A stretch of 64,000 nt of DNA from Flavobacteriaceae bacterium PRS1 (lineage in GTDB: Bacteria > Bacteroidota > Bacteroidia > Flavobacteriales > Flavobacteriaceae). Position 1 is the first letter of the stretch. Each line of letters opens with the position of its first letter. Both the position numbers and the translations under genes were made by a program. The notes under the pieces are model-generated. The model did no database searches. It was not told the DNA's origin and was given only the letters and a program-made list of their open reading frames with translations. The stretch spans positions 39,647-103,646 of the forward strand of contig RDRZ01000006.1 of the NCBI GenBank assembly GCA_003709165.1. Direction: 5' to 3'. This document shows, in pieces, positions 1 to 64,000 of the stretch.

Positions 1-398
1 TTACAAAAAATATACGTTACAGTATATCGGGATTACCAAATGCAGGATTAGAAGGTGGACATCGTTCTCCGGGTGCTGTAACTAAAGTGATAGGTGCTAT
101 TTTTAATCCTCTCGATTTTTTGCATAATATGTTTGGAAAAGTACCGAACGAAATGAGAAAACTACGAAAAATGAAAGAGGATGATCAAATTAGAAACATG
201 TTATCTACAAGATTCGATCGTGAAACACTGTTAGTGCTACTGCAAGTAAACCGTGTGGATTTAGACCTTATTGTAAGTGAGTGTAATTATTCGGCCGATT
301 TTATTCGTACTGCAAACGACTTGCAAATACTCGATGCCATTAGCGAATGCTATGAAGAGTACAAAGTGTTAAGTCGCTCTCGCAAAAGACGATTATAG
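1..398 (+). CDS. Hypothetical protein, C-terminal part (5' end outside window)
   Basis: The reading frame is open from base 3 at the left edge, so the GTG at 87 is probably internal and the true start lies outside the window. The visible part is about 131 residues and ends in a basic tail (SRSRKRRL). The C-terminal 100 residues look helical and charged (RKLRKMKEDD region, then a leucine-rich stretch). I do not recognise the family. It converges with the VOC gene, with only two bases between the two stop codons. Confidence 0.55.
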   Translation, partial: TKNIRYSISGLPNAGLEGGHRSPGAVTKVIGAIFNPLDFLHNMFGKVPNEMRKLRKMKEDDQIRNMLSTRFDRETLLVLLQVNRVDLDLIVSECNYSADFIRTANDLQILDAISECYEEYKVLSRSRKRRL

Positions 399-400
399 TT

Positions 401-778
401 TTAAGCTCGAGAGTGTAAGGCTATTCTGTTTCCTTCAGAATCTATAAAAAGTGCCATATAACCTATATCTTCCGAGATTTGTGTTTTTGCTTTTACAATT
501 TTTCCACCAGCTGCCTCTACTCTATTAATTTCAGTATTGATATCTTCAGAAGAAAAATAAATGAGCACACCTTTGTTATCACTAGGTATATAAGCATCAT
601 TTTGAATTAAAGAACCTGATGCTCCCAATTTTCCTTCAGCAAATGGAAACCAACCCATTAAAGTGCCTCCAAAATCTTGTATATTAATCTCGACACCAAA
701 AACGGTATCGTAAAACGTTTTTGCTCTTTCTATGTTGGTTACAGGAATTTCGAACCAACCTACCATATTATGTTTCAT
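401..778 (-). CDS. VOC family protein (glyoxalase/bleomycin-resistance fold)
   Basis: A 125-residue protein with the features of a single vicinal-oxygen-chelate domain: N-terminal GWFEIPVTNIERAKTFYDTV, a central LIYFSSEDINTEINRVEAAGG and a C-terminal GYMALFIDSEGNRIALHS. Members bind a divalent metal and act as glyoxalases, dioxygenases or drug-binding proteins; the substrate cannot be told from sequence. The gene lies 10 bp downstream of an SRPBCC gene on the same strand, a pairing seen in small stress or detoxification operons, so co-transcription is likely. Confidence 0.85.
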   Translation of the reverse strand: MKHNMVGWFEIPVTNIERAKTFYDTVFGVEINIQDFGGTLMGWFPFAEGKLGASGSLIQNDAYIPSDNKGVLIYFSSEDINTEINRVEAAGGKIVKAKTQISEDIGYMALFIDSEGNRIALHSRA

Positions 779-788
779 AATTTAGTTA

Positions 789-1208
789 TTAAGTTTTAAA
801 AGGCTGTCCTTTTTCCTTTTCAAGTAATAGTCTTAAACTTTCTAAATATCCCTCCCAGCTGAACGAACAATGTGCAAAGAAATCACTATCAGTAGGCCAA
901 TTATTGTGTTTAAAACGCAGCCTGGTTTTATTTTCGTTTGTGTCTAACTCAAAAGTTATAATAGTATTGATCCAATCATCAGGACCGTCAATACATTTCC
1001 ATTGTACAGCTTTGTTTTCAATTAAGGTTTCAACCTCCATTTTAAAAAAATGTACTTCCCCAAAACGAAACTCGATAATACCATCCTGAGTTGGATTACC
1101 AGAAGTTTGTTCAGTCCACCATTGCGACAATCCTTTAATAGTAGTAAGGGCTTTAAAAACCTCTTCTTTCGAAGTGTTTATATGATATAAATGTTTAATA
1201 CAGTACAT
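789..1208 (-). CDS. SRPBCC / AHSA1-like domain protein
   Basis: A 139-residue protein starting with YHINTSKEEVFKALTTIKGLSQWW, the usual beginning of Aha1-C/START-like (SRPBCC) proteins, and ending in the long C-terminal helix (SFSWEGYLESLRLLLEKEKG). The fold forms a hydrophobic ligand pocket; the ligand is unknown. It is the first gene of a probable two-gene minus-strand operon with the VOC protein. The stretch between it and cobB (1209-1307) holds A-rich sequence and a small ATTATCGATAAT palindrome that could carry the divergent promoters. Confidence 0.8.
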   Translation of the reverse strand: MYCIKHLYHINTSKEEVFKALTTIKGLSQWWTEQTSGNPTQDGIIEFRFGEVHFFKMEVETLIENKAVQWKCIDGPDDWINTIITFELDTNENKTRLRFKHNNWPTDSDFFAHCSFSWEGYLESLRLLLEKEKGQPFKT

Positions 1209-1307
1209 TTATTAAATATTTATTTGCCTTGAAGTGATTCTTTAAAAATACAAAAAAAAATTATCGATAATTTTACGGTTGACTGAAATAGATTTTTAAT
1301 TTTATAA

Positions 1308-1994
1308 ATGAAGCATATCGTTGTTCTTACAGGCGCAGGAATGAGTGCCGAAAGTGGACTAAAAACCTTTAGAGATGCCGATGGTTTGTGGGAAGGTCAT
1401 GATGTTATGGAAGTCGCTTCACCTGAAGGTTTTGCTACAAATCCTAAACTGGTTTTAGAGTTTTACAACCAACGCAGAAGGCAATTATTAAAAGTAAAAC
1501 CTAATCAGGCACATTTTGATTTAGTTGCTTTAGAAGTTAATTATAAAGTTACAATCGTAACTCAAAATGTAGATGATTTACACGAACGTGCCGGTAGTGC
1601 AAACGTGATTCATTTACATGGTGAGTTATTTAAAGTACGAAGCACTTATAACGAGTTTGATGTGCAAGACTGGAAAACCGATTTAGTACTTGGCGATTAC
1701 TGCTCAAAAGGCTACCAATTACGTCCTGATATTGTGTGGTTTGGTGAAGACGTACCATTGATACCAAAAGCAATTTCGATATGTGAAACTGCTGATATTT
1801 TGCTTATTATTGGCACTTCTATGCAAGTGTCTCCAGCAGCAAGTTTGATGCAATATGTAAATCCAGAAACTAAAATTTATTATATCGACCCTAAACCTGC
1901 TTTGGATAATAACAATCAAATTACGGTTATCTCTAAATCTGCAACTTCTGGAATGCAAGATTTTATAGCAATATTGACAAAAGATAAAGTATAA
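1308..1994 (+). CDS. cobB: Sir2-family NAD-dependent protein deacylase, CobB-like, without zinc cysteines
   Basis: 228 residues. The sirtuin motifs are GAGMSAESGLKTFRD (about 9-23), TQNVDDLHERAG (85-96), the catalytic HLHGE (His104) and a late GTSMQVSPAA. FYNQRRRQL places Tyr53 and Arg56 like the Tyr/Arg pair of E. coli CobB and SIRT5, which favours succinyl/malonyl-lysine removal (inference from the family). The segment that normally carries the CXXC zinc pairs (roughly 110-140) has one cysteine only (Cys132) and is shortened, so structural zinc is probably not bound. Monocistronic on the plus strand. Confidence 0.92.
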   Translation: MKHIVVLTGAGMSAESGLKTFRDADGLWEGHDVMEVASPEGFATNPKLVLEFYNQRRRQLLKVKPNQAHFDLVALEVNYKVTIVTQNVDDLHERAGSANVIHLHGELFKVRSTYNEFDVQDWKTDLVLGDYCSKGYQLRPDIVWFGEDVPLIPKAISICETADILLIIGTSMQVSPAASLMQYVNPETKIYYIDPKPALDNNNQITVISKSATSGMQDFIAILTKDKV

Positions 1995-2023
1995 ATTTAA
2001 CTACCAGCAAGATTATATTTAGC

Positions 2024-2239
2024 TTAATCATTATCTCCAAGTTTAAAAAAATCGTTAACCGGTTTATTAAACAGTTCAGACAATTTTAAAGCCAAAACTG
2101 TAGGTGGCACATATCTATTGGCTTCAATAGAGTTTATAGTTTGACGTGAAACTCCAATACGTTTTGCTAACTCGTCTTGAGTAAGATTTAAAATAGTACG
2201 TTCATTGCTTGGTCTATTTAATAACTTAGATTCTTTAAT
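2024..2239 (-). CDS. Small XRE/Cro-type HTH regulator with no ATG start (ATT or truncated)
   Basis: This frame encodes about 71 residues with a clear lambda-repressor-like helix-turn-helix: LTQDELAKRIGVSRQTINSI, then EANRYVPPTVLALKLSELF and a C-terminal NKPVNDFFKLGDND. That is the full pattern of the small transcriptional regulators common in Bacteroidota. No ATG, GTG or TTG lies between the in-frame stop just upstream and the HTH. The first plausible initiator is ATT at 2237-2239, two bases after the glycosyltransferase stop. Either a rare ATT start is used, perhaps by translational coupling, or the N-terminus was lost and this is a pseudogene. Confidence 0.6.
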   Translation of the reverse strand: MKESKLLNRPSNERTILNLTQDELAKRIGVSRQTINSIEANRYVPPTVLALKLSELFNKPVNDFFKLGDND

Positions 2240-2241
2240 AG

Positions 2242-3480
2242 TTAATCTGTTTTATTCTTCTCTTCAATCCAACGAGACATATACTTTGTACTTTGTAGGG
2301 TATGATGCTGTAACATTTGCCCTGTAAAATTGTTGAGTCGCTTGCTGTAGAGTTGTTGAATCGTTTCTTCTAATACTTCAAAAAATTTACTTTGAAAATG
2401 TTTTTTATTAAATCGCTCATTAACAACTTTAAAACCGTTTAGTTGTTTCTCTTGCCAAAGTGTTTTGTTAGTATATAACTCAACCGCTTTGTCTGCAAAT
2501 TGTTCTGGATTGTCTTCAATAAATCCGTTAACTTCCATGTCTCCAAACATACCTTCGGCTCCAATAGTTGTGGTTACACAAGGTGTTCCGTTTTGCATGG
2601 CATCAATCAGTTTACCTTTTAGTCCTGCGCCAAACTGTAAAGGAGCTAAACATACTTTAGCATTTTGCATCACTTGGTTTACATCTACTGCAAAACCTTT
2701 AATTAAAAAGCCTTCTTTTTTATTGTGAAGTTGATTTACTTTCTGCGAAGCATAAGCGCCATAAACATGCAGTTCCACTTTTGGTAATTGTTGTTGTATT
2801 AGCGGCCAAATGGTTTCTTTTAAGTACAACACCGAGTTATAATTAGGCTCGTGTAAAAAGTTTCCAATGCTAATAAAATGTTGTCGTTCTTTAAATTTGG
2901 GAACCTTATTTATGGTTTCTGAAGAAATTACTTGTAGCATAAAGGGTAAATAATGTAGTAATGATTTATCTACTTTAAATTTACGTTGAAGTATTTCCAT
3001 TTCGGCTTCCGAAATAATCAAACTCAAATCGCATCTGTAAATACTTGCGATTTCTCGTTTTGCGGTTTCATTAAATAAATATGCATCATTAAACGGTTTG
3101 TTATCTTTAAAAGCCTGATGCCTTCCTTTTCGTAAGCAATGTAAATCTTCGGTATCTAAAAGTCGTAACGCATTTGGGCAATGTTCAGCAACGCGCCAAC
3201 CAAACTGTTCTTCCATCATAAAACGGTCGAACAACACAATTGATGGATTCAACTTTTTTATAAAATCATCGAAACTGGAATTATTTAACTCAATGTTTAT
3301 TTGAGGAATACCAATACGTCCTAAATCGAAAGCATTATCGCTTTTAGAACAAGAACTTGCAAATGTTATGTTGTAGTTGTGTGATTGGAATACATTAATT
3401 AATTGCATCATCCTGCTTCCAGCCGCAGAACTTTGGGGCTCTGGCCAAACAAAACCAATGATTAACAAATTTTTATACAT
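2242..3480 (-). CDS. Glycosyltransferase, GT4-like (GT-B fold)
   Basis: 412 residues. The N-terminus (LLIIGFVWPEPQSSAAGSRM) is the UDP/acceptor half seen in GT4-like enzymes. The C-terminal half has the GT-B donor-site pattern GFAVDVNQVMQNAKVCLAPL followed by GLKGKLIDAMQNGTPCVTT. No signal peptide; probably a cytosolic or membrane-peripheral enzyme of surface polysaccharide synthesis, with sugar and acceptor unknown. The start ATG sits four bases after a hairpin repeat (3485-3520), whose purine-rich end is the only ribosome-binding-like sequence. The HTH gene follows directly downstream on the same strand. Confidence 0.8.
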   Translation of the reverse strand: MYKNLLIIGFVWPEPQSSAAGSRMMQLINVFQSHNYNITFASSCSKSDNAFDLGRIGIPQINIELNNSSFDDFIKKLNPSIVLFDRFMMEEQFGWRVAEHCPNALRLLDTEDLHCLRKGRHQAFKDNKPFNDAYLFNETAKREIASIYRCDLSLIISEAEMEILQRKFKVDKSLLHYLPFMLQVISSETINKVPKFKERQHFISIGNFLHEPNYNSVLYLKETIWPLIQQQLPKVELHVYGAYASQKVNQLHNKKEGFLIKGFAVDVNQVMQNAKVCLAPLQFGAGLKGKLIDAMQNGTPCVTTTIGAEGMFGDMEVNGFIEDNPEQFADKAVELYTNKTLWQEKQLNGFKVVNERFNKKHFQSKFFEVLEETIQQLYSKRLNNFTGQMLQHHTLQSTKYMSRWIEEKNKTD

Positions 3481-3484
3481 AAAA

Positions 3485-3520
3485 TCCCTTTCTGTCCTTC
3501 GGACATCTTTCCCAAAGGGA
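3485..3520. repeat. REP-like double hairpin upstream of glycosyltransferase start
   Basis: Outer arms TCCCTTT and AAAGGGA enclose an inner perfect hairpin TGTCC-TTC-GGACA. The element is placed between the haem-binding gene and the glycosyltransferase and ends four bases from the ATG of the latter. In the minus-strand mRNA the outer arm reads AAAGGGA just before the start codon and may act as, or mask, the ribosome-binding site. Similar CCTTTGGG-type hairpins are scattered in many Flavobacteriaceae genomes (recollection, not checked). Confidence 0.7.
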
Positions 3521-3560
3521 AAGAATTACTACCTTGAGAAAACCGAATACTGTACATTTC

Positions 3561-4034
3561 TTATTCCGATTTTAGTTCTAAACTATATTTAGCTCGTACT
3601 TTTTTTGTCCACGAAATAACATCTTCAATCTGCGCATCGGTAAGAATCGCATCTCTATGCATCCAAGTGTAGGATGGGAAAGGCATTTCTCTGTCACCAA
3701 CCATTTCAATCAATTCGTCTAATTTATGGTCTTTATTTTTTATAGAATAGTCGTTCCATTCTGAAAAATTTAATTCTCCTTTTGCATGCCTTATATGGTC
3801 TGCCATCCAATAATTAACTGGTGTAATGTTATAATACCAAGGATATTTTGTAAAATTACTATGACAATTAAAACAACTTTCTTTTAAAATAAGTTTTACG
3901 TTTTCTGGCGGATTGGTATCTTCAAAAAAAACTGCAATATCATCAATATTGCCTTCGTTATTTTTTGGGCTGAAAAATTGAGCAATAATAAATACCATTA
4001 ATAATAGGAATAATATCTTTTTTATAATCTTCAT
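3561..4034 (-). CDS. Haem-binding domain protein, c-type CXXCH, membrane-anchored
   Basis: 157 residues. Residues 1-22 are a hydrophobic signal/anchor. The single haem c attachment motif is CFNCH (Cys54, Cys57, His58), followed by NFTKYPWYYNITPVNYWMADHI and a Met-containing segment GDREMPFPSYTWMH that could supply the sixth ligand. This pattern matches the haem-binding domain family (formerly DUF) of Bacteroidota periplasmic proteins. It probably carries electrons or senses redox state in the periplasm; no partner is encoded next to it. Confidence 0.85.
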   Translation of the reverse strand: MKIIKKILFLLLMVFIIAQFFSPKNNEGNIDDIAVFFEDTNPPENVKLILKESCFNCHSNFTKYPWYYNITPVNYWMADHIRHAKGELNFSEWNDYSIKNKDHKLDELIEMVGDREMPFPSYTWMHRDAILTDAQIEDVISWTKKVRAKYSLELKSE

Positions 4035-4074
4035 TTTTACCTATTTTTAGAATTCTAAATTTATAAAAATATCT

Positions 4075-4621
4075 ATGACTTCTGAAGAATTATACAAACA
4101 TTTATCTTTTGTGAACAGTTCACGAGAAAGCAGAATAAAAAATGCCGAAATGATCTTAAACGATATTCGTTTAATGCCAATACTCATAGATGTTTTATTT
4201 AAGGTAGATGATAAAGTGTCTTGTAAAGCCGCTTGGGTTTTAGAGTTTATTATTCCTTATTTAGATAAGTTTACAGCAAACATTAGCAAAGTACATTTAG
4301 ATTCTGCCATTAGACCTGTTGCAAAAAATTTACGAATTTTTAGTTAAAGCATATTATTCTAAGCAAGAAAATACTATAAAAAATACATTGACACCAATTT
4401 ACCAAGAACGTATTATCGAAACCTGTTTTGATTGGATGATTACGAATCAAAAAGTCGCAGTAAAGGTATTTGCAATGAACACTTTATACTTATTAGGACA
4501 GGACAACAAATGGGTTCGTCCAGAACTAATCGTAATTTTAGAACATGGGTTTCAATACAATAGTGCTGCTTTTAAAGCAAGAGCCAGACATATACTTCTC
4601 AAACTGAATAAATATTCGTAA
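4075..4621 (+). pseudogene. Helical (HEAT-like) protein gene split by a +1 frameshift
   Basis: Two overlapping frames form one protein. The first (4075-4347) runs to VHLDSAIRPVAK and then leaves frame. The second continues from YEFLVKAYYSKQEN to the stop at 4621. Frame is lost in a run of six A at 4323-4328; five A would join both parts into about 180 residues. The protein is all-helical with repeats like those of HEAT proteins. It sits directly upstream of purB, where flavobacterial homologues are often mislabelled adenylosuccinate lyase (recollection). It could be a true frameshift, slippage-restored, or a sequencing error in a homopolymer. Confidence 0.7.
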
Positions 4622-4645
4622 ATCATAAATCGTAAATCATAAATC
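4616..4645. repeat. CGTAAATC/CATAAATC short tandem repeat
   Basis: Alternating CGTAAATC and CATAAATC units run from the last codons of the HEAT-like gene into the purB promoter region. The same unit recurs near 12526-12551 (inside the cobalamin riboswitch) and 30739-30760. Here it fills the place where a -33 element of the purB promoter would be expected. Confidence 0.65.
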
Positions 4646-4652
4646 AAATACT

Positions 4653-4660
4653 TATCTTTG
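4653..4660 (+). promoter_or_regulatory. Bacteroidota -7 promoter core of purB
   Basis: TATCTTTG matches TAnnTTTG exactly and is followed by a 26-base leader to the purB ATG. No TTG/TTTG is seen at the -33 spacing, because the AT-rich CGTAAATC repeat lies there. Confidence 0.6.
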
Positions 4661-4686
4661 CAACTTCTTAAAAACAACAACAACCT

Positions 4687-6030
4687 ATGTCTTTGTCAAC
4701 ACTTAATACTATTTCGCCTATCGATGGTCGTTACCGAAACAAAGTAGAAGCATTAGCTACATATTTTTCAGAAGAAGCATTAATTAAATATCGTGTCAAA
4801 GTAGAAATTGAATATTTTATTGCTCTTTGTGAAATTTCGCTACCTCAACTTACAGACTTTAACACTTCCCTTTTTGATGATTTAAGAGCGATTTATAAGA
4901 ATTTTTCTACTGGTGATGCTTTAAAAATAAAAAAAATAGAAAACGTTACAAACCATGATGTTAAAGCCGTTGAATATTTTATTAAAGAAAAATTTGACAC
5001 ACTAAACCTGAATAAGTACAAAGAGTTTATTCATTTTGGATTAACTTCACAAGACATCAACAATACTGCCATTCCGTTAAGTATTAAGGAGGCAATAAAT
5101 GATGTTTATGTTCCTGAATATTTTTCTGTTGTTGAAAAATTGGAAGAACTATCAACCGAGTGGGCGGCTATTCCAATGCTGGCAAGAACACATGGTCAAC
5201 CAGCTTCTCCTACACGACTTGGCAAAGAAATTGACGTTTTTGTTGTTCGCCTTAAAGCGCAATTCAATGTGCTAAAGGATATACCTAATGCAGCGAAATT
5301 TGGAGGCGCTACTGGTAATTTTAATGCGCATCATGTAGCCTATCCTAATATAGACTGGAAAGCATTTGGGTCTCGTTTTGTACAAGAAAAATTAGGATTA
5401 CACCATTCGTATCCCACAACACAAATAGAACATTACGACCATCTGGCAGCTTTGTTTGATTGCCTAAAACGCATCAATACAATAATCATAGATTTAAACA
5501 GAGATATATGGACTTATGTGTCTATGGAATATTTTAAACAAAAAATCAAGGAAGGTGAGGTTGGAAGTTCTGCAATGCCACATAAAGTAAATCCTATTGA
5601 CTTTGAAAATTCTGAAGGTAATTTGGGTTTTGCCAATGCTATTTTTGAGCACCTTTCAGCAAAACTTCCTGTGTCTCGTTTGCAACGCGATTTAACCGAC
5701 AGTACAGTACTACGAAATGTTGGTGTGCCTTTTGCACATACCCTAATAGGTTTTAAATCTACTTTAAAAGGACTTAATAAATTAGTGCTGAATAAGGCGA
5801 AAATTGCTGAAGATTTAGATAAAAATTGGGCTGTGGTTGCTGAAGCAATTCAAACCATTTTGCGTCGTGAAGGTTATCCTAATCCTTATGAAGCCTTAAA
5901 GGGTTTAACAAGAACCAATGAAGCAATAACACAAACATCAATTTCTAACTTTATTGATACTTTAGAAGTGAGTGATGCAATAAAAACCGAACTCAAAACT
6001 ATTTCGCCAAGTAACTATACAGGAGTTTAA
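4687..6030 (+). CDS. purB: Adenylosuccinate lyase
   Basis: 447 residues, the usual size. PurB cleaves SAICAR and adenylosuccinate, releasing fumarate, in purine synthesis. The fumarase/aspartase-superfamily signature is present as GSSAMPHKVNPIDFENSEG, and the conserved regions GLTSQDINNTA and ARTHGQPASPTRLGKE are intact. N-terminal LSTLNTISPIDGRYRNK is typical of the E. coli-type PurB. It is preceded by its own promoter core and overlaps the following small membrane protein gene by one base (TAATG), so the two are translationally coupled. Confidence 0.97.
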   Translation: MSLSTLNTISPIDGRYRNKVEALATYFSEEALIKYRVKVEIEYFIALCEISLPQLTDFNTSLFDDLRAIYKNFSTGDALKIKKIENVTNHDVKAVEYFIKEKFDTLNLNKYKEFIHFGLTSQDINNTAIPLSIKEAINDVYVPEYFSVVEKLEELSTEWAAIPMLARTHGQPASPTRLGKEIDVFVVRLKAQFNVLKDIPNAAKFGGATGNFNAHHVAYPNIDWKAFGSRFVQEKLGLHHSYPTTQIEHYDHLAALFDCLKRINTIIIDLNRDIWTYVSMEYFKQKIKEGEVGSSAMPHKVNPIDFENSEGNLGFANAIFEHLSAKLPVSRLQRDLTDSTVLRNVGVPFAHTLIGFKSTLKGLNKLVLNKAKIAEDLDKNWAVVAEAIQTILRREGYPNPYEALKGLTRTNEAITQTSISNFIDTLEVSDAIKTELKTISPSNYTGV

Positions 6031-6212
6031 TGAATGACAAAATAACTTTAATCGCAACAGGAGTGTTTACGCTATTCTTTTTTATAAGTGGAATGCTCGA
6101 TATTCTGGACTATTTTGTGGTTAAAATAATTTTGCTTGTAATTTTTTTAGGAATCGTAGTAAATATAATTCTTGTAAAAACGAAAGGTAAAAACAAAAAA
6201 AATCTGCTATGA
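6030..6212 (+). CDS. Small two-helix membrane protein
   Basis: 60 residues with two hydrophobic segments (about 6-28 and 30-50) and a strongly basic tail (KTKGKNKKNLL). The ATG overlaps the purB stop, which supports real, coupled translation. The function is unknown. The 3' end lies inside the terminator hairpin, so the last codons are also the left stem. Confidence 0.65.
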   Translation: MNDKITLIATGVFTLFFFISGMLDILDYFVVKIILLVIFLGIVVNIILVKTKGKNKKNLL

Positions 6213-6225
6213 TAAGCAGATTTTT
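6198..6225. terminator. Bidirectional rho-independent terminator
   Basis: An 11-bp stem (6198-6208 with 6215-6225; core AATCTGCT/AGCAGATT) has a 6-base loop and A/T runs on both sides, so it can stop the purB operon on the plus strand and the DUF4252 operon on the minus strand. The stop codon of the small membrane protein lies in its loop. Confidence 0.85.
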
Positions 6226-6269
6226 CTCACTAACATCTATAGAATTCAATATGGATTATTGAAAAAAAA

Positions 6270-6824
6270 TTATTTTCCCAACTGAAAGAAATCCATAAAA
6301 TCTTTAACATTGGTTTCATCCGGACTTGCATTTTTTATAACATCTCCTAACAACATTAGTTTAGCAGGTTCCATATTATTTCCTAAAACTCTAATAATAG
6401 CAAAGCCTTTTCCGTTTGCAGATCCAAAAATAATTAACTCATCAATAGAAGTATCTGTTCCTATGTATTTTACTACAATTTTACCAACAGAAGAATTTCC
6501 AGCTCTAAAAAGCTCTTCATATTTTTCATCTTTTAAAATGTTTTGAACTTTAACTAATTCGGTTTTGTATTCTTCTACATTATCATCGGTTAACATATAG
6601 CCTAACATATTAAGTTTGTCTATAGACTCGTAAGCTTCTTTTTGTTCTTTGCTCAACGTAGCTTTATCAATATTAACAAAACTTGTAGGTATGTCTATTG
6701 AAATAAAATTTGGAGCCTCTTGATTATTAACATAGTAACCTTGTAAGGTCTCTTCATAGTTGCAGCTTGTTAAAACCACAACTACAAAGAGTAACATTAT
6801 ACTATTCTTGATTAATGTATTCAT
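6270..6824 (-). CDS. DUF4252 lipoprotein (second copy)
   Basis: 184 residues. A lipoprotein signal peptide ends in VVVLTSCNYEE (lipobox LTSC). The mature part resembles DUF4252, with the central segment KVQNILKDEKYEELFRAGNS parallel to VRNSNLEELMRFKDGN in the neighbouring paralogue. The family has no known biochemical role. It is the last gene of the operon sigma factor, anti-sigma-like protein, DUF4252, DUF4252, which suggests these envelope proteins are targets or sensors of the sigma system. Confidence 0.8.
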   Translation of the reverse strand: MNTLIKNSIMLLFVVVVLTSCNYEETLQGYYVNNQEAPNFISIDIPTSFVNIDKATLSKEQKEAYESIDKLNMLGYMLTDDNVEEYKTELVKVQNILKDEKYEELFRAGNSSVGKIVVKYIGTDTSIDELIIFGSANGKGFAIIRVLGNNMEPAKLMLLGDVIKNASPDETNVKDFMDFFQLGK

Positions 6825-6843
6825 TTTGATACTTTTTACTTTC

Positions 6844-7413
6844 TTAATTTTTGTCTCCTGCTTTTTTTAAGTGCTTTCCTCCAGGAATATTCATGCTGCT
6901 GGTAAGTTTAGAAATTTCTCTAAGATCAATATCTCCAACTATTGAAACTATTACGGTCTCTATTTCACGTTTCTCGCCATTAATAGTAATATCCCGTCCT
7001 TTTGTTAATTCTTTTAAGCCAGTAACAAACATTAGTAACTCTTTTACATAATTCTCGCTTGTGCCTTCTCTTACATAAAACTTAACGGTTTGATTTCCAT
7101 CTTTAAATCGCATCAATTCCTCTAAATTCGAGTTTCTTACATACTTCTCAACATCAGCTTTCATACTAGCAGACGTTTTATCGTTTCCAGTAGTCAGCAC
7201 TTTTATGCTTTTAATTTTTTTAATCGCTTCCATCATTGCTTCAGCTTCTGGATCGTCAAAATCCACATTGATGCTTGCCAACATCGAAAACATTTTTTGG
7301 TTTACCACAAATGATGATACACCATCCATGTCTTCATACTTATCGAATAAGCCCTGTCCTAAAGACATTAAAGGAACTATTACAATTGCTAATACTAAAA
7401 TTACTTTTTTCAT
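6844..7413 (-). CDS. DUF4252 domain protein (first copy)
   Basis: 189 residues with a Sec signal peptide (ends LMSLGQG) and no lipobox cysteine. The mature protein starts LFDKYEDMDGVSSFVVNQKMF, the usual DUF4252 beginning, and ends with SMNIPGGKHLKKAG. It is probably periplasmic or exposed. It sits 13 bp downstream of the anti-sigma-like gene and 19 bp upstream of the lipoprotein paralogue, in one operon. The two copies differ in anchoring, one soluble and one lipidated. Confidence 0.82.
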   Translation of the reverse strand: MKKVILVLAIVIVPLMSLGQGLFDKYEDMDGVSSFVVNQKMFSMLASINVDFDDPEAEAMMEAIKKIKSIKVLTTGNDKTSASMKADVEKYVRNSNLEELMRFKDGNQTVKFYVREGTSENYVKELLMFVTGLKELTKGRDITINGEKREIETVIVSIVGDIDLREISKLTSSMNIPGGKHLKKAGDKN

Positions 7414-7426
7414 GATACTTTTTTAA

Positions 7427-7924
7427 TTATTTATTATTCGTTTTTAAAAATTTATTTGTTGTTTTTGAAAATTCGCTGATGTAAACTATACTCTCTGCAC
7501 CTTTGGTAAAATTTGAAGACACCAAATTTAGTGCATTCATATTTTCGCTACCTTGATTAAGTTTTGAGGATACGAGATTAAATACTTTCTTCGTCTGATT
7601 GTAAGCATACAACTCTTCGTCAGATAAATCACTAAATGATCTGGAATTACCTACTTGTGTATAAACTCCAAGCATTATAACTGCTACTGCTGCGACCGAA
7701 ATCCATTTGTACAATGTAAATGTTTTTCTAGGTTTTAATGGAACGTCTTTAGTAAACTGTTCTTGCTGGGTTTGCAAAAAATACTGAAACATAGATTTGT
7801 ATACTTCCAAATGTGGCGCTACAGTTTCTTGTGTAAAATAGTGTTTTAACTGCTGCTCTTCCTGTAAAGAAGTTTCTCCGTTGTCGTACTTTTTTAATAA
7901 TTGTTCAATCTTATCTAATACCAT
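7427..7924 (-). CDS. Anti-sigma-factor-like single-pass membrane protein
   Basis: 165 residues. The cytosolic N-terminal part begins LDKIEQLLKKYDNGETSLQEEQQLKHYF, a helical pattern common at the start of Bacteroidota anti-sigma proteins. One transmembrane helix follows (about 88-106, WISVAAVAVIMLGVYTQVG), then a short periplasmic tail. The gene overlaps the ECF sigma gene by 14 bp, the standard arrangement for a sigma/anti-sigma pair. Its role as the inhibitor of that sigma factor is inferred from this context. Confidence 0.75.
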   Translation of the reverse strand: MVLDKIEQLLKKYDNGETSLQEEQQLKHYFTQETVAPHLEVYKSMFQYFLQTQQEQFTKDVPLKPRKTFTLYKWISVAAVAVIMLGVYTQVGNSRSFSDLSDEELYAYNQTKKVFNLVSSKLNQGSENMNALNLVSSNFTKGAESIVYISEFSKTTNKFLKTNNK

Positions 7925-8420
7925 AACTATGGGTTTTAGTTAATTTTTCTCTTATTGTTTTACGTCCTCTTGATAAGGCTACTCTAATGGCTGTTTCGTT
8001 CATATCCAACATTTCAGAAATTTCATTAAAGTCGTATTGTTCAATATCTCTTAATTGTATTATTATTTTTTGTTGCTCTGGTAACTCTTCCATTATTTTA
8101 GAAACCCAATTTAAACTGTCATTTAATTCTACCTGTTTCTGTAACGATGCATTATTATCCTGATAATTGCTATGTACAATTTTTAAATTTTGTGCATGTT
8201 TTGATTTCAATTTATCAAGGCAAAAATTCTTTGTCATCGTCATGGAAAATGCTTCTACATTTTTGTAATCTTGTATAAGCTCTTTTTTATTCCAAAGTTT
8301 AAGTAATATCTCCTGTGTTGCGTCTTCGGCTTCTTCATTCGATACCAATAATCGTTTTGCTAAACGAAATACCTTATCTTTAAAAGGCAATACAATGTTT
8401 AAAAACTCCGACTCTGTCAT
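7911..8420 (-). CDS. ECF-type RNA polymerase sigma factor (sigma-70 family)
   Basis: 169 residues. Region 2 is seen as VFRLAKRLLVSNEEAEDATQEILLKLW and region 4 as LPEQQKIIIQLRDIEQYDFNEISEMLDMNETAIRVALSRGRKTI. It directs RNA polymerase to a small regulon. It heads the operon with the anti-sigma-like protein and two DUF4252 proteins, with a 14-bp overlap with the next gene. Paired direct repeats 33-70 bp upstream may be its control site. Confidence 0.93.
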   Translation of the reverse strand: MTESEFLNIVLPFKDKVFRLAKRLLVSNEEAEDATQEILLKLWNKKELIQDYKNVEAFSMTMTKNFCLDKLKSKHAQNLKIVHSNYQDNNASLQKQVELNDSLNWVSKIMEELPEQQKIIIQLRDIEQYDFNEISEMLDMNETAIRVALSRGRKTIREKLTKTHSYGIR

Positions 8421-8767
8421 TTTTTGGTTGGTTAATTCTCCATTATCTGAAGATATTTGACTTTGTCATATAAAAATATTTGACTTCGTCTAATCTTCAA
8501 TCCCCCCTAAATGGAAAACTTAAAAAGGAATAAATAGTTTTGCTATTTGTTATTACGACGATGTACTCTTTATTTTGTTACAACAATATAAAATTATTTT
8601 ACTCAAAGTAAAATAAAGAATAGTTCTATTCCACACAAATAAATTCTATCCTATGCGAAAGTGACAATTTCAAAGATTTCCAAATGAAAATATTTAGAAG
8701 AATAATTATTTTTTTTATTCTGCAATAATGTAACTAACTTTAGAGTTTTAAAAGAGAAATTTAAGCT
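8421..8767. promoter_or_regulatory. Divergent regulatory region between ECF sigma operon and S41 protease gene
   Basis: This 347-bp gene-free stretch holds two copies of a 15-mer (8453-8467 and 8476-8490, ATATTTGACTTTGTC and ATATTTGACTTCGTC, one mismatch, start points 23 bp apart) next to the sigma gene. It also holds a perfect 10-bp inverted repeat with a 3-base centre (8594-8616, TTATTTTACT and AGTAAAATAA). A near-consensus -7 (TAACTTTA, 8735-8742) lies in front of the protease gene. No reading frame of note is present. Confidence 0.55.
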
Positions 8768-10237
8768 ATGAAAAAAATTACCCTAAATGTGTTTCTAGTA
8801 ATTTTGTTACTAGGACTTACCATAAGTTGCTTTAATGACGATAGAGATGATAATCTTATTCTTGCAAGCGAAATCAATGATTTTGTTTGGAAAGGTATGA
8901 ATGTAGTCTATCTATATAAAGATGAAATTCCAAATTTAGCTAACGACCGATTTTCTTCAAATCAAGAATATGCCAATTATTTAAATGGTTTTTCTACTCC
9001 CGAAGATTTATTTGAAAGTCTCATTTACCAAAGAGAGGTTGTTGATAGATTTAGCTGGATAGTAGATGATTATATTGCTTTAGAGCAATTATTTAGCGGT
9101 ATTTTTAAAACCAACGGCATGGAGTTTAGCTTATTTTTTGCTCCAAATAGTACAACTGATGTTTTTGGAGTAGTTCGTTTAATTCTTCCAAATAGTGAAG
9201 CAGACAATAATAATTTAAAACGAGGTGATATTTTTTATGCCATTGATGGTATTCCTCTTACTGAAAACAACTTGTCTAATCTTTTAAATCAAGATACTTA
9301 TACATTAAATCTTGGAGTATATAATGATAATGGTACTCCTGAAACCACCGATGATACGATTGATCCAGAAACAGAAAACGTGACCATAAGTAAAGAACCA
9401 TATACTGAAAACCCTGTTTTTAGAACTGAAGTTATTAATGTTGGTGGAGAAAATGTAGGGTATTTAATGTATAACGGTTTTACTCCAAATTTTGAAACGG
9501 AATTAAATAATGCCTTTGGGGAATTTGTATCAAATAATGTGCAACATCTAGTTTTAGACCTTCGTTACAATCCTGGTGGTCGTATAGATACAGAAACTTT
9601 TTTAGCAAGTATGATTACTGGTCAATTTATTGGACAAGTTTTTACAAAGCTTATTTATAATAATGATTTACAAGTTAATAACACAATATTTGACTTCACA
9701 AATAGTATTAGCAATGGTAATTCTATTAATAGTTTATACCTTAATAAGGTGTATGTATTAACAACTAGTAGATCTGCATCTGCAAGTGAAGGTTTAATAA
9801 ATGGATTAAGTCCTTATATTGATGTAGTACAAATAGGGACTACTACAACTGGTAAAACACAAGCTTCTATAACTATTTATGATTCACCAAATTTGAGAAG
9901 AGAAGGTGCAAACCCTAACCATACCTATGCAATGCAACCACTTGTTGCAAATGGTTTTAATAAAAATAATGAAGCTGTGCCATCTACTGGTTTAGTACCA
10001 ACAATAGAATTGAATGAGAGTCCTTTTAATTATGGTGTTTTAGGAGATGTAAATGAGCCATTATTAGCAGCAGCATTGGTAAACATACTAGGTTCTGGAA
10101 GAAGCACCTACCCTATTTTCCAAGAGCTTAAACTAATTGGAGATAGCAACGACTTTTTACCATTTGAAAAAGGAGGTATGATTATTGACAATAAATTTTT
10201 AATAAAAACTAATAAAAAGTTAGATTCAAATCAATAA
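8768..10237 (+). CDS. S41 family (C-terminal processing type) peptidase, lipoprotein
   Basis: 489 residues with a lipoprotein signal (LLGLTISCFND). A PDZ-like segment lies around LILPNSEADNNNLKRGDIFYAIDG. The peptidase S41 core includes HLVLDLRYNPGGRIDTETFLASMITG and TTSRSASASEGLINGL with the catalytic-serine motif SASASE, then GKTQAS, which may supply the lysine. It is probably an outer-membrane-anchored periplasmic protease. It is transcribed alone from the divergent region and ends before a hairpin at 10242-10303. Confidence 0.9.
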   Translation: MKKITLNVFLVILLLGLTISCFNDDRDDNLILASEINDFVWKGMNVVYLYKDEIPNLANDRFSSNQEYANYLNGFSTPEDLFESLIYQREVVDRFSWIVDDYIALEQLFSGIFKTNGMEFSLFFAPNSTTDVFGVVRLILPNSEADNNNLKRGDIFYAIDGIPLTENNLSNLLNQDTYTLNLGVYNDNGTPETTDDTIDPETENVTISKEPYTENPVFRTEVINVGGENVGYLMYNGFTPNFETELNNAFGEFVSNNVQHLVLDLRYNPGGRIDTETFLASMITGQFIGQVFTKLIYNNDLQVNNTIFDFTNSISNGNSINSLYLNKVYVLTTSRSASASEGLINGLSPYIDVVQIGTTTTGKTQASITIYDSPNLRREGANPNHTYAMQPLVANGFNKNNEAVPSTGLVPTIELNESPFNYGVLGDVNEPLLAAALVNILGSGRSTYPIFQELKLIGDSNDFLPFEKGGMIIDNKFLIKTNKKLDSNQ

Positions 10238-10241
10238 AATT

Positions 10242-10303
10242 AAGACCTCACAGGTTTTTCAACTTTGCTAGAAGCCCGTTATAACTTAAAGCTGTGAGGT
10301 CTT
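10242..10303. repeat. Long-arm hairpin (AAGACCTCACAG family), possible terminator
   Basis: A 12-bp perfect stem (AAGACCTCACAG at 10242-10253, CTGTGAGGTCTT at 10292-10303) encloses 38 bases. It lies between the convergent S41 protease and TonB-dependent receptor genes. The ends are A/T-rich, so it may act as a terminator for both. Arms of this sequence are a common dispersed repeat in Flavobacteriaceae (recollection). Confidence 0.65.
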
Positions 10304-10321
10304 TAAAACACATAAAAAATC

Positions 10322-12283
10322 CTAAAACTTTAGATTAAACCCAAGATTCACATTTCTACCTTTTGTGGTATAACCAAACAATTCCTGGTAATCTGCATTA
10401 AAAATATTTGTGAGATTTACAAAAAGCATCAGCTTATCATTTATAATCTTATGACTCACATAAAAGTCTAACAAATTATAACTTTTTAAGTTTACAGTTT
10501 CACTTTCAAACGTTGTACTGTTAAAAAACGCATCTTCTCTATCGTCATTATATTGGTAAGACAAGCTCATAAATGTAGTTTCAAACAATTGATAATCTAA
10601 TTTTGCATTTACTTTCAGCTTCGGAATGCGTAGCTTTAAATTGTCTTCAACTTTAGTATATGTTGCATTGGCAGATATTTTCAAATCTCTATTCAACTTA
10701 TAATTTCCTGTAAATTCTATTCCGCTTGCAGTAAAAGATTCATCAATATTATTGTACTGAAACACAAAGTTTCCCAAGTCGATAAAATCGATAAAATTGG
10801 TTTCTGTTCGGTTAAAATAAACCACATTGAACATTGCTTTGTTTTTAATATTTAACTCTGCTCCTATTTCAAGGGTTGCATTTTCTTCAGGCTGTAAATC
10901 GGAATTTCCAAAAGAAGTCTCAAACAATTGAAACAACGAAGGTGTAATATATGCTGTACTATAACTCGCCAAGCCTTTAATATAACCAAAACTGACATCT
11001 TTTTTAAATGAAGGGTTTATACTATATACCAAATGCGAACCATATTCACTATGATTGTTTAACCGAATTCCTGTATTAATATTTAAACCAAAATCTGAAA
11101 TACAAACTACATTAGCATAAGGATCAATAATAGTGAACGAAGCATTCTCTGGATTTATACTTTGTTCAAAATCAGTTCCTCCAAACGGAATTGAAAAACT
11201 CTCCATCTTATTGTCTTGAACATTAACACCTAAAACTGTATAAAATCTATTGTTAAAATTATATCTGTTAAATACATCAGCTATAAAACTTTCAGAATTA
11301 AATTGTGATGGAAAACTGGATGCTATCTCGCGCTCTACATTATTATATGCTGCGTTTACAATAATGCTTCCATTATTATATTTATATTCTGAAGAAATCC
11401 CTAAACGAAACTGATCTGTTTCTAAAACATTATCAGCATCAGCAAAAGCAAACCCATCATCAAAATCGGCTTTAATTTTGTCAAAACTTGTGTAAACAGT
11501 TGTTTTAAATGCTTCCGAAAATCGGTAACCAATTTTTAAATTTCCGTTTATAGAACTAAAAACATCTGCTTCTGTTCCGTTAGAAATAGCAGACAACCCA
11601 TCGGTGAATTGATGCCCAAAACTTGACAAATAGCTAAATCTATTTAATGTTCCGTTTACAGAAACACTATTCATAAAGCTTTGTATTGAATAATTATTAT
11701 CATTTTGAGATTGATTACTTCCCAAAACGCTTCTAAAATTAGCATAAATGGCTTTTTCAGAAGCCTCTTTCAGCTCAATATTTATCACAGCAGTTGCAGC
11801 TCCCGAACCATAAAGAGCGCTCGATGCACCTTTAAGAATTTCTATACTTTCTACTTGGTCAGCATTAAGTAAACGCAAATCGTAATCGTTTGCAATTCGC
11901 GAAGCATCAGTTACAGCAATTCCATCAATTAAAATTAAAACTTGTCTGTTACGTCCTCCACGAATAAAATAACTTAAATTTTGAGCAGCATTACTCTTTG
12001 TTCCGTTAATTTCTATCCCAACTGTTGCGTTAATAATCTGGGCTATTGTTTCTCCTTGTAAATGTTGCAACTCATTTTGAGTGATTTTAGTAATCACTTT
12101 TCCCGAGTTTTCTCGTTTTAACTTAAATTTAGAGTCCGTAATTACAACTTCATCTAATTGCTCTCCCGATAGCCATCGGGATTGAGTGGAATCGATCCCG
12201 ATGGCTATCGGGAGCTGTTGCGCAAACGCAAATGTAGATATACAAAAACATAGCATACCTAAAACGGTTGTTTTTGTGTTCAT
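10322..12283 (-). CDS. btuB: TonB-dependent cobalamin (BtuB-like) outer-membrane receptor
   Basis: 653 residues. A signal peptide ends in FAFAQQ. An 18-residue inserted stretch follows (LPIAIGIDSTQSRWLSGE), then the TonB box region LDEVVITDSKF, a plug domain (GKVITKITQNELQHLQG, then YFIRGGRNRQVLILIDGIAVTD) and a beta-barrel ending in NLGFNLKF with a terminal aromatic residue. The size fits BtuB-type receptors better than 1000-residue SusC proteins. The cobalamin riboswitch upstream and the divergent ABC importer support B12 or corrinoid uptake. The inserted stretch is encoded by an inverted pair of palindromic repeats. Confidence 0.93.
   Translation of the reverse strand: MNTKTTVLGMLCFCISTFAFAQQLPIAIGIDSTQSRWLSGEQLDEVVITDSKFKLKRENSGKVITKITQNELQHLQGETIAQIINATVGIEINGTKSNAAQNLSYFIRGGRNRQVLILIDGIAVTDASRIANDYDLRLLNADQVESIEILKGASSALYGSGAATAVINIELKEASEKAIYANFRSVLGSNQSQNDNNYSIQSFMNSVSVNGTLNRFSYLSSFGHQFTDGLSAISNGTEADVFSSINGNLKIGYRFSEAFKTTVYTSFDKIKADFDDGFAFADADNVLETDQFRLGISSEYKYNNGSIIVNAAYNNVEREIASSFPSQFNSESFIADVFNRYNFNNRFYTVLGVNVQDNKMESFSIPFGGTDFEQSINPENASFTIIDPYANVVCISDFGLNINTGIRLNNHSEYGSHLVYSINPSFKKDVSFGYIKGLASYSTAYITPSLFQLFETSFGNSDLQPEENATLEIGAELNIKNKAMFNVVYFNRTETNFIDFIDLGNFVFQYNNIDESFTASGIEFTGNYKLNRDLKISANATYTKVEDNLKLRIPKLKVNAKLDYQLFETTFMSLSYQYNDDREDAFFNSTTFESETVNLKSYNLLDFYVSHKIINDKLMLFVNLTNIFNADYQELFGYTTKGRNVNLGFNLKF
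12163..12214. repeat. Inverted pair of CCCGATAGCCATCGGG palindromes inside the btuB-like gene
   Basis: Two 20-bp arms (12163-12182 and 12195-12214) are exact reverse complements separated by 12 bp. Each contains the 18-mer TCCCGATAGCCATCGGGA or its complement, itself a hairpin (CCCGAT/ATCGGG). The pair keeps the reading frame open and codes for most of an 18-residue stretch between signal peptide and TonB box. The same 18-mer occurs in purL at 44866-44883. Confidence 0.9.
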
Positions 12284-12361
12284 TTTAATTTAATTAATCG
12301 AGAATCGCATGGATTATCATACGTAAACTTTTATCCCGAAAGTTTGACTTATTTTTTGTTG

Positions 12362-12575
12362 AAAATGGCAGGTCTCCTGACTTGTTTTTTGTTATTTCAC
12401 CTTCCCGAAATAATCAGTGGTACGAAGTAAATAACAACTCAAAATAATGAGGTGCCAAAATAAATTTGGCATAAACTTACAGTTGCGGGAACAGTTCAGG
12501 AATTAACGAATTACGAATTATTAAAAATCGTAAATCTAAAATCGTAAATCGTTGCACCTGATTCCCTTTTAATCG
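12362..12575 (-). ncRNA. Cobalamin riboswitch controlling the TonB-dependent receptor
   Basis: Read on the minus strand, the conserved B12 aptamer blocks appear in order: AAAAGGGAATCAGGTGCAA (12570 downward), CCCGCAACTGTAAGT, GCC and CCACTGA, CGGGAAGGTG, and the 3' block GTCAGGAGACCTGCC (ending at 12367). The receptor start is about 80 bases downstream. The element normally lowers expression when adenosylcobalamin is plentiful. The loop of P3 (CAGG at 12557-12560 pairing with CCTG at 12497-12500) is about 56 bases instead of a few, and contains CGTAAATC-type repeats. Confidence 0.93.
12526..12551. repeat. CGTAAATC repeat units inside riboswitch P3 loop
   Basis: Two copies of AATCGTAAATC separated by TAA lie within the loop of the riboswitch P3 stem, followed towards 12505 by ACGAATTACGAATTATT. 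The unit matches the intergenic repeats at 4616-4645 and 30739-30760, so this looks like a repeat insertion or expansion in a peripheral RNA loop. Confidence 0.7.
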
Positions 12576-12584
12576 ACGCTGTCG

Positions 12585-12603
12585 TCCCGAACTTGTGTCG
12601 GGA
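12585..12603. repeat. TCCCGA...TCGGGA palindrome upstream of the riboswitch
   Basis: A 6-bp stem TCCCGA/TCGGGA with a 7-base loop ACTTGTG. It belongs with the other CCCGA hairpins in this window (12163, 25861, 44866) and sits at the 5' side of the cobalamin riboswitch. Confidence 0.55.
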
Positions 12604-12707
12604 TCTCATAATAGTATCCTAAAATTCTTTTAACGACATTGTCAAACCAAAATTCATTGCGAAAATAAACAATTTGCTTTTTAATTTCATTGAAAAGTAA
12701 ATAATCT

Positions 12708-12715
12708 TATTTTTG
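12708..12715 (+). promoter_or_regulatory. -7 promoter core of the B12 ABC importer operon
   Basis: TATTTTTG matches TAnnTTTG, 19 bases before the TTG start of the binding-protein gene. No good -33 box at the usual distance. No aptamer is visible on the plus strand, so this side is not obviously under riboswitch control. Confidence 0.45.
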
Positions 12716-12734
12716 AATTATTAAAATAGAGATT

Positions 12735-13898
12735 TTGAAAAAAATAGTACCTTTTATAATATTAATTATTATACTTTCATGTAAAAACGAACCCAAAAGT
12801 AAAAAGAGCGAAACTTTTATTACACCTATAATTGAATATCAATCATTAAAGAAAGATATAGTTTTTAAATACTCAAAAGGTTTAACAATTGAAGGTTCTT
12901 ATGATAAGTATATTATCACTATTAAAAGCTCATGGAAAGACTCACAAGAACATTTAATTTATGAACTTTTAGATTCAACCATTGCATATACTGGCATTCT
13001 GCCTAAACATTTAGAAGCTGGTTTTTATATCCCAAAAAGGATTGTCGTTACTTCAACAACTCATATTTCAGCTTTAGAACTACTTGGTGTTGAACAAACT
13101 TTAGTTGGATTTCCTGGAACCGACTATGTTTCGTCTGAAAAAACCAGACAGCGTATTGATGCAGGTTTTGTTAAGGAACTTGGTAAAAACGAAGGTATTA
13201 ATACCGAAGTTTTATTAGAATTAAAACCTGATATTGTTATTGCTTTTGGTGTTGATGGTTCAAATAAATCTTTAGAAGTTATTAGGAAAGCTAATATTCC
13301 CGTAATTTATAATGGGGATTGGCTAGAAGATTCTCCACTTGCAAAAGCTGAATGGATTAAATTTTTTGGTGTTTTGCTCAACAAAGAAAAGGAAGCTGAC
13401 TCCATTTTTAATAAAATTGAAAACGATTATCTAAATGCAAAACTATTAGCAAAAAACGCAAACAAGCAACCAACCGTTTTAAGTGGAGCGATGCACAAAG
13501 ATATTTGGTATTTACCTAACGGAACAAGTACAGAAGCGCAATTTTTAAAAGATGCCAATGTAAATTATTTATGGCAAGAAACATCTGGAAAAGGTAGTTT
13601 AGCTTTGAGTTTTGAAGCTGTTTTTGACAAAGCGAGAGAGGCAGATATTTGGTTGAGCCCTTCTTATTATACAAGTTTGGAAGCACTTAAAAAAGCCAAT
13701 GAACATTACACAAAATTTGATGCTTATACGACCAAAAACATATATACATTTTCAAACACAACAGGGAAAACAGGTGGCGTTTTGTATTACGAATTGGGTA
13801 TGGCACGACCAGATTTAGTACTCAAAGATATTATTAAAATATGCCATCCTGAATTACTTCCAGATTACGTACTTTTCTTTTTTAAACCTTTAAAGTAA
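12735..13898 (+). CDS. btuF: ABC importer substrate-binding protein (BtuF/FecB type), lipoprotein
   Basis: 387 residues. The TTG start is chosen because it begins a good lipoprotein signal (MKKIVPFIILIIILSCKNE). The periplasmic-binding (helical backbone) fold is seen from RIVVTSTTHISALELLGVEQTLVGF, with ELKPDIVIAFGVDG and a C-terminal GKTGGVLYYELGMARPDLVLKDI. It should capture cobalamin (or a metal chelate) and hand it to the permease. It is the first gene of a three-gene importer operon, divergent from the riboswitch-controlled receptor; the ligand is inferred from that context. Confidence 0.88.
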   Translation: MKKIVPFIILIIILSCKNEPKSKKSETFITPIIEYQSLKKDIVFKYSKGLTIEGSYDKYIITIKSSWKDSQEHLIYELLDSTIAYTGILPKHLEAGFYIPKRIVVTSTTHISALELLGVEQTLVGFPGTDYVSSEKTRQRIDAGFVKELGKNEGINTEVLLELKPDIVIAFGVDGSNKSLEVIRKANIPVIYNGDWLEDSPLAKAEWIKFFGVLLNKEKEADSIFNKIENDYLNAKLLAKNANKQPTVLSGAMHKDIWYLPNGTSTEAQFLKDANVNYLWQETSGKGSLALSFEAVFDKAREADIWLSPSYYTSLEALKKANEHYTKFDAYTTKNIYTFSNTTGKTGGVLYYELGMARPDLVLKDIIKICHPELLPDYVLFFFKPLK

Positions 13899-14930
13899 TT
13901 GTATTCTACAAACACATACAGATTTTCTTTTCTAATTTTAACAATTATATTAATAGTATGCTTTTTTGCAAATATTAGTTTGGGTTCGGTTTCTATTCCT
14001 GTAAAAGATGTGTTTAATAGTTTATTAGGAAACACTATTGAAAATGAAGCTTGGCAACATATTATTCAAAACTATAGATTACCAAAAGCATTTACTGCTG
14101 TTTTGGTTGGTTCTGGATTAGGCATTTCTGGATTGTTAATGCAAACCCTCTTTAGAAATCCATTAGCTGGACCATTTGTGCTTGGTATAACTTCGGGAGC
14201 AAGCTTAGGAGTTGCTTTAGTAATTATGGGAGCATCCCTTTTTGGAAGTTTTTTTGCTACACTATTACTTACCAAATGGAGTCTGGTAATTGCAGCAAGT
14301 TTAGGTAGCTTTTTAGTGCTTCTTGCTGTAATAATGGTTTCTGCAAAAGTTAGAGATACAATGGCAATACTTATTATTGGTTTAATGTTTGGAAGTATTA
14401 CGGCTGCAGTTGTGAGTGTCCTATCCTACTTCAGCTCTGCCGAACAACTACAACAATATATTTTTTGGGGATTTGGAAGCCTAGGTAATTTATCGTGGAA
14501 TGAACTCTTAATCTTTCTATTAGTTTATTGCTTTGGAATACTATTTAGCATTATTTCTTTAAAATCCTTAAACACCTTACTTCTTGGCGAAAATTATGCT
14601 AAAAGTCTTGGTGTAAATATTAAGCAAAGCCGATTCATCATTATTATTGCTACAAGTTTGTTAGCAGGAACTATTACAGCATTTGCTGGACCAATCGCCT
14701 TTATTGGATTAGCAATTCCTCATATAACACGGCAGGTTTTTAATACCTCTAATCATAAAATATTATTACCTGCTGTTTTTATTTTTGGCGCCATAGTAAT
14801 GCTTATTTGCGATAGCATTGCACAGTTACCAACTAGCGATTATACCTTGCCAATTAATGCGATTACGTCTTTAATTGGTGCTCCAATAGTAATTTGGTTG
14901 TTGGTTAGAAAACGGAAAATGATTTTTTAG
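13899..14930 (+). CDS. btuC: FecCD/BtuC-type ABC importer permease
   Basis: 343 residues with about nine to ten membrane segments. Family motifs include NYRLPKAFTAVLVGSGLGISGLLMQTLFRNPLAGPFVLGITSGASLG and the late AFAGPIAFIGLAIPHITR. The start is a TTG directly after the stop of the binding-protein gene, so translation is coupled. It forms the inner-membrane channel for B12 or iron chelates; assignment to B12 rests on the riboswitch next door. Confidence 0.9.
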   Translation: MYSTNTYRFSFLILTIILIVCFFANISLGSVSIPVKDVFNSLLGNTIENEAWQHIIQNYRLPKAFTAVLVGSGLGISGLLMQTLFRNPLAGPFVLGITSGASLGVALVIMGASLFGSFFATLLLTKWSLVIAASLGSFLVLLAVIMVSAKVRDTMAILIIGLMFGSITAAVVSVLSYFSSAEQLQQYIFWGFGSLGNLSWNELLIFLLVYCFGILFSIISLKSLNTLLLGENYAKSLGVNIKQSRFIIIIATSLLAGTITAFAGPIAFIGLAIPHITRQVFNTSNHKILLPAVFIFGAIVMLICDSIAQLPTSDYTLPINAITSLIGAPIVIWLLVRKRKMIF

Positions 14931-14940
14931 TTAGGATTTT

Positions 14941-15062
14941 ATGCCACGAATACACGAATAATTGTGTTTTGTTGCATTTTGACAATAAATAAATTAAGAA
15001 GAAATAGATTTGTGAATTAGTGACAAAAAAAATAATTAGTGAAAATTCGTGAAATTAGTGTC
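14941..15062. repeat. Dispersed intergenic repeat (CACGAATAC... / AATTCGTGAAATTAGTG)
   Basis: The gap between permease and ATPase starts with TGCCACGAATACACGAATA and ends with ATTAGTGAAAATTCGTGAA plus ATTAGTGTC, two partly complementary ends of an intergenic element often seen in Flavobacteriaceae (recollection). The GTG used as start of the ATPase gene lies inside its right end. Confidence 0.5.
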
Positions 15063-15843
15063 TAAACATATCATCCTAAAAACCGAAGCCTTATCCATAG
15101 GTTACAAATCCAAAAAATCACAAACTATCGTTGCTTCAAATATAAATATTGAATTATTTAAAGGTGAATTAGTCGGATTAATTGGTGCTAATGGTATCGG
15201 AAAATCTACACTATTAAGAACACTTTCCAAAGTACAACCTGATTTAAATGGAACTATTTTAGTACATAATAAAAATGTAGCACAATATAATTCTACTGAA
15301 TTAGCAAAAACATTAAGTCTGGTATTAACCGAACAAATAGTGTCTAAAAATTTATCTGTCTTTGAACTCGTTGCATTAGGCAGACAACCATATACCAATT
15401 GGGTTGGTAATTTAACCAAAAACGATATTAATATTGTAAATCAATCGATCAATCAAACTAATATTGAAGAATTAAAACACAAGAGATGCTTCGAATTAAG
15501 TGATGGTCAATTACAAAAGGTAATGATAGCAAGAGCGTTAGCACAAGATACCGATTTAATAATTTTAGACGAGCCAACTACACATCTTGATGTCTATCAT
15601 AAAACATCTATTTTAAAACTGCTACAAAAAATGACGAAAGACAGTAAAAAAACCATTTTATTTTCTTCTCACGAAATAGATTTAACGATTCAATTATGTG
15701 ATAAATTGATTATTATGACTGATGGAAAAGTGTTGATAGACACTCCAGAGAATCATATTAAACAAGGTAATTTTAATTCGCTATTTCCTAAAGATTTAAT
15801 TACTTTTAATAAGACAACCAAGACCTTTAAAATTAAAAAATGA
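15049..15843 (+). CDS. btuD: ABC importer ATP-binding protein (BtuD/FecE type)
   Basis: 264 residues. Walker A GANGIGKST (46-54), signature LSDGQ (150-154, Asp in place of the usual Gly), Walker B LIILDE (170-175), D-loop and H-loop (SSHEIDL) are all present. It powers the preceding permease. The GTG start at 15049 or a second GTG at 15058 both lie in a repeat; I keep the first. The stop codon overlaps the ATG of an MKRAC mini-ORF in the leader of the next gene (ATGA). Confidence 0.9.
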   Translation: MKLVSKHIILKTEALSIGYKSKKSQTIVASNINIELFKGELVGLIGANGIGKSTLLRTLSKVQPDLNGTILVHNKNVAQYNSTELAKTLSLVLTEQIVSKNLSVFELVALGRQPYTNWVGNLTKNDINIVNQSINQTNIEELKHKRCFELSDGQLQKVMIARALAQDTDLIILDEPTTHLDVYHKTSILKLLQKMTKDSKKTILFSSHEIDLTIQLCDKLIIMTDGKVLIDTPENHIKQGNFNSLFPKDLITFNKTTKTFKIKK

Positions 15844-15927
15844 AACGAGCGTGCTAAAAAGTTTATCACCTAAAGAAATGATTAATAGCGAACAGCATGT
15901 GTTCAGTTAAAAATAAAATTTATACAC
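15840..15927 (+). promoter_or_regulatory. Conserved leader with ultrashort ORFs, copy A (upstream of ChaN-like gene)
   Basis: Bases 15841-15895 match 49 of 55 positions of the leader of the lytic transglycosylase gene (copy B, 25879-25933 minus). It begins with the mini-ORF ATG AAA CGA GCG TGC TAA (MKRAC, 15840-15857) and contains a second mini-ORF at 15878-15910 (MINSEQHVFS). The last bases before the gene (AAATTTATACACATG) also resemble copies B and C. The arrangement suggests a control leader, possibly by attenuation or translation coupling; function unknown. Confidence 0.6.
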
Positions 15928-16782
15928 ATGAAACAATTACTACTATCAGTTTTTCTTATACTTTTTACATTAAGTTCATTTAGTCAAAAAAAAGAATCAC
16001 ATGTTATTTATAATGCTAAAGGGAAAAAAGTATCTTACAAAAAAATGCTAAAGACCATTGCTAAAAAAGACATTATTTTATTTGGAGAGTCGCATAATAA
16101 TCCTATTTCGCATTGGTTACAATATGAAGTGACAACAGATTTAAATAATACAAATCAACTTATTTTAGGAGCTGAAATGTTTGAAGCAGATAACCAAGAA
16201 GCCTTAAATGATTATTTAAGTGGTAAAATAGATGCCAAAGCTCTGGATACATTAGCAAGATTATGGAGGAATTATAAAACCGATTATGCACCATTGGTTA
16301 ATTTTGCTAAAAAAAACAAACTCACATTTGTTGCAACAAATATTCCCCGAAGATATGCAAGTATGGTTCATAAAAACGGGTTTAGTATTCTTGATTCTCT
16401 TCCTTCAAAAGAAAAGGAATGGATGGCTCCTTTACCAATGCCATTTGATCCTGAAATAGAAACTTATAAGAACATACTTAAACTAATGGGTGATCATGGA
16501 ACACCGGAATTGGTAATGGCACAAGCGACTAAAGATGCTACAATGGCTTATTTTATTTTGAAAAATTTAAAGGTCAATCATACTTTACTGCATTTTAACG
16601 GTTCGTTTCATTCTAATTATTATGAAGGTATTTTATGGTATATAAAAAGAGAACGACCTAATATTAAATACGCAACAATTACTACCGTATCTCAAGAAAA
16701 TGTGCATAAATTACTGGAAGAACATAAAAATAAAGCCGATTTTATTATTTGTGTAAATAGTAATATGACTACTACATACTAA
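15928..16782 (+). CDS. ChaN family (DUF399) haem-binding-like protein, exported
   Basis: 284 residues with a signal peptide ending LSSFSQK. The family hallmark is DIILFGESHNNPISHWLQYEV, followed by LILGAEMFEADNQEALNDYL and the late LKVNHTLLHFNGSFHSNYYEGI. ChaN-like proteins are surface or periplasmic proteins linked with haem and iron uptake. It follows the B12 importer but has its own conserved leader, so it may be separately controlled. It converges with rmuC, with only two bases between the stop codons. Confidence 0.88.
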   Translation: MKQLLLSVFLILFTLSSFSQKKESHVIYNAKGKKVSYKKMLKTIAKKDIILFGESHNNPISHWLQYEVTTDLNNTNQLILGAEMFEADNQEALNDYLSGKIDAKALDTLARLWRNYKTDYAPLVNFAKKNKLTFVATNIPRRYASMVHKNGFSILDSLPSKEKEWMAPLPMPFDPEIETYKNILKLMGDHGTPELVMAQATKDATMAYFILKNLKVNHTLLHFNGSFHSNYYEGILWYIKRERPNIKYATITTVSQENVHKLLEEHKNKADFIICVNSNMTTTY

Positions 16783-16784
16783 TT

Positions 16785-17906
16785 TTAGTCATCTAAACTT
16801 GGCTTATCTAACAACTCTGTTTCAAAATCAATTTGATTTTTCCCATCAGATATTTTCAAAATATCTTTGTCAATTTTTCTGAATTCCGAAGAAGTTGCGT
16901 TATAATGATTTACTGTAGTTTTAATTGTATTCCCTAATTTTTTATGATATTCTGAATAAGCATTGAGATGGTTTGATAATTTTTCTACATTATTTAAAAT
17001 AACATCTATTGATTTTTCAACCTTTAAATTATGTAAGGCTTTTACAGTAATTTGAAGCATAGGAAACAAACTCATTGGCGAAACTATCATCACTTTTTTT
17101 GTATATGCGTACGAAACTAAATCTTTCGAATTTATTTGAAGCGTACCAACTCGACTGTTCAATAAATCCTGATACAAACCATCTGCCGGAATAAACATGT
17201 AGGCATAATCAGTCGTTTTTTCGGTTGGTCGTATATATTTCGCAGTTTCATCAATTCTGGATTTAATATCAGCTTTAAAGCTCTTTTCGAGCATTTCTAT
17301 TTCACTTTTATCATCGCTTTCAATCATTTTATTATAATTGTCCAAAGAAAATTTTGCGTCTATCGGAATTATATAATCTCCTATTTTTACAATAGCATCA
17401 ACGGTTTCTCTATTGCTAAAACTGTATTGCATTTTAAAAAGTTCGGGAGGTAATACGTTTGCTAATAAATTTTCCAGTTGAATCTCTCCAAGAATTCCTC
17501 TTTGCTTTTGATTTCCCAAGATTTTTTCCAGAGTTTTCATTTGATTGGCAAAATTAAGCACTTGCTCGTTTGTGCCTTTAATCTTTTCAAGTTCAGTGGT
17601 TACATCTTTTATTACTTTGTTCGATTCAGAAAATTGTTTTTGCATATCTGTTTTCGAAGACTTCTGAAATTCATTTATTTTCAGGCTAATATCTTTGAGC
17701 TTACCTTCAATTTCCACCCTACTTTCTTTAGAATTACTACTAACTTCTTTTCGTATTTCTTTTATATCATTACTCAAATTGTTGGTAAGATGAACCAATA
17801 AATCATTAGATGATGAATCATTTTTGTTCTTATTGAAGAAAAAAATCATTATCACAACTGCAACTATAATGACAATTAGAATAACAACTAACAAAGTGGT
17901 TTCCAT
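16785..17906 (-). CDS. rmuC: DNA recombination protein RmuC
   Basis: 373 residues. An N-terminal membrane helix (LLVVILIVIIVAVVIMIFFF) is followed by a coiled-coil stretch to about residue 125, then the RmuC nuclease-like domain with GILGEIQLENLLANVLPP, VDAIVKIGDYIIPIDAKFSLDNY and TDYAYMFIPADGLYQDLL. RmuC limits inversions at short inverted repeats in E. coli, which is notable in a genome rich in palindromes. It is transcribed alone. Confidence 0.94.
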   Translation of the reverse strand: METTLLVVILIVIIVAVVIMIFFFNKNKNDSSSNDLLVHLTNNLSNDIKEIRKEVSSNSKESRVEIEGKLKDISLKINEFQKSSKTDMQKQFSESNKVIKDVTTELEKIKGTNEQVLNFANQMKTLEKILGNQKQRGILGEIQLENLLANVLPPELFKMQYSFSNRETVDAIVKIGDYIIPIDAKFSLDNYNKMIESDDKSEIEMLEKSFKADIKSRIDETAKYIRPTEKTTDYAYMFIPADGLYQDLLNSRVGTLQINSKDLVSYAYTKKVMIVSPMSLFPMLQITVKALHNLKVEKSIDVILNNVEKLSNHLNAYSEYHKKLGNTIKTTVNHYNATSSEFRKIDKDILKISDGKNQIDFETELLDKPSLDD

Positions 17907-18057
17907 TTAATCTATATATTGAACTTGTTTAAACGTATCGACTAAAATACCTTAATTAATTAGTTTTTGCAATGCTATTATTGTAATAATTTATTTTTTA
18001 AAAGTAAATTATCATTATTAAATTTAGTAATTTAGAATAAAATTGTTCCCTTTATAA

Positions 18058-18438
18058 ATGAAACGCAAATTGATAGTTTTATTGGTTTTGATGCTGTTGG
18101 CATTTGCAGGTTACAAATACATCTACCAAGACCATAGAGATATCCAAAAAGAGCAGGCAGAATTTGTTGTCTCTTCAACTTCAATAACAAAAGAATTTTT
18201 ACAAAAATCAATAGAAGCAGAAAAAAAGTACCTCAATAAAACTATTGAAATTAGTGGTGTTATTACTGAAATTACCGAAAATGATATTACCCTAAATAAT
18301 AATGTGTTTTGTCAATTTAGCAGTAAGATAACAACCTTATTCACTACTAAAGATTCAATTACAATTAAAGGAAGATGTATTGGTTATGACGACCTGCTTG
18401 AGCTGGTTAAAATTGATCAAAGCACAATAATAGAATAA
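18058..18438 (+). CDS. OB-fold (tRNA_anti-like) exported protein
   Basis: 126 residues. A signal/anchor helix spans 3-20. The mature part has KYLNKTIEISGVITEITENDITLNN, the pattern of the tRNA_anti-like OB-fold family found in exported Bacteroidota proteins, and ends ITIKGRCIGYDDLLELVKIDQ. It may bind a small ligand or partner protein at the envelope. It lies 11 bp before the DUF5777 barrel gene and appears to start the cluster up to 20279. Confidence 0.7.
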   Translation: MKRKLIVLLVLMLLAFAGYKYIYQDHRDIQKEQAEFVVSSTSITKEFLQKSIEAEKKYLNKTIEISGVITEITENDITLNNNVFCQFSSKITTLFTTKDSITIKGRCIGYDDLLELVKIDQSTIIE

Positions 18439-18449
18439 AGCTATATGGT

Positions 18450-19298
18450 ATGAAATATATATTTATTATCACACTTTGTTTTCCAATATTTACATATTCA
18501 CAAGACGATTTATTGAGTGAAATTGATTCAGACTCTGTTGGAATAGAATATGCAACTGCAGCATTTAAAGGATTAAAGATTGTTAATTTTGAATCTACAA
18601 AACTAGTAGCCAAAAAAGAACTTACTTTTATAGTTTCTCATAGGTTTGGTAGTATTGAGGATGGTTTTGACACTTTTTTTGGGCTTGATAATGCAGTAAC
18701 TCGATTGAATTTTGTTTACGGACTAACTGATAATTTTAATATTGGGATTTCACGTAGTTCTTACCAAAAAACGTATGAAGCTTCAGCCAAATACAGACTC
18801 ATTAGACAGCAAAAAAATGGATTTCCATTTACTATAGTTGGTTTTAATGAAATATTAATAAATACAGCTTTAGAAAAAGACAATTTACCAAAATTAGAAT
18901 TAAAACATCGTTTAAGCTATGTAGCACAAGTACTAATTTCAAGAAAAGTAAGTACAAATTTTTCTTTTGAATTAGCTCCAACATTCTTCCATGACAATTA
19001 TGTTATGCTAGATAGCCAAGACAATTCACAATTCGCGCTTGGGCTTGGTGGACGTTATAAATTAACTAAACGTTGGTCGTTAAATATGGATTATGGATGG
19101 CATTTAAACAGAGCTAACGATTCCCCTTTTAAAAACCCATTTTCCATTGGCGTGGATTTAGAAACTGGTGGTCACGTGTTTCAGATGCATTTTACCAATG
19201 CGCAACCTATGAATACAAATGGGTTTTTAGGTCAAAGCACTGGTGACTGGACGGATGGAAATATTTATTTTGGATTTAATTTAAGCAGAGTTTTCTAA
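18450..19298 (+). CDS. DUF5777 family outer-membrane beta-barrel protein
   Basis: 282 residues with a signal peptide (IFTYSQDD). Alternating strands and the start GIEYATAAFKGLKIVNFESTKLVAKKELTFIVSHRFG match the DUF5777 family; the C-terminus ends in phenylalanine (FNLSRVF), as expected for an outer-membrane barrel. In other flavobacteria such genes accompany cytochrome and YceI genes (recollection). The role is unknown; a conduit or scaffold for electron carriers is possible. Confidence 0.85.
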   Translation: MKYIFIITLCFPIFTYSQDDLLSEIDSDSVGIEYATAAFKGLKIVNFESTKLVAKKELTFIVSHRFGSIEDGFDTFFGLDNAVTRLNFVYGLTDNFNIGISRSSYQKTYEASAKYRLIRQQKNGFPFTIVGFNEILINTALEKDNLPKLELKHRLSYVAQVLISRKVSTNFSFELAPTFFHDNYVMLDSQDNSQFALGLGGRYKLTKRWSLNMDYGWHLNRANDSPFKNPFSIGVDLETGGHVFQMHFTNAQPMNTNGFLGQSTGDWTDGNIYFGFNLSRVF

Positions 19299-19315
19299 TA
19301 GTAAAGCAAATTATT

Positions 19316-19678
19316 ATGAAGAATTTTATTTTATTCGTTTTTACAGTTTCAATTATCTTTAGTTGTACAAATGTAAGTGAAGATGATTTAATTGATGTTA
19401 TTGAGCCGCCTCTGGTAGTTACTTATAATGCTGATATAAAAATCATTATAGACAATAATTGTTTAAATTGCCATATATCACCACCAATAAATGGAGCAAA
19501 CATACCTTTGCTAATATTCGAAAATGTAAAAAATGGCGTGGAAAACAATAATTTAATAAATAGAATTTCTAAACAAGCTGGTGAAAGTGGTGCAATGCCT
19601 TTTGGAGGTCCAAGGTTACCACAAAATTTAATTGATTTATTAATACAATGGGAAGCTGATGGATTATTAGAAAATTAA
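19316..19678 (+). CDS. Single-haem (CXXCH) lipoprotein, cytochrome c-like
   Basis: 120 residues. The lipoprotein signal ends in VSIIFSCTNVSED. The mature domain has one haem c motif (CLNCH, near residue 48-52) and a later GAMPFGGPRLPQNLIDLLIQWEADG with the Met that often serves as the axial ligand in planctomycete/bacteroidete-type cytochrome domains. It is tethered to a membrane by lipid. It lies 17 bp after the DUF5777 gene, consistent with one operon. Confidence 0.82.
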   Translation: MKNFILFVFTVSIIFSCTNVSEDDLIDVIEPPLVVTYNADIKIIIDNNCLNCHISPPINGANIPLLIFENVKNGVENNNLINRISKQAGESGAMPFGGPRLPQNLIDLLIQWEADGLLEN

Positions 19679-19727
19679 TTGATTCTAAATTGGTAAGATT
19701 ATTGCTATAATTATTTAAATTATACAA

Positions 19728-20279
19728 ATGATGAAAAAAGTAACTTATTTAATACTACTACTTGTTAGCCTAAGTATTACTTCACAAAACAGATATTTAA
19801 CTAAAACAGGAACGGTTGAATTTGAAGCATCAGTCCCTTCTTTCGAAGAAGTAAAAGCTATAAATAATTCTGTTACTGCTATTATTAATTCTGAAACTGG
19901 CGAATTTGCCGCTTTAGTGCTAATTAAAGGTTTCCGGTTTAAAAATGCGCTTATGGAAGAGCATTTTAATGAGAACTATGCAGAATCCGACCTATATACA
20001 AAAGCAACTTTTAAAGGAAAAATAATAGATTTTTCTTTAGATGGTTTAAATTCTGAAGTTAAAACATTTAGATTAACAGGTGTATTAACCTTTCATGGTA
20101 AAACAAAAAAATTAGAAGGATTAAATTTAAATATTACAATCAATGAAAATATCATCACTATTTCTGGAAAATTTACAGCTGATGCTTCCGATTTTGGCAT
20201 TAAAATTCCAAAAATAGTCAAGAGTAAAATCTCTGAAGATATTACAGTTTCATTCAAATTCGAGTTAAAAAAGAAATAG
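19728..20279 (+). CDS. YceI family lipocalin-like protein
   Basis: 183 residues with signal peptide (LSITSQN). YceI features are the start TKTGTVEFEASVPSFEEVKAINNSVTAIIN, the middle YTKATFKGKIIDF and GVLTFHGKTKKLEGL, and the end IPKIVKSKISEDITVSFKFEL. YceI proteins form a periplasmic barrel that binds polyisoprenoid or quinone-like lipids. Its place after the cytochrome lipoprotein suggests a role in electron or quinone handling (inference). It converges with the cupredoxin gene, two bases apart. Confidence 0.92.
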   Translation: MMKKVTYLILLLVSLSITSQNRYLTKTGTVEFEASVPSFEEVKAINNSVTAIINSETGEFAALVLIKGFRFKNALMEEHFNENYAESDLYTKATFKGKIIDFSLDGLNSEVKTFRLTGVLTFHGKTKKLEGLNLNITINENIITISGKFTADASDFGIKIPKIVKSKISEDITVSFKFELKKK

Positions 20280-20281
20280 CA

Positions 20282-20875
20282 TTATTGTTTAACAAAACGC
20301 TTGGTATGCGTTGCGTTGCTTGTAGATACTCTTACTAAATAAACGCCTCTACTCCAACTTGAAATATCTATAGGAGTTGTTGTTATCTCATTATTATAAA
20401 TTCGTTTTCCCAATACATCAAATACTTCTACTTTGGCATTGGTTATATTATTTGGCAACTCAATATTTAGATTTAGAGAAGACGGGTTTGGTTTAATTAA
20501 AAAGCTCTTTAAAGAAAAATCTTCAATACCCAAAGGAGCAGTTACAGTTATTGTTCCGTACATAGTTAAAGGGTGAAAATCACATTGATAATCATTTGTT
20601 CCAATAGTATTAAAAGTTTTGCTAAATGAATTTGGCATTCCAGAAAGAGAACCACTATCAAAAGTTTCAGTGCTTCCTGCCTTATTTGTTACTGTATGAG
20701 TCGCTACATTATCATTCCAAATCCATTCTACAGTATCACCAACTTCTATTGTTAGGTCAGCTAGCAAAGGTGTGGTATCACTATTAATATCAAAAGTCCA
20801 CTGTATTTGATGTGTAGTTTGAGCATTTAAGTCAAAAAATGAGAAACATAATAAAATAAGTAATTTTGTTTTCAT
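20282..20875 (-). CDS. T9SS-sorted cupredoxin (plastocyanin/azurin-like) protein
   Basis: 197 residues. After the signal peptide (LNAQTTH) comes a cupredoxin domain with the first copper His in NVATHTV and the Cys-His-Met loop CDFHPLTMYG. The C-terminal 75 residues form a type A T9SS sorting domain (KPNPSSLNLNIELPN, VFDVLGKRIYN, SWSRGVYLVRV, KRFVKQ). It is thus a secreted or surface-attached blue-copper electron carrier. It faces the cytochrome/YceI operon and is preceded by a leader resembling those at 15840 and 25934. Confidence 0.9.
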   Translation of the reverse strand: MKTKLLILLCFSFFDLNAQTTHQIQWTFDINSDTTPLLADLTIEVGDTVEWIWNDNVATHTVTNKAGSTETFDSGSLSGMPNSFSKTFNTIGTNDYQCDFHPLTMYGTITVTAPLGIEDFSLKSFLIKPNPSSLNLNIELPNNITNAKVEVFDVLGKRIYNNEITTTPIDISSWSRGVYLVRVSTSNATHTKRFVKQ

Positions 20876-20964
20876 GTGTCTATATTTATAGTTTTTTAAT
20901 GGTCACATGTAACATCCATATAGTAATTCTCTTGAGTATCGAAATTTAGTAAAGGATGTTTCAT
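20876..20964 (-). promoter_or_regulatory. Leader with short ORF, copy C (weaker member), upstream of cupredoxin gene
   Basis: The last 34 bases before the ATG resemble copy B (ATGACC-type start, A-run, TAAATATA-ACACATG end). The first bases (ATGAAAC, CTAAA, ACTCAA, GAAT) also line up loosely. Here the first ATG opens a 22-codon ORF (20896-20964) beginning MKHPLLNF and ending MDVTCDH. Homology to copies A and B is plausible but not strong by eye. Confidence 0.4.
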
Positions 20965-21033
20965 AACTTTTTTGTTTTAAAATTACAAAAAAATAAGTTA
21001 CATGACCTATACTAAAATGTTAAAAAAGGAAAT

Positions 21034-23886
21034 TTACTTACTCAAATACATTTTACGTCTGGAGTACAGTTCATAAAACTGATCGTCTTTTAAGTTGTCG
21101 ATAAACAAAATACTTTCTCCAGTACTTTTCATTTCGGGTCCCAGTTTTTTGTTTACGTTTGGAAATTTATTAAAAGAAAATACTGGCTGCTTAATGGCGT
21201 ACCCTTTTAATTGAGGATTAAAATTAAAATCGGTTACTTTCTTTTCGCCTAACATAACTTGTGTTGCATAATTTACATAAGGCTCTTTATAGGCTTTAGA
21301 AATAAATGGTACTGTTCGCGATGCTCTGGGATTGGCTTCTATAATATAAACCATTTCATCTTTTATGGCAAATTGTATATTAATTAAACCAACAGTGTTT
21401 AATGCCAATGCTATTTTTTTAGTATGATCTTTAATTTGCTGCATGACTAAATCTCCAAGATTAAATGGTGGCAATGTCGCGTTACTGTCCCCCGAATGGA
21501 TTCCGCAAGGCTCTATATGCTCCATAATACCAATAATATAGACGTTTTCGCCATCGCAAATTGCATCTGCTTCCGCTTCTATAGCACCATCGAGATAATG
21601 ATCTAACAGTAACCTATTTCCTGGCATTTTGCGAAGTAAATCTACGACGTGTTCTTCTAATTCTTTTTTATTAATCACAATTTTCATGCCTTGTCCTCCT
21701 AGTACATACGAAGGGCGAATAAGGATTGGAAAACCTAACACATCTGAAATAATCATAGCCTCATCTGCAGATGTAGCGATATCAAATTCTGGGTAAGGAA
21801 TATTAAGCTCCTTTAATAATGTTGAAAAATTTCCTCTATCTTCGGCTAAATCCAAAGATTTGTAAGTTGTACCAATAATTTTAATTCCATATCGATCTAA
21901 TTTTTCAGCCAGTTTTAAAGCGGTTTGCCCACCAAGTTGCACAATCACACCTTCAGGTTTTTCGTGCTTGATTATATCGTAAATATGTTCCCAAAACACA
22001 GGTTCAAAATAGAGTTTATCTGCAGTATCAAAATCGGTTGAAACGGTTTCAGGGTTACAGTTAATCATAATGGTTTCATAGCCACATTCAGCAGCAGCCA
22101 ATACACCATGAACACAGCAATAATCAAATTCAATGCCTTGACCAATTCTATTTGGTCCCGAACCCAAAACGATAATTTTTTTCTTATCGGAAACTACACT
22201 TTCATTATCTGCAAAACGTTTGCCATCTGCTGTTTCCAATTCATTTTCGAATGTAGAATAATAATACGGAGTTTTCGCCTTAAACTCGGCAGCACAAGTG
22301 TCAACAAGTTTGTAAACACGATTAATATTTAATTCTTCACGTTTTTTGTACACCTTACTTTCCAGGCAGCCCAACATATAGGCTATTTGCCGATCTCCAT
22401 ATCCTTTTTGCTTGGCTTCAAGTAATAAATCACGCTCTATAGTATCTATATTATAAGTTGAGATTTCTTTTTCTAAATGATAGAGTTCTTCATATTGTTT
22501 CAAGAACCACATATCAATTTTAGTAATCTCATGAATTCTGCTCAACGGAATTCCCAATTGAATAGCGTCATAAATCACAAAAACGCGATCCCAACTTGCA
22601 TGGGTAAGTTTACTAATTATTATATCGTAGTCTTTATATCCTTTTCCGTCAGCTCCAAGACCATTACGATTAATTTCTAAAGATTGTGTTGCCTTATGTA
22701 GTGCTTCCTGAAACGAACGCCCAATTCCCATAACTTCACCAACCGATTTCATTTGAAGCCCAAGAGTTCTATCGCTTCCTTCAAATTTATCGAAGTTCCA
22801 ACGTGGTATTTTTACAATAACATAGTCTAATGTTGGTTCGAACAATGCCGAAGTAGATTTAGTGATTTGATTTTGTAGTTCGTCTAAATTAAATCCAATA
22901 GCTAACTTTGCAGCAATTTTTGCAATAGGATAACCTGTAGCTTTACTGGCTAATGCTGAAGACCTAGAAACACGCGGATTAATTTCTATAGCAATAATAT
23001 CTTCATTCTCGTCGGGACTTACAGCAAATTGTACATTGCATCCTCCAGCAAAATCGCCAATACTACGCATCATTTTAATAGCCATATTTCGCATTCTCTG
23101 GTATGTTGTATCACTTAAAGTCATCGCTGGAGCTACAGTTATGGAGTCGCCTGTATGAATTCCCATAGGATCCATATTCTCTATCGAACAAATAATAACA
23201 ACATTATCGTTTGAATCTCTTAACAATTCTAATTCAAACTCTTTCCAGCCAATAAGTGCTTTATCAATCATAACCTCATGGATAGGAGATATTTCCAAAC
23301 CACGAGTTAACAATTCGTCATATTCTTCCTTATTGTGTACAAAAGATGCTCCAGCACCACCAAGTGTAAACGATGCTCTGATGACTAAAGGAAATCCAAA
23401 TTCTTGAGCAATTTCTTTACCTTTTAAATAGGATGTGGCTGTTGCCTGAGGTGCCATTGGAATCCCAATTTTATGCATCAAGCATTTAAACTGTTCTCTG
23501 TCTTCTGTTATATTAATGGCATCAATATCAACACCAATAATTTCTATATTAAAATCTTTCCAAATCCCTTTTTCATCGGCTTCAATACATAAATTAAGAG
23601 CTGTCTGCCCTCCCATTGTTGGCAATACAGCATCAATTTGAGGATGTTCTTCAAGTATTTCTACAATAGACTTAGTTGTTAATGGCAATAAATAAACATG
23701 GTCTGCCATTGAGGGATCTGTCATTATTGTTGCAGGATTAGAATTTATAAGAACAGTTTCAATTCCATCTTCGCGTAAGGAACGAAGTGCTTGAGTTCCA
23801 GAATAATCAAATTCACACGCTTGTCCAATAATTATTGGTCCAGATCCAATTATTAAAATAGAGTTAAGGTTTTTTCTTTTTGGCAT
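21034..23886 (-). CDS. carB: Carbamoyl-phosphate synthase large subunit, short form without C-terminal allosteric domain
   Basis: 950 residues. Two ATP-grasp halves are visible: the first from SILIIGSGPIIIGQACEFDYSGTQ, the second from KIIVLGSGPNRIGQGIEFDYCCVH, with matching EINPRVSRSSALASKATG and EANPRASRTVPFISKAYK ends. It makes carbamoyl phosphate for pyrimidines and arginine. The chain stops right after LGPEMKSTGES, so the MGS-like regulatory domain (about 120 residues in E. coli) is absent. The small subunit is not in the window. It has its own promoter core behind the rpmH terminator. Confidence 0.97.
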   Translation of the reverse strand: MPKRKNLNSILIIGSGPIIIGQACEFDYSGTQALRSLREDGIETVLINSNPATIMTDPSMADHVYLLPLTTKSIVEILEEHPQIDAVLPTMGGQTALNLCIEADEKGIWKDFNIEIIGVDIDAINITEDREQFKCLMHKIGIPMAPQATATSYLKGKEIAQEFGFPLVIRASFTLGGAGASFVHNKEEYDELLTRGLEISPIHEVMIDKALIGWKEFELELLRDSNDNVVIICSIENMDPMGIHTGDSITVAPAMTLSDTTYQRMRNMAIKMMRSIGDFAGGCNVQFAVSPDENEDIIAIEINPRVSRSSALASKATGYPIAKIAAKLAIGFNLDELQNQITKSTSALFEPTLDYVIVKIPRWNFDKFEGSDRTLGLQMKSVGEVMGIGRSFQEALHKATQSLEINRNGLGADGKGYKDYDIIISKLTHASWDRVFVIYDAIQLGIPLSRIHEITKIDMWFLKQYEELYHLEKEISTYNIDTIERDLLLEAKQKGYGDRQIAYMLGCLESKVYKKREELNINRVYKLVDTCAAEFKAKTPYYYSTFENELETADGKRFADNESVVSDKKKIIVLGSGPNRIGQGIEFDYCCVHGVLAAAECGYETIMINCNPETVSTDFDTADKLYFEPVFWEHIYDIIKHEKPEGVIVQLGGQTALKLAEKLDRYGIKIIGTTYKSLDLAEDRGNFSTLLKELNIPYPEFDIATSADEAMIISDVLGFPILIRPSYVLGGQGMKIVINKKELEEHVVDLLRKMPGNRLLLDHYLDGAIEAEADAICDGENVYIIGIMEHIEPCGIHSGDSNATLPPFNLGDLVMQQIKDHTKKIALALNTVGLINIQFAIKDEMVYIIEANPRASRTVPFISKAYKEPYVNYATQVMLGEKKVTDFNFNPQLKGYAIKQPVFSFNKFPNVNKKLGPEMKSTGESILFIDNLKDDQFYELYSRRKMYLSK

Positions 23887-23910
23887 TGGTGTTTGTAGCT
23901 TTTAATTGTT

Positions 23911-23918
23911 CAAAAATA
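23911..23918 (-). promoter_or_regulatory. -7 promoter core of carB
   Basis: On the minus strand TATTTTTG matches TAnnTTTG, 24 bases before the carB ATG and just downstream of the rpmH terminator, so carB has its own promoter. Confidence 0.5.
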
Positions 23919-23938
23919 GGTATCAAACAGGTATAAAA

Positions 23939-23965
23939 AAAGGCGTTACGTATAGTAACACCTTT
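23939..23965 (-). terminator. Rho-independent terminator of rpmH
   Basis: On the minus strand the stem AAAGGTGTTAC/GTAACGCCTTT (one internal mismatch, 5-base loop) is followed by a T run. It separates rpmH from carB. Confidence 0.85.
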
Positions 23966-23988
23966 AATATATTAACAATTGTTAATCA

Positions 23989-24150
23989 TTATTTTTTATG
24001 TCTTGTTTCTGAAGACACAGATAATTTTTTTCTTCCTTTTGCTCTTCTACGAGCTAAAACTTTTCTACCATTTACGGAAGCCATTCTTTCTCTAAAACCG
24101 TGTTTATTTCTTCTTTTTCTTTTTGACGGTTGAAACGTTCTTTTTGGCAT
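23989..24150 (-). CDS. rpmH: 50S ribosomal protein L34
   Basis: 53 residues, from [20 protein letters not shown] through [20 protein letters not shown] to SSETRHKK. This is the complete L34 pattern with a short C-terminal extension typical of Bacteroidota. Very basic, part of the large ribosomal subunit. Not next to rnpA here. It is followed by a strong terminator and preceded by a TATATTTG promoter core. Confidence 0.98.
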
Positions 24151-24213
24151 TGTCTTATATTTTTAAAAACTAATATTCTTTTTTAAAGTTGAGAGATATC
24201 TCAAAACTGCGGG

Positions 24214-24221
24214 CAAATATA
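24214..24221 (-). promoter_or_regulatory. -7 promoter core of rpmH
   Basis: Minus-strand TATATTTG matches TAnnTTTG about 64 bases before the rpmH ATG. The intervening leader contains a GAGATATCTC palindrome of unknown role. Confidence 0.5.
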
Positions 24222-24277
24222 CAAAGAGTTTTTACTTTGACATACCTAAAATTAAAAATATTTTGAATTGTTTTTAC

Positions 24278-24285
24278 TACCTTTG
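24278..24285 (+). promoter_or_regulatory. -7 promoter core of the TPR-like membrane protein gene
   Basis: TACCTTTG is a textbook TAnnTTTG element 23 bases before the ATG at 24309. Confidence 0.6.
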
Positions 24286-24308
24286 CATTCTCTTAATTAA
24301 ACAAAAAA

Positions 24309-24887
24309 ATGTACAACAAAAATATAAAACTTTTTATTGCTATTTTAATTATTGCTTATGCTGGGTATCAATTTTATGAAGGATTAGTTGGTAATGGTAT
24401 TATGTACCTTCTGTTATCCACAATATTTATATTTCTTTATTTTAAAAATGAATTTATTCTACTTGCATTTTTAAAGTTGAGAAAACAAAAATTTGAAGAT
24501 GCCAAAAAATGGTTGGATAAAATTAAGAATCCAAATAGTGCTTTAACTACCAAACAACAAGGCTATTTTAACTATTTAAATGGAATTATGGTTTCGCAAA
24601 CCAATATGAATGAAGCTGAAAAATATTTTAAAACTGCTATTTCTTTAGGTTTATCTATGGATCATGATCTGGCAATGGCAAAATTAAATTTAGCTGGAAT
24701 TGCGTTTAGTAAAAGACGTAGACAAGAAGCAAACAAATTACTGTATGAAGCACAAAAACTTGACAAGAGAAATATGTTAACTGACCAGATTAAGATGATG
24801 AAACAACAAATGAAGAAGGCACAAATGCCAAATCTACATTATGGAAGTCCAACATCCTCAAGGCAAAATAGACGTAGCCGTCGTTAA
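24309..24887 (+). CDS. Membrane-anchored TPR-like protein
   Basis: 192 residues. Two membrane helices (about 7-25 and 29-50) are followed by TPR-like helical pairs: KFEDAKKWLDKIKNPNSA, KQQGYFNYLNGIMVSQTNMNEAEKYFKTAISLGL and DLAMAKLNLAGIAFSKRRRQEANKLL. The C-terminus is basic (SSRQNRRSRR). It probably mediates protein contacts on the cytoplasmic face; no specific function is known. It converges with the lytic transglycosylase gene. Confidence 0.75.
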   Translation: MYNKNIKLFIAILIIAYAGYQFYEGLVGNGIMYLLLSTIFIFLYFKNEFILLAFLKLRKQKFEDAKKWLDKIKNPNSALTTKQQGYFNYLNGIMVSQTNMNEAEKYFKTAISLGLSMDHDLAMAKLNLAGIAFSKRRRQEANKLLYEAQKLDKRNMLTDQIKMMKQQMKKAQMPNLHYGSPTSSRQNRRSRR

Positions 24888-24903
24888 TAGTTATAGGTTT
24901 GTA

Positions 24904-25830
24904 TCAAGGAATTGAATAATACCCATCTTTTGGTATTTCTATCAAATATTCTTTTCTCGATTTATTATTAAGATGTGCTTCTCTTAACCAAGGGTTATGC
25001 AATTTTAATATTTTATAATTAATTCCAAATTGTTTTGAAAACGCTATAAAATCGGTAACTACAGTATCAACCGAAACTGTATATGTAGGAATTGAATTGT
25101 AAAGGTCTTTATATCTAAAATTGAAGCCATATTTGTCAGGGTTATTTAATATTTCCTTTAGAGCAACTATTCTAAAAATATATCTTCTTGTTTCTTCGCC
25201 TAAAAGCAAATCGTAATAATTAGTAACCGATTGACTATTTAATCGTCTAGAAATTCCAGTTATTCCAGCATTGTATGCTGCCGCCGCAAGCGTCCAGGTT
25301 CCGAATTTTTCTTTAGCTTCCAGCAGGTATTTACAGGCGGCTTCAGTAGCTTTTTCCAGATGATAACGTTCGTCAACATTTGTATTAATTTCCAAACCAT
25401 TTTCTTTTCCAGTTGCCTTCATTATTTGCCAAAACCCTCTTGCATTAGCTGGTGAGACCTCATTTGTTAATCCGCTCTCAATAACTGCAAGGTATTTAAA
25501 ATCGTCTGGAATTCCGTTTTTAGCAAGAATTGGTTCAATTACTGGAAAGTACTTGTTGGCTCGTTTAAACATTAGCAAACCATTAGATTGCCAATACGTA
25601 TTTACAAGCAGCTCTCGATCCATTCGTTCTAAAATGTCTGGATTATTTAAGGGCATTGCTTCACCAGAAAAATCTAAATTTTCTGGTATGTTTAATGCAT
25701 AAACATTATAATCGTTAATCATTTTCTTTTCTAAATTATCGTCGCTTGGAGCATCTTGAACAGCAAAAATCAACAATCCAGACACACTTAATACACCAAC
25801 GAAAGCCAAAATGTTTTTAATAATTTTCAT
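24904..25830 (-). CDS. Lytic transglycosylase (SLT, MltD-like)
   Basis: 308 residues when started at the ATG at 25830, which begins the signal sequence MKIIKNILAFVGVLSVSGLL; an in-frame TTG at 25854 lies in the conserved leader and is less likely. The SLT domain shows the catalytic-Glu motif AVIESGLTNEVSPANARGFWQIM and AAAAYNAGITGISRRL. It cleaves peptidoglycan glycan strands in the periplasm. No LysM domain is obvious. The gene carries leader copy B upstream. Confidence 0.92.
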   Translation of the reverse strand: MKIIKNILAFVGVLSVSGLLIFAVQDAPSDDNLEKKMINDYNVYALNIPENLDFSGEAMPLNNPDILERMDRELLVNTYWQSNGLLMFKRANKYFPVIEPILAKNGIPDDFKYLAVIESGLTNEVSPANARGFWQIMKATGKENGLEINTNVDERYHLEKATEAACKYLLEAKEKFGTWTLAAAAYNAGITGISRRLNSQSVTNYYDLLLGEETRRYIFRIVALKEILNNPDKYGFNFRYKDLYNSIPTYTVSVDTVVTDFIAFSKQFGINYKILKLHNPWLREAHLNNKSRKEYLIEIPKDGYYSIP

Positions 25831-25934
25831 GTGTTTATATTTATTATTTTTCAAAGGTCATCCCGATAATTATCGGGACTGTTCGCAATTAATCATTCCT
25901 TTGAGTGATAAGCTTTTTAGCATGCTCGTTTCAT
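25831..25934 (-). promoter_or_regulatory. Conserved leader with ultrashort ORFs, copy B (upstream of lytic transglycosylase)
   Basis: Reading down from 25934, the leader starts ATG AAA CGA GCA TGC TAA (MKRAC, 25917-25934) and matches copy A at 49 of 55 positions. A second mini-ORF (25870-25896) reads MINCEQSR, its end formed by an inserted TCCCGATAATTATCGGGA hairpin (25861-25878). After the hairpin come ATGACC, an A-rich run and TAAATATAAACACATG. Same orientation and similar distance to the gene as copy A. Confidence 0.6.
25861..25878. repeat. TCCCGATAATTATCGGGA palindrome in leader copy B
   Basis: A perfect 18-bp palindrome of the CCCGAT...ATCGGG family. It is absent from leader copy A at the same point, so it is a separate insertion that also truncates the second mini-ORF. 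Confidence 0.8.
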
Positions 25935-25984
25935 ATTTCAAATTTTATTTAAATGTATAAAAAAAATACTTTAATATCTTTATT

Positions 25985-26647
25985 TTAACTTAAAATGAGT
26001 TTAGGAAGATTCTCGTTAAACCATTTATATTTATTAATGATCATAATATGTGTGCCTCCTTTTACAATTATACAGTCTTTAATATTTTGTATAGGAAAAA
26101 CAGCATCTTTTTCACCATGAATATGAATGATGTTAGGTAACGATCTATCTTGTTTCCAGCATACCATTTGCTCTATTGCCCAATCAAGATAACGTTTATC
26201 GTTTACTGATAAATATTTTTTATATAGTTCTACCCGTTTTGAAGCCGTTTCTCCAAAAGCATATTTAGCAAGAGCTTCAACATTGCTTATCAATTGAGTA
26301 GGAATCAATTTATAGGCTTTCGTTCTTTTAGCGATTTTCATTCGTTTGGGTAATTCACTACTATTTTTAACACTCGAAACTACAATCAATTTTTTTAGTG
26401 TTAGAAATTTACTCATTTCCTGAACAATAATCCCACCAAAAGAAACACCTATCAATACACTATTTTTATACTCCACTTTTTTGGCCAATCTTTTGGCATA
26501 ATCTTCAATACGTTCTTTAGGAATTGGATTAATCCACTCTAACCAATGTATTTTGAAAAGGTTTTCTTGTAATTTTATATGTTCAAAAATAGAAGGATTT
26601 GCTGCCATTCCAGGCATAAAATACACATGTATTATCTCTTGGCTCAT
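25985..26647 (-). CDS. Alpha/beta hydrolase
   Basis: 220 residues. The nucleophile elbow is GVSFGG (Ser in the GxSxG pattern); the later HIHGEKDAVFPIQNI and VKGGTHIMIINKY supply the probable Asp and His. No signal peptide, so cytosolic. The substrate is unknown. It is divergent from the small GNAT gene, and the 105-bp gap carries promoters for both. Confidence 0.82.
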   Translation of the reverse strand: MSQEIIHVYFMPGMAANPSIFEHIKLQENLFKIHWLEWINPIPKERIEDYAKRLAKKVEYKNSVLIGVSFGGIIVQEMSKFLTLKKLIVVSSVKNSSELPKRMKIAKRTKAYKLIPTQLISNVEALAKYAFGETASKRVELYKKYLSVNDKRYLDWAIEQMVCWKQDRSLPNIIHIHGEKDAVFPIQNIKDCIIVKGGTHIMIINKYKWFNENLPKLILS

Positions 26648-26673
26648 AAGTAATTAAGGTTCAAAATTTATGG

Positions 26674-26700
26674 TTGCTAACTATTTTTTTTGTAAATTTG
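26674..26700 (+). promoter_or_regulatory. Promoter of the small GNAT gene
   Basis: TTG at 26674-26676, a 16-base spacer, then TAAATTTG at 26693-26700 fit the Bacteroidota -33/-7 pattern. The start codon follows 52 bases later. Confidence 0.6.
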
Positions 26701-26752
26701 CACTACAAAGCTATACAAAATAGCGCTCTCCCGTTTAATAAAACAACTGATT

Positions 26753-27049
26753 ATGATTGATGCAGCAGAACTAATAGACAATGACTTTTTAAGACAATTT
26801 GAATTAAAGGTTGATGATGACCTCGCTAAAATTGAATATTCTCTTCAAGACAGAAAAATATTTTTAACAAAACTCATAATTCCTGAGAATGTTAATAATG
26901 ATGATTTTATCGACGGTTTTTTAAAATTGGTCATGGAAAACATCCAAGAGCGCAATATTAGTGTGGTGCCAACAAGCCCTCCGATAGCAAAATTTATTAG
27001 AAAAAACAGACGCTACAAAAGAATGCTTCCTGTAGGTATTAGAATTTGA
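26753..27049 (+). CDS. GNAT family N-acetyltransferase, small YjdJ-like form
   Basis: 98 residues with AKIEYSLQDRKIFLTKLIIPENVNNDDFIDGFLKLVMENI and VVPTSPPIAKFIRKNRRYKRMLPVG, the pattern of the compact acetyltransferase family (Acetyltransf_CG) of about 90-100 residues. Such proteins bind acetyl-CoA; the substrate is unknown. It has its own promoter and converges with mtaB. Confidence 0.82.
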   Translation: MIDAAELIDNDFLRQFELKVDDDLAKIEYSLQDRKIFLTKLIIPENVNNDDFIDGFLKLVMENIQERNISVVPTSPPIAKFIRKNRRYKRMLPVGIRI

Positions 27050-27067
27050 TTTACGGTTTTTTGATTT

Positions 27068-28390
27068 TCATACAACTAAGGCTTCAATAAATTCGATGCG
27101 CACCAAACCATCTTTATCTATTTTAGTTAGCTCAATTTGATGTAGTGTATTTACCAATTCTGGATTCCATGGTGCTTTAACTTTTATATAATTTTCGGTA
27201 AATCCATGAATATAGCCTTCTTTGTTTTCGCTTTCAAACAATACAGTTCTTGTAGTGTCTAATTGACTCTCATAAAAAGCACGTCGTTTTTTTACAGATA
27301 AACCACGTAACATTTTACTGCGTTTAAAACGAATATTTTTAGGCACTTGTTCCATTTCAGCAGCTGGTGTATTATCTCTTTCCGAATAGGTAAAAACATG
27401 TAAATACGAAATATTTAACCCATTTAAAAAATTATAAGTTTCTAAAAAATTTGCCTCTGTTTCTCCAGGAAACCCGACAATTACATCAACACCAATACAA
27501 GCATGAGGCATCACTTCTCTTATTTTTAAAACACGATTAGCATATAATTCTTTGTTATATCTACGACGCATTTGCTTTAAAATAGTATTACTTCCACTTT
27601 GCAAAGGAATATGAAAATGTGGTACGAAAGTTCTGCTTTTAGCAACAAATTCAATAGTTTCATTTTTTAACAAATTAGGTTCAATAGACGATATTCGCAA
27701 GCGTTCAATCCCATCAACTGTATCTAATTCTTGTACAAGTTCAAAAAAGGTATGCTCATGTTTTTTATTTCCGAATTCACCTTTACCATAATCACCAATA
27801 TTAACTCCTGTAAGCACAATTTCTTTAATGCCTTTTCCGGAAATCTCTTTAGCATTTTGTAAAACATTTTCTAAAGTATCACTTCTTGAAATTCCTCTCG
27901 CTAATGGAATGGTACAAAACGTACATTTATAATCGCAGCCATCTTGTACTTTTAAAAACGAACGTGTTCGGTCTCCAATAGAATAACTACCAACATAAAA
28001 ATTGGCTTCTTCAATTTCGCAAGAATGTATTTCGCCGAAATCGTTTTTTGTAAGGTCATTGATATAACTTGTAATATTGAATTTTTCGGTAGCTCCTAAA
28101 ACCAAATCCACGCCATTAACATCTGCTAATTCTTCTGGTTTTAATTGTGCATAGCAACCAACTGCAATAACAAAAGCTTCTGGATTTATTTTTTGTGCTT
28201 GTTTTACAATGGTTTTAAATCGCTTGTCTGCATTCTCGGTAACCGAACATGTATTAATCACATAAATATCTGCTATTTCAGAAAAATCAACACGATTAAA
28301 ACCTTCATCAACAAAGCTTCTGGCAATTGTAGAGGTTTCAGAAAAATTTAGTTTACAGCCTAGAGTATAAAATGCGACTTGTTTTTTCAT
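27068..28390 (-). CDS. mtaB: tRNA (t6A37) methylthiotransferase MtaB
   Basis: About 440 residues, starting at MKKQVAFYTLGCKLNFSET; an ATG pair at 28402-28405 would add MMLPY. The UPF0004 domain has three cysteines for one Fe-S cluster (GCKLN, NTCSV, GCYAQ). The radical-SAM motif CDYKCTFCTIP follows, then a TRAM-like C-terminal region. It adds a methylthio group to t6A37 of tRNAs reading ANN codons. MtaB is favoured over MiaB by its N-terminal and radical-SAM context motifs. Confidence 0.93.
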   Translation of the reverse strand: MKKQVAFYTLGCKLNFSETSTIARSFVDEGFNRVDFSEIADIYVINTCSVTENADKRFKTIVKQAQKINPEAFVIAVGCYAQLKPEELADVNGVDLVLGATEKFNITSYINDLTKNDFGEIHSCEIEEANFYVGSYSIGDRTRSFLKVQDGCDYKCTFCTIPLARGISRSDTLENVLQNAKEISGKGIKEIVLTGVNIGDYGKGEFGNKKHEHTFFELVQELDTVDGIERLRISSIEPNLLKNETIEFVAKSRTFVPHFHIPLQSGSNTILKQMRRRYNKELYANRVLKIREVMPHACIGVDVIVGFPGETEANFLETYNFLNGLNISYLHVFTYSERDNTPAAEMEQVPKNIRFKRSKMLRGLSVKKRRAFYESQLDTTRTVLFESENKEGYIHGFTENYIKVKAPWNPELVNTLHQIELTKIDKDGLVRIEFIEALVV

Positions 28391-28484
28391 ATATGGCAAC
28401 ATCATTCCCGTTAAAAACAGAATCTCTTTAAGAATAAAAAGATTTATGACTTCGTAGGAATTCAGTGGACAAATTTACAACTAA

Positions 28485-29390
28485 TTATTCTTTGGTAAAA
28501 TAATAAATATCGTCGTCGCCTTTTCCTCCTGTTCTTTTGGAAGTAAAATAACCTTCGTTTTCATAATTAATTATAAAACAAAAATCATCTTTATTACTAT
28601 TTATTGGTTTTGGGAGTTTAACAGCTTTTTCGAATGTGTTGTCATCTTTCAATTTACTTTTATAAATATCATATCCACCAAAGCCGTTGGGTCTGTTTGA
28701 AGCAAAATATAAAATGCTGTCACTACTCATAAACGGAAACATTTCTCTGCTATACGAATTTATTTTAGATCCCAAATTTTTCGGATTGGAATAAGTGCCA
28801 TCTTCAAAAATTTCCACTTTAAAAATATCTGAAGAGCCTTTAGTAGTTTCCTTTCCTCCTTTAATATTTGATGTAAAATAAATGGTCTTTCCATCCAGAC
28901 TAATACTTGGATGCGCATATGAATACCTCGTTTTACAAAATGGTAATACCTTAAAATTAGTCCAACCTTTGCCTTCTAAATATTCGCCAACTTCAATATG
29001 ATAATTAGTAGAACTTACTCCTTTTGGTTTGTCTTTCCTGTTACCATAGTTAGTAGTTATGTATAATTTTTTACCATCAGGAGAGAAAGAAGCAGAAGTT
29101 ATTTTACCAATATACTCGTCCTTAATTAACGGTTTTACATTAATAATTTCTCCATTTTCTTCTTTTTGACCTTCATAAAGTGATAAGGTTGCAATCCCTT
29201 TAACTTTCGCAATCTTTCCTTTTTTATTTAACACGTAAGACACAAATAACACTTGCCTATTTTGATTAACTACTAAACCAAAATGAGGTTTATTGTTATT
29301 CATTTTCAGATTAATCACATTATATATTTCATCTTGAGAAAAACCTAAAAGTCCAGTTAAAAGAAACAAGTATAATACGGCCTTTATCAT
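28485..29390 (-). CDS. PD40/WD40-like beta-propeller protein, exported
   Basis: 301 residues with signal peptide (GLLGFSQDE). Repeated PD40 (TolB-like) blades are seen: SASFSPDGKKLYITTNYGNRK, HPSISLDGKTIYFTSNIKG, FPFMSSDSILYFASNRPNGFGGYDIYKS and GYFTSKRTGGKGDDDIYYFT. Such domains are common in OmpA-linked proteins of the T9SS/gliding machinery, but this one lacks an OmpA domain. Probably periplasmic; partner unknown. It lies 17 bp after the GlmU-like gene. Confidence 0.83.
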   Translation of the reverse strand: MIKAVLYLFLLTGLLGFSQDEIYNVINLKMNNNKPHFGLVVNQNRQVLFVSYVLNKKGKIAKVKGIATLSLYEGQKEENGEIINVKPLIKDEYIGKITSASFSPDGKKLYITTNYGNRKDKPKGVSSTNYHIEVGEYLEGKGWTNFKVLPFCKTRYSYAHPSISLDGKTIYFTSNIKGGKETTKGSSDIFKVEIFEDGTYSNPKNLGSKINSYSREMFPFMSSDSILYFASNRPNGFGGYDIYKSKLKDDNTFEKAVKLPKPINSNKDDFCFIINYENEGYFTSKRTGGKGDDDIYYFTKE

Positions 29391-29407
29391 AATCTCATTT
29401 AATATAA

Positions 29408-30583
29408 TTAATCTCTTCTAAATGTCTTTGTATCTTCAAAAACATGCGTTAAAATTGCTGCATCTTGTTCGGTAAATTCAATGTTTTTTCGAGCCATTAC
29501 TATTTTAGCTACTTCAAAAGCTTTTTTAGTTAAGTATGTAGTAAACCCTTTATTTCCACCCCAACTAAAACTTGGCACAAAATTTCTAGGGAAACCACTT
29601 CCAAAAATATTTGCACTTACACCAACAACGGTTCCTGTGTTAAACATGGTATTGATTCCGCATTTACTATGATCTCCCATCATTAATCCGCAAAATTGCA
29701 AACCTGTTTTTGCAAAGCTTTCAGTATTGTAATCCCAAATGCGTACTTGGGCATAATTATTTTTCAGATTAGAATTATTGGTATCTGCTCCAAGATTACA
29801 CCATTCACCAAGAACCGAACTTCCTAAATAACCATCATGTCCTTTGTTTGAATATCCAAAAATGACCGAATTATTTACTTCGCCACCAACTGTACTGTAT
29901 GGTCCAACAGTAGTCGGTCCATAAATTTTAGCTCCCATTTTAACTATCGCATTTTCACATAATGCAAAAGGACCTCTTATGGAGCATGCTTCCATTATTT
30001 CTGCATCTTTCCCAATATAAATCGGACCTTTTGAAGCATTTAGCACAGCTATTTCTACTTTTGCGCCTTCTTCAATAAAAATATTTTTGGCATTGATACA
30101 ATGTACTGTTTCAGGAAGTGGTTGTGAATCTCTGCCTTTTGTTATTAGATTAAAATCTTCTTGTAACGCTTCACCATTTTTTGAAAAAATATCCCAAGTA
30201 TGCTCAATTTTTATAACATCACTATTAAACTCTATTGCTTCATACGAATCAAAATTTACTTCCTCTTGAGTTTCAGTCGAAAAAAAAGCAATCACATCTT
30301 CATCTTCAAAAACGGCTTGGTTCTGTTTTAAATTCTTAATTATTTCTACCAACTCCATATTTGGCAAAAATGAAGCGTTTATCATTACGTTTTCGTCCAT
30401 TTCCACCATAGGATATTTGTTGGACAAATAATCTTCGGTAATTGTAGTAGTGGTACACCCTAGGAATTTTTCCCACTTTTCTCTAATGGTTAAAATGCCA
30501 ACTCTTATATCTGCAACAGGACGTGTAAATGTAAAAGGCAAGAGATTGTTTCGAGATGGACCATCAAAAAGTATGTAGTTCAT
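29408..30583 (-). CDS. GlmU-family sugar-nucleotidyltransferase/acetyltransferase-like protein
   Basis: 391 residues. The N-terminal YILFDGPSRNNLLPFTFTRPVADIRVGILTIREKW is typical of the GlmU-like family in Bacteroidota. The C-terminal half is a left-handed beta-helix with hexapeptide repeats (EGAKVEIAVLNASKGPIYIGKDAEIMEACSI onward to GTVVGVSANIFGSGFPRNFVPSF). A classic GlmU LxxGxGTRM motif is not visible, so the catalytic role is uncertain; it is likely a cell-wall or sugar-nucleotide enzyme. Confidence 0.82.
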   Translation of the reverse strand: MNYILFDGPSRNNLLPFTFTRPVADIRVGILTIREKWEKFLGCTTTTITEDYLSNKYPMVEMDENVMINASFLPNMELVEIIKNLKQNQAVFEDEDVIAFFSTETQEEVNFDSYEAIEFNSDVIKIEHTWDIFSKNGEALQEDFNLITKGRDSQPLPETVHCINAKNIFIEEGAKVEIAVLNASKGPIYIGKDAEIMEACSIRGPFALCENAIVKMGAKIYGPTTVGPYSTVGGEVNNSVIFGYSNKGHDGYLGSSVLGEWCNLGADTNNSNLKNNYAQVRIWDYNTESFAKTGLQFCGLMMGDHSKCGINTMFNTGTVVGVSANIFGSGFPRNFVPSFSWGGNKGFTTYLTKKAFEVAKIVMARKNIEFTEQDAAILTHVFEDTKTFRRD

Positions 30584-30738
30584 TATCAGTTTAAAGTTTT
30601 AAAATAATAGTGTCTGACTAAAGACTTAAGACTCCCGCAAATTTCGGAACAAACTGCTAAGTTGTAAGAACAAAGAATCAAGACTACATTGTAACTAATT
30701 TACAAAGTATTGGTAAAATTCGTAAGATTCGATAATTC

Positions 30739-30760
30739 ATAAATCGTAAATCGTAAATCA
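30739..30760. repeat. ATAAATCGTAAATC short tandem repeat
   Basis: ATAAATCGTAAATCGTAAATC is a third occurrence of the unit seen at 4616-4645 and 12526-12551. It lies in the 258-bp gap between the GlmU-like gene and rpmE2, which otherwise holds only A/T-rich sequence and the L31 terminator. Confidence 0.6.
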
Positions 30761-30786
30761 AAAGTAATCTAATTGTATAAAACAAA

Positions 30787-30815
30787 AAAGCCTTCAGAAA
30801 AATTCTAAAGGCTTT
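30787..30815 (-). terminator. Rho-independent terminator of rpmE2
   Basis: Stem AAAGCCTT/AAGGCTTT (30787-30794 with 30808-30815), extended by AGAA/TTCT after one mismatch. In the minus direction it ends in a T-run. Confidence 0.8.
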
Positions 30816-30840
30816 GTGTATAATTTAACTACTACTAAAT

Positions 30841-31092
30841 CTATTTTTTGAATTTAGCATACTTGGTTTTAAACTTATCAATACGACCAGCAGTATCTAC
30901 TAATTTAGATTTTCCTGTGTAAAAAGGATGAGAGGTTCTAGAAATTTCCATTTTAACTAATGGATACTCAACACCATTAACATCTAATGTTTCACTTGTT
31001 TTTGCTGTAGATTTTGTTAAAAACACGTCGTTATTAGACATGTCTTTAAAAGCTATTAATCTATAATTTTCCGGATGTATTCCTTTTTTCAT
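30841..31092 (-). CDS. rpmE2: 50S ribosomal protein L31, type B (cysteine-free)
   Basis: 83 residues from MKKGIHPENYRLIAFKDMSN to DKFKTKYAKFKK, started at ATG 31092 rather than the GTG at 31095. It lacks the CXXC zinc motif, so it is the C-minus form used when zinc is low in species with both forms; only this one is seen here. Contains the family segment SRTSHPFYTGKSKLVDTAGRIDKF. Confidence 0.96.
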   Translation of the reverse strand: MKKGIHPENYRLIAFKDMSNNDVFLTKSTAKTSETLDVNGVEYPLVKMEISRTSHPFYTGKSKLVDTAGRIDKFKTKYAKFKK

Positions 31093-31128
31093 CACGTTTA
31101 TTTTAAAATCGTTTTATTTTTAAAGCTG

Positions 31129-31136
31129 CAAATTTA
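31129..31136 (-). promoter_or_regulatory. -7 promoter core of rpmE2
   Basis: Minus-strand TAAATTTG matches TAnnTTTG, about 36 bases before the ATG. Confidence 0.5.
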
Positions 31137-31202
31137 AACAATTTTTATAAAACAATAACACTTAATTTATAAAATTATTTTAAGCTATATTCAATTAATA
31201 AG

Positions 31203-31222
31203 ATTCCCGCATTCGCGGGAAT
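31203..31222. repeat. ATTCCCGCATTCGCGGGAAT hairpin repeat
   Basis: A near-perfect 20-bp palindrome, the best-preserved of three related hairpins in the window (others at 47681 and 48173). It lies between L31 and the DUF4199 gene, just before the DUF4199 promoter core. Confidence 0.75.
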
Positions 31223-31239
31223 AAACTGTAACGTTTTAG

Positions 31240-31247
31240 TATATTTG
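31240..31247 (+). promoter_or_regulatory. -7 promoter core of DUF4199 gene
   Basis: TATATTTG matches TAnnTTTG, 36 bases before the ATG. Confidence 0.55.
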
Positions 31248-31283
31248 TTTACTAACTAAACATTAACAACTAAAACAAAAAAT

Positions 31284-31811
31284 ATGGAAAATTCGATTAA
31301 GTCTATTGCAAAAAATTATGGAACTTATTTAGGTGGTTTATTAGCATTATTAACAGTTCTTGTTTATGCAGTGAGTTTAGATATGATGACAAATGTATGG
31401 TATGGTATTTTTATTTTATTATTAATTGTTGTATTTGGTATCGTTTCAGTTGCAAAAACAAAAGGAGAATCAGAGGGTTATATCTCATTTAAGCAAAGTT
31501 TTACGGCTTATTTTATTACAATTTTAATTGGACTCGTTATTAGTACAGTTGTTTCGTATATTATCTTTAATATTATAGATCCTGAAGCCGCAGAAGCCAT
31601 AAAAGAAAAAACAATTGAAGCATCAATAGCAATGATGGAAGGGTTTGGTGCTCCTCCAGACTCTATTGCAGAAGCTGTTGACAAAATGGAAAAAGATAAT
31701 CAATTTTCAATTATTAATATTGCTAAGGGGTTGGCTGGGCAATTGGTTCTTTTTAGTATAATTGGCTTAATCGTTGCAGCTGTAATGAAAAAAAATCCTG
31801 ATACAGAATAA
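31284..31811 (+). CDS. DUF4199 family membrane protein
   Basis: 175 residues with four membrane helices (around 15-30, 38-56, 72-95 and 150-167). The segments GIVSVAKTKGESEGYISFKQSFTAYFITILIGLVIS and the late helix are typical of DUF4199, a Bacteroidota family without known function. In related genomes it sits directly before a GT2 gene, as here (40 bp apart), suggesting joint work at the membrane. Confidence 0.88.
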   Translation: MENSIKSIAKNYGTYLGGLLALLTVLVYAVSLDMMTNVWYGIFILLLIVVFGIVSVAKTKGESEGYISFKQSFTAYFITILIGLVISTVVSYIIFNIIDPEAAEAIKEKTIEASIAMMEGFGAPPDSIAEAVDKMEKDNQFSIINIAKGLAGQLVLFSIIGLIVAAVMKKNPDTE

Positions 31812-31817
31812 TTTTTT

Positions 31818-31825
31818 TACTTTTG
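31818..31825 (+). promoter_or_regulatory. -7 promoter core of GT2 gene
   Basis: TACTTTTG matches TAnnTTTG, 26 bases before the GT2 start, so the gene may have its own promoter besides read-through from DUF4199. Confidence 0.4.
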
Positions 31826-31851
31826 GTATCTTGATAAAGAAATAATATTCA

Positions 31852-32799
31852 ATGAACATATCAGTAGTTATACCACTACTTAACGAACAAGAGTCTTTAA
31901 CCGAATTACACGATTGGCTTGCAAAAGTGATGCAATCCAATCATTTTTCATACGAAATAATTTTTATAGACGATGGTAGTACAGATAATTCCTGGCAAAT
32001 AATCGAATTACTTTCAAGAAAAGACCCTAATGTAAAAGGGATTCAGTTTATTAAAAACTACGGAAAATCCCAAGCCTTACACATTGGTTTTAAAAAAGCT
32101 AAAGGTGATGTCATTATTACAATGGATGCCGATTTACAAGACAATCCTGAAGAAATTCCAGAACTTTACAAAATGATTGTAGACGAAAACTACGATTTAG
32201 TTTCTGGCTGGAAAAAAAAACGATTCGACTCTAAAATAACAAAGAATTTACCTTCAAAACTTTTTAATTGGGCTGCTCGCAGAACTTCAGGAGTTAAACT
32301 TCACGATTTTAATTGTGGTTTAAAGGCTCTAAAAAAAGACCTTGTAAAAAATATTGATGTTCATGGTGAAATGCATCGTTATATTCCTGTGTTAGCAAAA
32401 AATGAAGGCTTTGTAAAAATAGGTGAAAAAATAGTGCTTCATCAAGCACGTAAATACGGAAAAACAAAATTTGGTATGGAACGATTTATTTATGGCTTTT
32501 TAGACTTAGTGACAATTTCTTTTATCTCAAAGTTTGGCAAAAGACCAATGCACTTTTTTGGTGCTTTAGGTGTCATTATGTTTACTATTGGCTTTGGATT
32601 TGCCTTATATATTGGCATTGATAAATTATTTGTAAATCCACTTGGTCGATTAATTACTGAACGTCCACAATTTTACATTTCTCTTGTTACTATGATTATT
32701 GGCACTCAATTTTTTGTTGCTGGTTTTCTTGGTGAAATTATTTTGAGAACACAACATGATAAAAAAAGATATTCAATTGATAAGGAATTGAATTTTTAA
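31852..32799 (+). CDS. Family 2 glycosyltransferase, polyprenyl-phosphate type
   Basis: 315 residues. The GT-A core has VVIPLLNEQESLTELHDWL, FIDDGSTDNSW and ITMDADLQDNPEEIPEL (DXD-like). Two C-terminal membrane helices (about 230-255 and 275-300) are as in DPM1/GtrB-type enzymes that charge a polyprenyl phosphate with a sugar. Probably works at the inner membrane on lipid or surface glycans; the sugar is unknown. Confidence 0.9.
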   Translation: MNISVVIPLLNEQESLTELHDWLAKVMQSNHFSYEIIFIDDGSTDNSWQIIELLSRKDPNVKGIQFIKNYGKSQALHIGFKKAKGDVIITMDADLQDNPEEIPELYKMIVDENYDLVSGWKKKRFDSKITKNLPSKLFNWAARRTSGVKLHDFNCGLKALKKDLVKNIDVHGEMHRYIPVLAKNEGFVKIGEKIVLHQARKYGKTKFGMERFIYGFLDLVTISFISKFGKRPMHFFGALGVIMFTIGFGFALYIGIDKLFVNPLGRLITERPQFYISLVTMIIGTQFFVAGFLGEIILRTQHDKKRYSIDKELNF

Positions 32800-32830
32800 A
32801 ACATCTTTTCAAACTTAATATCTTATTACA

Positions 32831-32859
32831 TTGAAACTTTTCCTAAATGTTTATTTTTG
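32831..32859 (+). promoter_or_regulatory. Promoter of the phosphoglucomutase gene
   Basis: TTG (32831-32833), an 18-base spacer and TATTTTTG (32852-32859) fit the Bacteroidota consensus closely; the start codon is 19 bases further on. Confidence 0.7.
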
Positions 32860-32877
32860 TAGCATATTTGTTACTTT

Positions 32878-34608
32878 ATGATCAATATTAAAAATGAATT
32901 ATTAGATAGAGTTAGTAACTGGTTAACTTCAGTTTTTGATGAAGAAACTCAAGACTATATAAACAATCTAATAGCTTCAAACCCTCAAGAACTTCAGGAA
33001 AGTTTTTATAAAGATTTAGAATTTGGAACTGGCGGAATGCGAGGCATTATGGGAGTCGGCACAAACCGAATCAATAAATATACACTTGGCAAAAATACGC
33101 AAGGATTAAGCAATTATTTACATCAAAGCTTTCCAAATGAAAAACTAAAAGCTGCAATTGCTTTTGATTGCAGACACAATAGCAAAACTTTCGCAAAACT
33201 GGTTGCTAACGTATTTTCGGCTAATGATATAGAAGTGTATTTGTTTGAAGACTTACGTCCTACTCCAGAATTGTCTTTCGCTCTAAAACATCTTAATTGT
33301 CACTGCGGAATTGTGCTAACTGCGTCTCATAATCCTCCAGAATATAATGGTTACAAAGTATATTGGCAAGACGGTGGACAAATTGTTCCGCCTCAAGACG
33401 CAGAAATTATTGCAGAAATAAACCGTTTAGACTATTCAGAAATTAAATTTGAAGCCAACGAAAACCTAATACATTTTATCGGAAAAGATATAGACGATAT
33501 TTTTATAAATGCTTCCGTAAAAAACGGAAGTTTTAATACTTCTGCGGAAGCAAAAAACAACTTAAATATTGTGTTTACTTCGCTTCATGGAACATCCATA
33601 ACTATTATTCCAGAAACCCTAAAACGCGCTGGTTATAACAATGTCCATATTGTAAAAGAACAAGAAGTGCCAAATGGCGACTTTCCAACAGTAAAATCAC
33701 CAAATCCTGAAGAACCAGAAGCTCTAAAAATGGCTTTAAAATTGGCTCAAAAAGTAGATGCAGATATTGTTATTGGTACAGATCCAGATAGCGACAGAAT
33801 TGGTGTAGCAGTAAGAGATTTAGATCATAAAATGATGTTGCTCAACGGAAATCAAGCAATGCTAATGATGACCAATTTTTTATTACAACAATGGCAAAAG
33901 CAAGATAAAATAAAAGGTAAAGAATTTATTGCTTCTACCATTGTTTCCACACCAATGATGATTGATTTGGCTACTGCTTTTAATGTAGAATGTAAAATTG
34001 GTTTAACTGGATTTAAGTGGATTGCCAAAATGATAAAAGACTTTCCTGAACTTGATTTTATTGGTGGTGGCGAAGAAAGTTTCGGATTTATGGTTGGCGA
34101 TTTTGTACGTGATAAAGACGCCGTTACTGCAACACTTTTAGCTTGTGAAATTGCTGCTCAAGCAAAAGTTAAAGGAAGCTCATTTTATAAAGAACTCTTT
34201 CAACTTTATATTAAACACGGTTTTTACAAAGAACGCTTAATTTCGGTAACCAAAAAAGGTATTGAAGGTGCTGAAGAAATTAAACAAATGATGATTGACT
34301 TTAGAGATAATCCACTGATTAAAATTAACGGTTCTAAAGTAGTGATGCTGGAAGATTACCAAACATCGATTGCAAAAAATATGATTTCAAGTGGGGATGA
34401 AGTTATTAATATACCAAAATCTAACGTGCTTATTTACTATACCGAAGATGGCAGTAAAATAGCATTGCGACCAAGTGGAACAGAACCAAAAATTAAATTC
34501 TATATTAGCGTAAATATGCCATTAGATTCAGAAGAAAAATTTATTGCAACCGAAAATAAACTTGAAGCTAAAATAGATGCTATAATTAAAGATATGAACC
34601 TCAATTAA
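32878..34608 (+). CDS. Phosphoglucomutase/phosphomannomutase (alpha-D-phosphohexomutase, PgcA-like)
   Basis: 576 residues. The phosphoserine loop is [17 protein letters not shown], the metal loop is [13 protein letters not shown], the sugar loop [10 protein letters not shown] and the phosphate loop [12 protein letters not shown]. It interconverts hexose 1- and 6-phosphates for glycan synthesis. The gene overlaps the next by one base (TAATG), so it is coupled to the ABC exporter. Confidence 0.94.
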
Positions 34609-36431
34609 TGAATTACTTTAAACAAATACTACGCTTTGCAAAGCCGTATAAAGGCTATGCCGTTTTAAATATAATATCTAATATATTTTATGCGCTGTTT
34701 GGCACTCTCGCTATGGTTTCGTTATTTCCGATGCTAAATGTTCTATTCGGTAAATCTAAACGAATTGACAGCAAACCAATTTGGGAAGGATTCTCTGGGT
34801 TAAAAGACTACGGCGAAGATTACCTGAATTATTTTGTGACACAAAAAGCAAACGAAGGAAACGATGATGTATTAATTTTTATGATAGTCCTTATAATTAG
34901 TCTGTTTTTACTTAAAAATATATTCAATTACCTCGCCATGTACTTCATTACATTTTTACGTAATGGAACTCTTAAAGACATCAGAAATGAGCTTTACGAC
35001 AAAATAACCGATTTGCCACTCTCCTATTTTTCTGAAAAACGAAAAGGTGATATTATGGCTCGAATATCTACAGATGTATTAGAAATTCAACATTCATTTC
35101 TATCTATTTTAGAGCTCATTGTAAGAGAACCTCTAATGATTTTGTTTACTATAACTGCAATGCTATTAATTAGTGTAAAACTCACACTTTTTGTTTTTAT
35201 TTTTATTCCTATTTCCGGATTCTTAATTTCTTTAGTTGGAAAATCATTAAAACGAAAATCGGATAAAGTTCAAAAAGAACAAGGGGAATTTCTTTCTATT
35301 ATTGAAGAAACTCTCGGTGGTCTTAAAATTATTAAGGGATTTAATTCAGAAAATATATTCAGCAGAAAATTCAGAGAATCAACAACACGTTTCTTTAATT
35401 TTTCCAACACCTTATTAAACCGCAAAAATTTAGCTGGCCCAACAAGCGAATTTCTAGGTATAAGCGTTATTGCAATACTGCTATGGTATGGAGGTCAAAT
35501 GGTACTTCAGGAGGAATCTCTTGATCCTAGCCTGTTTATAGCATATATGGCACTTGCTTATAACATTCTAACACCTGCAAAAGCCATAAGTAAAGCCAGT
35601 TATAGCGTTAAAAAAGGTAATGCTGCCGCAGAACGTGTTTTAGAAATTTTAAATACAGTTTCTCCTCTTAAAGACAAACCCAACGCAATTATTATAAAAG
35701 AGTTTGCAAGCACAATAGAATTAAAAAATGTGTACTTTAAATATGAAAACGATTATGTTTTAAAAGACTTTTCTATTACTGTAGAAAAAGGAAAAACAAT
35801 AGCACTTGTTGGTCAATCTGGAAGCGGAAAATCTACTATTTCGAATCTTGTAACTCGTTTTTATGATGTAAATAAAGGCAGTATTACTATAGATGGACAA
35901 GATATTAGAGATTTAACCAAACATTCACTTCGTGAGTTAATGGGATTAGTGACACAAGATTCCATTTTGTTTAACGATTCGGTTAAAAATAATATTCTAC
36001 TTGGAAAAGAAAACGCTTCAGATGAAGAAGTTATTGAAGCACTTAAAATTGCTAATGCATGGGAATTTGTCAAAGACCTTCCAAAAGGAATTAACACCAA
36101 CATTGGTGATTCTGGAAATAAATTATCTGGAGGACAAAAACAACGTTTAAGTATTGCAAGAGCTGTGCTAAAAAATCCACCAATTATGATTCTAGATGAG
36201 GCTACTTCAGCTTTAGATACCGAAAGTGAACAATTGGTGCAAGTAGCTCTGGAAAATATGATGAAAAACAGAACTTCTATTGTGATTGCACATAGACTAT
36301 CTACTATTAAAAATGCCCATACGATTATCGTAATGCGAAAAGGAAAAATTGTGGAGCAAGGTAAACATCAAGAACTTCTTGACAAAAAAGGTGTTTACAG
36401 TAAACTAGTTAAAATGCAATCAATTCAATAA
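34608..36431 (+). CDS. ABC exporter, fused membrane and ATPase domains (MsbA-like)
   Basis: 607 residues. A six-helix transmembrane domain (to about 330) is followed by an ATPase with Walker A GQSGSGKST, signature LSGGQKQRLSIARA and Walker B MILDEATSALD. This half-transporter would dimerise to flip lipids or export drugs or glycolipids; MsbA-like lipid A flipping is possible. It follows phosphoglucomutase with overlapping stop/start and is closed by a terminator. Confidence 0.9.
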   Translation: MNYFKQILRFAKPYKGYAVLNIISNIFYALFGTLAMVSLFPMLNVLFGKSKRIDSKPIWEGFSGLKDYGEDYLNYFVTQKANEGNDDVLIFMIVLIISLFLLKNIFNYLAMYFITFLRNGTLKDIRNELYDKITDLPLSYFSEKRKGDIMARISTDVLEIQHSFLSILELIVREPLMILFTITAMLLISVKLTLFVFIFIPISGFLISLVGKSLKRKSDKVQKEQGEFLSIIEETLGGLKIIKGFNSENIFSRKFRESTTRFFNFSNTLLNRKNLAGPTSEFLGISVIAILLWYGGQMVLQEESLDPSLFIAYMALAYNILTPAKAISKASYSVKKGNAAAERVLEILNTVSPLKDKPNAIIIKEFASTIELKNVYFKYENDYVLKDFSITVEKGKTIALVGQSGSGKSTISNLVTRFYDVNKGSITIDGQDIRDLTKHSLRELMGLVTQDSILFNDSVKNNILLGKENASDEEVIEALKIANAWEFVKDLPKGINTNIGDSGNKLSGGQKQRLSIARAVLKNPPIMILDEATSALDTESEQLVQVALENMMKNRTSIVIAHRLSTIKNAHTIIVMRKGKIVEQGKHQELLDKKGVYSKLVKMQSIQ

Positions 36432-36453
36432 TTTTTTGAAGCTTTATAAATTA

Positions 36454-36489
36454 AGAAAAGGACTAAATTTGGGTATAGTCCTTTTCTTT
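36454..36489 (+). terminator. Rho-independent terminator of the phosphohexomutase/ABC exporter operon
   Basis: A 13-bp stem (AAGAAAAGGACTA / TAGTCCTTTTCTT) with a 10-base loop and T-rich tail, 23 bases after the exporter stop. Confidence 0.9.
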
Positions 36490-36745
36490 TATTATTACCA
36501 CATTTAGGAAAATGGTAATAAACTAGTTGGTTAAGTTGCTGTAAACGTATAACAAATTATTGTAATCACCAAAAAAAAATTGCTTTTTATCGATATAATC
36601 ATACATTTAATCGATATAAATAATTATAAATATCTATCGTTTAGGTATTTAACAAATGTATTGTTTTAAAATATTTTTAATATCATGCTATATAACAATT
36701 AAACTTTCCTTAAATTGGTAAGTCTAAAGAAGAAACAAATTTTTT
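36490..36745 (+). promoter_or_regulatory. Upstream region of second ECF sigma module with direct repeats
   Basis: This 256-bp stretch has no gene. ATCGATATAA occurs at 36589-36598 and 36610-36619, exactly 21 bp apart (two helical turns), followed by a related TATCTATCG. The rest is A/T-rich. The repeats look like a tandem binding site for a regulator of the sigma operon. Confidence 0.5.
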
Positions 36746-37288
36746 GTGAATAACGAAAAAGAACTATTATCACAACTCAAATCTATACAAACCCAAGAAA
36801 AAGCTTTTAGAGAATTAATTACACTCTATAAAGAACGCTTGTATTGGCATATACGTAAAATTGTTATCTCTCATGACGATAGTGATGATGTGTTGCAAAA
36901 TACGTTTATAAAAATTTACAAAAACATAAACAATTTTAAAGGTGAAAGTAAATTATTTTCTTGGATGTATCGTATTGCCACCAACGAAGCGATCACGCAT
37001 CTTAATAAAAATGCAAAGCGTTTACAAATTTCAAATGAAACTGTACAAGAATATGCTATCAACAATTTAAAAGCTGATGTATATTTTGATGGCGACGAGA
37101 TACAATTAAAATTACAACAAGCCATTGCAACTCTGCCACAAAAACAACAGTTAGTTTTTAATATGAAATATTTTGATAATATAACATATAGAAACATGTC
37201 GGAAGTTTTGGAAACCAGTGAAGGAGCTTTAAAAGCATCATATCATATTGCTGTTAAAAAAATAGAAGCATATTTAACAACTAATTAA
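36746..37288 (+). CDS. ECF-type RNA polymerase sigma factor
   Basis: 180 residues from a GTG start. Region 2 is LYWHIRKIVISHDDSDDVLQNTFIKIYKNI with LFSWMYRIATNEAITHLNK; region 4 is LPQKQQLVFNMKYFDNITYRNMSEVLETSEGALKASYHIAVKKI. It is the first gene of a three-gene module with an anti-sigma-like membrane protein and a Spy-like sensor. Confidence 0.94.
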   Translation: MNNEKELLSQLKSIQTQEKAFRELITLYKERLYWHIRKIVISHDDSDDVLQNTFIKIYKNINNFKGESKLFSWMYRIATNEAITHLNKNAKRLQISNETVQEYAINNLKADVYFDGDEIQLKLQQAIATLPQKQQLVFNMKYFDNITYRNMSEVLETSEGALKASYHIAVKKIEAYLTTN

Positions 37289-37322
37289 ACCTTTTAAACT
37301 AAATTGTGTCTAACAATTATAA

Positions 37323-37922
37323 ATGAAACTTAACTTAAATAACATAAAAAACACAGGTTTTAAAACACCTGATAATTACTTCGATGCTATTGAGGACACC
37401 ATAATGAGTGCTATTAATCAAGAATGTAGCCTCAACTTAAGTAAAGAAACAGGATTTAAAACACCTGATAATTACTTCGATGCTATTGAGGACACCATAA
37501 TGAGTGCTATTAATCAAGAATGTAGCCTCAACTTAAGTAAAGAAACAGGATTTAAAACACCTGATAATTACTTCGGTGATATTGAAGATGTTATTATTAA
37601 TAAAATTGAAACTAAAAATACAACTAAAGTAATTCCACTATTTAGTAGAAGAAACTTAATATACGCATCAAGTATTGCTGCTGCTGTGCTATTACTTTTT
37701 AATTTATCGATTTTTGATAAAGAAATTACTTGGGATTCTTTGGACATTCAAACTGTTGAGAACTATATCTTAAATGAAGATATAGATTCTTATGAAATAG
37801 CAGCATTACTTTTTGAAAATGATTTGACTGAAAATCTATTTATCCAAAATACTATTACAAATGAATCTTTAGAAGCCTATATTTTAGAAAACACTTCAAT
37901 AGAAGACCTTTTAATTGAATAA
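37323..37922 (+). CDS. Anti-sigma-like membrane protein with duplicated N-terminal motif
   Basis: 199 residues. The motif TGFKTPDNYF...IED occurs three times (from about 11, 43 and 75), the first two units being identical in DNA. Single KTP-NYF motifs are common at the cytosolic N-terminus of Bacteroidota anti-sigma proteins. One transmembrane helix (about 112-130) follows a basic RR, and a short acidic periplasmic tail ends the chain. Its position between the sigma factor and a Spy-like sensor supports the anti-sigma role. Homologues would be expected near 135-170 residues without the duplications. Confidence 0.78.
   Translation: MKLNLNNIKNTGFKTPDNYFDAIEDTIMSAINQECSLNLSKETGFKTPDNYFDAIEDTIMSAINQECSLNLSKETGFKTPDNYFGDIEDVIINKIETKNTTKVIPLFSRRNLIYASSIAAAVLLLFNLSIFDKEITWDSLDIQTVENYILNEDIDSYEIAALLFENDLTENLFIQNTITNESLEAYILENTSIEDLLIE
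37363..37554 (+). repeat. Exact 96-bp tandem duplication in the anti-sigma-like gene
   Basis: Two adjacent 96-bp units (32 codons each) are identical base for base, and a third diverged partial unit follows up to about 37575 before the sequence departs (TTCGATGCT against TTCGGTGAT). Identity including silent positions points to a recent duplication. Confidence 0.95.
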
Positions 37923-37924
37923 TT

Positions 37925-38395
37925 ATGAAGATGAAACGATTACTCCCTATATTATTATTTTTAATCACAACAAGTATATTTGCTCAGCAAAACAGAGGAG
38001 ATAGGCATAAAAAAATTAAAATACTTAAAATTGCATTTATCACTGAAAAATTAGATCTAACTGAAGATGAAGCGCAAAAATTTTGGCCAATCTATAATGC
38101 TTTTGACGAAAGAACTTCAAAAATCAAATTTCAAGATATCCGAAAAATTCGTTACGAATTAAGGCGAGATATAGAAACACTATCTGAAGAAAAAGCTAAT
38201 AATCTACTTAATAGATTTATTGAAGCGGAAAACAAGTTACATAACGAAAAAGTACAATTAGTTGAAAAATTGCGAAATGTTATTTCTGCGAAAAAAATTA
38301 TTTTACTTAAATCTGCCGAAGAAGATTTTAATAAAAAAATGCTGGAACAATATCAAAAACGGCGTCAACAGCGTATGAAAAAAGATAGACCATAA
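37925..38395 (+). CDS. Spy/CpxP-like periplasmic protein, sensor of ECF sigma system
   Basis: 156 residues. A signal peptide (SIFAQQN) is followed by a helical, highly charged domain with LDLTEDEAQKFWPIYNAFDERT, the LTxxQ-like region of Spy/CpxP relatives. Homologues in Flavobacteriaceae are named sensor of ECF-type sigma factor. It starts 2 bp after the anti-sigma-like gene. It probably senses envelope stress and acts on the anti-sigma protein (inference from context). Confidence 0.82.
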   Translation: MKMKRLLPILLFLITTSIFAQQNRGDRHKKIKILKIAFITEKLDLTEDEAQKFWPIYNAFDERTSKIKFQDIRKIRYELRRDIETLSEEKANNLLNRFIEAENKLHNEKVQLVEKLRNVISAKKIILLKSAEEDFNKKMLEQYQKRRQQRMKKDRP

Positions 38396-38397
38396 CT

Positions 38398-39447
38398 TTA
38401 TCGAGTTTGTCTAAAAGTAAGTTTAGAAATTCTTCCTTTTCCAGCAGCATAAGCCACACTATCATTTAAAAAGCGAATGGTATAAAAACCTTCGTCGCTT
38501 AAATGTTTCCAAGAGTTACCAGAATCATTACTATAATCAATACCATTAAAACCAACGGCAACTAGCTCTTTACCTTTTCTATTTGGTATATATTGCACAC
38601 AACTTCTGTAACCTGGATTTTGACCTTGTGCAACCAGTTGCCATGTTTTTCCACCATCCTGAGTTCGTATTTTATTAGCTTGGTTATCATCTGGTTTGGT
38701 ATAGTCTCCTCCAATTGCAAAACCGTTATTTGCATCATAAAAATCGATTGAATATATACCTTCTGTTTCCTTATCCTTAACAATTGGTGATTTAAAAACT
38801 TCCCATGTTATGCCTTTATCTTCGGAGTAATAAACACTTCCAGTAGTTGTAGCTATCCAAGTTTTATTATCAACAATTTCAATATTGGTGTTACTTGCAG
38901 CAAATGCTCCTTCACCTTCTAATGCTTTTGGTAAATTATCACAGGAAAGTTTTGTCCAAATATTACCTCCATCTCTTGTAATAATGATTGACAAACATCC
39001 ATCCAAACTATCACCTACAGCAATACCTTCCAGATCATTCCAAAATTTCATTGCATCATAAAAAACACCTTCAGCTTCTTCTTTGTATATCAATATCATC
39101 TTTCCGTCATTACCAGTTTTATATAATAATGCCGGGCTTTCAATACTTAACATAAAAAAGTCGGTTGATGTGTGGGCAACAGCTCGAAAATGTAACTCTA
39201 AAGTATCATACTCCTGTACTGATGTTTCCCATAATTTTGTTTTAGGATTATACAGTCCAAAAACGCCTCTATTAGCTGCGAAAGTCAAACTACCATCATA
39301 CAATAATTCGATAGCTCGAACACTCAATAATGAATCTTCTAAAATTGTTTCAATTTCAACTTTAGAAATATCTCTTGGCATAAAAGGTGATTCTTTTTTG
39401 CAAGAAAAAAAGCTTAAGAGTATTACTATAATTGGTAAAATTCTCAT
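38398..39447 (-). CDS. Ycf48-like BNR beta-propeller lipoprotein
   Basis: 349 residues. A short lipoprotein signal (LLSFFSCKKES) is followed by a propeller with repeated W-containing blades: SIIITRDGGNIWTKLSC, GSVYYSEDKGITWEVFKSP, NKIRTQDGGKTWQLVAQG and GIDYSNDSGNSWKHLS. Homologues are often mislabelled oxidoreductase. The Ycf48-type fold helps protein assembly in phototrophs; here the role is unknown. It converges with the sigma module, two bases apart. Confidence 0.82.
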   Translation of the reverse strand: MRILPIIVILLSFFSCKKESPFMPRDISKVEIETILEDSLLSVRAIELLYDGSLTFAANRGVFGLYNPKTKLWETSVQEYDTLELHFRAVAHTSTDFFMLSIESPALLYKTGNDGKMILIYKEEAEGVFYDAMKFWNDLEGIAVGDSLDGCLSIIITRDGGNIWTKLSCDNLPKALEGEGAFAASNTNIEIVDNKTWIATTTGSVYYSEDKGITWEVFKSPIVKDKETEGIYSIDFYDANNGFAIGGDYTKPDDNQANKIRTQDGGKTWQLVAQGQNPGYRSCVQYIPNRKGKELVAVGFNGIDYSNDSGNSWKHLSDEGFYTIRFLNDSVAYAAGKGRISKLTFRQTR

Positions 39448-39457
39448 TTTAAAAAAG

Positions 39458-39491
39458 TTTGCCTAAAAGTAATTAATATAGCTTAACTTTG
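39458..39491 (+). promoter_or_regulatory. Promoter of the RsmB-like gene
   Basis: TTTG (39458-39461), a 22-base spacer and TAACTTTG (39484-39491) fit the Bacteroidota pattern, 19 bases before the ATG. Confidence 0.6.
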
Positions 39492-39509
39492 TAGGCTAAT
39501 TTTTACTAA

Positions 39510-40724
39510 ATGAGATTACATAGAAATTTATGCTTTGCAGTTATTGATGGATTACTCCAAATATTTAATGAAGGAGATTATGCCGACAAAGTAATTCAAC
39601 AACTCCTAAAACGAGATAAACGTTGGGGAAGTCGAGATCGTGGTTTTGTAGCTGAAACAACATATGATATAGTACGTTGGAAACGACTCTATGCAGAAAT
39701 TGCAAACGTAAAAGAACCTTTTTCCAGAGATGATATGTGGCGCTTGTTTGCTGTTTGGGCAACTTTAAGAGGCATAAAATTACCTGATTGGAAATATTTT
39801 GAAAATACGCCTACTCGTAAAATTAAAGGCAAATTTGATGAGCTTTCAAAGGTTAGAAAATTTCGTGAATCCATTCCCGATTGGATGGATGAAATTGGAA
39901 TCAATGAACTTGGCGAAGATATTTGGACGAAAGAAATAGCAGCGCTTAACAAACAAGCTGATGTAATTTTAAGAGTAAACACATTAAAAACGAATAAGAA
40001 AGATTTACAATTAAAATTACAATCTGAAAATATTGAAACTGAGTTTCTACCAAATCATCCATATGCATTAAAACTTATGGAACGTTCCAATGTTTTTATA
40101 ACAGAAGCTTTTAAAAATGGATGGTTCGAAGTACAAGACGCATCCTCACAGCTAGTTGCATCTTTTTTAGATGTAAAATCAGGCATGAAAGTTGTAGATA
40201 CTTGTGCAGGATCAGGAGGAAAAACATTACACCTTGCATCACTTATGGAAAACAAAGGACAAATTGTTGCAATGGATATTTATGAAAGTAAACTTAAAAA
40301 ATTGAAAATTAGAGCACGTCGCAATGGAGTTCATAATATCGATTTAAAAGTTATAGAATCTACAAAACCTATTAAAAAACTCTATAACAAAGCTGACAGA
40401 GTCTTAATTGATGCGCCTTGCTCCGGATTGGGTGTGTTACGAAGAAATCCAGATGCTAAATGGAAATTAGAACTTGAGTTTATAGATAATATTAAAAAGG
40501 TTCAACAAGATATTTTACAACAATATTCACGAATCGTAAAATCTGGTGGTAAATTAGTTTATGCGACTTGCTCGGTATTACCTTCTGAAAATCAAGAACA
40601 AGTTCAAAAATTTTTAGCTTCAGAATCTGGAAAAGATTTTATATTTGTAAAAGAAAATAAAATATTAGCTCATAAATCTGGTTTTGATGGATTTTATATG
40701 GCACTTTTAGAACGGAAACAATAA
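39510..40724 (+). CDS. rsmB: RsmB/NOP-family RNA (cytosine-5) methyltransferase
   Basis: 404 residues. An N-terminal NusB-like helical region (to about 130) is followed by the SAM-binding domain with DTCAGSGGKTLHLASLMENKG (motif I), DAPCSGLGVLRRNPDAKW (motif IV) and YATCSVLPSENQEQV (motif VI). Both catalytic cysteines (PCS and TCS) are present. It most likely makes m5C in 16S rRNA (RsmB, position 967 in E. coli numbering). The downstream endonuclease gene follows after 5 bp. Confidence 0.88.
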   Translation: MRLHRNLCFAVIDGLLQIFNEGDYADKVIQQLLKRDKRWGSRDRGFVAETTYDIVRWKRLYAEIANVKEPFSRDDMWRLFAVWATLRGIKLPDWKYFENTPTRKIKGKFDELSKVRKFRESIPDWMDEIGINELGEDIWTKEIAALNKQADVILRVNTLKTNKKDLQLKLQSENIETEFLPNHPYALKLMERSNVFITEAFKNGWFEVQDASSQLVASFLDVKSGMKVVDTCAGSGGKTLHLASLMENKGQIVAMDIYESKLKKLKIRARRNGVHNIDLKVIESTKPIKKLYNKADRVLIDAPCSGLGVLRRNPDAKWKLELEFIDNIKKVQQDILQQYSRIVKSGGKLVYATCSVLPSENQEQVQKFLASESGKDFIFVKENKILAHKSGFDGFYMALLERKQ

Positions 40725-40729
40725 TTTAT

Positions 40730-41803
40730 ATGAAAAAAATTTACTTTATATTTTTATTTACATCAATTTTCAGCTTCGCTCAAATTCCTTCTGGCTATTA
40801 TGACTCTGCAACTGGAAGTGGTTATACTTTAAAAACTCAATTATATAACATTATTAAAGTACATAGTGACCTTGGCTATTCTGCTTTATACACAACTTAC
40901 TTAATTTCAGACATTGATTCTTACTACGAGATGAATGGAACAATGTTAGATATGTATTCTGAAAATCCAACAGGAGCTGATGCGTATGAATATATTTATG
41001 GTATTAATCAAGATGATGGTACTGGTGGAACCTCTGAAGGAGAAAAATATAATAGAGAACATATAATTCCACAATCAGTTTTTAGTTCTGAATCGCCAAT
41101 GAGAAACGATGCACATTTTGTTGTCCCATCAGATAAATTTGTAAATGCACAAAGAAGTAGTTTTCCTTTTGGTGTTGTTGATACTCCTAATTGGACATCT
41201 ACAAATGGGTCTAAAAGAGGAAACAATTTAGATTCAGGCTATTCAGCAGGTTATACAGCTACAGTATTTGAACCCATAGATGAATTTAAAGGTGATATTG
41301 CCAGAATGTATTTTTACTTTGCCACTAGATACGAAAACGATATTGATAGTTGGTCATATACGATGTTTAATGGTTCAAGTGATCAAGTTTTTGATCTTAC
41401 ATTTTTAAATATACTTTATAATTGGCATATACAAGACCCTGTCTCAACTCGAGAAATTGATAGAAATAATGCTATTTATAATAGACAAAATAACAGAAAT
41501 CCTTTTATAGATGATGAAAATTATGTATTTGCTGTTTGGGGAAGTTTGTTATCCACTCAAGAAAACGAAAGATTTGATAAAATTTCAATGTATCCAAATC
41601 CTGTAAAAAATGATTTTGTTTATTTTTATTCTACTCAAAATTTAGACATTATAATATATAATATTTTAGGAAAACAAGTTATAATTGAAAATATAACACC
41701 TGCCAAAGATTTTATTAATGTCTCAAACCTTAATAAAGGAATTTACTTGGTGAAAATTATTTCCAGTCAAGGAGCTGTAACCAAAAAATTGATTATACAA
41801 TAA
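40730..41803 (+). CDS. Secreted endonuclease I with T9SS sorting domain
   Basis: 357 residues. After the signal peptide (SFAQIPSGYY) comes the endonuclease I (EndA/NucM) domain with the beta-beta-alpha metal motif NREHIIPQSVF and FVVPSDKFVNAQRSSFPFG. The last 75 residues are a type A T9SS domain (MYPNPVKNDFVYFYS, IIYNILGKQV, NLNKGIYLVKI). It should degrade extracellular DNA and RNA for nutrients. It follows rsmB by 5 bp and is closed by a terminator. Confidence 0.94.
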   Translation: MKKIYFIFLFTSIFSFAQIPSGYYDSATGSGYTLKTQLYNIIKVHSDLGYSALYTTYLISDIDSYYEMNGTMLDMYSENPTGADAYEYIYGINQDDGTGGTSEGEKYNREHIIPQSVFSSESPMRNDAHFVVPSDKFVNAQRSSFPFGVVDTPNWTSTNGSKRGNNLDSGYSAGYTATVFEPIDEFKGDIARMYFYFATRYENDIDSWSYTMFNGSSDQVFDLTFLNILYNWHIQDPVSTREIDRNNAIYNRQNNRNPFIDDENYVFAVWGSLLSTQENERFDKISMYPNPVKNDFVYFYSTQNLDIIIYNILGKQVIIENITPAKDFINVSNLNKGIYLVKIISSQGAVTKKLIIQ

Positions 41804-41811
41804 AAATTATT

Positions 41812-41838
41812 AAAGCGACTATTAAAGTCACTTTTTTT
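41812..41838 (+). terminator. Rho-independent terminator after endonuclease I
   Basis: Stem AAAGCGACT/AGTCACTTT (one mismatch) with a short loop and a run of seven T. Confidence 0.8.
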
Positions 41839-41907
41839 ATGTTCAAAACTCGTGAATAACTCTTAAATTATCCTTCTTTTTAAGTCTGAAAAACTTTAAA
41901 AATAAAC

Positions 41908-41915
41908 TAAATTTG
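41908..41915 (+). promoter_or_regulatory. -7 promoter core of purL
   Basis: TAAATTTG matches TAnnTTTG, 33 bases before the purL ATG. No clear -33 box and no purine riboswitch are seen. Confidence 0.5.
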
Positions 41916-41947
41916 AATTTTAAAAAACAATCTCAAATTAAAAGTAA

Positions 41948-44900
41948 ATGATTCATTTCTTCGGAAACCAAAACAGCAAAATATTTGCTGTTCAAGCAAC
42001 AAAAGAACTATCATCACAAACTATATCGAAACTTAAATGGTTATTTGCAAACCAACCAAAAATAGAACAAGCATCACTCGATGCTTTTTTTGTTGGTCCA
42101 CGAGCTGCAATGGTTACACCTTGGAGTACCAACGCAGTTGAGATTACCCAAAATATGGGAATTTCAGATATTATTAGAATTGAAGAATTTAAAGCTGTTC
42201 CTAAAGATTTTTCTGACTTCGATCCTATGATTTCTGAAAAATATAAAGGCTTAAGTCAAGATTCATTTACTTCAAATATTCAACCCGAAGCTATTCAAAA
42301 TATTGAAGACATTTCTGCTTACAATAAACAAGAAGGCTTGGCATTAAATAATGATGAAATTGAGTATTTAGAAAAAGTTAGTGAAAAAATTGGAAGACAT
42401 TTAACAGATTCTGAAGTTTTTGGATTTTCACAAGTGAACTCTGAACATTGTCGTCATAAAATTTTCAACGGCACTTTTATAATTGATGGGGAAGAAAAAC
42501 CAACTTCACTTTTTAAACTCATCAAAGAAACCGCAAAACAAAACCATAATGATATAGTTTCAGCATATAACGATAATGTTGCTTTTATAAAAGGACCAAC
42601 TATAGAACAATTTGCTCCAAAACGTGCAGATATTCCAGATTTTTACCAAACCCAGTATTTTGATTCTGTCATTTCGTTAAAAGCCGAAACACATAACTTC
42701 CCAACAACTGTCGAGCCTTTTAATGGTGCAGCAACAGGTTCGGGTGGTGAAATTCGCGACCGTCTTGCTGGCGGAAAAGGTTCAATTCCATTAGCGGGAA
42801 CTGCTGTTTATATGACATCATATTCTCGTTTAGAAGAGAATCGCAGATGGGAAAATGCCATAATAAAACGCAAATGGCTGTACCAAACTCCAATAGATAT
42901 TCTTATTAAAGCAAGTAATGGCGCTTCAGATTTTGGTAACAAATTTGGGCAACCACTTATTTGTGGCTCTGTATTGACCTTTGAGCATGAAGAGAATTCG
43001 CAAAAATTAGGCTACGATAAAGTCATTATGCAAGCTGGAGGTATTGGGTATGCTAAAGCAAATCAAGCACTAAAAGACACACCAAAAAAAGGCGATAAAA
43101 TTGTACTTCTTGGTGGCGATAATTATCGCATTGGTATGGGAGGAGCTGCTGTTTCCAGTGCTGATACTGGAGTATTTTCATCAGGAATTGAACTCAATGC
43201 AGTACAACGTAGCAATCCAGAAATGCAAAAAAGAGCTGCTAATGCTATTCGTGGAATGGTAGAAAGTGATGAAAACTTTATCGTTTCCATTCACGATCAT
43301 GGTGCTGGTGGACATCTAAATTGTTTGTCTGAATTGGTAGAAGATACAGGTGGGAAAATCGATTTAGACAAACTCCCAATTGGCGATCCTACACTTTCAG
43401 ACAAAGAAATTATTGGCAATGAATCGCAAGAACGAATGGGATTAATTATTGCCAAAGAACACATAGAAATATTGGAACGTATTGCAGAGCGCGAGCGTTC
43501 GCCAATATATACCGTTGGTGACGTTACAGGAGACAACAGATTTACTTTTGAATCTAAAACCAAAGGAAACAAGCCAATGGATTTAGCTCTTGAAGATATG
43601 TTTGGAAGCTCTCCAAAAACCATTATGAATGATGTAACCATAAAAAGAAATTATGTTGAAATCACTTATAATTCTAATAAATTCTACGATTATCTCGATC
43701 AAGTCCTTCAGCTTGAAGCTGTAGCTTGTAAAGATTGGCTAACTAACAAAGTTGACAGATGTGTTGGCGGAAAAGTGGCTAAACAACAATGTGTTGGAGC
43801 TTTGCAATTACCTCTTAATAATGTTGGTGTCATGGCATTGGACTACAAAGGAATAGAAGGCATAGCAACGTCCATTGGTCACTCGCCAATTTCAGGATTA
43901 ATCAATCCTGTTGCAGGAAGTAGAAATAGTATTACTGAAGCCTTAACCAACATAATTTGGGCACCTTTAAAAGATGGTTTGCAAAGTGTTTCCTTATCTG
44001 CAAACTGGATGTGGCCTTGTAAAAATAAAGGTGAAGATGCACGATTATATGAAGCTGTAAAAGCCATCTCGGAATTTGCAATCGATTTAGGAATCAACGT
44101 GCCTACAGGAAAGGATTCACTTTCAATGAAACAGAAATATGCTAACGAAGAGGTTATTGCTCCCGGAACAGTTATTATTTCAGCAGTTGGAAATTGTAAC
44201 GATATTACTAAAGTTGTAGAGCCAGTTTTTAAAAAAAATACTGGATATATTTACTATATTAATATTTCACAAGACAGCTTTAAACTTGGTGGAAGTTCGT
44301 TTGCACAAATATTAAATAAAATTGGGAATGAGGCACCTGATGTTAAAGATGCTGCTTATGTAAAAGCTGTTTTTAATACCATTCAAAAGTTAATTAAAGA
44401 TAAGCAAATTGTTGCTGGACATGATGTGGCTTCAGGTGGATTGATTACTACCTTGCTTGAAATGTGTTTTGCTGAAAATAATTTGGGAGCAGAATTAGAC
44501 ATTTCAGATTTAGCTGAAAAAGATTCCTTTAAAATACTGTTTGCTGAAAATTCAGGGATTGTGTTTCAAGCAAAAGATGCTTCTGTTGAAACTGTTTTAA
44601 ATGAAGCAAGTATTGAATTTTTCAATATCGGAAAAGTAACAGAAAGTAACACGTTAAGTGTGATTAATCAAGCTGAAGTATTTACAATGACAGTCTCTCG
44701 TTTACGTGATGTTTGGTATAAGACCTCTTTTCTGCTCGACCAAAAACAAACAGCTAATGATTTGGCTAAAACGCGGTATAACAACTACAAAAATCTGCCA
44801 TTACATTATATTTTTCCGATCCATTTCACAGGAAAATTAAAAGACACTTTACAGTTGTCAAGTCTTCCCGATAGCCATCGGGAGCAGTCGAGACCAAAAG

Positions 44901-45640
44901 CAGCAATATTACGTGAAAAAGGAAGTAATAGCGAACGTGAAATGGCAAATGCTATGTATCTCGCTGGTTTTGATGTAAAAGATGTACACATGACCGATTT
45001 AATTTCAGGTCGGGAATCTCTTGAAGATATTCAGTTTATTGGGACCGTTGGTGGTTTTAGTAATAGCGATGTATTAGGTTCGGCAAAAGGTTGGGCAGGC
45101 GCATTTTTGTATAACGAAAAAGCAAATTCAGCCTTAAAGAATTTCTTTAAAAGAAAAGACACGTTATCTGTCGGAATCTGTAACGGTTGCCAGTTATGGA
45201 TGGAGTTAGACCTCATCAATCCAGAACACGATATTCATGGAAAACTAACTTATAACGATTCTGGAAAGCATGAAAGTGCATTTACTTCAGTAACAATACA
45301 AGAGAATAATTCAGTAATGCTTTCTACTTTGGCAGGAAGTACTTTAGGCGTTTGGATTTCTCATGGAGAAGGGAAATTTACTTTACCTTATTCCGAAGAT
45401 AATTATAATATTGTTGCTAAATATGCTTACGCTGAATATCCTTCAAACCCAAATGGTTCCGATTTTAATACTGCAATGCTTTGTGATAAAACAGGAAGAC
45501 ACTTGGTAGCTATGCCACATATTGAGCGTTCTACCTTCCAATGGAATTGGGCGAATTACCCAAAAAATAGAAAAGATGAAGTATCGCCTTGGTTAGAAGC
45601 CTTTGTGAATGCTCGACTTTGGGTTGAAGAAAGGCACTAA
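41948..45640 (+). CDS. purL: Phosphoribosylformylglycinamidine synthase, single-chain
   Basis: 1230 residues, slightly short of the 1295 of E. coli PurL. Domains in order: N-terminal PurS-like, linker, two AIRS-like FGAM synthase halves (SEHCRHKIFNG, AETHNFPTTVEPFNGAATGSGGEIRD, HDHGAGGHLNCLSELVEDTGG) and a C-terminal glutaminase (PKAAILREKGSNSEREMANAM, the Cys in SVGICNGCQLW, His/Glu in PHIERS). It converts FGAR to FGAM in purine synthesis. The linker before the glutaminase (SSLPDSHREQSRP) is encoded by an inserted palindromic repeat. Confidence 0.96.
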   Translation: MIHFFGNQNSKIFAVQATKELSSQTISKLKWLFANQPKIEQASLDAFFVGPRAAMVTPWSTNAVEITQNMGISDIIRIEEFKAVPKDFSDFDPMISEKYKGLSQDSFTSNIQPEAIQNIEDISAYNKQEGLALNNDEIEYLEKVSEKIGRHLTDSEVFGFSQVNSEHCRHKIFNGTFIIDGEEKPTSLFKLIKETAKQNHNDIVSAYNDNVAFIKGPTIEQFAPKRADIPDFYQTQYFDSVISLKAETHNFPTTVEPFNGAATGSGGEIRDRLAGGKGSIPLAGTAVYMTSYSRLEENRRWENAIIKRKWLYQTPIDILIKASNGASDFGNKFGQPLICGSVLTFEHEENSQKLGYDKVIMQAGGIGYAKANQALKDTPKKGDKIVLLGGDNYRIGMGGAAVSSADTGVFSSGIELNAVQRSNPEMQKRAANAIRGMVESDENFIVSIHDHGAGGHLNCLSELVEDTGGKIDLDKLPIGDPTLSDKEIIGNESQERMGLIIAKEHIEILERIAERERSPIYTVGDVTGDNRFTFESKTKGNKPMDLALEDMFGSSPKTIMNDVTIKRNYVEITYNSNKFYDYLDQVLQLEAVACKDWLTNKVDRCVGGKVAKQQCVGALQLPLNNVGVMALDYKGIEGIATSIGHSPISGLINPVAGSRNSITEALTNIIWAPLKDGLQSVSLSANWMWPCKNKGEDARLYEAVKAISEFAIDLGINVPTGKDSLSMKQKYANEEVIAPGTVIISAVGNCNDITKVVEPVFKKNTGYIYYINISQDSFKLGGSSFAQILNKIGNEAPDVKDAAYVKAVFNTIQKLIKDKQIVAGHDVASGGLITTLLEMCFAENNLGAELDISDLAEKDSFKILFAENSGIVFQAKDASVETVLNEASIEFFNIGKVTESNTLSVINQAEVFTMTVSRLRDVWYKTSFLLDQKQTANDLAKTRYNNYKNLPLHYIFPIHFTGKLKDTLQLSSLPDSHREQSRPKAAILREKGSNSEREMANAMYLAGFDVKDVHMTDLISGRESLEDIQFIGTVGGFSNSDVLGSAKGWAGAFLYNEKANSALKNFFKRKDTLSVGICNGCQLWMELDLINPEHDIHGKLTYNDSGKHESAFTSVTIQENNSVMLSTLAGSTLGVWISHGEGKFTLPYSEDNYNIVAKYAYAEYPSNPNGSDFNTAMLCDKTGRHLVAMPHIERSTFQWNWANYPKNRKDEVSPWLEAFVNARLWVEERH
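44866..44883. repeat. TCCCGATAGCCATCGGGA palindrome inside purL
   Basis: This 18-mer is identical to the copy in the B12 receptor gene (12164-12181). It is read as PDSHRE in the linker before the glutaminase domain, without breaking the frame. Confidence 0.9.
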
Positions 45641-45686
45641 TTAATTATAGTAGACTTCACATATTCTATAAGCTTTAAGACAGTGC

Positions 45687-45730
45687 AAAAAACCTCCAAG
45701 TTTTGGAAACCTTATTGGTTTTATTTTTTT
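45687..45730 (+). terminator. Possible terminator after purL
   Basis: AAAACC and GGTTTT arms with an inner CCAAG/TTTGG pairing and a long T-run after the right arm. The stem is interrupted, so the call is tentative. Confidence 0.4.
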
Positions 45731-45789
45731 TATGTTTGTAAAATCCTTGTAATTTTTTTACTTTGCAATACTAACTGTTACTGAAACTA

Positions 45790-47556
45790 ATGACCGAGAT
45801 TACAAGACTATTCGACTTTCCTTATTATCAACTCGAAAAATATAATTTAGACAAAACCTTAACAACTAAATATGATGGTGAATGGAAATCTATTTCCACA
45901 CAAGAATATATTGATAAAGCCAATGAAATAAGTAGAGCCTTATTGAAACTTGGTGTTCAAAAAAATGATAAAATAGCTGTAATTTCTACAAATAATAGAA
46001 CTGAATGGAATATTATGGATATTGGCATTCTACAAGTCGGTGCTCAAAATATTCCCATTTATCCAACTATTAGTGCCGACGATTACGAATATGTATTAAA
46101 CCATAGCGAATCTATTTATTGCTTTGTTTCAGACGAAGAAGTACTTAAAAAAGTATTGAAAATTAAAAACAAAACACAGTTAAAAGAAGTCTATTCCTTT
46201 AATCAAATAAAAGGTTGTAAGCACTATTCAGAATTATTAGAACTCGGAAAAGACGAAGGTACCCAAAAAGAAGTTGAAGCTAGAAAAGCCGATGTAAAAT
46301 CTTCCGATTTAGCAACCATAATTTATACCTCTGGCACCACCGGAATACCAAAAGGTGTGATGCTGTCTCATAATAATATTGTAAGTAATGTGGTGGCAAG
46401 TGGAAAAAGAATTCATTTATCTCACGGCTCCAGAGCTTTAAGTTTCCTTCCAGTTTGTCATATTTTTGAGCGTATGATGTTGTATTTATACCAATATAAC
46501 GGTATTGAAGTATATTTTGCAGAATCTATAGAGAAAGTGAGTATAAATTTAAATGAAGTTAAACCTCATATAATGACTGCTGTCCCGAGATTGTACGAAA
46601 AAATGTATGATAGAATTTATGCACGAGGTGAAGATTTATCAGGAATTAAGAAAAAATTATTTTATTGGGCTATAAATTTAGGACTACAATACGAACCCTA
46701 CGGAGCAAATGGTTGGTGGTATGAAAAAAAATTAGGTGTAGCACGAAAACTAATATTCTCTAAATGGCAACAAGGCTTTGGTGGCAATTTAAAACTAATG
46801 GTTTCCGGAAGTGCTCCGCTACAGGCACGTCTTACAAAAATATTTACAGCCGCTGGTTTACCAATTATGGAAGGTTATGGATTGACCGAAACTTCTCCGG
46901 TAGTTTCTATAAACGATGTGCTTAATGGTGGCTTTAAAATCGGTACCATTGGCAAAATTATAGATGAGGTTGAAGTTAAAATTGCCGAGGATGAAGAAAT
47001 TCTCGTTAAAGGTCCTAATATAATGTTAGGCTATTTTAAAGACCCCGAAAAAACAGATGAAGTAATGACTGGCGAGTATTTTCATACTGGCGATAAAGGT
47101 AAAATTGATAGCGAAGGGTTTTTAAGTATTACTGGTCGCAAAAAAGAAATGTTTAAAACTTCAGGTGGTAAATATGTAATTCCAGCACTTTTGGAAAACG
47201 AACTCAAGCAATCTCTTTTTATAGAACAAATAATGGTTGTTGGAGAAGGTGAAAAAATGCCTGCCGCTTTAATTCAACCTAATTTTGAATTTATTAAAGA
47301 ATGGATTAAAAGAAAAGGAAAAGATATAAATCTTGATAATACTTCAATAGCAAATTCTGAAACTGTTATTAAACATATTCAAAAAGAAATTGACAAATGT
47401 AATTCTCATTTTGGGAATTGGGAACAAATAAAACGCTTTGAACTCACGCCAGATGTATGGAATATTGATGACGGGCATCTTACCCCTACCATGAAAATGA
47501 AACGTGAAGTCATCAAAGAAATCTATAAAAATCTTTACAATAAAATTTATAGCTAA
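45790..47556 (+). CDS. Long-chain fatty acid-CoA ligase (AMP-binding)
   Basis: 588 residues. The adenylation motifs are IIYTSGTTGIPKGVMLSHNNIV (P-loop-like), GYGLTETSPVVS and GEYFHTGDKGKIDSEGFLSITGRKKEMFKTSGGKYV. It activates free fatty acids to acyl-CoA at the membrane face, feeding the beta-oxidation operon that begins 150 bp downstream. It appears to be transcribed separately, since the MarR operator and promoter lie in between. Confidence 0.93.
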   Translation: MTEITRLFDFPYYQLEKYNLDKTLTTKYDGEWKSISTQEYIDKANEISRALLKLGVQKNDKIAVISTNNRTEWNIMDIGILQVGAQNIPIYPTISADDYEYVLNHSESIYCFVSDEEVLKKVLKIKNKTQLKEVYSFNQIKGCKHYSELLELGKDEGTQKEVEARKADVKSSDLATIIYTSGTTGIPKGVMLSHNNIVSNVVASGKRIHLSHGSRALSFLPVCHIFERMMLYLYQYNGIEVYFAESIEKVSINLNEVKPHIMTAVPRLYEKMYDRIYARGEDLSGIKKKLFYWAINLGLQYEPYGANGWWYEKKLGVARKLIFSKWQQGFGGNLKLMVSGSAPLQARLTKIFTAAGLPIMEGYGLTETSPVVSINDVLNGGFKIGTIGKIIDEVEVKIAEDEEILVKGPNIMLGYFKDPEKTDEVMTGEYFHTGDKGKIDSEGFLSITGRKKEMFKTSGGKYVIPALLENELKQSLFIEQIMVVGEGEKMPAALIQPNFEFIKEWIKRKGKDINLDNTSIANSETVIKHIQKEIDKCNSHFGNWEQIKRFELTPDVWNIDDGHLTPTMKMKREVIKEIYKNLYNKIYS

Positions 47557-47613
47557 CAATTCTAATTAAACTCCTAAAAACTGTTTCTAAATAGTTTTTA
47601 AAGTTAAGTTTAT

Positions 47614-47645
47614 AATAATTTATTATGCACGCATAATAAATTATT
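47614..47645. promoter_or_regulatory. Perfect palindromic operator upstream of the MarR gene
   Basis: Arms AATAATTTATTATGC (47614-47628) and GCATAATAAATTATT (47631-47645) are exact reverse complements around a 2-base AC centre. The right arm abuts the TATATTTG promoter core at 47647, so a bound dimer would cover the -33 region. Length and symmetry suit a MarR-family dimer. The site lies 61 bases before the regulator it probably serves. Confidence 0.75.
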
Positions 47646-47646
47646 G

Positions 47647-47654
47647 TATATTTG
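47647..47654 (+). promoter_or_regulatory. -7 promoter core of the MarR/fad operon
   Basis: TATATTTG matches TAnnTTTG and directly follows the palindromic operator. Confidence 0.65.
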
Positions 47655-47680
47655 AACCTCAAAATATTCTAATTATAAAG

Positions 47681-47701
47681 ATTCCCGATTTCATGGGAAA
47701 T
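47681..47701. repeat. ATTCCCGATTTCATGGGAAAT hairpin at MarR start
   Basis: A degenerate member of the ATTCCCG...GGGAAT hairpin family (compare 31203-31222). It ends at the first possible ATG of the MarR gene and may influence start access. Confidence 0.55.
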
Positions 47702-47705
47702 GTAT

Positions 47706-48158
47706 ATGAAAGACAAAACAATCGATTACGTCTTAAGAACAACTTGGTTAGCCGTTACTAAAATGTACAATGAGCAAGCTCTAAAATTTGATAGCACAAT
47801 GGCTACAGGCTTTACACTATTAAATATTGACCCAGAAAATGGAACACCTTCTACTTCTCTTGGCCCAAAAATGGGAATGGAAGCCACAAGTTTATCTCGT
47901 ACTTTAAAATCGATGGAAGAAAAAGGGCTTATAGAAAGACGTCCAAATCCCGAAGATGGCAGAGGAGTTCTTATTTACTTAACTCAATTTGGCAAAGAAA
48001 AAAGAGAATACTCAAGAGATAGAGTACTTATGTTTAATGAAGCAATTAAAAACAATATTTCCGAAGAAAAATTAAATCATTTCTATGAAGTTGCTGAATT
48101 AATCAATGAAATGATATCTAACAAAATTATATATAAACCAGAAACCATTTTAAAATAA
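47706..48158 (+). CDS. MarR family transcriptional regulator
   Basis: About 150 residues from MKDKTIDYVLRTTWLAV; an ATG at 47700 would add two residues. The winged-helix core is GMEATSLSRTLKSMEEKGLIERRPNPEDGRGVLIYLTQFGKE, with the wing residues DGR. MarR dimers bind palindromes and respond to small ligands, here possibly acyl-CoA or fatty acids. The perfect palindrome in its promoter suggests autoregulation and control of the downstream fadN, fadA, fadE genes. Confidence 0.92.
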   Translation: MKDKTIDYVLRTTWLAVTKMYNEQALKFDSTMATGFTLLNIDPENGTPSTSLGPKMGMEATSLSRTLKSMEEKGLIERRPNPEDGRGVLIYLTQFGKEKREYSRDRVLMFNEAIKNNISEEKLNHFYEVAELINEMISNKIIYKPETILK

Positions 48159-48172
48159 TTAATAATAATACA

Positions 48173-48195
48173 GATTTCCAACTTTCGTGGAAAAT
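48173..48195. repeat. GATTTCCAACTTTCGTGGAA hairpin upstream of fadN
   Basis: TTTCCA/TGGAAA stem, related to the hairpins at 31203 and 47681. It lies six bases before the ATG of fadN, where the ribosome-binding site would be. Confidence 0.5.
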
Positions 48196-48200
48196 AAAAT

Positions 48201-50609
48201 ATGACTAAACGTAGAATAAATAAAATCGCAGTTATTGGTTCCGGAATTATGGGAAGTGGTATTGCATGTCATTTTGCCAATATTGGTGTAGATGTGCTAT
48301 TACTGGACATTGTGCCAAGAGACCTTAACGACAAAGAAAAAGCACAAGGCTTAACACTTAAAGATAAAGTAGTAAGAAATCGTTTGGTAAACGATTCGTT
48401 AAAAGCTTCATTAAAATCGAAGCCCTCTCCTATTTACCATCAAAAATTTGCAAGCAGAATCACAACTGGAAATATTGAAGATGATATTGCAAAAATTGCA
48501 GATGTAGATTGGATTATTGAAGTGGTTATAGAACGTTTAGATATTAAAAAACAGGTTTTTGAAACTATAGAAAAACACCGCAATCCAGAAACACTCATAA
48601 CTACAAATACATCGGGAATTCCTATTAAATTCATGAGCGAAGGACGTAGTGATGATTTTCAAAAGCATTTTTGTGGAACACATTTTTTTAATCCTGCACG
48701 TTATTTAAAATTGTTCGAAATTATTCCTGGACCAAAAACTGATGCTTCTGTTTTAGAGTTTTTAAATGGTTATGGCGAACAATTTTTAGGAAAAACATCG
48801 GTAGTTGCAAAAGATACTCCTGCTTTTATAGGAAACCGAATAGGCACCTTTAGTATCATGAGTTTATTTCAGATGGTTGAGGAATTAGACCTTAGCGTTA
48901 CCGAAATCGATAAACTTACAGGACCTGTTATTGGAAGACCAAAATCGGCAACTTTTCGCACTGTTGACGTTGTAGGATTAGACACCATGGTGCATGTAAC
49001 CAACGGGATTTATGAAAACTGCCCTGAAGATGAAGTGAGAGAGATTTTTAAAACCCCAGATTTTATCAATAAAATGATGGAAAACAAATGGTTTGGAAGT
49101 AAAACCAAACAAGGGTTTTATAAAAAAACTGTTTCTGCTGAAGGCAAAAAAGAAATATTAGTCTTAAATCTTAAAACTTTTGAATACGAGACTTCTAAAA
49201 AAGCGAGGTTTGCAACCTTAGAGCTCACCAAAACAATAGATAAAGTAATTGATAGGTGGCCAGTTTTAATTACTGGAAAAGACAAAGCTGGAGAATTCTA
49301 CCGAAAAAATTTAGCAGCTCTATTTGCTTATGTAACGAATAGAATTCCAGAAATTACCGACGATTTTTTCAAAATTGATGATGCTATGAAAGCGGGTTAC
49401 GGTTGGGAACATGGACCGTTTCAAATTTGGGATGCCATTGGGGTAGAAAAAGGAATTGAAATGATGAAAGCCGAAGGGCATAGACCAGCAGCTTGGGTAA
49501 ACGATATGTTAGCTTCTGGAAGTTCTTCATTTTATACTATAAAAAATAGAGCTACTTATGCTTATGATATTCCGAAGAAATCACAAGAAAAAATTCCAGG
49601 ACAAGACGCTTTTATCATATTAAATAATATTAGAAAGTCTAATGAAGTTTGGAAAAATTCTGGTGTTGTAATTGAAGATTTAGGAGATGGAATTCTAAAT
49701 GTAGAATTTCAATCTAAAATGAACACGATTGGTGGCGATGTTCTCGCTGGATTAAACAAAGCATTCGATCTCGCCGAAAAAGATTTTCAAGGATTGGTTG
49801 TTGGTAATCAAGCAGCAAATTTCTCGGTTGGAGCAAACATTGCGATGATTTTTATGATGGCAGTAGAGCAAGAATACGACGAGCTAAATATGGGCATTAA
49901 AATGTTTCAAGACACGATGATGCGTATGCGATATTCTTCTATTCCTACAGTTGCGGCACCTCACGGAATGGCACTTGGTGGTGGTTGCGAATTATCAATG
50001 CACGCAGATAAAATTGTAGCAGCAGCTGAAACATATATTGGTTTGGTAGAATTTGGAGTTGGGGTAATTCCTGGTGGCGGTGGCTCAAAAGAAATGGCAT
50101 TAAGAGCATCAGATACTTTCAAGAAAAACGATGTGGAATTGAATGTACTTCAAGACTATTTTTTAACTATTGCAACAGCAAAAGTGTCCACTTCAGCTTA
50201 TGAAGCCTTCGATTTAGGAATCCTTCAAAAAGGAAAAGATATAGTTATTGTTAATAAAGACCGACAAATTGCTACAGCAAAAGCGTATGCCAAACTCATG
50301 GCAGAACAAGGCTATACAAAACCTGTGCATAGAACAGACATTAAAGTACTTGGCAAACAAGCCCTTGGAATGTTTTTAGTAGGAACTGATGCCATGGAAG
50401 CAAGTAGATATATAAGTGAACACGACCATAAAATTGCTAACAAACTAGCTCATGTAATGGCTGGTGGTGATTTATCTGAACCAACTTTAGTGAGCGAACA
50501 ATATTTATTAGACCTTGAACGTGAAGCTTTCTTAAGTTTAGCTACAGAGCGTAAAACTTTAGAACGCATTGAGCATATGTTAAAAACTGGGAAACCGTTA
50601 CGTAATTAA
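48201..50609 (+). CDS. fadN: 3-hydroxyacyl-CoA dehydrogenase / enoyl-CoA hydratase fusion, FadN type
   Basis: 802 residues. Domain order is dehydrogenase first (NAD fold IAVIGSGIMGSGIACHFANIGVDVLLLDIVP, then CGTHFFNPARYLKLFEIIPG), hydratase last (AAPHGMALGGGCELSMHADKIVAAAETYIGLVEFGVGVIPGGGG). This is the FadN order of Bacillus, reverse of E. coli FadB. It catalyses the second and third steps of beta-oxidation. Gene order MarR, fadN, fadA, fadE resembles the Bacillus fadNAE operon, here interrupted by a four-helix-bundle gene. Its stop codon overlaps an inverted repeat. Confidence 0.93.
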   Translation: MTKRRINKIAVIGSGIMGSGIACHFANIGVDVLLLDIVPRDLNDKEKAQGLTLKDKVVRNRLVNDSLKASLKSKPSPIYHQKFASRITTGNIEDDIAKIADVDWIIEVVIERLDIKKQVFETIEKHRNPETLITTNTSGIPIKFMSEGRSDDFQKHFCGTHFFNPARYLKLFEIIPGPKTDASVLEFLNGYGEQFLGKTSVVAKDTPAFIGNRIGTFSIMSLFQMVEELDLSVTEIDKLTGPVIGRPKSATFRTVDVVGLDTMVHVTNGIYENCPEDEVREIFKTPDFINKMMENKWFGSKTKQGFYKKTVSAEGKKEILVLNLKTFEYETSKKARFATLELTKTIDKVIDRWPVLITGKDKAGEFYRKNLAALFAYVTNRIPEITDDFFKIDDAMKAGYGWEHGPFQIWDAIGVEKGIEMMKAEGHRPAAWVNDMLASGSSSFYTIKNRATYAYDIPKKSQEKIPGQDAFIILNNIRKSNEVWKNSGVVIEDLGDGILNVEFQSKMNTIGGDVLAGLNKAFDLAEKDFQGLVVGNQAANFSVGANIAMIFMMAVEQEYDELNMGIKMFQDTMMRMRYSSIPTVAAPHGMALGGGCELSMHADKIVAAAETYIGLVEFGVGVIPGGGGSKEMALRASDTFKKNDVELNVLQDYFLTIATAKVSTSAYEAFDLGILQKGKDIVIVNKDRQIATAKAYAKLMAEQGYTKPVHRTDIKVLGKQALGMFLVGTDAMEASRYISEHDHKIANKLAHVMAGGDLSEPTLVSEQYLLDLEREAFLSLATERKTLERIEHMLKTGKPLRN

Positions 50610-50635
50610 GACGTAAGACTGAAAATGACTTATGA
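50607..50635 (+). repeat. Left flanking repeats of the four-helix-bundle cassette
   Basis: TAAGACGTAAGA (50607-50618) and TGACTTATGA (50626-50635). Each is the exact reverse complement of an element on the right side of the cassette (51067-51078 and 51082-51091). The first overlaps the fadN stop codon. Confidence 0.7.
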
Positions 50636-50699
50636 CATAAGACAAGGACGTAGAACTAAAAACTAATTACTTAAAATAAGTATATTAAAATAAATAAAA

Positions 50700-51065
50700 A
50701 TGGCAGCAAGACATAACTTTAGAAAATTAACTATTTGGAAAGAAGGCATCGAAATCGTAAAACAGACTTATAAAACGACTAAAACATTTCCAAAATCTGA
50801 AATATATTCACTGACAAATCAAATGCAACGCTGTTCAGTTTCTATTCCTTCAAATATTGCAGAAGGAACAAGCAAAGGAACTGACAAACACTTTTTACAG
50901 TATTTAGAGACTGCATTAGGTTCAGCTTTTGAGTGGAAAACCCAACTAATAATTTCTTTTGAAATAGAATATATTTCAGAAAAAACTTTCAAACATTTAG
51001 AAACTAAAATTCAAATTATACAAGGAATGATAACACGTTTTATGGAAAAATTAAGCAAGTCTTAA
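50700..51065 (+). CDS. Four-helix-bundle protein (23S rRNA intervening-sequence type)
   Basis: 121 residues with FRKLTIWKEGIEIVKQTYKTTKTFPKSEIYSLTNQMQRCSVSIPSNIAEGTSKG, the hallmark of the four-helix-bundle/IVS protein family (TIGR02436-like). The protein forms pentameric bundles and is related to the Avd accessory factor of diversity-generating retroelements. Function is unknown. It is inserted between fadN and fadA with inverted repeats on both sides, which suggests a mobile cassette rather than a beta-oxidation gene. No reverse transcriptase or template repeat is seen. Confidence 0.88.
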   Translation: MAARHNFRKLTIWKEGIEIVKQTYKTTKTFPKSEIYSLTNQMQRCSVSIPSNIAEGTSKGTDKHFLQYLETALGSAFEWKTQLIISFEIEYISEKTFKHLETKIQIIQGMITRFMEKLSKS

Positions 51066-51066
51066 A

Positions 51067-51091
51067 TCTTACGTCTTATCATCATAAGTCA
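51067..51091 (+). repeat. Right flanking repeats of the four-helix-bundle cassette
   Basis: TCTTACGTCTTA (51067-51078) and TCATAAGTCA (51082-51091) are perfect complements of the left elements, although their order is not mirrored. They start two bases after the stop of the four-helix-bundle gene. Confidence 0.7.
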
Positions 51092-51107
51092 AATATTCAA
51101 AACAGTT

Positions 51108-52301
51108 ATGAACAAACAAGCATACATCGTAAAAGCATATAGAACAGCAATAGGCAAAGCACCAAGAGGTGTATTTCGTTTTAAAAGAACCGATGAATTA
51201 GCAGCAGAAACCATTCAATACATGATGAAAGAGTTGCCTAATCTTGATAAAACTCGTATTGACGATGTTATGGTTGGCAACGCAATGCCTGAAGGATCTC
51301 AAGGGCTAAATATGGCACGACTCATCTCTCTTATGGGATTAGATACTGTTGATGTTCCGGGAGTAACTGTAAATCGATTTTGTTCCTCAGGACTCGAAAC
51401 TATTGCAATGGCAACAGCCAAAATTCAAGCAGGAATGGCAGATTGTATCATCGCTGGAGGCGCAGAAAGCATGAGCGCAGTTCCAATGACTGGCTATAAA
51501 CCAGAACTTAATTATGATCTTGTAACATCTGGTCATGAAGATTATTATTGGGGAATGGGAAATACTGCCGAAGCCGTAGCAAATCAGTTTAAGGTATCTC
51601 GAGAAGACCAAGATGAATTTGCTTTTAATTCGCACATGAAAGCCTTAAAAGCGCAAGCAGAAAACAGATTTCAAGACCAGATTGTACCAATTACTGTCGA
51701 TCAAATATATGTAGATGAAAATGGAAAGAAAGCCACAAAATCATATACTGTAACTAAAGATGAAGGTCCAAGAAAAGGCACAAGCCTTGAAGCACTGGCA
51801 AAACTGCGTGCTGTATTTGCACAAGGTGGAAGCGTAACTGCGGGAAACTCATCACAAATGAGTGATGGCGCTGCATTTGTAATGGTAATGAGTGAAGCTA
51901 TGGTCAAAGAATTAAACCTTGAACCAATTGCACGTTTAGTAAATTATGCTGCTGCAGGTGTAGAACCTCGTATTATGGGAATCGGTCCAGTAAAAGCTAT
52001 TCCAAAAGCATTAAAACAAGCAGGATTAAAACAAGATGATATTTCTCTAATCGAACTAAATGAAGCCTTTGCTTCACAATCTTTAGCAGTGTGTAGAGAA
52101 CTCGATTTAAATCAGGAGATTGTAAATGTAAATGGAGGAGCCATTGCACTTGGTCATCCATTAGGTTGTACAGGAGCAAAACTTTCTGTTCAGTTATTTG
52201 ATGAAATGCGTAAACGTGATATGAAAGGAAAATATGGAATGGTAACCATGTGTGTAGGAACTGGGCAAGGAGCTGCAGGAATATTTGAATTTTTAAATTA
52301 G
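51108..52301 (+). CDS. fadA: Acetyl-CoA C-acyltransferase (thiolase)
   Basis: 397 residues. The active-site cysteine lies in VNRFCSSGLETIAMA, and the C-terminal motifs NGGAIALGHPLGCTGAKLS and GMVTMCVGTGQGAAGIFE carry His and the second Cys. It performs the last, thiolytic step of beta-oxidation. It would be the direct partner of FadN in a trifunctional-type complex. The upstream cassette separates the two genes by about 500 bp. Confidence 0.96.
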   Translation: MNKQAYIVKAYRTAIGKAPRGVFRFKRTDELAAETIQYMMKELPNLDKTRIDDVMVGNAMPEGSQGLNMARLISLMGLDTVDVPGVTVNRFCSSGLETIAMATAKIQAGMADCIIAGGAESMSAVPMTGYKPELNYDLVTSGHEDYYWGMGNTAEAVANQFKVSREDQDEFAFNSHMKALKAQAENRFQDQIVPITVDQIYVDENGKKATKSYTVTKDEGPRKGTSLEALAKLRAVFAQGGSVTAGNSSQMSDGAAFVMVMSEAMVKELNLEPIARLVNYAAAGVEPRIMGIGPVKAIPKALKQAGLKQDDISLIELNEAFASQSLAVCRELDLNQEIVNVNGGAIALGHPLGCTGAKLSVQLFDEMRKRDMKGKYGMVTMCVGTGQGAAGIFEFLN

Positions 52302-52388
52302 ATAGAATTAAGAAACAAGAATTAAGTATTAAGTCTGAAACCAATTTTCTTAGTACTTCGTTCTTCTTACTTTATACAAAACAAAAAA

Positions 52389-54194
52389 ATGGAAACAAAA
52401 GAAAAAAGCATATTAAGAGGAGGACAATTCATTGTAAAAGAAACCAAATGTGAAGATGTTTTCACACCTGAAGATTTCTCTGAAGAACAACAAATGATGC
52501 GAGACGCTGTCATAGAATTTGTAGATCGGGAAATATGGCCATACAAAGCACGTTTTGAACAAAAAGATTTCGCACTTACCGAAAGTTGTATGCGTAAAGC
52601 TGGAGAACTCGGTTTCCTTGGAGTTGCTGTACCTGAAGAATATGATGGTCTTGGAATGGGATTTGTTTCTACAATGCTGGTTTGCGATTATATCTCAGGA
52701 GCTACAGGATCGTTCAGTACAGCATTTGGTGCCCACACAGGAATTGGTACTATGCCAATTACACTTTACGGTACAGAAGAGCAAAAGAAAAAATACGTTC
52801 CCAAATTAGCATCAGGCGAATGGTTTGGAGCCTATTGCTTAACCGAACCAAGCGCAGGAAGTGATGCAAATTCAGGTAAAACAAAAGCAGTTTTATCAGA
52901 GGACGGAAAATATTACAGCATCACTGGAAATAAAATGTGGATTTCCAACGCTGGTTTTTGTAGTGTAATGATTGTTTTTGCCCGTATAGAAGACGATAAA
53001 TATATTACAGGTTTTATTGTTGAAAATGATCCTGAAAATGGAATAACAATGGGAGAAGAAGAACACAAATTGGGCATTCGTGCTTCTTCTACGCGTCAAG
53101 TGTTTTTTAGCGACACAAAAGTTCCAGTTGAGAATATGTTATCCACTCGAGGTAATGGTTTTAAAATTGCTATGAATTCGCTTAACGTTGGTCGTATTAA
53201 ATTAGCTGCTGGTTGTTTAGAAGCTCAACGACGTGTAATATCAGTGTCTATACAATATGCTAATGAACGCATACAGTTTAATACACCTATTGCTCAATTC
53301 GGTGCTATACGTCAAAAATTTGCTGAAATGGCAACAAACTGCTGGGTTGGTGAGGCTGCAAGTTATAGAGCTGCAAAAAACATTGAAGACCGAATTGCTT
53401 TGCGTCAGGCTAATGGTAAAGACACGCATCAGGAAGCAGAATTAAAAGGCGTTGAAGAATATGCTATTGAGTGTTCTATACTTAAAGTTGCAGTTTCCGA
53501 ACATGCTCAATCGTGTACTGATGAAGGTATTCAGATTTTCGGAGGTATGGGATTTTCTGAAGAAATGCCAGTAGAATCTGCCTGGAGAGATGCCCGAATT
53601 TCAAGAATTTACGAAGGTACAAACGAGATTAACCGTATGTTATGTATTGGTATGCTCATTAAAAAAGCTATGAAAGGTCATGTAGATGTATTGGGTCCAG
53701 CTACTGCTGTTGCAAATGAACTTACAAGTATTCCTTCTTTTGAAACACCAGATTTTTCCGAGTTATTCACTGAAGAAAAACATATTATTGCTAATCTTAA
53801 AAAATTATTTTTAATGGTTGCAGGAGCAATTTTACAAAAATATGGAGAGAAAATAGAAGAACATCAACAGTTAATGTTAGCATGTTCAGATATTTTAATT
53901 CAGATTTATATGGCAGAATCTGCTATTTTACGTGCTGAAAAAATGGCCAAAAAAGAGGGCGAAGACAAATTGAAAGCACAAATTGCTATGGCAAAATTAA
54001 ATTTGTTTAATGCTATAGATATTATTGAAACTGCTGGTAAACACTCCATCATTTCATTTACAGAAGGCGATGAGCAACGCATGATGCTCATGGGATTAAG
54101 ACGTTATCTCAAATACACTAATATGCCTAATATTATTGAATTGAGAAATATTATTGCTGATAAAATTACAGAAGAAAATAAGTACTGTTTTTAA
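52389..54194 (+). CDS. fadE: Acyl-CoA dehydrogenase, long FadE type
   Basis: 601 residues. FAD/substrate motifs are YCLTEPSAGSDANSGKT and ITGNKMWISNAGF. The C-terminal QIFGGMGFSEEMPVESAWRDARISRIYEGTNEINRML includes the region of the catalytic Glu (YEGT). A 180-residue extension beyond the usual 380-residue core matches FadE of Bacillus and VLCAD-like enzymes. It carries out the first oxidation step. It ends the fad operon and is followed by a strong terminator. The 87-bp gap before it holds AATTAAG-type low-complexity sequence only. Confidence 0.95.
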   Translation: METKEKSILRGGQFIVKETKCEDVFTPEDFSEEQQMMRDAVIEFVDREIWPYKARFEQKDFALTESCMRKAGELGFLGVAVPEEYDGLGMGFVSTMLVCDYISGATGSFSTAFGAHTGIGTMPITLYGTEEQKKKYVPKLASGEWFGAYCLTEPSAGSDANSGKTKAVLSEDGKYYSITGNKMWISNAGFCSVMIVFARIEDDKYITGFIVENDPENGITMGEEEHKLGIRASSTRQVFFSDTKVPVENMLSTRGNGFKIAMNSLNVGRIKLAAGCLEAQRRVISVSIQYANERIQFNTPIAQFGAIRQKFAEMATNCWVGEAASYRAAKNIEDRIALRQANGKDTHQEAELKGVEEYAIECSILKVAVSEHAQSCTDEGIQIFGGMGFSEEMPVESAWRDARISRIYEGTNEINRMLCIGMLIKKAMKGHVDVLGPATAVANELTSIPSFETPDFSELFTEEKHIIANLKKLFLMVAGAILQKYGEKIEEHQQLMLACSDILIQIYMAESAILRAEKMAKKEGEDKLKAQIAMAKLNLFNAIDIIETAGKHSIISFTEGDEQRMMLMGLRRYLKYTNMPNIIELRNIIADKITEENKYCF

Positions 54195-54215
54195 ATTTTA
54201 GTTAGTTAGAAACAG

Positions 54216-54260
54216 AAAAACGTCTCGAACCAGTTTGCAATCTGATTGAGACGTTTTTTT
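54216..54260 (+). terminator. Rho-independent terminator of the fad operon
   Basis: An 11-bp stem (AAAAACGTCTC / GAGACGTTTTT) with a further inner CAG/CTG pairing and a run of eight T. Confidence 0.92.
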
Positions 54261-54302
54261 TACAACAAGATTACCTAACTTTAAAAAATAAAATTCATCA
54301 CA

Positions 54303-55175
54303 ATGAAACATTATTTTTTAACCCTTATTGCACTATTACCACTACTCCATTTCTCTCAACCAAACACAGATGTTTTTCTTTTTGATTTAAATACTGAAAA
54401 AGGAGGGTTTGAGCTTTCAAATATGAAAAACATATCTGATAATATAGGCTATGACAATCAACCTTCCTTTATGGATAACAATACCATTCTTTTTGCTGGA
54501 ACACGTAATGGACAAACCGATATTGTAAAGTACACTATTAATTACGATTCTAAAATATGGATTAACCATACTGAAGAAGGCAGCGAGTATTCTCCTCTAA
54601 AAATTCCAAATCAAAGTGCAGTTTCAGCAATTCGTCTCGATAAAGATGGAAAACAAGCTCTATATAAGTATAATTTGAGAAATGGCGAATCTGAAGTTTT
54701 AGTAGATGATATTATTATTGGTTATCATGTATGGTTTAACGATAATATATTAGTGTCTGCAGTGTTAGAATATGGAGGACTTTCTCTTTTTTCAACGAAT
54801 TTTAAAGAACAAAAAAATTATAATCTCCAAGACAATATTGGTCGTTCACTTCATAAAATTCCGAATTCAGATTTAGTCAGTTATATCTCTAAAGAAAATG
54901 ATAGTTTATGGGAAATTAAATCCGTAAATCCGGTTTCAGGTATAACAAAATCTATTACAGTAACACTTCCCGAATCAGAAGACATGTGTTGGTTGCCTAA
55001 CGGTACTATTTTGATAGGAAAAGATGATGTGCTTTATAAATACAATCCAAAAACAGACGTGAGTTGGATTGAAGTAGCATCTCTCAAAGAATATGGCATA
55101 ACAAATATCACACGATTAGTCGTGAATTCTGATACAACAAAATTGGCATTAGTTGACGAAATTGATAAAAAATAA
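54303..55175 (+). CDS. TolB/PD40-like propeller protein, probably truncated
   Basis: 290 residues with a signal peptide (LLHFSQPNT). PD40-type blades include NQPSFMDNNTILFAGTRNGQTDIVKYTINY and the repeated pattern KIPNSDLVSYISKENDSLWEIKSVNP. The frame stops at TAA 55173-55175, but the same frame continues into a DUF6265-like segment (to 55562) broken again at 55296. The propeller could still be made, or the whole was once a fusion. Role unknown; exported. Confidence 0.7.
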   Translation: MKHYFLTLIALLPLLHFSQPNTDVFLFDLNTEKGGFELSNMKNISDNIGYDNQPSFMDNNTILFAGTRNGQTDIVKYTINYDSKIWINHTEEGSEYSPLKIPNQSAVSAIRLDKDGKQALYKYNLRNGESEVLVDDIIIGYHVWFNDNILVSAVLEYGGLSLFSTNFKEQKNYNLQDNIGRSLHKIPNSDLVSYISKENDSLWEIKSVNPVSGITKSITVTLPESEDMCWLPNGTILIGKDDVLYKYNPKTDVSWIEVASLKEYGITNITRLVVNSDTTKLALVDEIDKK

Positions 55176-55562
55176 ATAATTGATCCTAATAAAAAACTAG
55201 AACCAAAACTCGAGAACATTGCCTGGATCGCAGGGAATTGGAATGAACCCTCTGGTGGTTCAATGATGGCAACTTTTAAATTAATAAATAATGGATAAGT
55301 ATCGTTTTATGAAATTGAAATCATAAGAGAAGTATACAATACACTTATTCTGCAATTAAAACACTTTAATAACGACCTTAAAGGTTGGGAGACAAAAGAC
55401 GACACAGTTGATTTTCCGCTTGTTGAAATCACATCAAAAAAAGTTATCTTTGATGGCATGACCTTTGAAAAAATTAGTGATACAGAAATGAATATTTATG
55501 TAGATATTCATAGTGATGATGGTACAATAGAAATCGTAAAATTCAGCTATAAAAAAGACTAG
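55176..55562 (+). pseudogene. DUF6265-like domain remnant
   Basis: In the frame of the preceding gene the sequence reads LEPKLENIAWIAGNWNEPSG, then hits TAA (55296-55298), then continues VSFYEIEIIREVYNTLILQL through KHFNNDLKGWETKDDTVDF to FSYKKD and a TAG at 55560. This matches DUF6265 (a WxxGxW lipocalin-like fold). There is no start codon of its own, and a single base change (AAA to TAA, NNGKVSF expected) explains the internal stop. Confidence 0.75.
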
Positions 55563-55609
55563 TTAATGTAAAAATATATTTTGATTAGTTTTAGTTAGTA
55601 TCTATATAT

Positions 55610-55617
55610 TAACTTTG
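55610..55617 (+). promoter_or_regulatory. -7 promoter core of the M23 peptidase gene
   Basis: TAACTTTG matches TAnnTTTG, 36 bases before the ATG. Confidence 0.5.
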
Positions 55618-55652
55618 AACTTTTAAACCAACTAAAAAATAATTTTTATACA

Positions 55653-56288
55653 ATGAAGGTAGTTATATACATAGCTTTATTTTTTGTTTGCTTTTCATGT
55701 ATTAAAAAGGATAGTTTTATTAGTGACGGTGTTGGAGGTCAAAATGGTTTTGCTAACGGTTGTGAAGGAATCTTCTATCCTAATAGGGAAACATCACTTA
55801 ATGTTTTACCATACCCAATAGGACAATCGTATTCTATTGGATTAAGTCATTGTAGCGGGTCTGAACATTCTGAAGGAGAACCTGACCAGTTTGCTATTGA
55901 AATTATTATGGATGTTGGAACGCTTGTAACTGCAACACGAAAGGGAACCATTATGTACGTTGAAGAATCTGGACTTGATTTCGAATTACCCAATAATGTG
56001 GTTATCCTTAGAGACGAAGATGGATTTTTCCACCAATATCAACATTTGACATATAATGGAGCTTTAGTAGAGAAAGGTCAGTTTGTTAATAAAGGAGATT
56101 ATATTGGTTATAGTGGAGCTTCTGGTATAGCAAGATTTCCACATTTGCATTTTGTAGCAACTGATTTTGATTGGGTAAATCCTTACGGAACTAATCCTTA
56201 CAAATCATATCCAATAACATTCAGTAACACTTCTGATAATCCCCGTAGTTTAATACAAGGACAAACTTATGAGGCTTTACCTTACTAA
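55653..56288 (+). CDS. M23 family (LytM-type) metallopeptidase, lipoprotein
   Basis: 211 residues. Lipoprotein signal FFVCFSCIKKD. The peptidase core has DQFAIEIIMDVGTLVTATRKGTIMYVEESG, HQYQHLTYNGALVEKGQFVNKGDYIGYSGASG and the zinc motif HLHF. It probably cleaves peptidoglycan peptides or other envelope substrates; FAIEI in place of the usual FAIDF is a mild deviation. It lies 17 bp before the M28 gene, likely co-transcribed. Confidence 0.88.
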   Translation: MKVVIYIALFFVCFSCIKKDSFISDGVGGQNGFANGCEGIFYPNRETSLNVLPYPIGQSYSIGLSHCSGSEHSEGEPDQFAIEIIMDVGTLVTATRKGTIMYVEESGLDFELPNNVVILRDEDGFFHQYQHLTYNGALVEKGQFVNKGDYIGYSGASGIARFPHLHFVATDFDWVNPYGTNPYKSYPITFSNTSDNPRSLIQGQTYEALPY

Positions 56289-56305
56289 CCTTTAAAATAA
56301 CTTAT

Positions 56306-57643
56306 ATGAAAAAATGTATTATTTTCAAATTGCTTATAATAGTATCATTCACATTATATGCTCAAACCGATCAAAAACTATACGACATTATTGAGGCTGT
56401 TTCTGACGAGCGCATCAAAAATGATGTAAAAACTTTAACTGACTTTGGAACTCGACATACGTTGAGCGATACAGTTTCTAGTACTCGTGGCATTGGAGCA
56501 GCAAGAAGATGGATAAAATCTGAATTTGACAATATTTCTATTAATTGCAATAACTGTCTTGAGGTTTTCTATCAAAAAAACTTGATTCCAAAGGGCGATA
56601 ATGCCAGAATCGTTCATGATGTTTGGGTGGTTAATGTTGTTGCTATACAGCGTGGTACTAAATATCCAAATCGATTTATAATTATGAGTGGTGATATAGA
56701 TTCTCGAGTATCCGACCCAACCGATTTTACTTCAGATTCTCCAGGAGCTAATGATAATGCTTCTGGAATGGCTGGAACTATTGAAGCTGCTAGAGTATTG
56801 AGTAAATATCAATTTAAAAGTAGTATTATCTATTTAGGTCTATCTGGTGAAGAACAAGGTCTATATGGAGGCAAAGGACTAGCCGAATATGCTATAAATA
56901 ATGGTTGGGAAATTATTGGAATTATGAATAACGACATGATAGGAAATATTAAAGGCGTCGATGGTGTAGTCGATAACAGAACATTTAGAATCTTCTCCGA
57001 ACCTGTGCCTCCAACCGAAACGGAACGCGAACGTAGAATACGTCGTTTTTATGGTGGCGAAGTCGATGGGATTTCACGTCAGTTAGCTCGTTATATTCAT
57101 AAAAATGTAAAAACATATATGCCCGAAATGAACCCAATGATGGTCTACAGATTAGACCGTTTTGGTCGTGGTGGACATCATCGTCCTTTTAACGATGCAG
57201 GTTTCGCTGGGATACGGATTATGGAAGCTCATGAAAATTATACGCAACAACACCAGGATATTCGTGTAGAAGATGGAATCTCGTATGGTGATACTTTCGA
57301 ACATGTAAATTTTAATTATGCCAAAAAGCTCACAGCTGTTAATGCTATTAATTTAGCGAGTCTGGCTTCTGCTCCTCCTCCACCTGAAAATTTAGAAATT
57401 GGAGGAATTGTAAAACCCGCTGCTAAATTTAGATGGAAAAAAGTTGATGGAGCAATTGGCTATAAAATTTATTGGAGAGACACAACATCTCCAACTTGGG
57501 ATAATAGTCGCTATGTTGGTGATGTTTCAGAGTTTACTTTAGATGGTATCGTTATAGATAATTTCTTTTTCGGTGTCGCTTCTGTTGGTAAATATGGCTA
57601 CGAAAGTATGGTGGTGTTCCCTAATAAAACATTTAGAAATTAA
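56306..57643 (+). CDS. M28 family metallopeptidase with C-terminal FN3-like domain
   Basis: 445 residues with signal peptide (TLYAQTDQ). Dinuclear zinc site regions are GANDNASGMAGTIEAAR (Asp), GLSGEEQGLYGGKGL (Glu pair) and IMNNDMIGNIKG (Asp). At the place of the first His ligand (GHxDS in most members) this protein has SGDIDSR. The late HENYTQQHQDI may supply the last His. A fibronectin-III-like domain (KFRWKKVDGAIGYKIYWRD) ends the chain. Probably an exported aminopeptidase. Confidence 0.88.
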   Translation: MKKCIIFKLLIIVSFTLYAQTDQKLYDIIEAVSDERIKNDVKTLTDFGTRHTLSDTVSSTRGIGAARRWIKSEFDNISINCNNCLEVFYQKNLIPKGDNARIVHDVWVVNVVAIQRGTKYPNRFIIMSGDIDSRVSDPTDFTSDSPGANDNASGMAGTIEAARVLSKYQFKSSIIYLGLSGEEQGLYGGKGLAEYAINNGWEIIGIMNNDMIGNIKGVDGVVDNRTFRIFSEPVPPTETERERRIRRFYGGEVDGISRQLARYIHKNVKTYMPEMNPMMVYRLDRFGRGGHHRPFNDAGFAGIRIMEAHENYTQQHQDIRVEDGISYGDTFEHVNFNYAKKLTAVNAINLASLASAPPPPENLEIGGIVKPAAKFRWKKVDGAIGYKIYWRDTTSPTWDNSRYVGDVSEFTLDGIVIDNFFFGVASVGKYGYESMVVFPNKTFRN

Positions 57644-57654
57644 AACTTAATATT

Positions 57655-58491
57655 ATGAAAAATGCATTAAAATTATTAGTAATTATTCTGGTTATTTCTG
57701 CAATTTCTTGTAAATCAGAAAAAAAATAAAAAATAAGTTTAGATGTTACTACTCTTGAAAGCGAAGTTTTATCTGAATCTCCAAGACATCATGAATGGAT
57801 AGATCTAAAAAGAGAAGATGGTACAATTTGTAAATCATTTGTTGTATATCCTGAAAGTAAAGAACCAACAAAATCGGTTATTGTAATTCATGAAAATCGA
57901 GGATTGAATGATTGGGCTAGAAGTTTCGCCGATGAATTAGCAGCAAATGGTTATTTGGTTATTGCTCCAGATTTAATTTCAAATACTATTGATGGTTTAG
58001 AGAAAACTACCGATTTTGAAAATACAGATAAAGCACGTGAAGCAATTTATGCATTAAACCCAGACAAAGTTACTTACGATTTAAATGCCGCATTTAATTA
58101 TATAAAGTCTGATAAAGCTTCAACAGGAGAAGTGTCTGTGATTGGGTTTTGTTGGGGAGGATCTCAAACCTTCAGATATGCAACCAACAATAGTGAATTA
58201 AAAGAAGCTATTGTTTTTTATGGAACTGCACCAAAAGATACCGAAGTATATTCGAATATAGAAACACCGGTTTATGGCTTTTATGGAGGAAATGATAATC
58301 GTGTAAACGCTACAATTAAAGCTACAGATAGTTTAATGAAAATAAATAATAAAGTGTATGAACATGAAATTTATGAAGGTGCTGGTCATGCATTTATGCG
58401 TCGAGGTGCTCAAGAAAATACTAACGAAGCCAATAAATCAGCTCATGATAAATCGTGGATACGTATGCTGACATTGTTAAAGGATGTCTAA
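57655..58491 (+). pseudogene. Dienelactone hydrolase-family lipoprotein broken by an early TAA
   Basis: The frame starts at ATG 57655 with a perfect lipoprotein signal (VISAISCKSEKK) and meets TAA at codon 25 (57727-57729). It then runs on open to 58491 with a complete hydrolase: VIHENRGLNDWARSFADELA, the nucleophile motif GFCWGGSQTF, GGNDNRVN and GAGHAFMRRG. A single change (AAA to TAA) would explain the stop. Without it the lipoprotein would be 278 residues. Restart at the TTG at 57904 would give an incomplete cytosolic piece. Confidence 0.82.
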
Positions 58492-58610
58492 ACCAGAACT
58501 CTTCTTTCCCCGTGATGTAGAATGGTACGATTGGTTGCTTTAAAATCACAATTCATCAGGAGGAGTATACTTAATTTTCTATAAATTAGAACTAAAAGTA
58601 CCAACCTTCC
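58484..58610 (+). pseudogene. YdeI/OmpD-associated family gene, N-terminal fragment
   Basis: The ATG at 58484 overlaps the hydrolase stop. The frame reads MSKPELFFPRDVEWYDWLL, TAA at 58541 (CAA expected), then NHNSSGGVYLIFYKLELKVP before it ends at the palindrome at 58602. This matches only the first 40 residues of YdeI-like proteins (about 190 residues). The rest of the gene is missing, cut off exactly where the RAYT-associated repeat begins. Confidence 0.72.
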
Positions 58611-58634
58611 AGAGTTTAAAACTCTGGAAGGGTT
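58602..58634. repeat. REP-like palindrome left of the RAYT gene
   Basis: CCTTCCAGAGTT and AACTCTGGAAGG arms form an almost perfect hairpin. The same core occurs at 59314-59346 on the other side of the transposase gene. Confidence 0.88.
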
Positions 58635-58682
58635 AATTTAAAAGAACATTGTACTTTTGATAGGTAACTAAATTAAAATCAT

Positions 58683-59291
58683 ATGAATGGCATTCCATTA
58701 ATCGGTGGAAATTATTATCATATTTACAATAGAGGGAATAATAGCGATAACATATTTTATGAAAACGAGAATTATTATCATTTTCTTAGATTGTACGAAA
58801 AATACATTAATCCTATTGCAGATACTTTTGCCTGGTGTTTATTAAAAAATCATTTTCATATTTTGATATATCTAAAAACAGATGCTGAAATAGATACAAG
58901 TTTATTGCAATATTCAACAGTTAAAAAACCTAAAATAGTAAGTCCTTCAAAACAGTTTTCACATTTTTTTAATGCCTATACCCAAGCAATAAATAAACGA
59001 CATAACAGAACAGGAAGCTTGTTTGAAAAAAACTTTGAAAGAAAACTTGTAAATTCTGAAAATTATTTTCAAAAACTAATTTATTACATTCATAATAACC
59101 CTGTTCATCACGGTTTTGTGGATAAAATGGTTGATTATCCGTGGTCATCCTATGGAAGTATTTTATCTATTAAACCAACTAAATTACAAAGAAAACAAGT
59201 GATTGAAATATTTGATACTATTGAAAATTTTAAATACTATCATTCTGTAAATCAGAATTTTGAAAGTATAGACCACCTGCTTATTGAATGA
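58683..59291 (+). mobile_element. REP-associated tyrosine transposase (RAYT, IS200-like Y1)
   Basis: 202 residues. Features are YYHIYNRGNNSDNIF at 11-25, the HUH motif as HFHI (His57, His59) and the catalytic-Tyr helix KLIYYIHNNPVHHGFV (Tyr134 or Tyr135). The size and motifs match TnpA-REP proteins, which act on the REP palindromes of their own genome and are usually single copy. The gene is flanked by two matching palindromes (58602-58634 and 59314-59346), as expected for a RAYT with its substrate. It appears intact. Confidence 0.9.
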
Positions 59292-59313
59292 TATTTTTTA
59301 ACTTATCCAACCC

Positions 59314-59346
59314 AGCCCTTCCAGAGTTTTAAACTCTGGAAGGGCT
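59314..59346. repeat. REP-like palindrome right of the RAYT gene
   Basis: A perfect 33-bp palindrome (AGCCCTTCCAGAGTTTT and its complement), longer and better preserved than the left copy. The core CCTTCCAGAGTTT is shared. Confidence 0.9.
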
Positions 59347-59484
59347 CAATTAACCTTTGTGAATCAAATAAAAAGAGTGATGGAGGTTGGTAATATTAAA
59401 TCTCTTTCTTAACATCTTTTTAAGACATTATCAGTATTAATTTTCATTAACTTTATCGCTTTCAATTTCTAACCAAAAAATAAA

Positions 59485-62400
59485 ATGAAAAAAGTTATCT
59501 CTCTAGTAATGTTATTGTGCATTACACTGCTTTCCGCACAAGAATTCTCAATGGATTTAGTAAAAAATATGAAACCTCGTAACATTGGTCCCGGAGGTAT
59601 GTCCGGTCGTGTTACAGCGATAGATGTTGTACATAGCAATCCAGATATTATGTATGTAGGCACTGCCTCTGGTGGTTTATGGAAATCTACTTCTGGTGGA
59701 ATTACTTGGAACCCTGTTTTTGAAAAAGAAGTCACTGCTTCAATAGGTGCAGTTGCCATTCAGCAATCAAATCCTAGTGTTATTTGGGTAGGCACCGGTG
59801 AAGGAAACCCAAGAAATAGTCTCAATGGTGGTTATGGTATTTACAAATCATTAGATGGTGGCAAAAACTGGATAGCAATGGGATTAGAAAAAACCAGAAA
59901 TATCCATCGTGTTATTATAGACCCAACAAATCCAGATATAGTTTATGTTGCTGCTATCGGTTCTCCTTGGGGAGAACATCCAGAGCGTGGCGTTTTTAAA
60001 ACTGTAGATGGTGGCGAGACCTGGAATAAAATATTGTTTGCAAATAATAAAACTGGAGCAGCCGACTTAGTGATGGATCCTACAAATCCTAACAAATTAA
60101 TTGCTGCCATGTGGGAACACAAACGTGATCCTTGGTTCTTTAAATCAGGTGGAGAAGGTTCTGGTTTACACATTACTCATGATGGTGGAAAAACTTGGAA
60201 AAAAGTTACAGATAAAGATGGTTTCCCAAAAGGTGATTTAGGTCGAATTGGGATTGCCATTGCAGCTAATAAACCTAATATTATTTATGCTTTAGTTGAA
60301 GCAAAAAAGAATGCTCTTTACAAAAGTGTGGATGGTGGTTTTAAATGGAAAAAAGTAAATGATAATTCTAGCGGAAGAGGTTCTGGAGGTATTGGAAACA
60401 GACCTTTTTATTATTCTGAAATATATGTAGATCCACAAAATGAAAACCGAATATATTCTGTCTTTACTTATGTAAATGTAAGTGAAGATGGTGGTAAAAA
60501 ATTCAATCAGCTTATGCCTGCTTATGGTGTTAGTAATGGTGTACATCCAGATCATCATGCATGGTGGATTCACCCAACCAATGGTCAATTTATGATTGAT
60601 GGTAACGATGGAGGATTGAATATTACAAAAGATGGTGGAAAAACATGGCGTTTTATTGGTAATTTACCTGTAGCTCAATTTTATCATATTAATGTAGATA
60701 ACGAATATCCTTATAACGTATATGGAGGCATGCAGGATAATGGGTCTTGGCGTGGTCCGGCTTATGTTTTAAGAGCGCAAGGTATAAGAAACTCGTATTG
60801 GCAGGAAATTTCGTTTGGTGATGGATTTGATGTGGTTCCAGACAGAGACGATTCGCGTTATGGATGGTCTATGAGCCAACAAGGTTTTGTAAGTCGTTAC
60901 GACTGGAAAACAGGAAACAATTATATTGTAAGACCTACGCATCCTGACGCTGTTGTTAAACTGAGGTTCAACTGGAACTCAGCAATTAATATCGATCCTT
61001 TTAATAACAGTACTATTTACTTCGGAAGTCAATTTGTACACAAATCGACTGATAAAGGCTTAACATGGCAAATTATTTCTGATGACTTAACAACCAACGA
61101 CCCTGAAAAATTAAAACAAAGCGAAAGTGGTGGCTTAACAATGGATGCTACTGGAGCTGAAAATTATTGTACAATCATAGTGATTGAACCTTCACCTGTT
61201 GAAAAAGATATGCTTTGGGTTGGAACCGATGATGGTCGTGTACATTATACCCAAAATGGAGGTGCAACTTACACAGATGTTTCAAAGAACATTAAAGGCT
61301 TACCTGCTGGTAGTTGGATAACACAAATAAAAGCCTCCAATAAAAATAAAGGTGAAGCATTATTAGTCGCTAACGATTACAGACGATTTAATTTTACACC
61401 TTATGCATCTAGAACTAAAGATTATGGTAAAACTTGGAAGCGTATTGTAGGCGAGAATGATGTAGAAAGTTATGCATTATCTATAGTTGAAGATATTGAA
61501 GAACCTAAGCTTTTGTTTTTAGGCACAGATGATGGCTTATACATTTCTGTCAATGCCGGGAAAAAATGGATGAAGTGGACAGAAGGTTTCCCCACAGTTT
61601 CGGTAAAAGATCTGGTGATTCAACCTCGTGAGCACGATTTAGTAATAGGCACTTTTGGTCGTGCTGCCTGGGTTTTAGACGATATTAGACCATTAAGAGC
61701 GATTGCTAAAAACAATCAAGTTCTTAGTAAAAAATTAGAATTATTCTCTCCTCCAACAGCATATCAAGCAGTTTACCGACAACCAACAGGAAGTCGTTTT
61801 GGTGGTGATGCACTTTATAATGGAGAAAATAGAAAACGTGGTGCACAAATTTCGTATTATGTTACAATTGAAAAGAAAAAAGAAGACGACAAAAAGAAAG
61901 ACGAAGATGAAGAGGTTAGTGAAAAAGACGAAACCAAAGTGAAATGGGATTCAATCACAATGAAAATTTATGATGGTGAACGTTTGATAAGAACTCTAAA
62001 ACAGAAAGCACCTAAAGAAACCGGGATTCATAAATGGACTTGGAGAATGGATGAAAAAGGTGGAGACAGACCCTCAAGAACCATTAAAAAAAGTAAAAGA
62101 GAGCCAGGAGGAACTAGAGTAAAGCCAGGTACATACAAAGTAGTATTGAGTTTTGGAGATCAGACTTCAGAAGAAATGATTACCGTAAAAAGTGATCCTC
62201 GTTTAACTATTTCTACGAAAGCAATCAACGAAACTTATAGTGCTTCAAAAGAGATTCAAAATATAAGCCAAACTGCTGCAGATGCAGTAAAACAACTTGT
62301 TGAAAGTAAAAATATCGCAAAAGATTACATTAAAAAACTGGCAAAATTAGATAAGAAGCAATACAAAGATCAAATAAAAGCTTCAAAAGATATTATTAAA

Positions 62401-62700
62401 AAGATAGATAAAGTTATCGCTATATATCTGGGAAAAGAAGACAAACGCCAAGGAATAACACGTAATCCAGAAGTTAATATCAGCCAACGTATTAGAAACG
62501 CTGTTTCTTATTCTGGATCAAGACCAGATGGTTTAACATCAACAGAGCACACCTTGTTAAAACATGCTAAGAATGCTGTGAAAGAAGCATTAGACAAAAC
62601 CAATACCTTCTTTAACGATGAATGGAAACCTTATCAAGCTTCAATGGAAGTACTCAATACAACTCCTTTTAAGGAAATTAAATCTTTTAAATTAAACTAA
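59485..62700 (+). CDS. Large sortilin/VPS10-like BNR propeller protein, exported
   Basis: 1071 residues with signal peptide (TLLSAQEFS). Many BNR/sortilin blades are present: GGLWKSTSGGITWNPVF, YGIYKSLDGGKNWIAMG, GVFKTVDGGETWNKIL, GLHITHDGGKTWKKV, ALYKSVDGGFKWKKV. A second half includes FNWNSAINIDPFNNSTIYFGSQF, an acidic-basic stretch KKKEDDKKKDEDEEVSEKDE and a helical C-terminus. Homologues are often called glycosyl hydrolase, but no catalytic site is evident. It is close to an S9 peptidase gene (2 bp), suggesting joint use of peptides or a paired transport role. Confidence 0.88.
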   Translation: MKKVISLVMLLCITLLSAQEFSMDLVKNMKPRNIGPGGMSGRVTAIDVVHSNPDIMYVGTASGGLWKSTSGGITWNPVFEKEVTASIGAVAIQQSNPSVIWVGTGEGNPRNSLNGGYGIYKSLDGGKNWIAMGLEKTRNIHRVIIDPTNPDIVYVAAIGSPWGEHPERGVFKTVDGGETWNKILFANNKTGAADLVMDPTNPNKLIAAMWEHKRDPWFFKSGGEGSGLHITHDGGKTWKKVTDKDGFPKGDLGRIGIAIAANKPNIIYALVEAKKNALYKSVDGGFKWKKVNDNSSGRGSGGIGNRPFYYSEIYVDPQNENRIYSVFTYVNVSEDGGKKFNQLMPAYGVSNGVHPDHHAWWIHPTNGQFMIDGNDGGLNITKDGGKTWRFIGNLPVAQFYHINVDNEYPYNVYGGMQDNGSWRGPAYVLRAQGIRNSYWQEISFGDGFDVVPDRDDSRYGWSMSQQGFVSRYDWKTGNNYIVRPTHPDAVVKLRFNWNSAINIDPFNNSTIYFGSQFVHKSTDKGLTWQIISDDLTTNDPEKLKQSESGGLTMDATGAENYCTIIVIEPSPVEKDMLWVGTDDGRVHYTQNGGATYTDVSKNIKGLPAGSWITQIKASNKNKGEALLVANDYRRFNFTPYASRTKDYGKTWKRIVGENDVESYALSIVEDIEEPKLLFLGTDDGLYISVNAGKKWMKWTEGFPTVSVKDLVIQPREHDLVIGTFGRAAWVLDDIRPLRAIAKNNQVLSKKLELFSPPTAYQAVYRQPTGSRFGGDALYNGENRKRGAQISYYVTIEKKKEDDKKKDEDEEVSEKDETKVKWDSITMKIYDGERLIRTLKQKAPKETGIHKWTWRMDEKGGDRPSRTIKKSKREPGGTRVKPGTYKVVLSFGDQTSEEMITVKSDPRLTISTKAINETYSASKEIQNISQTAADAVKQLVESKNIAKDYIKKLAKLDKKQYKDQIKASKDIIKKIDKVIAIYLGKEDKRQGITRNPEVNISQRIRNAVSYSGSRPDGLTSTEHTLLKHAKNAVKEALDKTNTFFNDEWKPYQASMEVLNTTPFKEIKSFKLN

Positions 62701-62702
62701 TT

Positions 62703-64000
62703 ATGAAAAAAATAATAGCAACACTATGCTTTTTGGTTTTAATTGTGTCTTGTAAAAAAGACCAGGAAACAAAAGATATTGCTCTAAATTTAAAACAATA
62801 TACCATAGAGCAATTTATGGATAACGAATCGGTTTTTGGAGGAAGCTTTTCGCCAGACAATTCAAAATTATTAGTAACAAGCAATCGTACAGGAATATAT
62901 AATATGTACACTGTTTCTGCCAAAGATGGAAAATTTACTCCAATCACAACTTCCGATAGTTCTTCTATTTTTGCAGTATCATATTTCCCGAATGATGAGA
63001 GAATGCTATTTAGCGCTGATGGAAATGGAGATGAAATAAATCATCTATTTTTGAGAGACTTTGATGGCTCAATTACAGATCTTACACCAAACGAAGGTGC
63101 AAAATCTTCTTTTTATGGTTGGGCTGAAAATGAGAAAAGCTTCTTTTATGGCTCTAACAAAAGAGATCCAAAATATTTTGATGTATATAAAATGTCGATA
63201 GATGATTTTGTATCAGAATTAATATATCAAAATAATGATGGTTTAAATTTTAGTGGAATATCTGGTGATGAACAACAAATTGCATTATCAAAATCACTCA
63301 ATACAAGTGATAGTGACCTTTTTGTTTACAACTTAAAAACGAAAGAAAAAATCAAAGTCAATGACAATATAAGTGCAAATTCTGCTCAGGCATTTTCCAA
63401 AGACAGTTCTATGCTATACTACACAACAGATGATGGCGCAGAATTTTCATATTTAATGACCTACGATTTAAATACCAGAGAGAAGAAAAAAGTATTAGAA
63501 AAATCCTGGGATATTAGTGGTATTGTTTTTACAAATAATGGGGCATATATGGTTGTATATGTTAACGAAGATGGCAAAAATATTATCGAAGTTATTGATG
63601 TAGAAACACAAAAACCAATTGATTTGCCAGACTTTGATGGTAAAAGCATTACAAGTGTTACATTTTCTAATGATGAAACTATGATGCGTTTGTATGCTGG
63701 AGGTTCAAATTCTCCATCTGATTTATATGTATATAATTTAGAAACAAAAGAGTTAATAAAACTCACTAATGTACTTAATGATGCTATTAATGCAGAGGAC
63801 TTGGTCACCGCAAAAGTAATTCGTTTTAAATCGTTTGATGGTACAGAAATTCCAGCTATTTACTATCTGCCTCATCAGGCATCAGCCGAAAATAAAGTTC
63901 CTGCAATGGTTTGGGTTCATGGTGGTCCTGGAGGGCAATCACGTCAAGGATTTAATTCATTAATTCAGTATATGGTAAATCATGGATATGCAGTTTTAGC
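62703..64000 (+). CDS. S9 family (prolyl oligopeptidase/DPP-like) peptidase, N-terminal part
   Basis: The ATG at 62703 opens a frame that runs to the window edge (432 residues seen). A lipoprotein signal (LVLIVSCKKDQ) is followed by a WD40-like propeller (GGSFSPDNSKLLVTSNRTG, AVSYFPNDERMLFSADG). At the end the alpha/beta-hydrolase domain begins (AMVWVHGGPGGQSRQGFN). The catalytic Ser, Asp and His lie beyond the window. It follows the sortilin-like gene by 2 bp, so the two form an operon. Confidence 0.92.
   Translation, partial: MKKIIATLCFLVLIVSCKKDQETKDIALNLKQYTIEQFMDNESVFGGSFSPDNSKLLVTSNRTGIYNMYTVSAKDGKFTPITTSDSSSIFAVSYFPNDERMLFSADGNGDEINHLFLRDFDGSITDLTPNEGAKSSFYGWAENEKSFFYGSNKRDPKYFDVYKMSIDDFVSELIYQNNDGLNFSGISGDEQQIALSKSLNTSDSDLFVYNLKTKEKIKVNDNISANSAQAFSKDSSMLYYTTDDGAEFSYLMTYDLNTREKKKVLEKSWDISGIVFTNNGAYMVVYVNEDGKNIIEVIDVETQKPIDLPDFDGKSITSVTFSNDETMMRLYAGGSNSPSDLYVYNLETKELIKLTNVLNDAINAEDLVTAKVIRFKSFDGTEIPAIYYLPHQASAENKVPAMVWVHGGPGGQSRQGFNSLIQYMVNHGYAVL

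Follow-up and report, generated by a model that had tools for sequence, protein, structure and literature searches.

IS200/IS605 elements carry no terminal inverted repeats, and neither does the element that we describe here. MITEs are short, non-autonomous and dispersed, and, once inserted, are flanked by a short repeat on either side. In IS608, the ends and the target are recognized by pairing with guides located within the element, as outlined in the available part of one account (PMC5934647). REP/BIME sequences, which are mobilized by TnpA-REP (RAYT), are small, dispersed, non-coding and structured, and are thought to be moved in trans (PMC8266576, available part). Direct TAACTGA repeats occur just upstream of the start codons of unrelated genes in Beggiatoaceae and some Bacteroidetes, where horizontal spread is suspected (PMC4679880, available part).

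The window, by which we mean the whole stretch of 64,000 nucleotides analysed here (Flavobacteriaceae bacterium PRS1, contig RDRZ01000006.1), contains three copies of an element of about 90 letters, other copies of which lie at unrelated genes in many Bacteroidia bacteria, most of them exactly on the gene start codon. Judging from sequence comparison, this is probably a small, likely non-autonomous mobile element that resides at ATGAAA, mostly at gene starts, with an internal guide that is complementary to its two ends; its insertion would be directed by this guide and performed by an enzyme acting in trans. No description of such an element was found in the titles and opening parts of abstracts of the open-licence papers searched.

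Element copies in the window and their genes

Copy A, of type I, spans 15840..15930 (plus strand), with 88 bp between the old and the new ATG, and has the ends ATGAAA and ACACATGAAA. Its old start codon, which overlaps the stop codon of the upstream ABC ATPase gene (15841-15843), opens a mini-ORF encoding MKRAC followed by a stop (15840..15857, plus); the internal guide CATGTG (15896..15901, plus) finds its complement in the CACATG of the right end (15925-15930), and the second ATG of the copy opens a ChaN-like gene (PF04187; 15928..16782, plus). Copy B, also of type I (25828..25934, minus; 104 bp), begins with the same old start codon and MKRAC-stop mini-ORF (25917..25934, minus), and its second ATG opens a lytic transglycosylase gene with an SLT domain (PF01464; 24904..25830, minus). 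Here, the guide bases are replaced by the palindrome TCCCGATAATTATCGGGA (25861..25878, minus), which is probably a later addition because the G001 copy before the same gene has CATG. Copy C is of type II (20873..20964, minus; 89 bp) and provides, with its second ATG, the start of a gene for a cupredoxin with a T9SS sorting tail (PF00127 and PF18962; 20282..20875, minus). Its left end, ATGAAACATCC, is complementary at 10 of 11 positions to the internal GGATGTTACAT, the guide CATGTG (20909-20904, minus) is complementary to CACATG (20878-20873), and a mini-ORF encoding MKHPLLNFDTQENYYMDVTCDH and a stop runs from the old start codon (20896..20964, minus).

The first-pass annotation, made from the letters alone, had described the two type I copies as a conserved leader, and this description is borne out. 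The segments 15841-15895 (plus) and 25933-25879 (minus) are identical at 49 of 55 positions; both copies open with ATG AAA CGA GCn TGC TAA, contain a MIN frame, close with an A-rich run and ACACATG, and are oriented as the next gene, and the proposed gene identities agree with the Pfam domains. The true block starts one base earlier than had been noted, at 15840 and 25934. A 22-mer common to copies A and B occurs twice in the window, against a mean of 0.01 in shuffled sequences. The weaker third member that had been suspected before the cupredoxin gene is real: a model built solely from copies in other genomes, the E-values of which are rough, matches 20870-20964 (minus) at E 6.7e-8 and 15840-15933 (plus) at 6.4e-5, with a weak match to copy B (25825-25934, minus; E 0.075). 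A match at 61928-62020 reads as the interior of a gene and was taken as chance. With the gathering score, Rfam detected in the whole window solely a cobalamin riboswitch located elsewhere, and permissive searches, run on 15700-26100 and on five type III loci, returned only hits below that score, so that a known RNA family was rejected. Phage or plasmid cargo was rejected as well, copy A having no match in 50,697 phage and 72,556 plasmid records.

Further family members were found with a structure model, which matched 42 of the 296 genomes sampled from the order of the window and 39 of the 315 sampled from the class, non-detection in draft genomes being a weak sign of absence. The end of the element coincides with an ORF start in 149 of 165 non-tandem type I copies and in 62 of the 66 copies in the inner-pattern set; by comparison, among 777 ATGAA sites that are either gene starts or non-genic, 314 are gene starts (p about 3e-40). 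In two sets of model hits, 9 of 40 and 15 of 38 are not at a frame of 60 amino acids, which counts against the reading as a start-codon element. The genes carrying the element include dnaN, rpmC, rplX, lpxB, mdh, ddl and cmk, and no regulon is evident among them. A link to genes for exported proteins, as had been proposed from the three genes of the window, was not recovered: a hydrophobic N-terminus is encoded by 72 of 146 element genes, compared with 123 of 220 other ATGAA-start genes (p 0.24) and 238 of 579 among all other genes (p 0.08). Given this lack of enrichment and the diversity of the genes, we rejected a regulon of exported proteins. A dispersed repeat unrelated to gene starts would have spoken against a leader role; the repeat is indeed dispersed, yet it is tied to gene starts.

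Internal guide and mini-ORF

Filled sites consist of the left flank, ATGAA, an added stretch A...CANATGAA, and the gene; empty sites consist of the left flank, ATGAA and the gene. The ends of the element, ATGAAA(CG/TG)... and ...CANATGAAA, are direct rather than inverted copies, and no ORF within it is long enough for an enzyme. An internal TTnCATNTG has two complements in the element: the left end, which gives helix P1, and CAN'ATGAA at the right end, which includes the new start codon and gives helix P2. The same guide CAT is contested by the old and the new ATG. The two helices are not wholly mutually exclusive: competition is limited to the pairing of each ATG with CAT, and the inner part of P1 is compatible with P2. 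The alignment fold contains P1 and P2 alone, with one guide region serving both ends; it has no subterminal hairpins of the IS608 kind, at which the left and the right guide would be separate.

Among 66 copies gathered regardless of the base at position -1 of the new start, this base pairs with the guide base in 61 (C-G 46, T-A 9, G-C 3, A-T 1, T-G 2). The paired share is 99.3% for P2 and 95.5% for P1, and for both helices none of 500 shuffles matched the observed percentage paired, double changes or covariation score, a comparison that overstates independence, the rows being related by descent. Two of the five shuffle measures were unremarkable for either helix, namely double-change pairs (414 and 359 of 500) and pair types (91 and 171 of 500). 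A further set consists of 78 distinct model hits, of which 20 come from the family of the window, selected by a model that itself scores P1 and P2 pairs; here, base 7 of P1 is C-G in 29, T-A in 39, T-G in 1 and mismatched in 1, and P2 is paired in 71 of 74. The outermost P1 pairs, between the old ATG and CAT, are nearly invariant and so show complementarity without covariation; in type I, to which copies A and B belong, the middle of P1 is unpaired. Within type I, covariation of P2 is weak, with pairing kept in 2 of 3 double changes where 0.4 would be expected, and we dropped it as an argument. The element is dispersed, structured and very probably mobile.

Competition of two covarying helices for the CAT that faces both start codons, in an element that lies in the sense of the gene and at its start, would also fit a cis-regulatory RNA switch, in which the guide covers one of the two start codons, old or new, and translation of the mini-ORF determines which of them is open. 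We regard such a switch as unlikely: the genes have no common function, orthologues in close relatives lack the element, and some copies precede no long frame. Moreover, the guide still reads CATGTG or TATGTG in no more than 7 of 30 rows of G000, a palindrome standing there in most of the others, but the genes remain.

Insertion doubles the start codon, such that the old ATG opens the mini-ORF, and the A-rich leader and the second ATG of the element precede the gene. The first-pass annotation had read this arrangement as a trans-regulated or translation-coupled leader, perhaps an attenuator, with ribosomes translating MKRAC as sensors of the supply of Cys or Arg. A real family of leaders does exist at gene starts, in gene sense and with a mini-ORF, resembling the leaders of uORF attenuators and riboswitches, which likewise combine a mini-ORF with competing helices; the regulatory part of the proposal did not stand. 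The MKRAC frame is almost constant in the type I alignment, partly since the copies were found by that sequence, and MKRAC-stop is exact in 60 of 94 genus rows, but sister types read ATG AAA TGA (MK-stop) or MKHP, and still other peptides occur at the homologous position. Comparison of copies that precede the same gene in two species (11 pairs) gives 8 differences over 198 positions for the first 18 bases and 25 over 373 for the stretch that follows; 5 of those 8 differences alter the peptide or its stop. Unlike in known attenuators and riboswitch leaders, the peptide is unconserved, no regulon is seen, and presence varies between close relatives. Cys/Arg sensing is therefore largely refuted, and we find it barely credible.

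Filled and empty sites in close relatives

Empty and filled orthologous sites were found among close relatives at dnaN, rplX, rpmC, mdh and the lytic transglycosylase gene; the empty sites were read directly, except for rplX of G002, which was taken from match coordinates. The lytic transglycosylase site is filled in G001 and G002 and empty in G003, G009, G010 and G012. At dnaN, the left flank is identical up to the ATG between the empty site of G001 and the filled site of G000 in the stretch read. Tandem copies occur (6 first copies among 171 rows), and at rpmC, copies are nested, one type being placed at the old ATGAAA of another. Most insertions were seen in a single species of the genus; 12 gene groups are shared among 94 rows, and etfB is a further shared one. 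The palindromes inside type I copies vary between species at the same gene. The presence and absence at orthologous start codons, together with the tandem and nested copies, point to an insertion-derived family.

A different origin, by slippage or gene conversion between A-rich leaders via the six-base ATGAAA repeat, could draw on the fact that ATGAAA is the only sequence seen in common among the recipients. The dnaN flanks are unchanged on both sides of the insertion in the stretch read, and the guide pairing would be left without a role, so that we judge this origin very improbable.

Candidate mobilizers and comparison with known elements

Under the insertion reading, guide-directed recognition of ATGAAA by the trans-acting enzyme would lead to insertion, after which the old start would yield no more than a short dead peptide, and the gene would be restarted from the A-rich leader and second ATG that the element supplies. 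Insertions at start codons would survive because of this restart. The enzyme may belong to the single-strand HUH transposases of the IS200/IS605 kind, the step that we hold least firmly; we propose it because the layout matches: a short target stays in the left flank and insertion occurs on its 3' side, an internal guide matches the ends, and there are no inverted repeats.

Y1 transposase genes are modestly more common in genomes with the element (28 of 50, against 129 of 347 others; p 0.013). Several copy-rich genomes (G306, G089, G287 and G009) have no detected Y1, and the type I left end, allowing up to 2 mismatches, was found at none of the 30 Y1 loci scanned. Several of these loci contain weak right-end-like matches, and L325 has one good match some 0.9 kb away from its Y1 gene. 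The palindrome of the window is absent from seven Y1 loci, one of which has a different palindrome. With so modest an association and no type I left end at Y1 loci, we do not consider a Y1 transposase the proven mobilizer. The same anatomy could be the work of another mover, such as an IS110-kind RNA-guided recombinase, a tyrosine or serine recombinase, or an RNA-based route. Insertion is well supported and the Y1 association is weak, and the pairing could work in RNA as in single-stranded DNA; yet the enzyme search, which covered Y1, identified no mobilizing enzyme and so offers no candidate for such a mover, and the fetched loci included no autonomous, longer version. We therefore treat another mover as a tentative possibility, somewhat less probable than not.

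Like IS608, ISDra2 and their non-autonomous derivatives, the present element sits immediately 3' of a short target, which remains on its left: ATGAA(A) is found in both empty and filled sites, a pattern that a five-base duplication would reproduce identically. The pairing of the ends with an internal guide, which covaries except between the old ATG and CAT, may be a further likeness (PMC5934647, available part). In contrast to IS200/IS605 elements, there is no tnpA inside, one guide region with longer pairing takes the place of two separate four-base guides, and the target is ATGAA(A), mostly at start codons. With MITEs, the element has in common that it is short, dispersed and likely non-autonomous and that a short repeat lies on either side of the insertion, but its lack of terminal inverted repeats sets it apart from them. 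It shares with REP/BIME sequences a small, dispersed, non-coding and structured nature (PMC8266576, available part), but a REP is a palindrome with a conserved motif in front of it, whereas this element is non-palindromic, its ends are fixed at ATGAAA, and it supplies a start codon. TAACTGA repeats likewise lie upstream of the start codons of unrelated genes but form heptamer arrays, and the available part of their account describes no guide, fixed ends or doubled start codon (PMC4679880).

Whether this is a class-wide Bacteroidia family of guide-directed mobile elements with the start codon as natural target, in which one guide reads both the target ATGAAA and the element's own end CAN'ATGAA and each insertion gives the gene a new leader and start codon, seems to us evenly balanced. 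If so, many Bacteroidia genes, those for ribosomal proteins and DNA replication among them, would recently have received their 5' leaders, and even the start codons that they use, from a selfish element, which would account for odd mini-ORFs, misannotated starts and leaders specific to a lineage. Pairing makes the choice of target by the guide directly testable, and the enzyme could give a compact tool for guide-directed insertion. The family would then be a natural, possibly reprogrammable, start-codon-seeking insertion system, which moves within a compact genome without harm by landing on a start codon and bringing a replacement.

Copies of a dispersed element before exported-protein genes

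The similarity between 15841-15895 (plus strand) and 25933-25879 (minus strand) reported in the first-pass annotation was borne out, with identity at 49 of 55 positions, and the common 22-mer is far above chance within the window. In both loci, the likeness continues beyond a variable middle as far as the start codon of the following gene, at ACACATGAAA. The two blocks are type I copies (15840-15930, plus; 25828-25934, minus) of an element of about 90 bp at ATGAAA, in which the old ATG opens a mini-ORF and the second ATG opens the gene. The weaker third member is real as well: a covariance model from other genomes recovers 20873-20964 (minus strand), a copy of the sister type II with the same right end. 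The gene identities (ChaN-like, SLT lytic transglycosylase, and T9SS cupredoxin) were also agreed. At 15840-15843, the ChaN-like start codon would, without the element, overlap the stop codon of the upstream ATPase gene (ATGA); insertion shifted it 88 bp from that stop. Elsewhere in the window, a cobalamin riboswitch (RF00174; 12350-12611, minus strand; 73 bits) precedes a TonB-receptor-like gene, and the opposite-strand genes that follow the riboswitch resemble, by eye, a B12 uptake operon (substrate-binding protein, permease, ATPase).

The element is a dispersed family. In the genome of the window (G000; 2.4 Mb, 85% complete), the left end occurs at 22 places with up to 3 mismatches and the right end at 25, two of which (L070, L071) lack a left end within the 150-base stretch examined. 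A related pattern matched in 10 of 40 relatives, including three (G005, G015, G022) with one 3-mismatch match each, the level of the control pattern. In the pattern scan of named genomes, at least 112 stretches matched, mostly titled Flavobacteriaceae or its genera; the matches listed include Lutibacter, Winogradskyella, Lacinutrix, Kordia, Psychroserpens, and Aquimarina, and single MAGs titled Salinivirgaceae, Prolixibacteraceae, Cytophagales, and Chlorobiota. Of 397 sampled genomes of the family, 26 carry the type I left end, and the covariance model made from A1, an alignment of 50 copies, has hits in 42 of 296 genomes sampled from the order and in 39 of 315 sampled from the class; at most 13-14 candidates were scored per genome by this model, so that copy numbers are lower bounds.

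Empty and filled sites

Closely related genomes differ in occupancy at the same genes. In the L16-L29-S17-L14-L24 operon, rpmC is preceded in G000 by a type III element followed by a type I element, and in its congener G001 by a single element; rplX has one in each genome. Both genes are empty in three other congeners (G002-G004), where the left flank continues straight into the ATG of the gene (the rplX site of G002 was judged solely by match coordinates; in G004, rplX begins ATGAGA). A tandem pair precedes dnaN in G000, a single element in G003, and none in G001 and G004; within the stretch read, the left flanks of G000 and G001 show no difference as far as the ATG. The lytic transglycosylase gene is filled in G000, G001, and G002, and empty in G003, G009, G010, and G012, where it begins ATGAAG. 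For mdh, filled in G000, 13 of the 14 other genomes shown lack the element by eye, and G028 is ambiguous. The ChaN-like gene (type I in G000, type II-like in G002, no element in G001) is a less clean case because the flanks differ. Upstream of dnaN in G025 (L264) and mdh in G028 (L271), we observed regions resembling further forms of the element, shortened or more diverged.

Parsing of type I loci yielded 180 rows, of which 171 have both ends; in a few cases (for example, two rows of L157), a right end is common to more than one row. The sixth base at the right end varies (ATGAAT, ATGAAG, or ATGAAC in 8 of the 171), and therefore five bases, ATGAA, are common to both ends. By sequence, insertion 3' of ATGAA by an element with ATGAA at its right end and a five-base duplication would fit equally well.

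The copies fetched from G000-G004 make up 94 rows, of which two are spurious: one from L223 and one of the pair of L385 readings. Copies occur in at least two genomes for 12 gene groups and in one genome for the remaining groups; this sharing is a lower bound because the genomes are drafts and detection was by pattern. A further gene with copies in more than one genome is etfB, the G001 copy of which falls outside this set. The inner palindrome differs between copies before the same gene (TCCCGATAATTATCGGGA in G000 versus CATG or CCTGCCTGCGGCAGGCAGG in G001), and therefore the palindromes probably enter the element after insertion, in what is probably a second, species-specific invasion inside the first element. 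The 18-bp TCCCGATAATTATCGGGA replaces the guide bases in many G000 type I copies, including window positions 25861-25878, and CCTGCCTGCGGCAGGCAGG often lies beside these bases in G001 and G002 copies; CATGTG or TATGTG is retained in only 7 of 30 G000 rows. A few type I and II copies (L024, L060, L334) contain a further module, about 45 bp long (GTTCAACGACTCC ... GGAGTTAATGA).

Start codons and the mini-ORF

In 149 of the 171 rows, the ATG at the right end starts a frame that is 60 amino acids or longer or that leaves the locus; the remaining 22 include six leading copies of tandem pairs. In a comparison set of 777 ATGAA sites at gene starts or in non-genic sequence (101 sequences; element-made starts included), 314 are gene starts, compared with 149 of 165 non-tandem element copies at frame starts (p about 3e-40). 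ATGAAA forms the right end in 159 of 171 rows, versus 204 of 314 ATGAA starts in the comparison sample, filled ones included. The sense orientation to the gene follows from the target being ATGAAA itself. The excess at start codons may reflect targeting, survival, or both.

MKRAC is the product of ATGAAA joined to the type I left end, and exact MKRAC-stop is found in 60 of the 94 genus rows. The peptide is not conserved across types: type III reads ATG AAA TGA, and type II encodes MKHP-stop or a longer product. The suggested check of codon conservation was run on 11 pairs, each made up of copies that precede one gene in two species, and gave differences at 8 of 198 positions in the first 18 bases versus 25 of 373 in the next 33-34. 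Three of the eight are silent and five change a residue or abolish the stop, with three of the five in one decayed copy. Judging from these sequences, the peptide looks like a by-product.

Guide pairing and the IS608 comparison

The inner guide, TTnCATNTG, is complementary to the left end (helix P1) and to the right end including the new start (helix P2). Copies were gathered by the inner pattern GCGAATTACATNTGAC, with the guide base left open and the right end unspecified; the rows are nearly all type III, with few exceptions such as L106. Right ATGAA is present in 66 of 68 rows and opens a long frame in 62 of these 66. The guide base and the base just before the new start (-1; n=66) combine as C-G in 46, T-A in 9, G-C in 3, A-T in 1, and T-G in 2 rows, with 5 mismatches. 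RNAalifold, applied to the 50 of these rows that form A1, found the inner P1 and the entire P2 together. P2 is paired in 99.3% of cells, with 9 double changes, all at one pair, and P1 in 95.5%, with 12 at two pairs. None of 500 shuffles reached the observed percentage paired, double-change cells, or covariation score for either helix. Two further counts are unremarkable: pairs showing a double change (observed value reached in 414 and 359 of 500 shuffles) and pair types (in 91 and 171). Both ATGs compete for one CAT, and the inner pairs of P1 can form alongside P2.

We read 40 model hits picked from the order listing (20 from other families, 20 from the family of the window) and 40 of 43 class hits, in 38 loci, for 78 distinct hits. 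Long frames follow 31 of the 40 order hits and 23 of the 38 distinct class hits, and some hits lacking one (L563-L565) head tandem arrays. P1 base 7 and the guide combine as C-G in 29, T-A in 39, and T-G in 1, with 1 mismatch; P2 is paired in 71 of 74, and 4 hits have no readable guide. In three related genomes (L521-L523), the right end is altered to CACATA and the guide to TATGTG. This common copy lies away from a start codon and may be a fixed RNA or the relic of an old insertion.

Bacteroidetes are described (PMC6847099) as lacking Shine-Dalgarno sites, preferring A at -3, and avoiding AUG near starts. The leader provided by the element is A-rich, yet C occupies position -3 in 98 of the 104 type I copies and all 50 A1 rows, as required for guide pairing, which suggests that the right end is shaped by pairing rather than translation.

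The closest worked-out logic is that of IS608, which inserts 3' of a target that stays in the left flank, and selects its ends and target via base pairing with guides inside the element (PMC5934647). We do not claim IS608 membership because the guide layout differs, there is no transposase inside the element, and the association with Y1 genes is modest (28 of 50 element-bearing genomes, a hand-counted union of those matched by the type I or the type III pattern, versus 129 of 347 others; p 0.013). What the sequences show is a structured element, with a guide that matches both of its ends, undergoing insertion-like turnover at ATGAAA.
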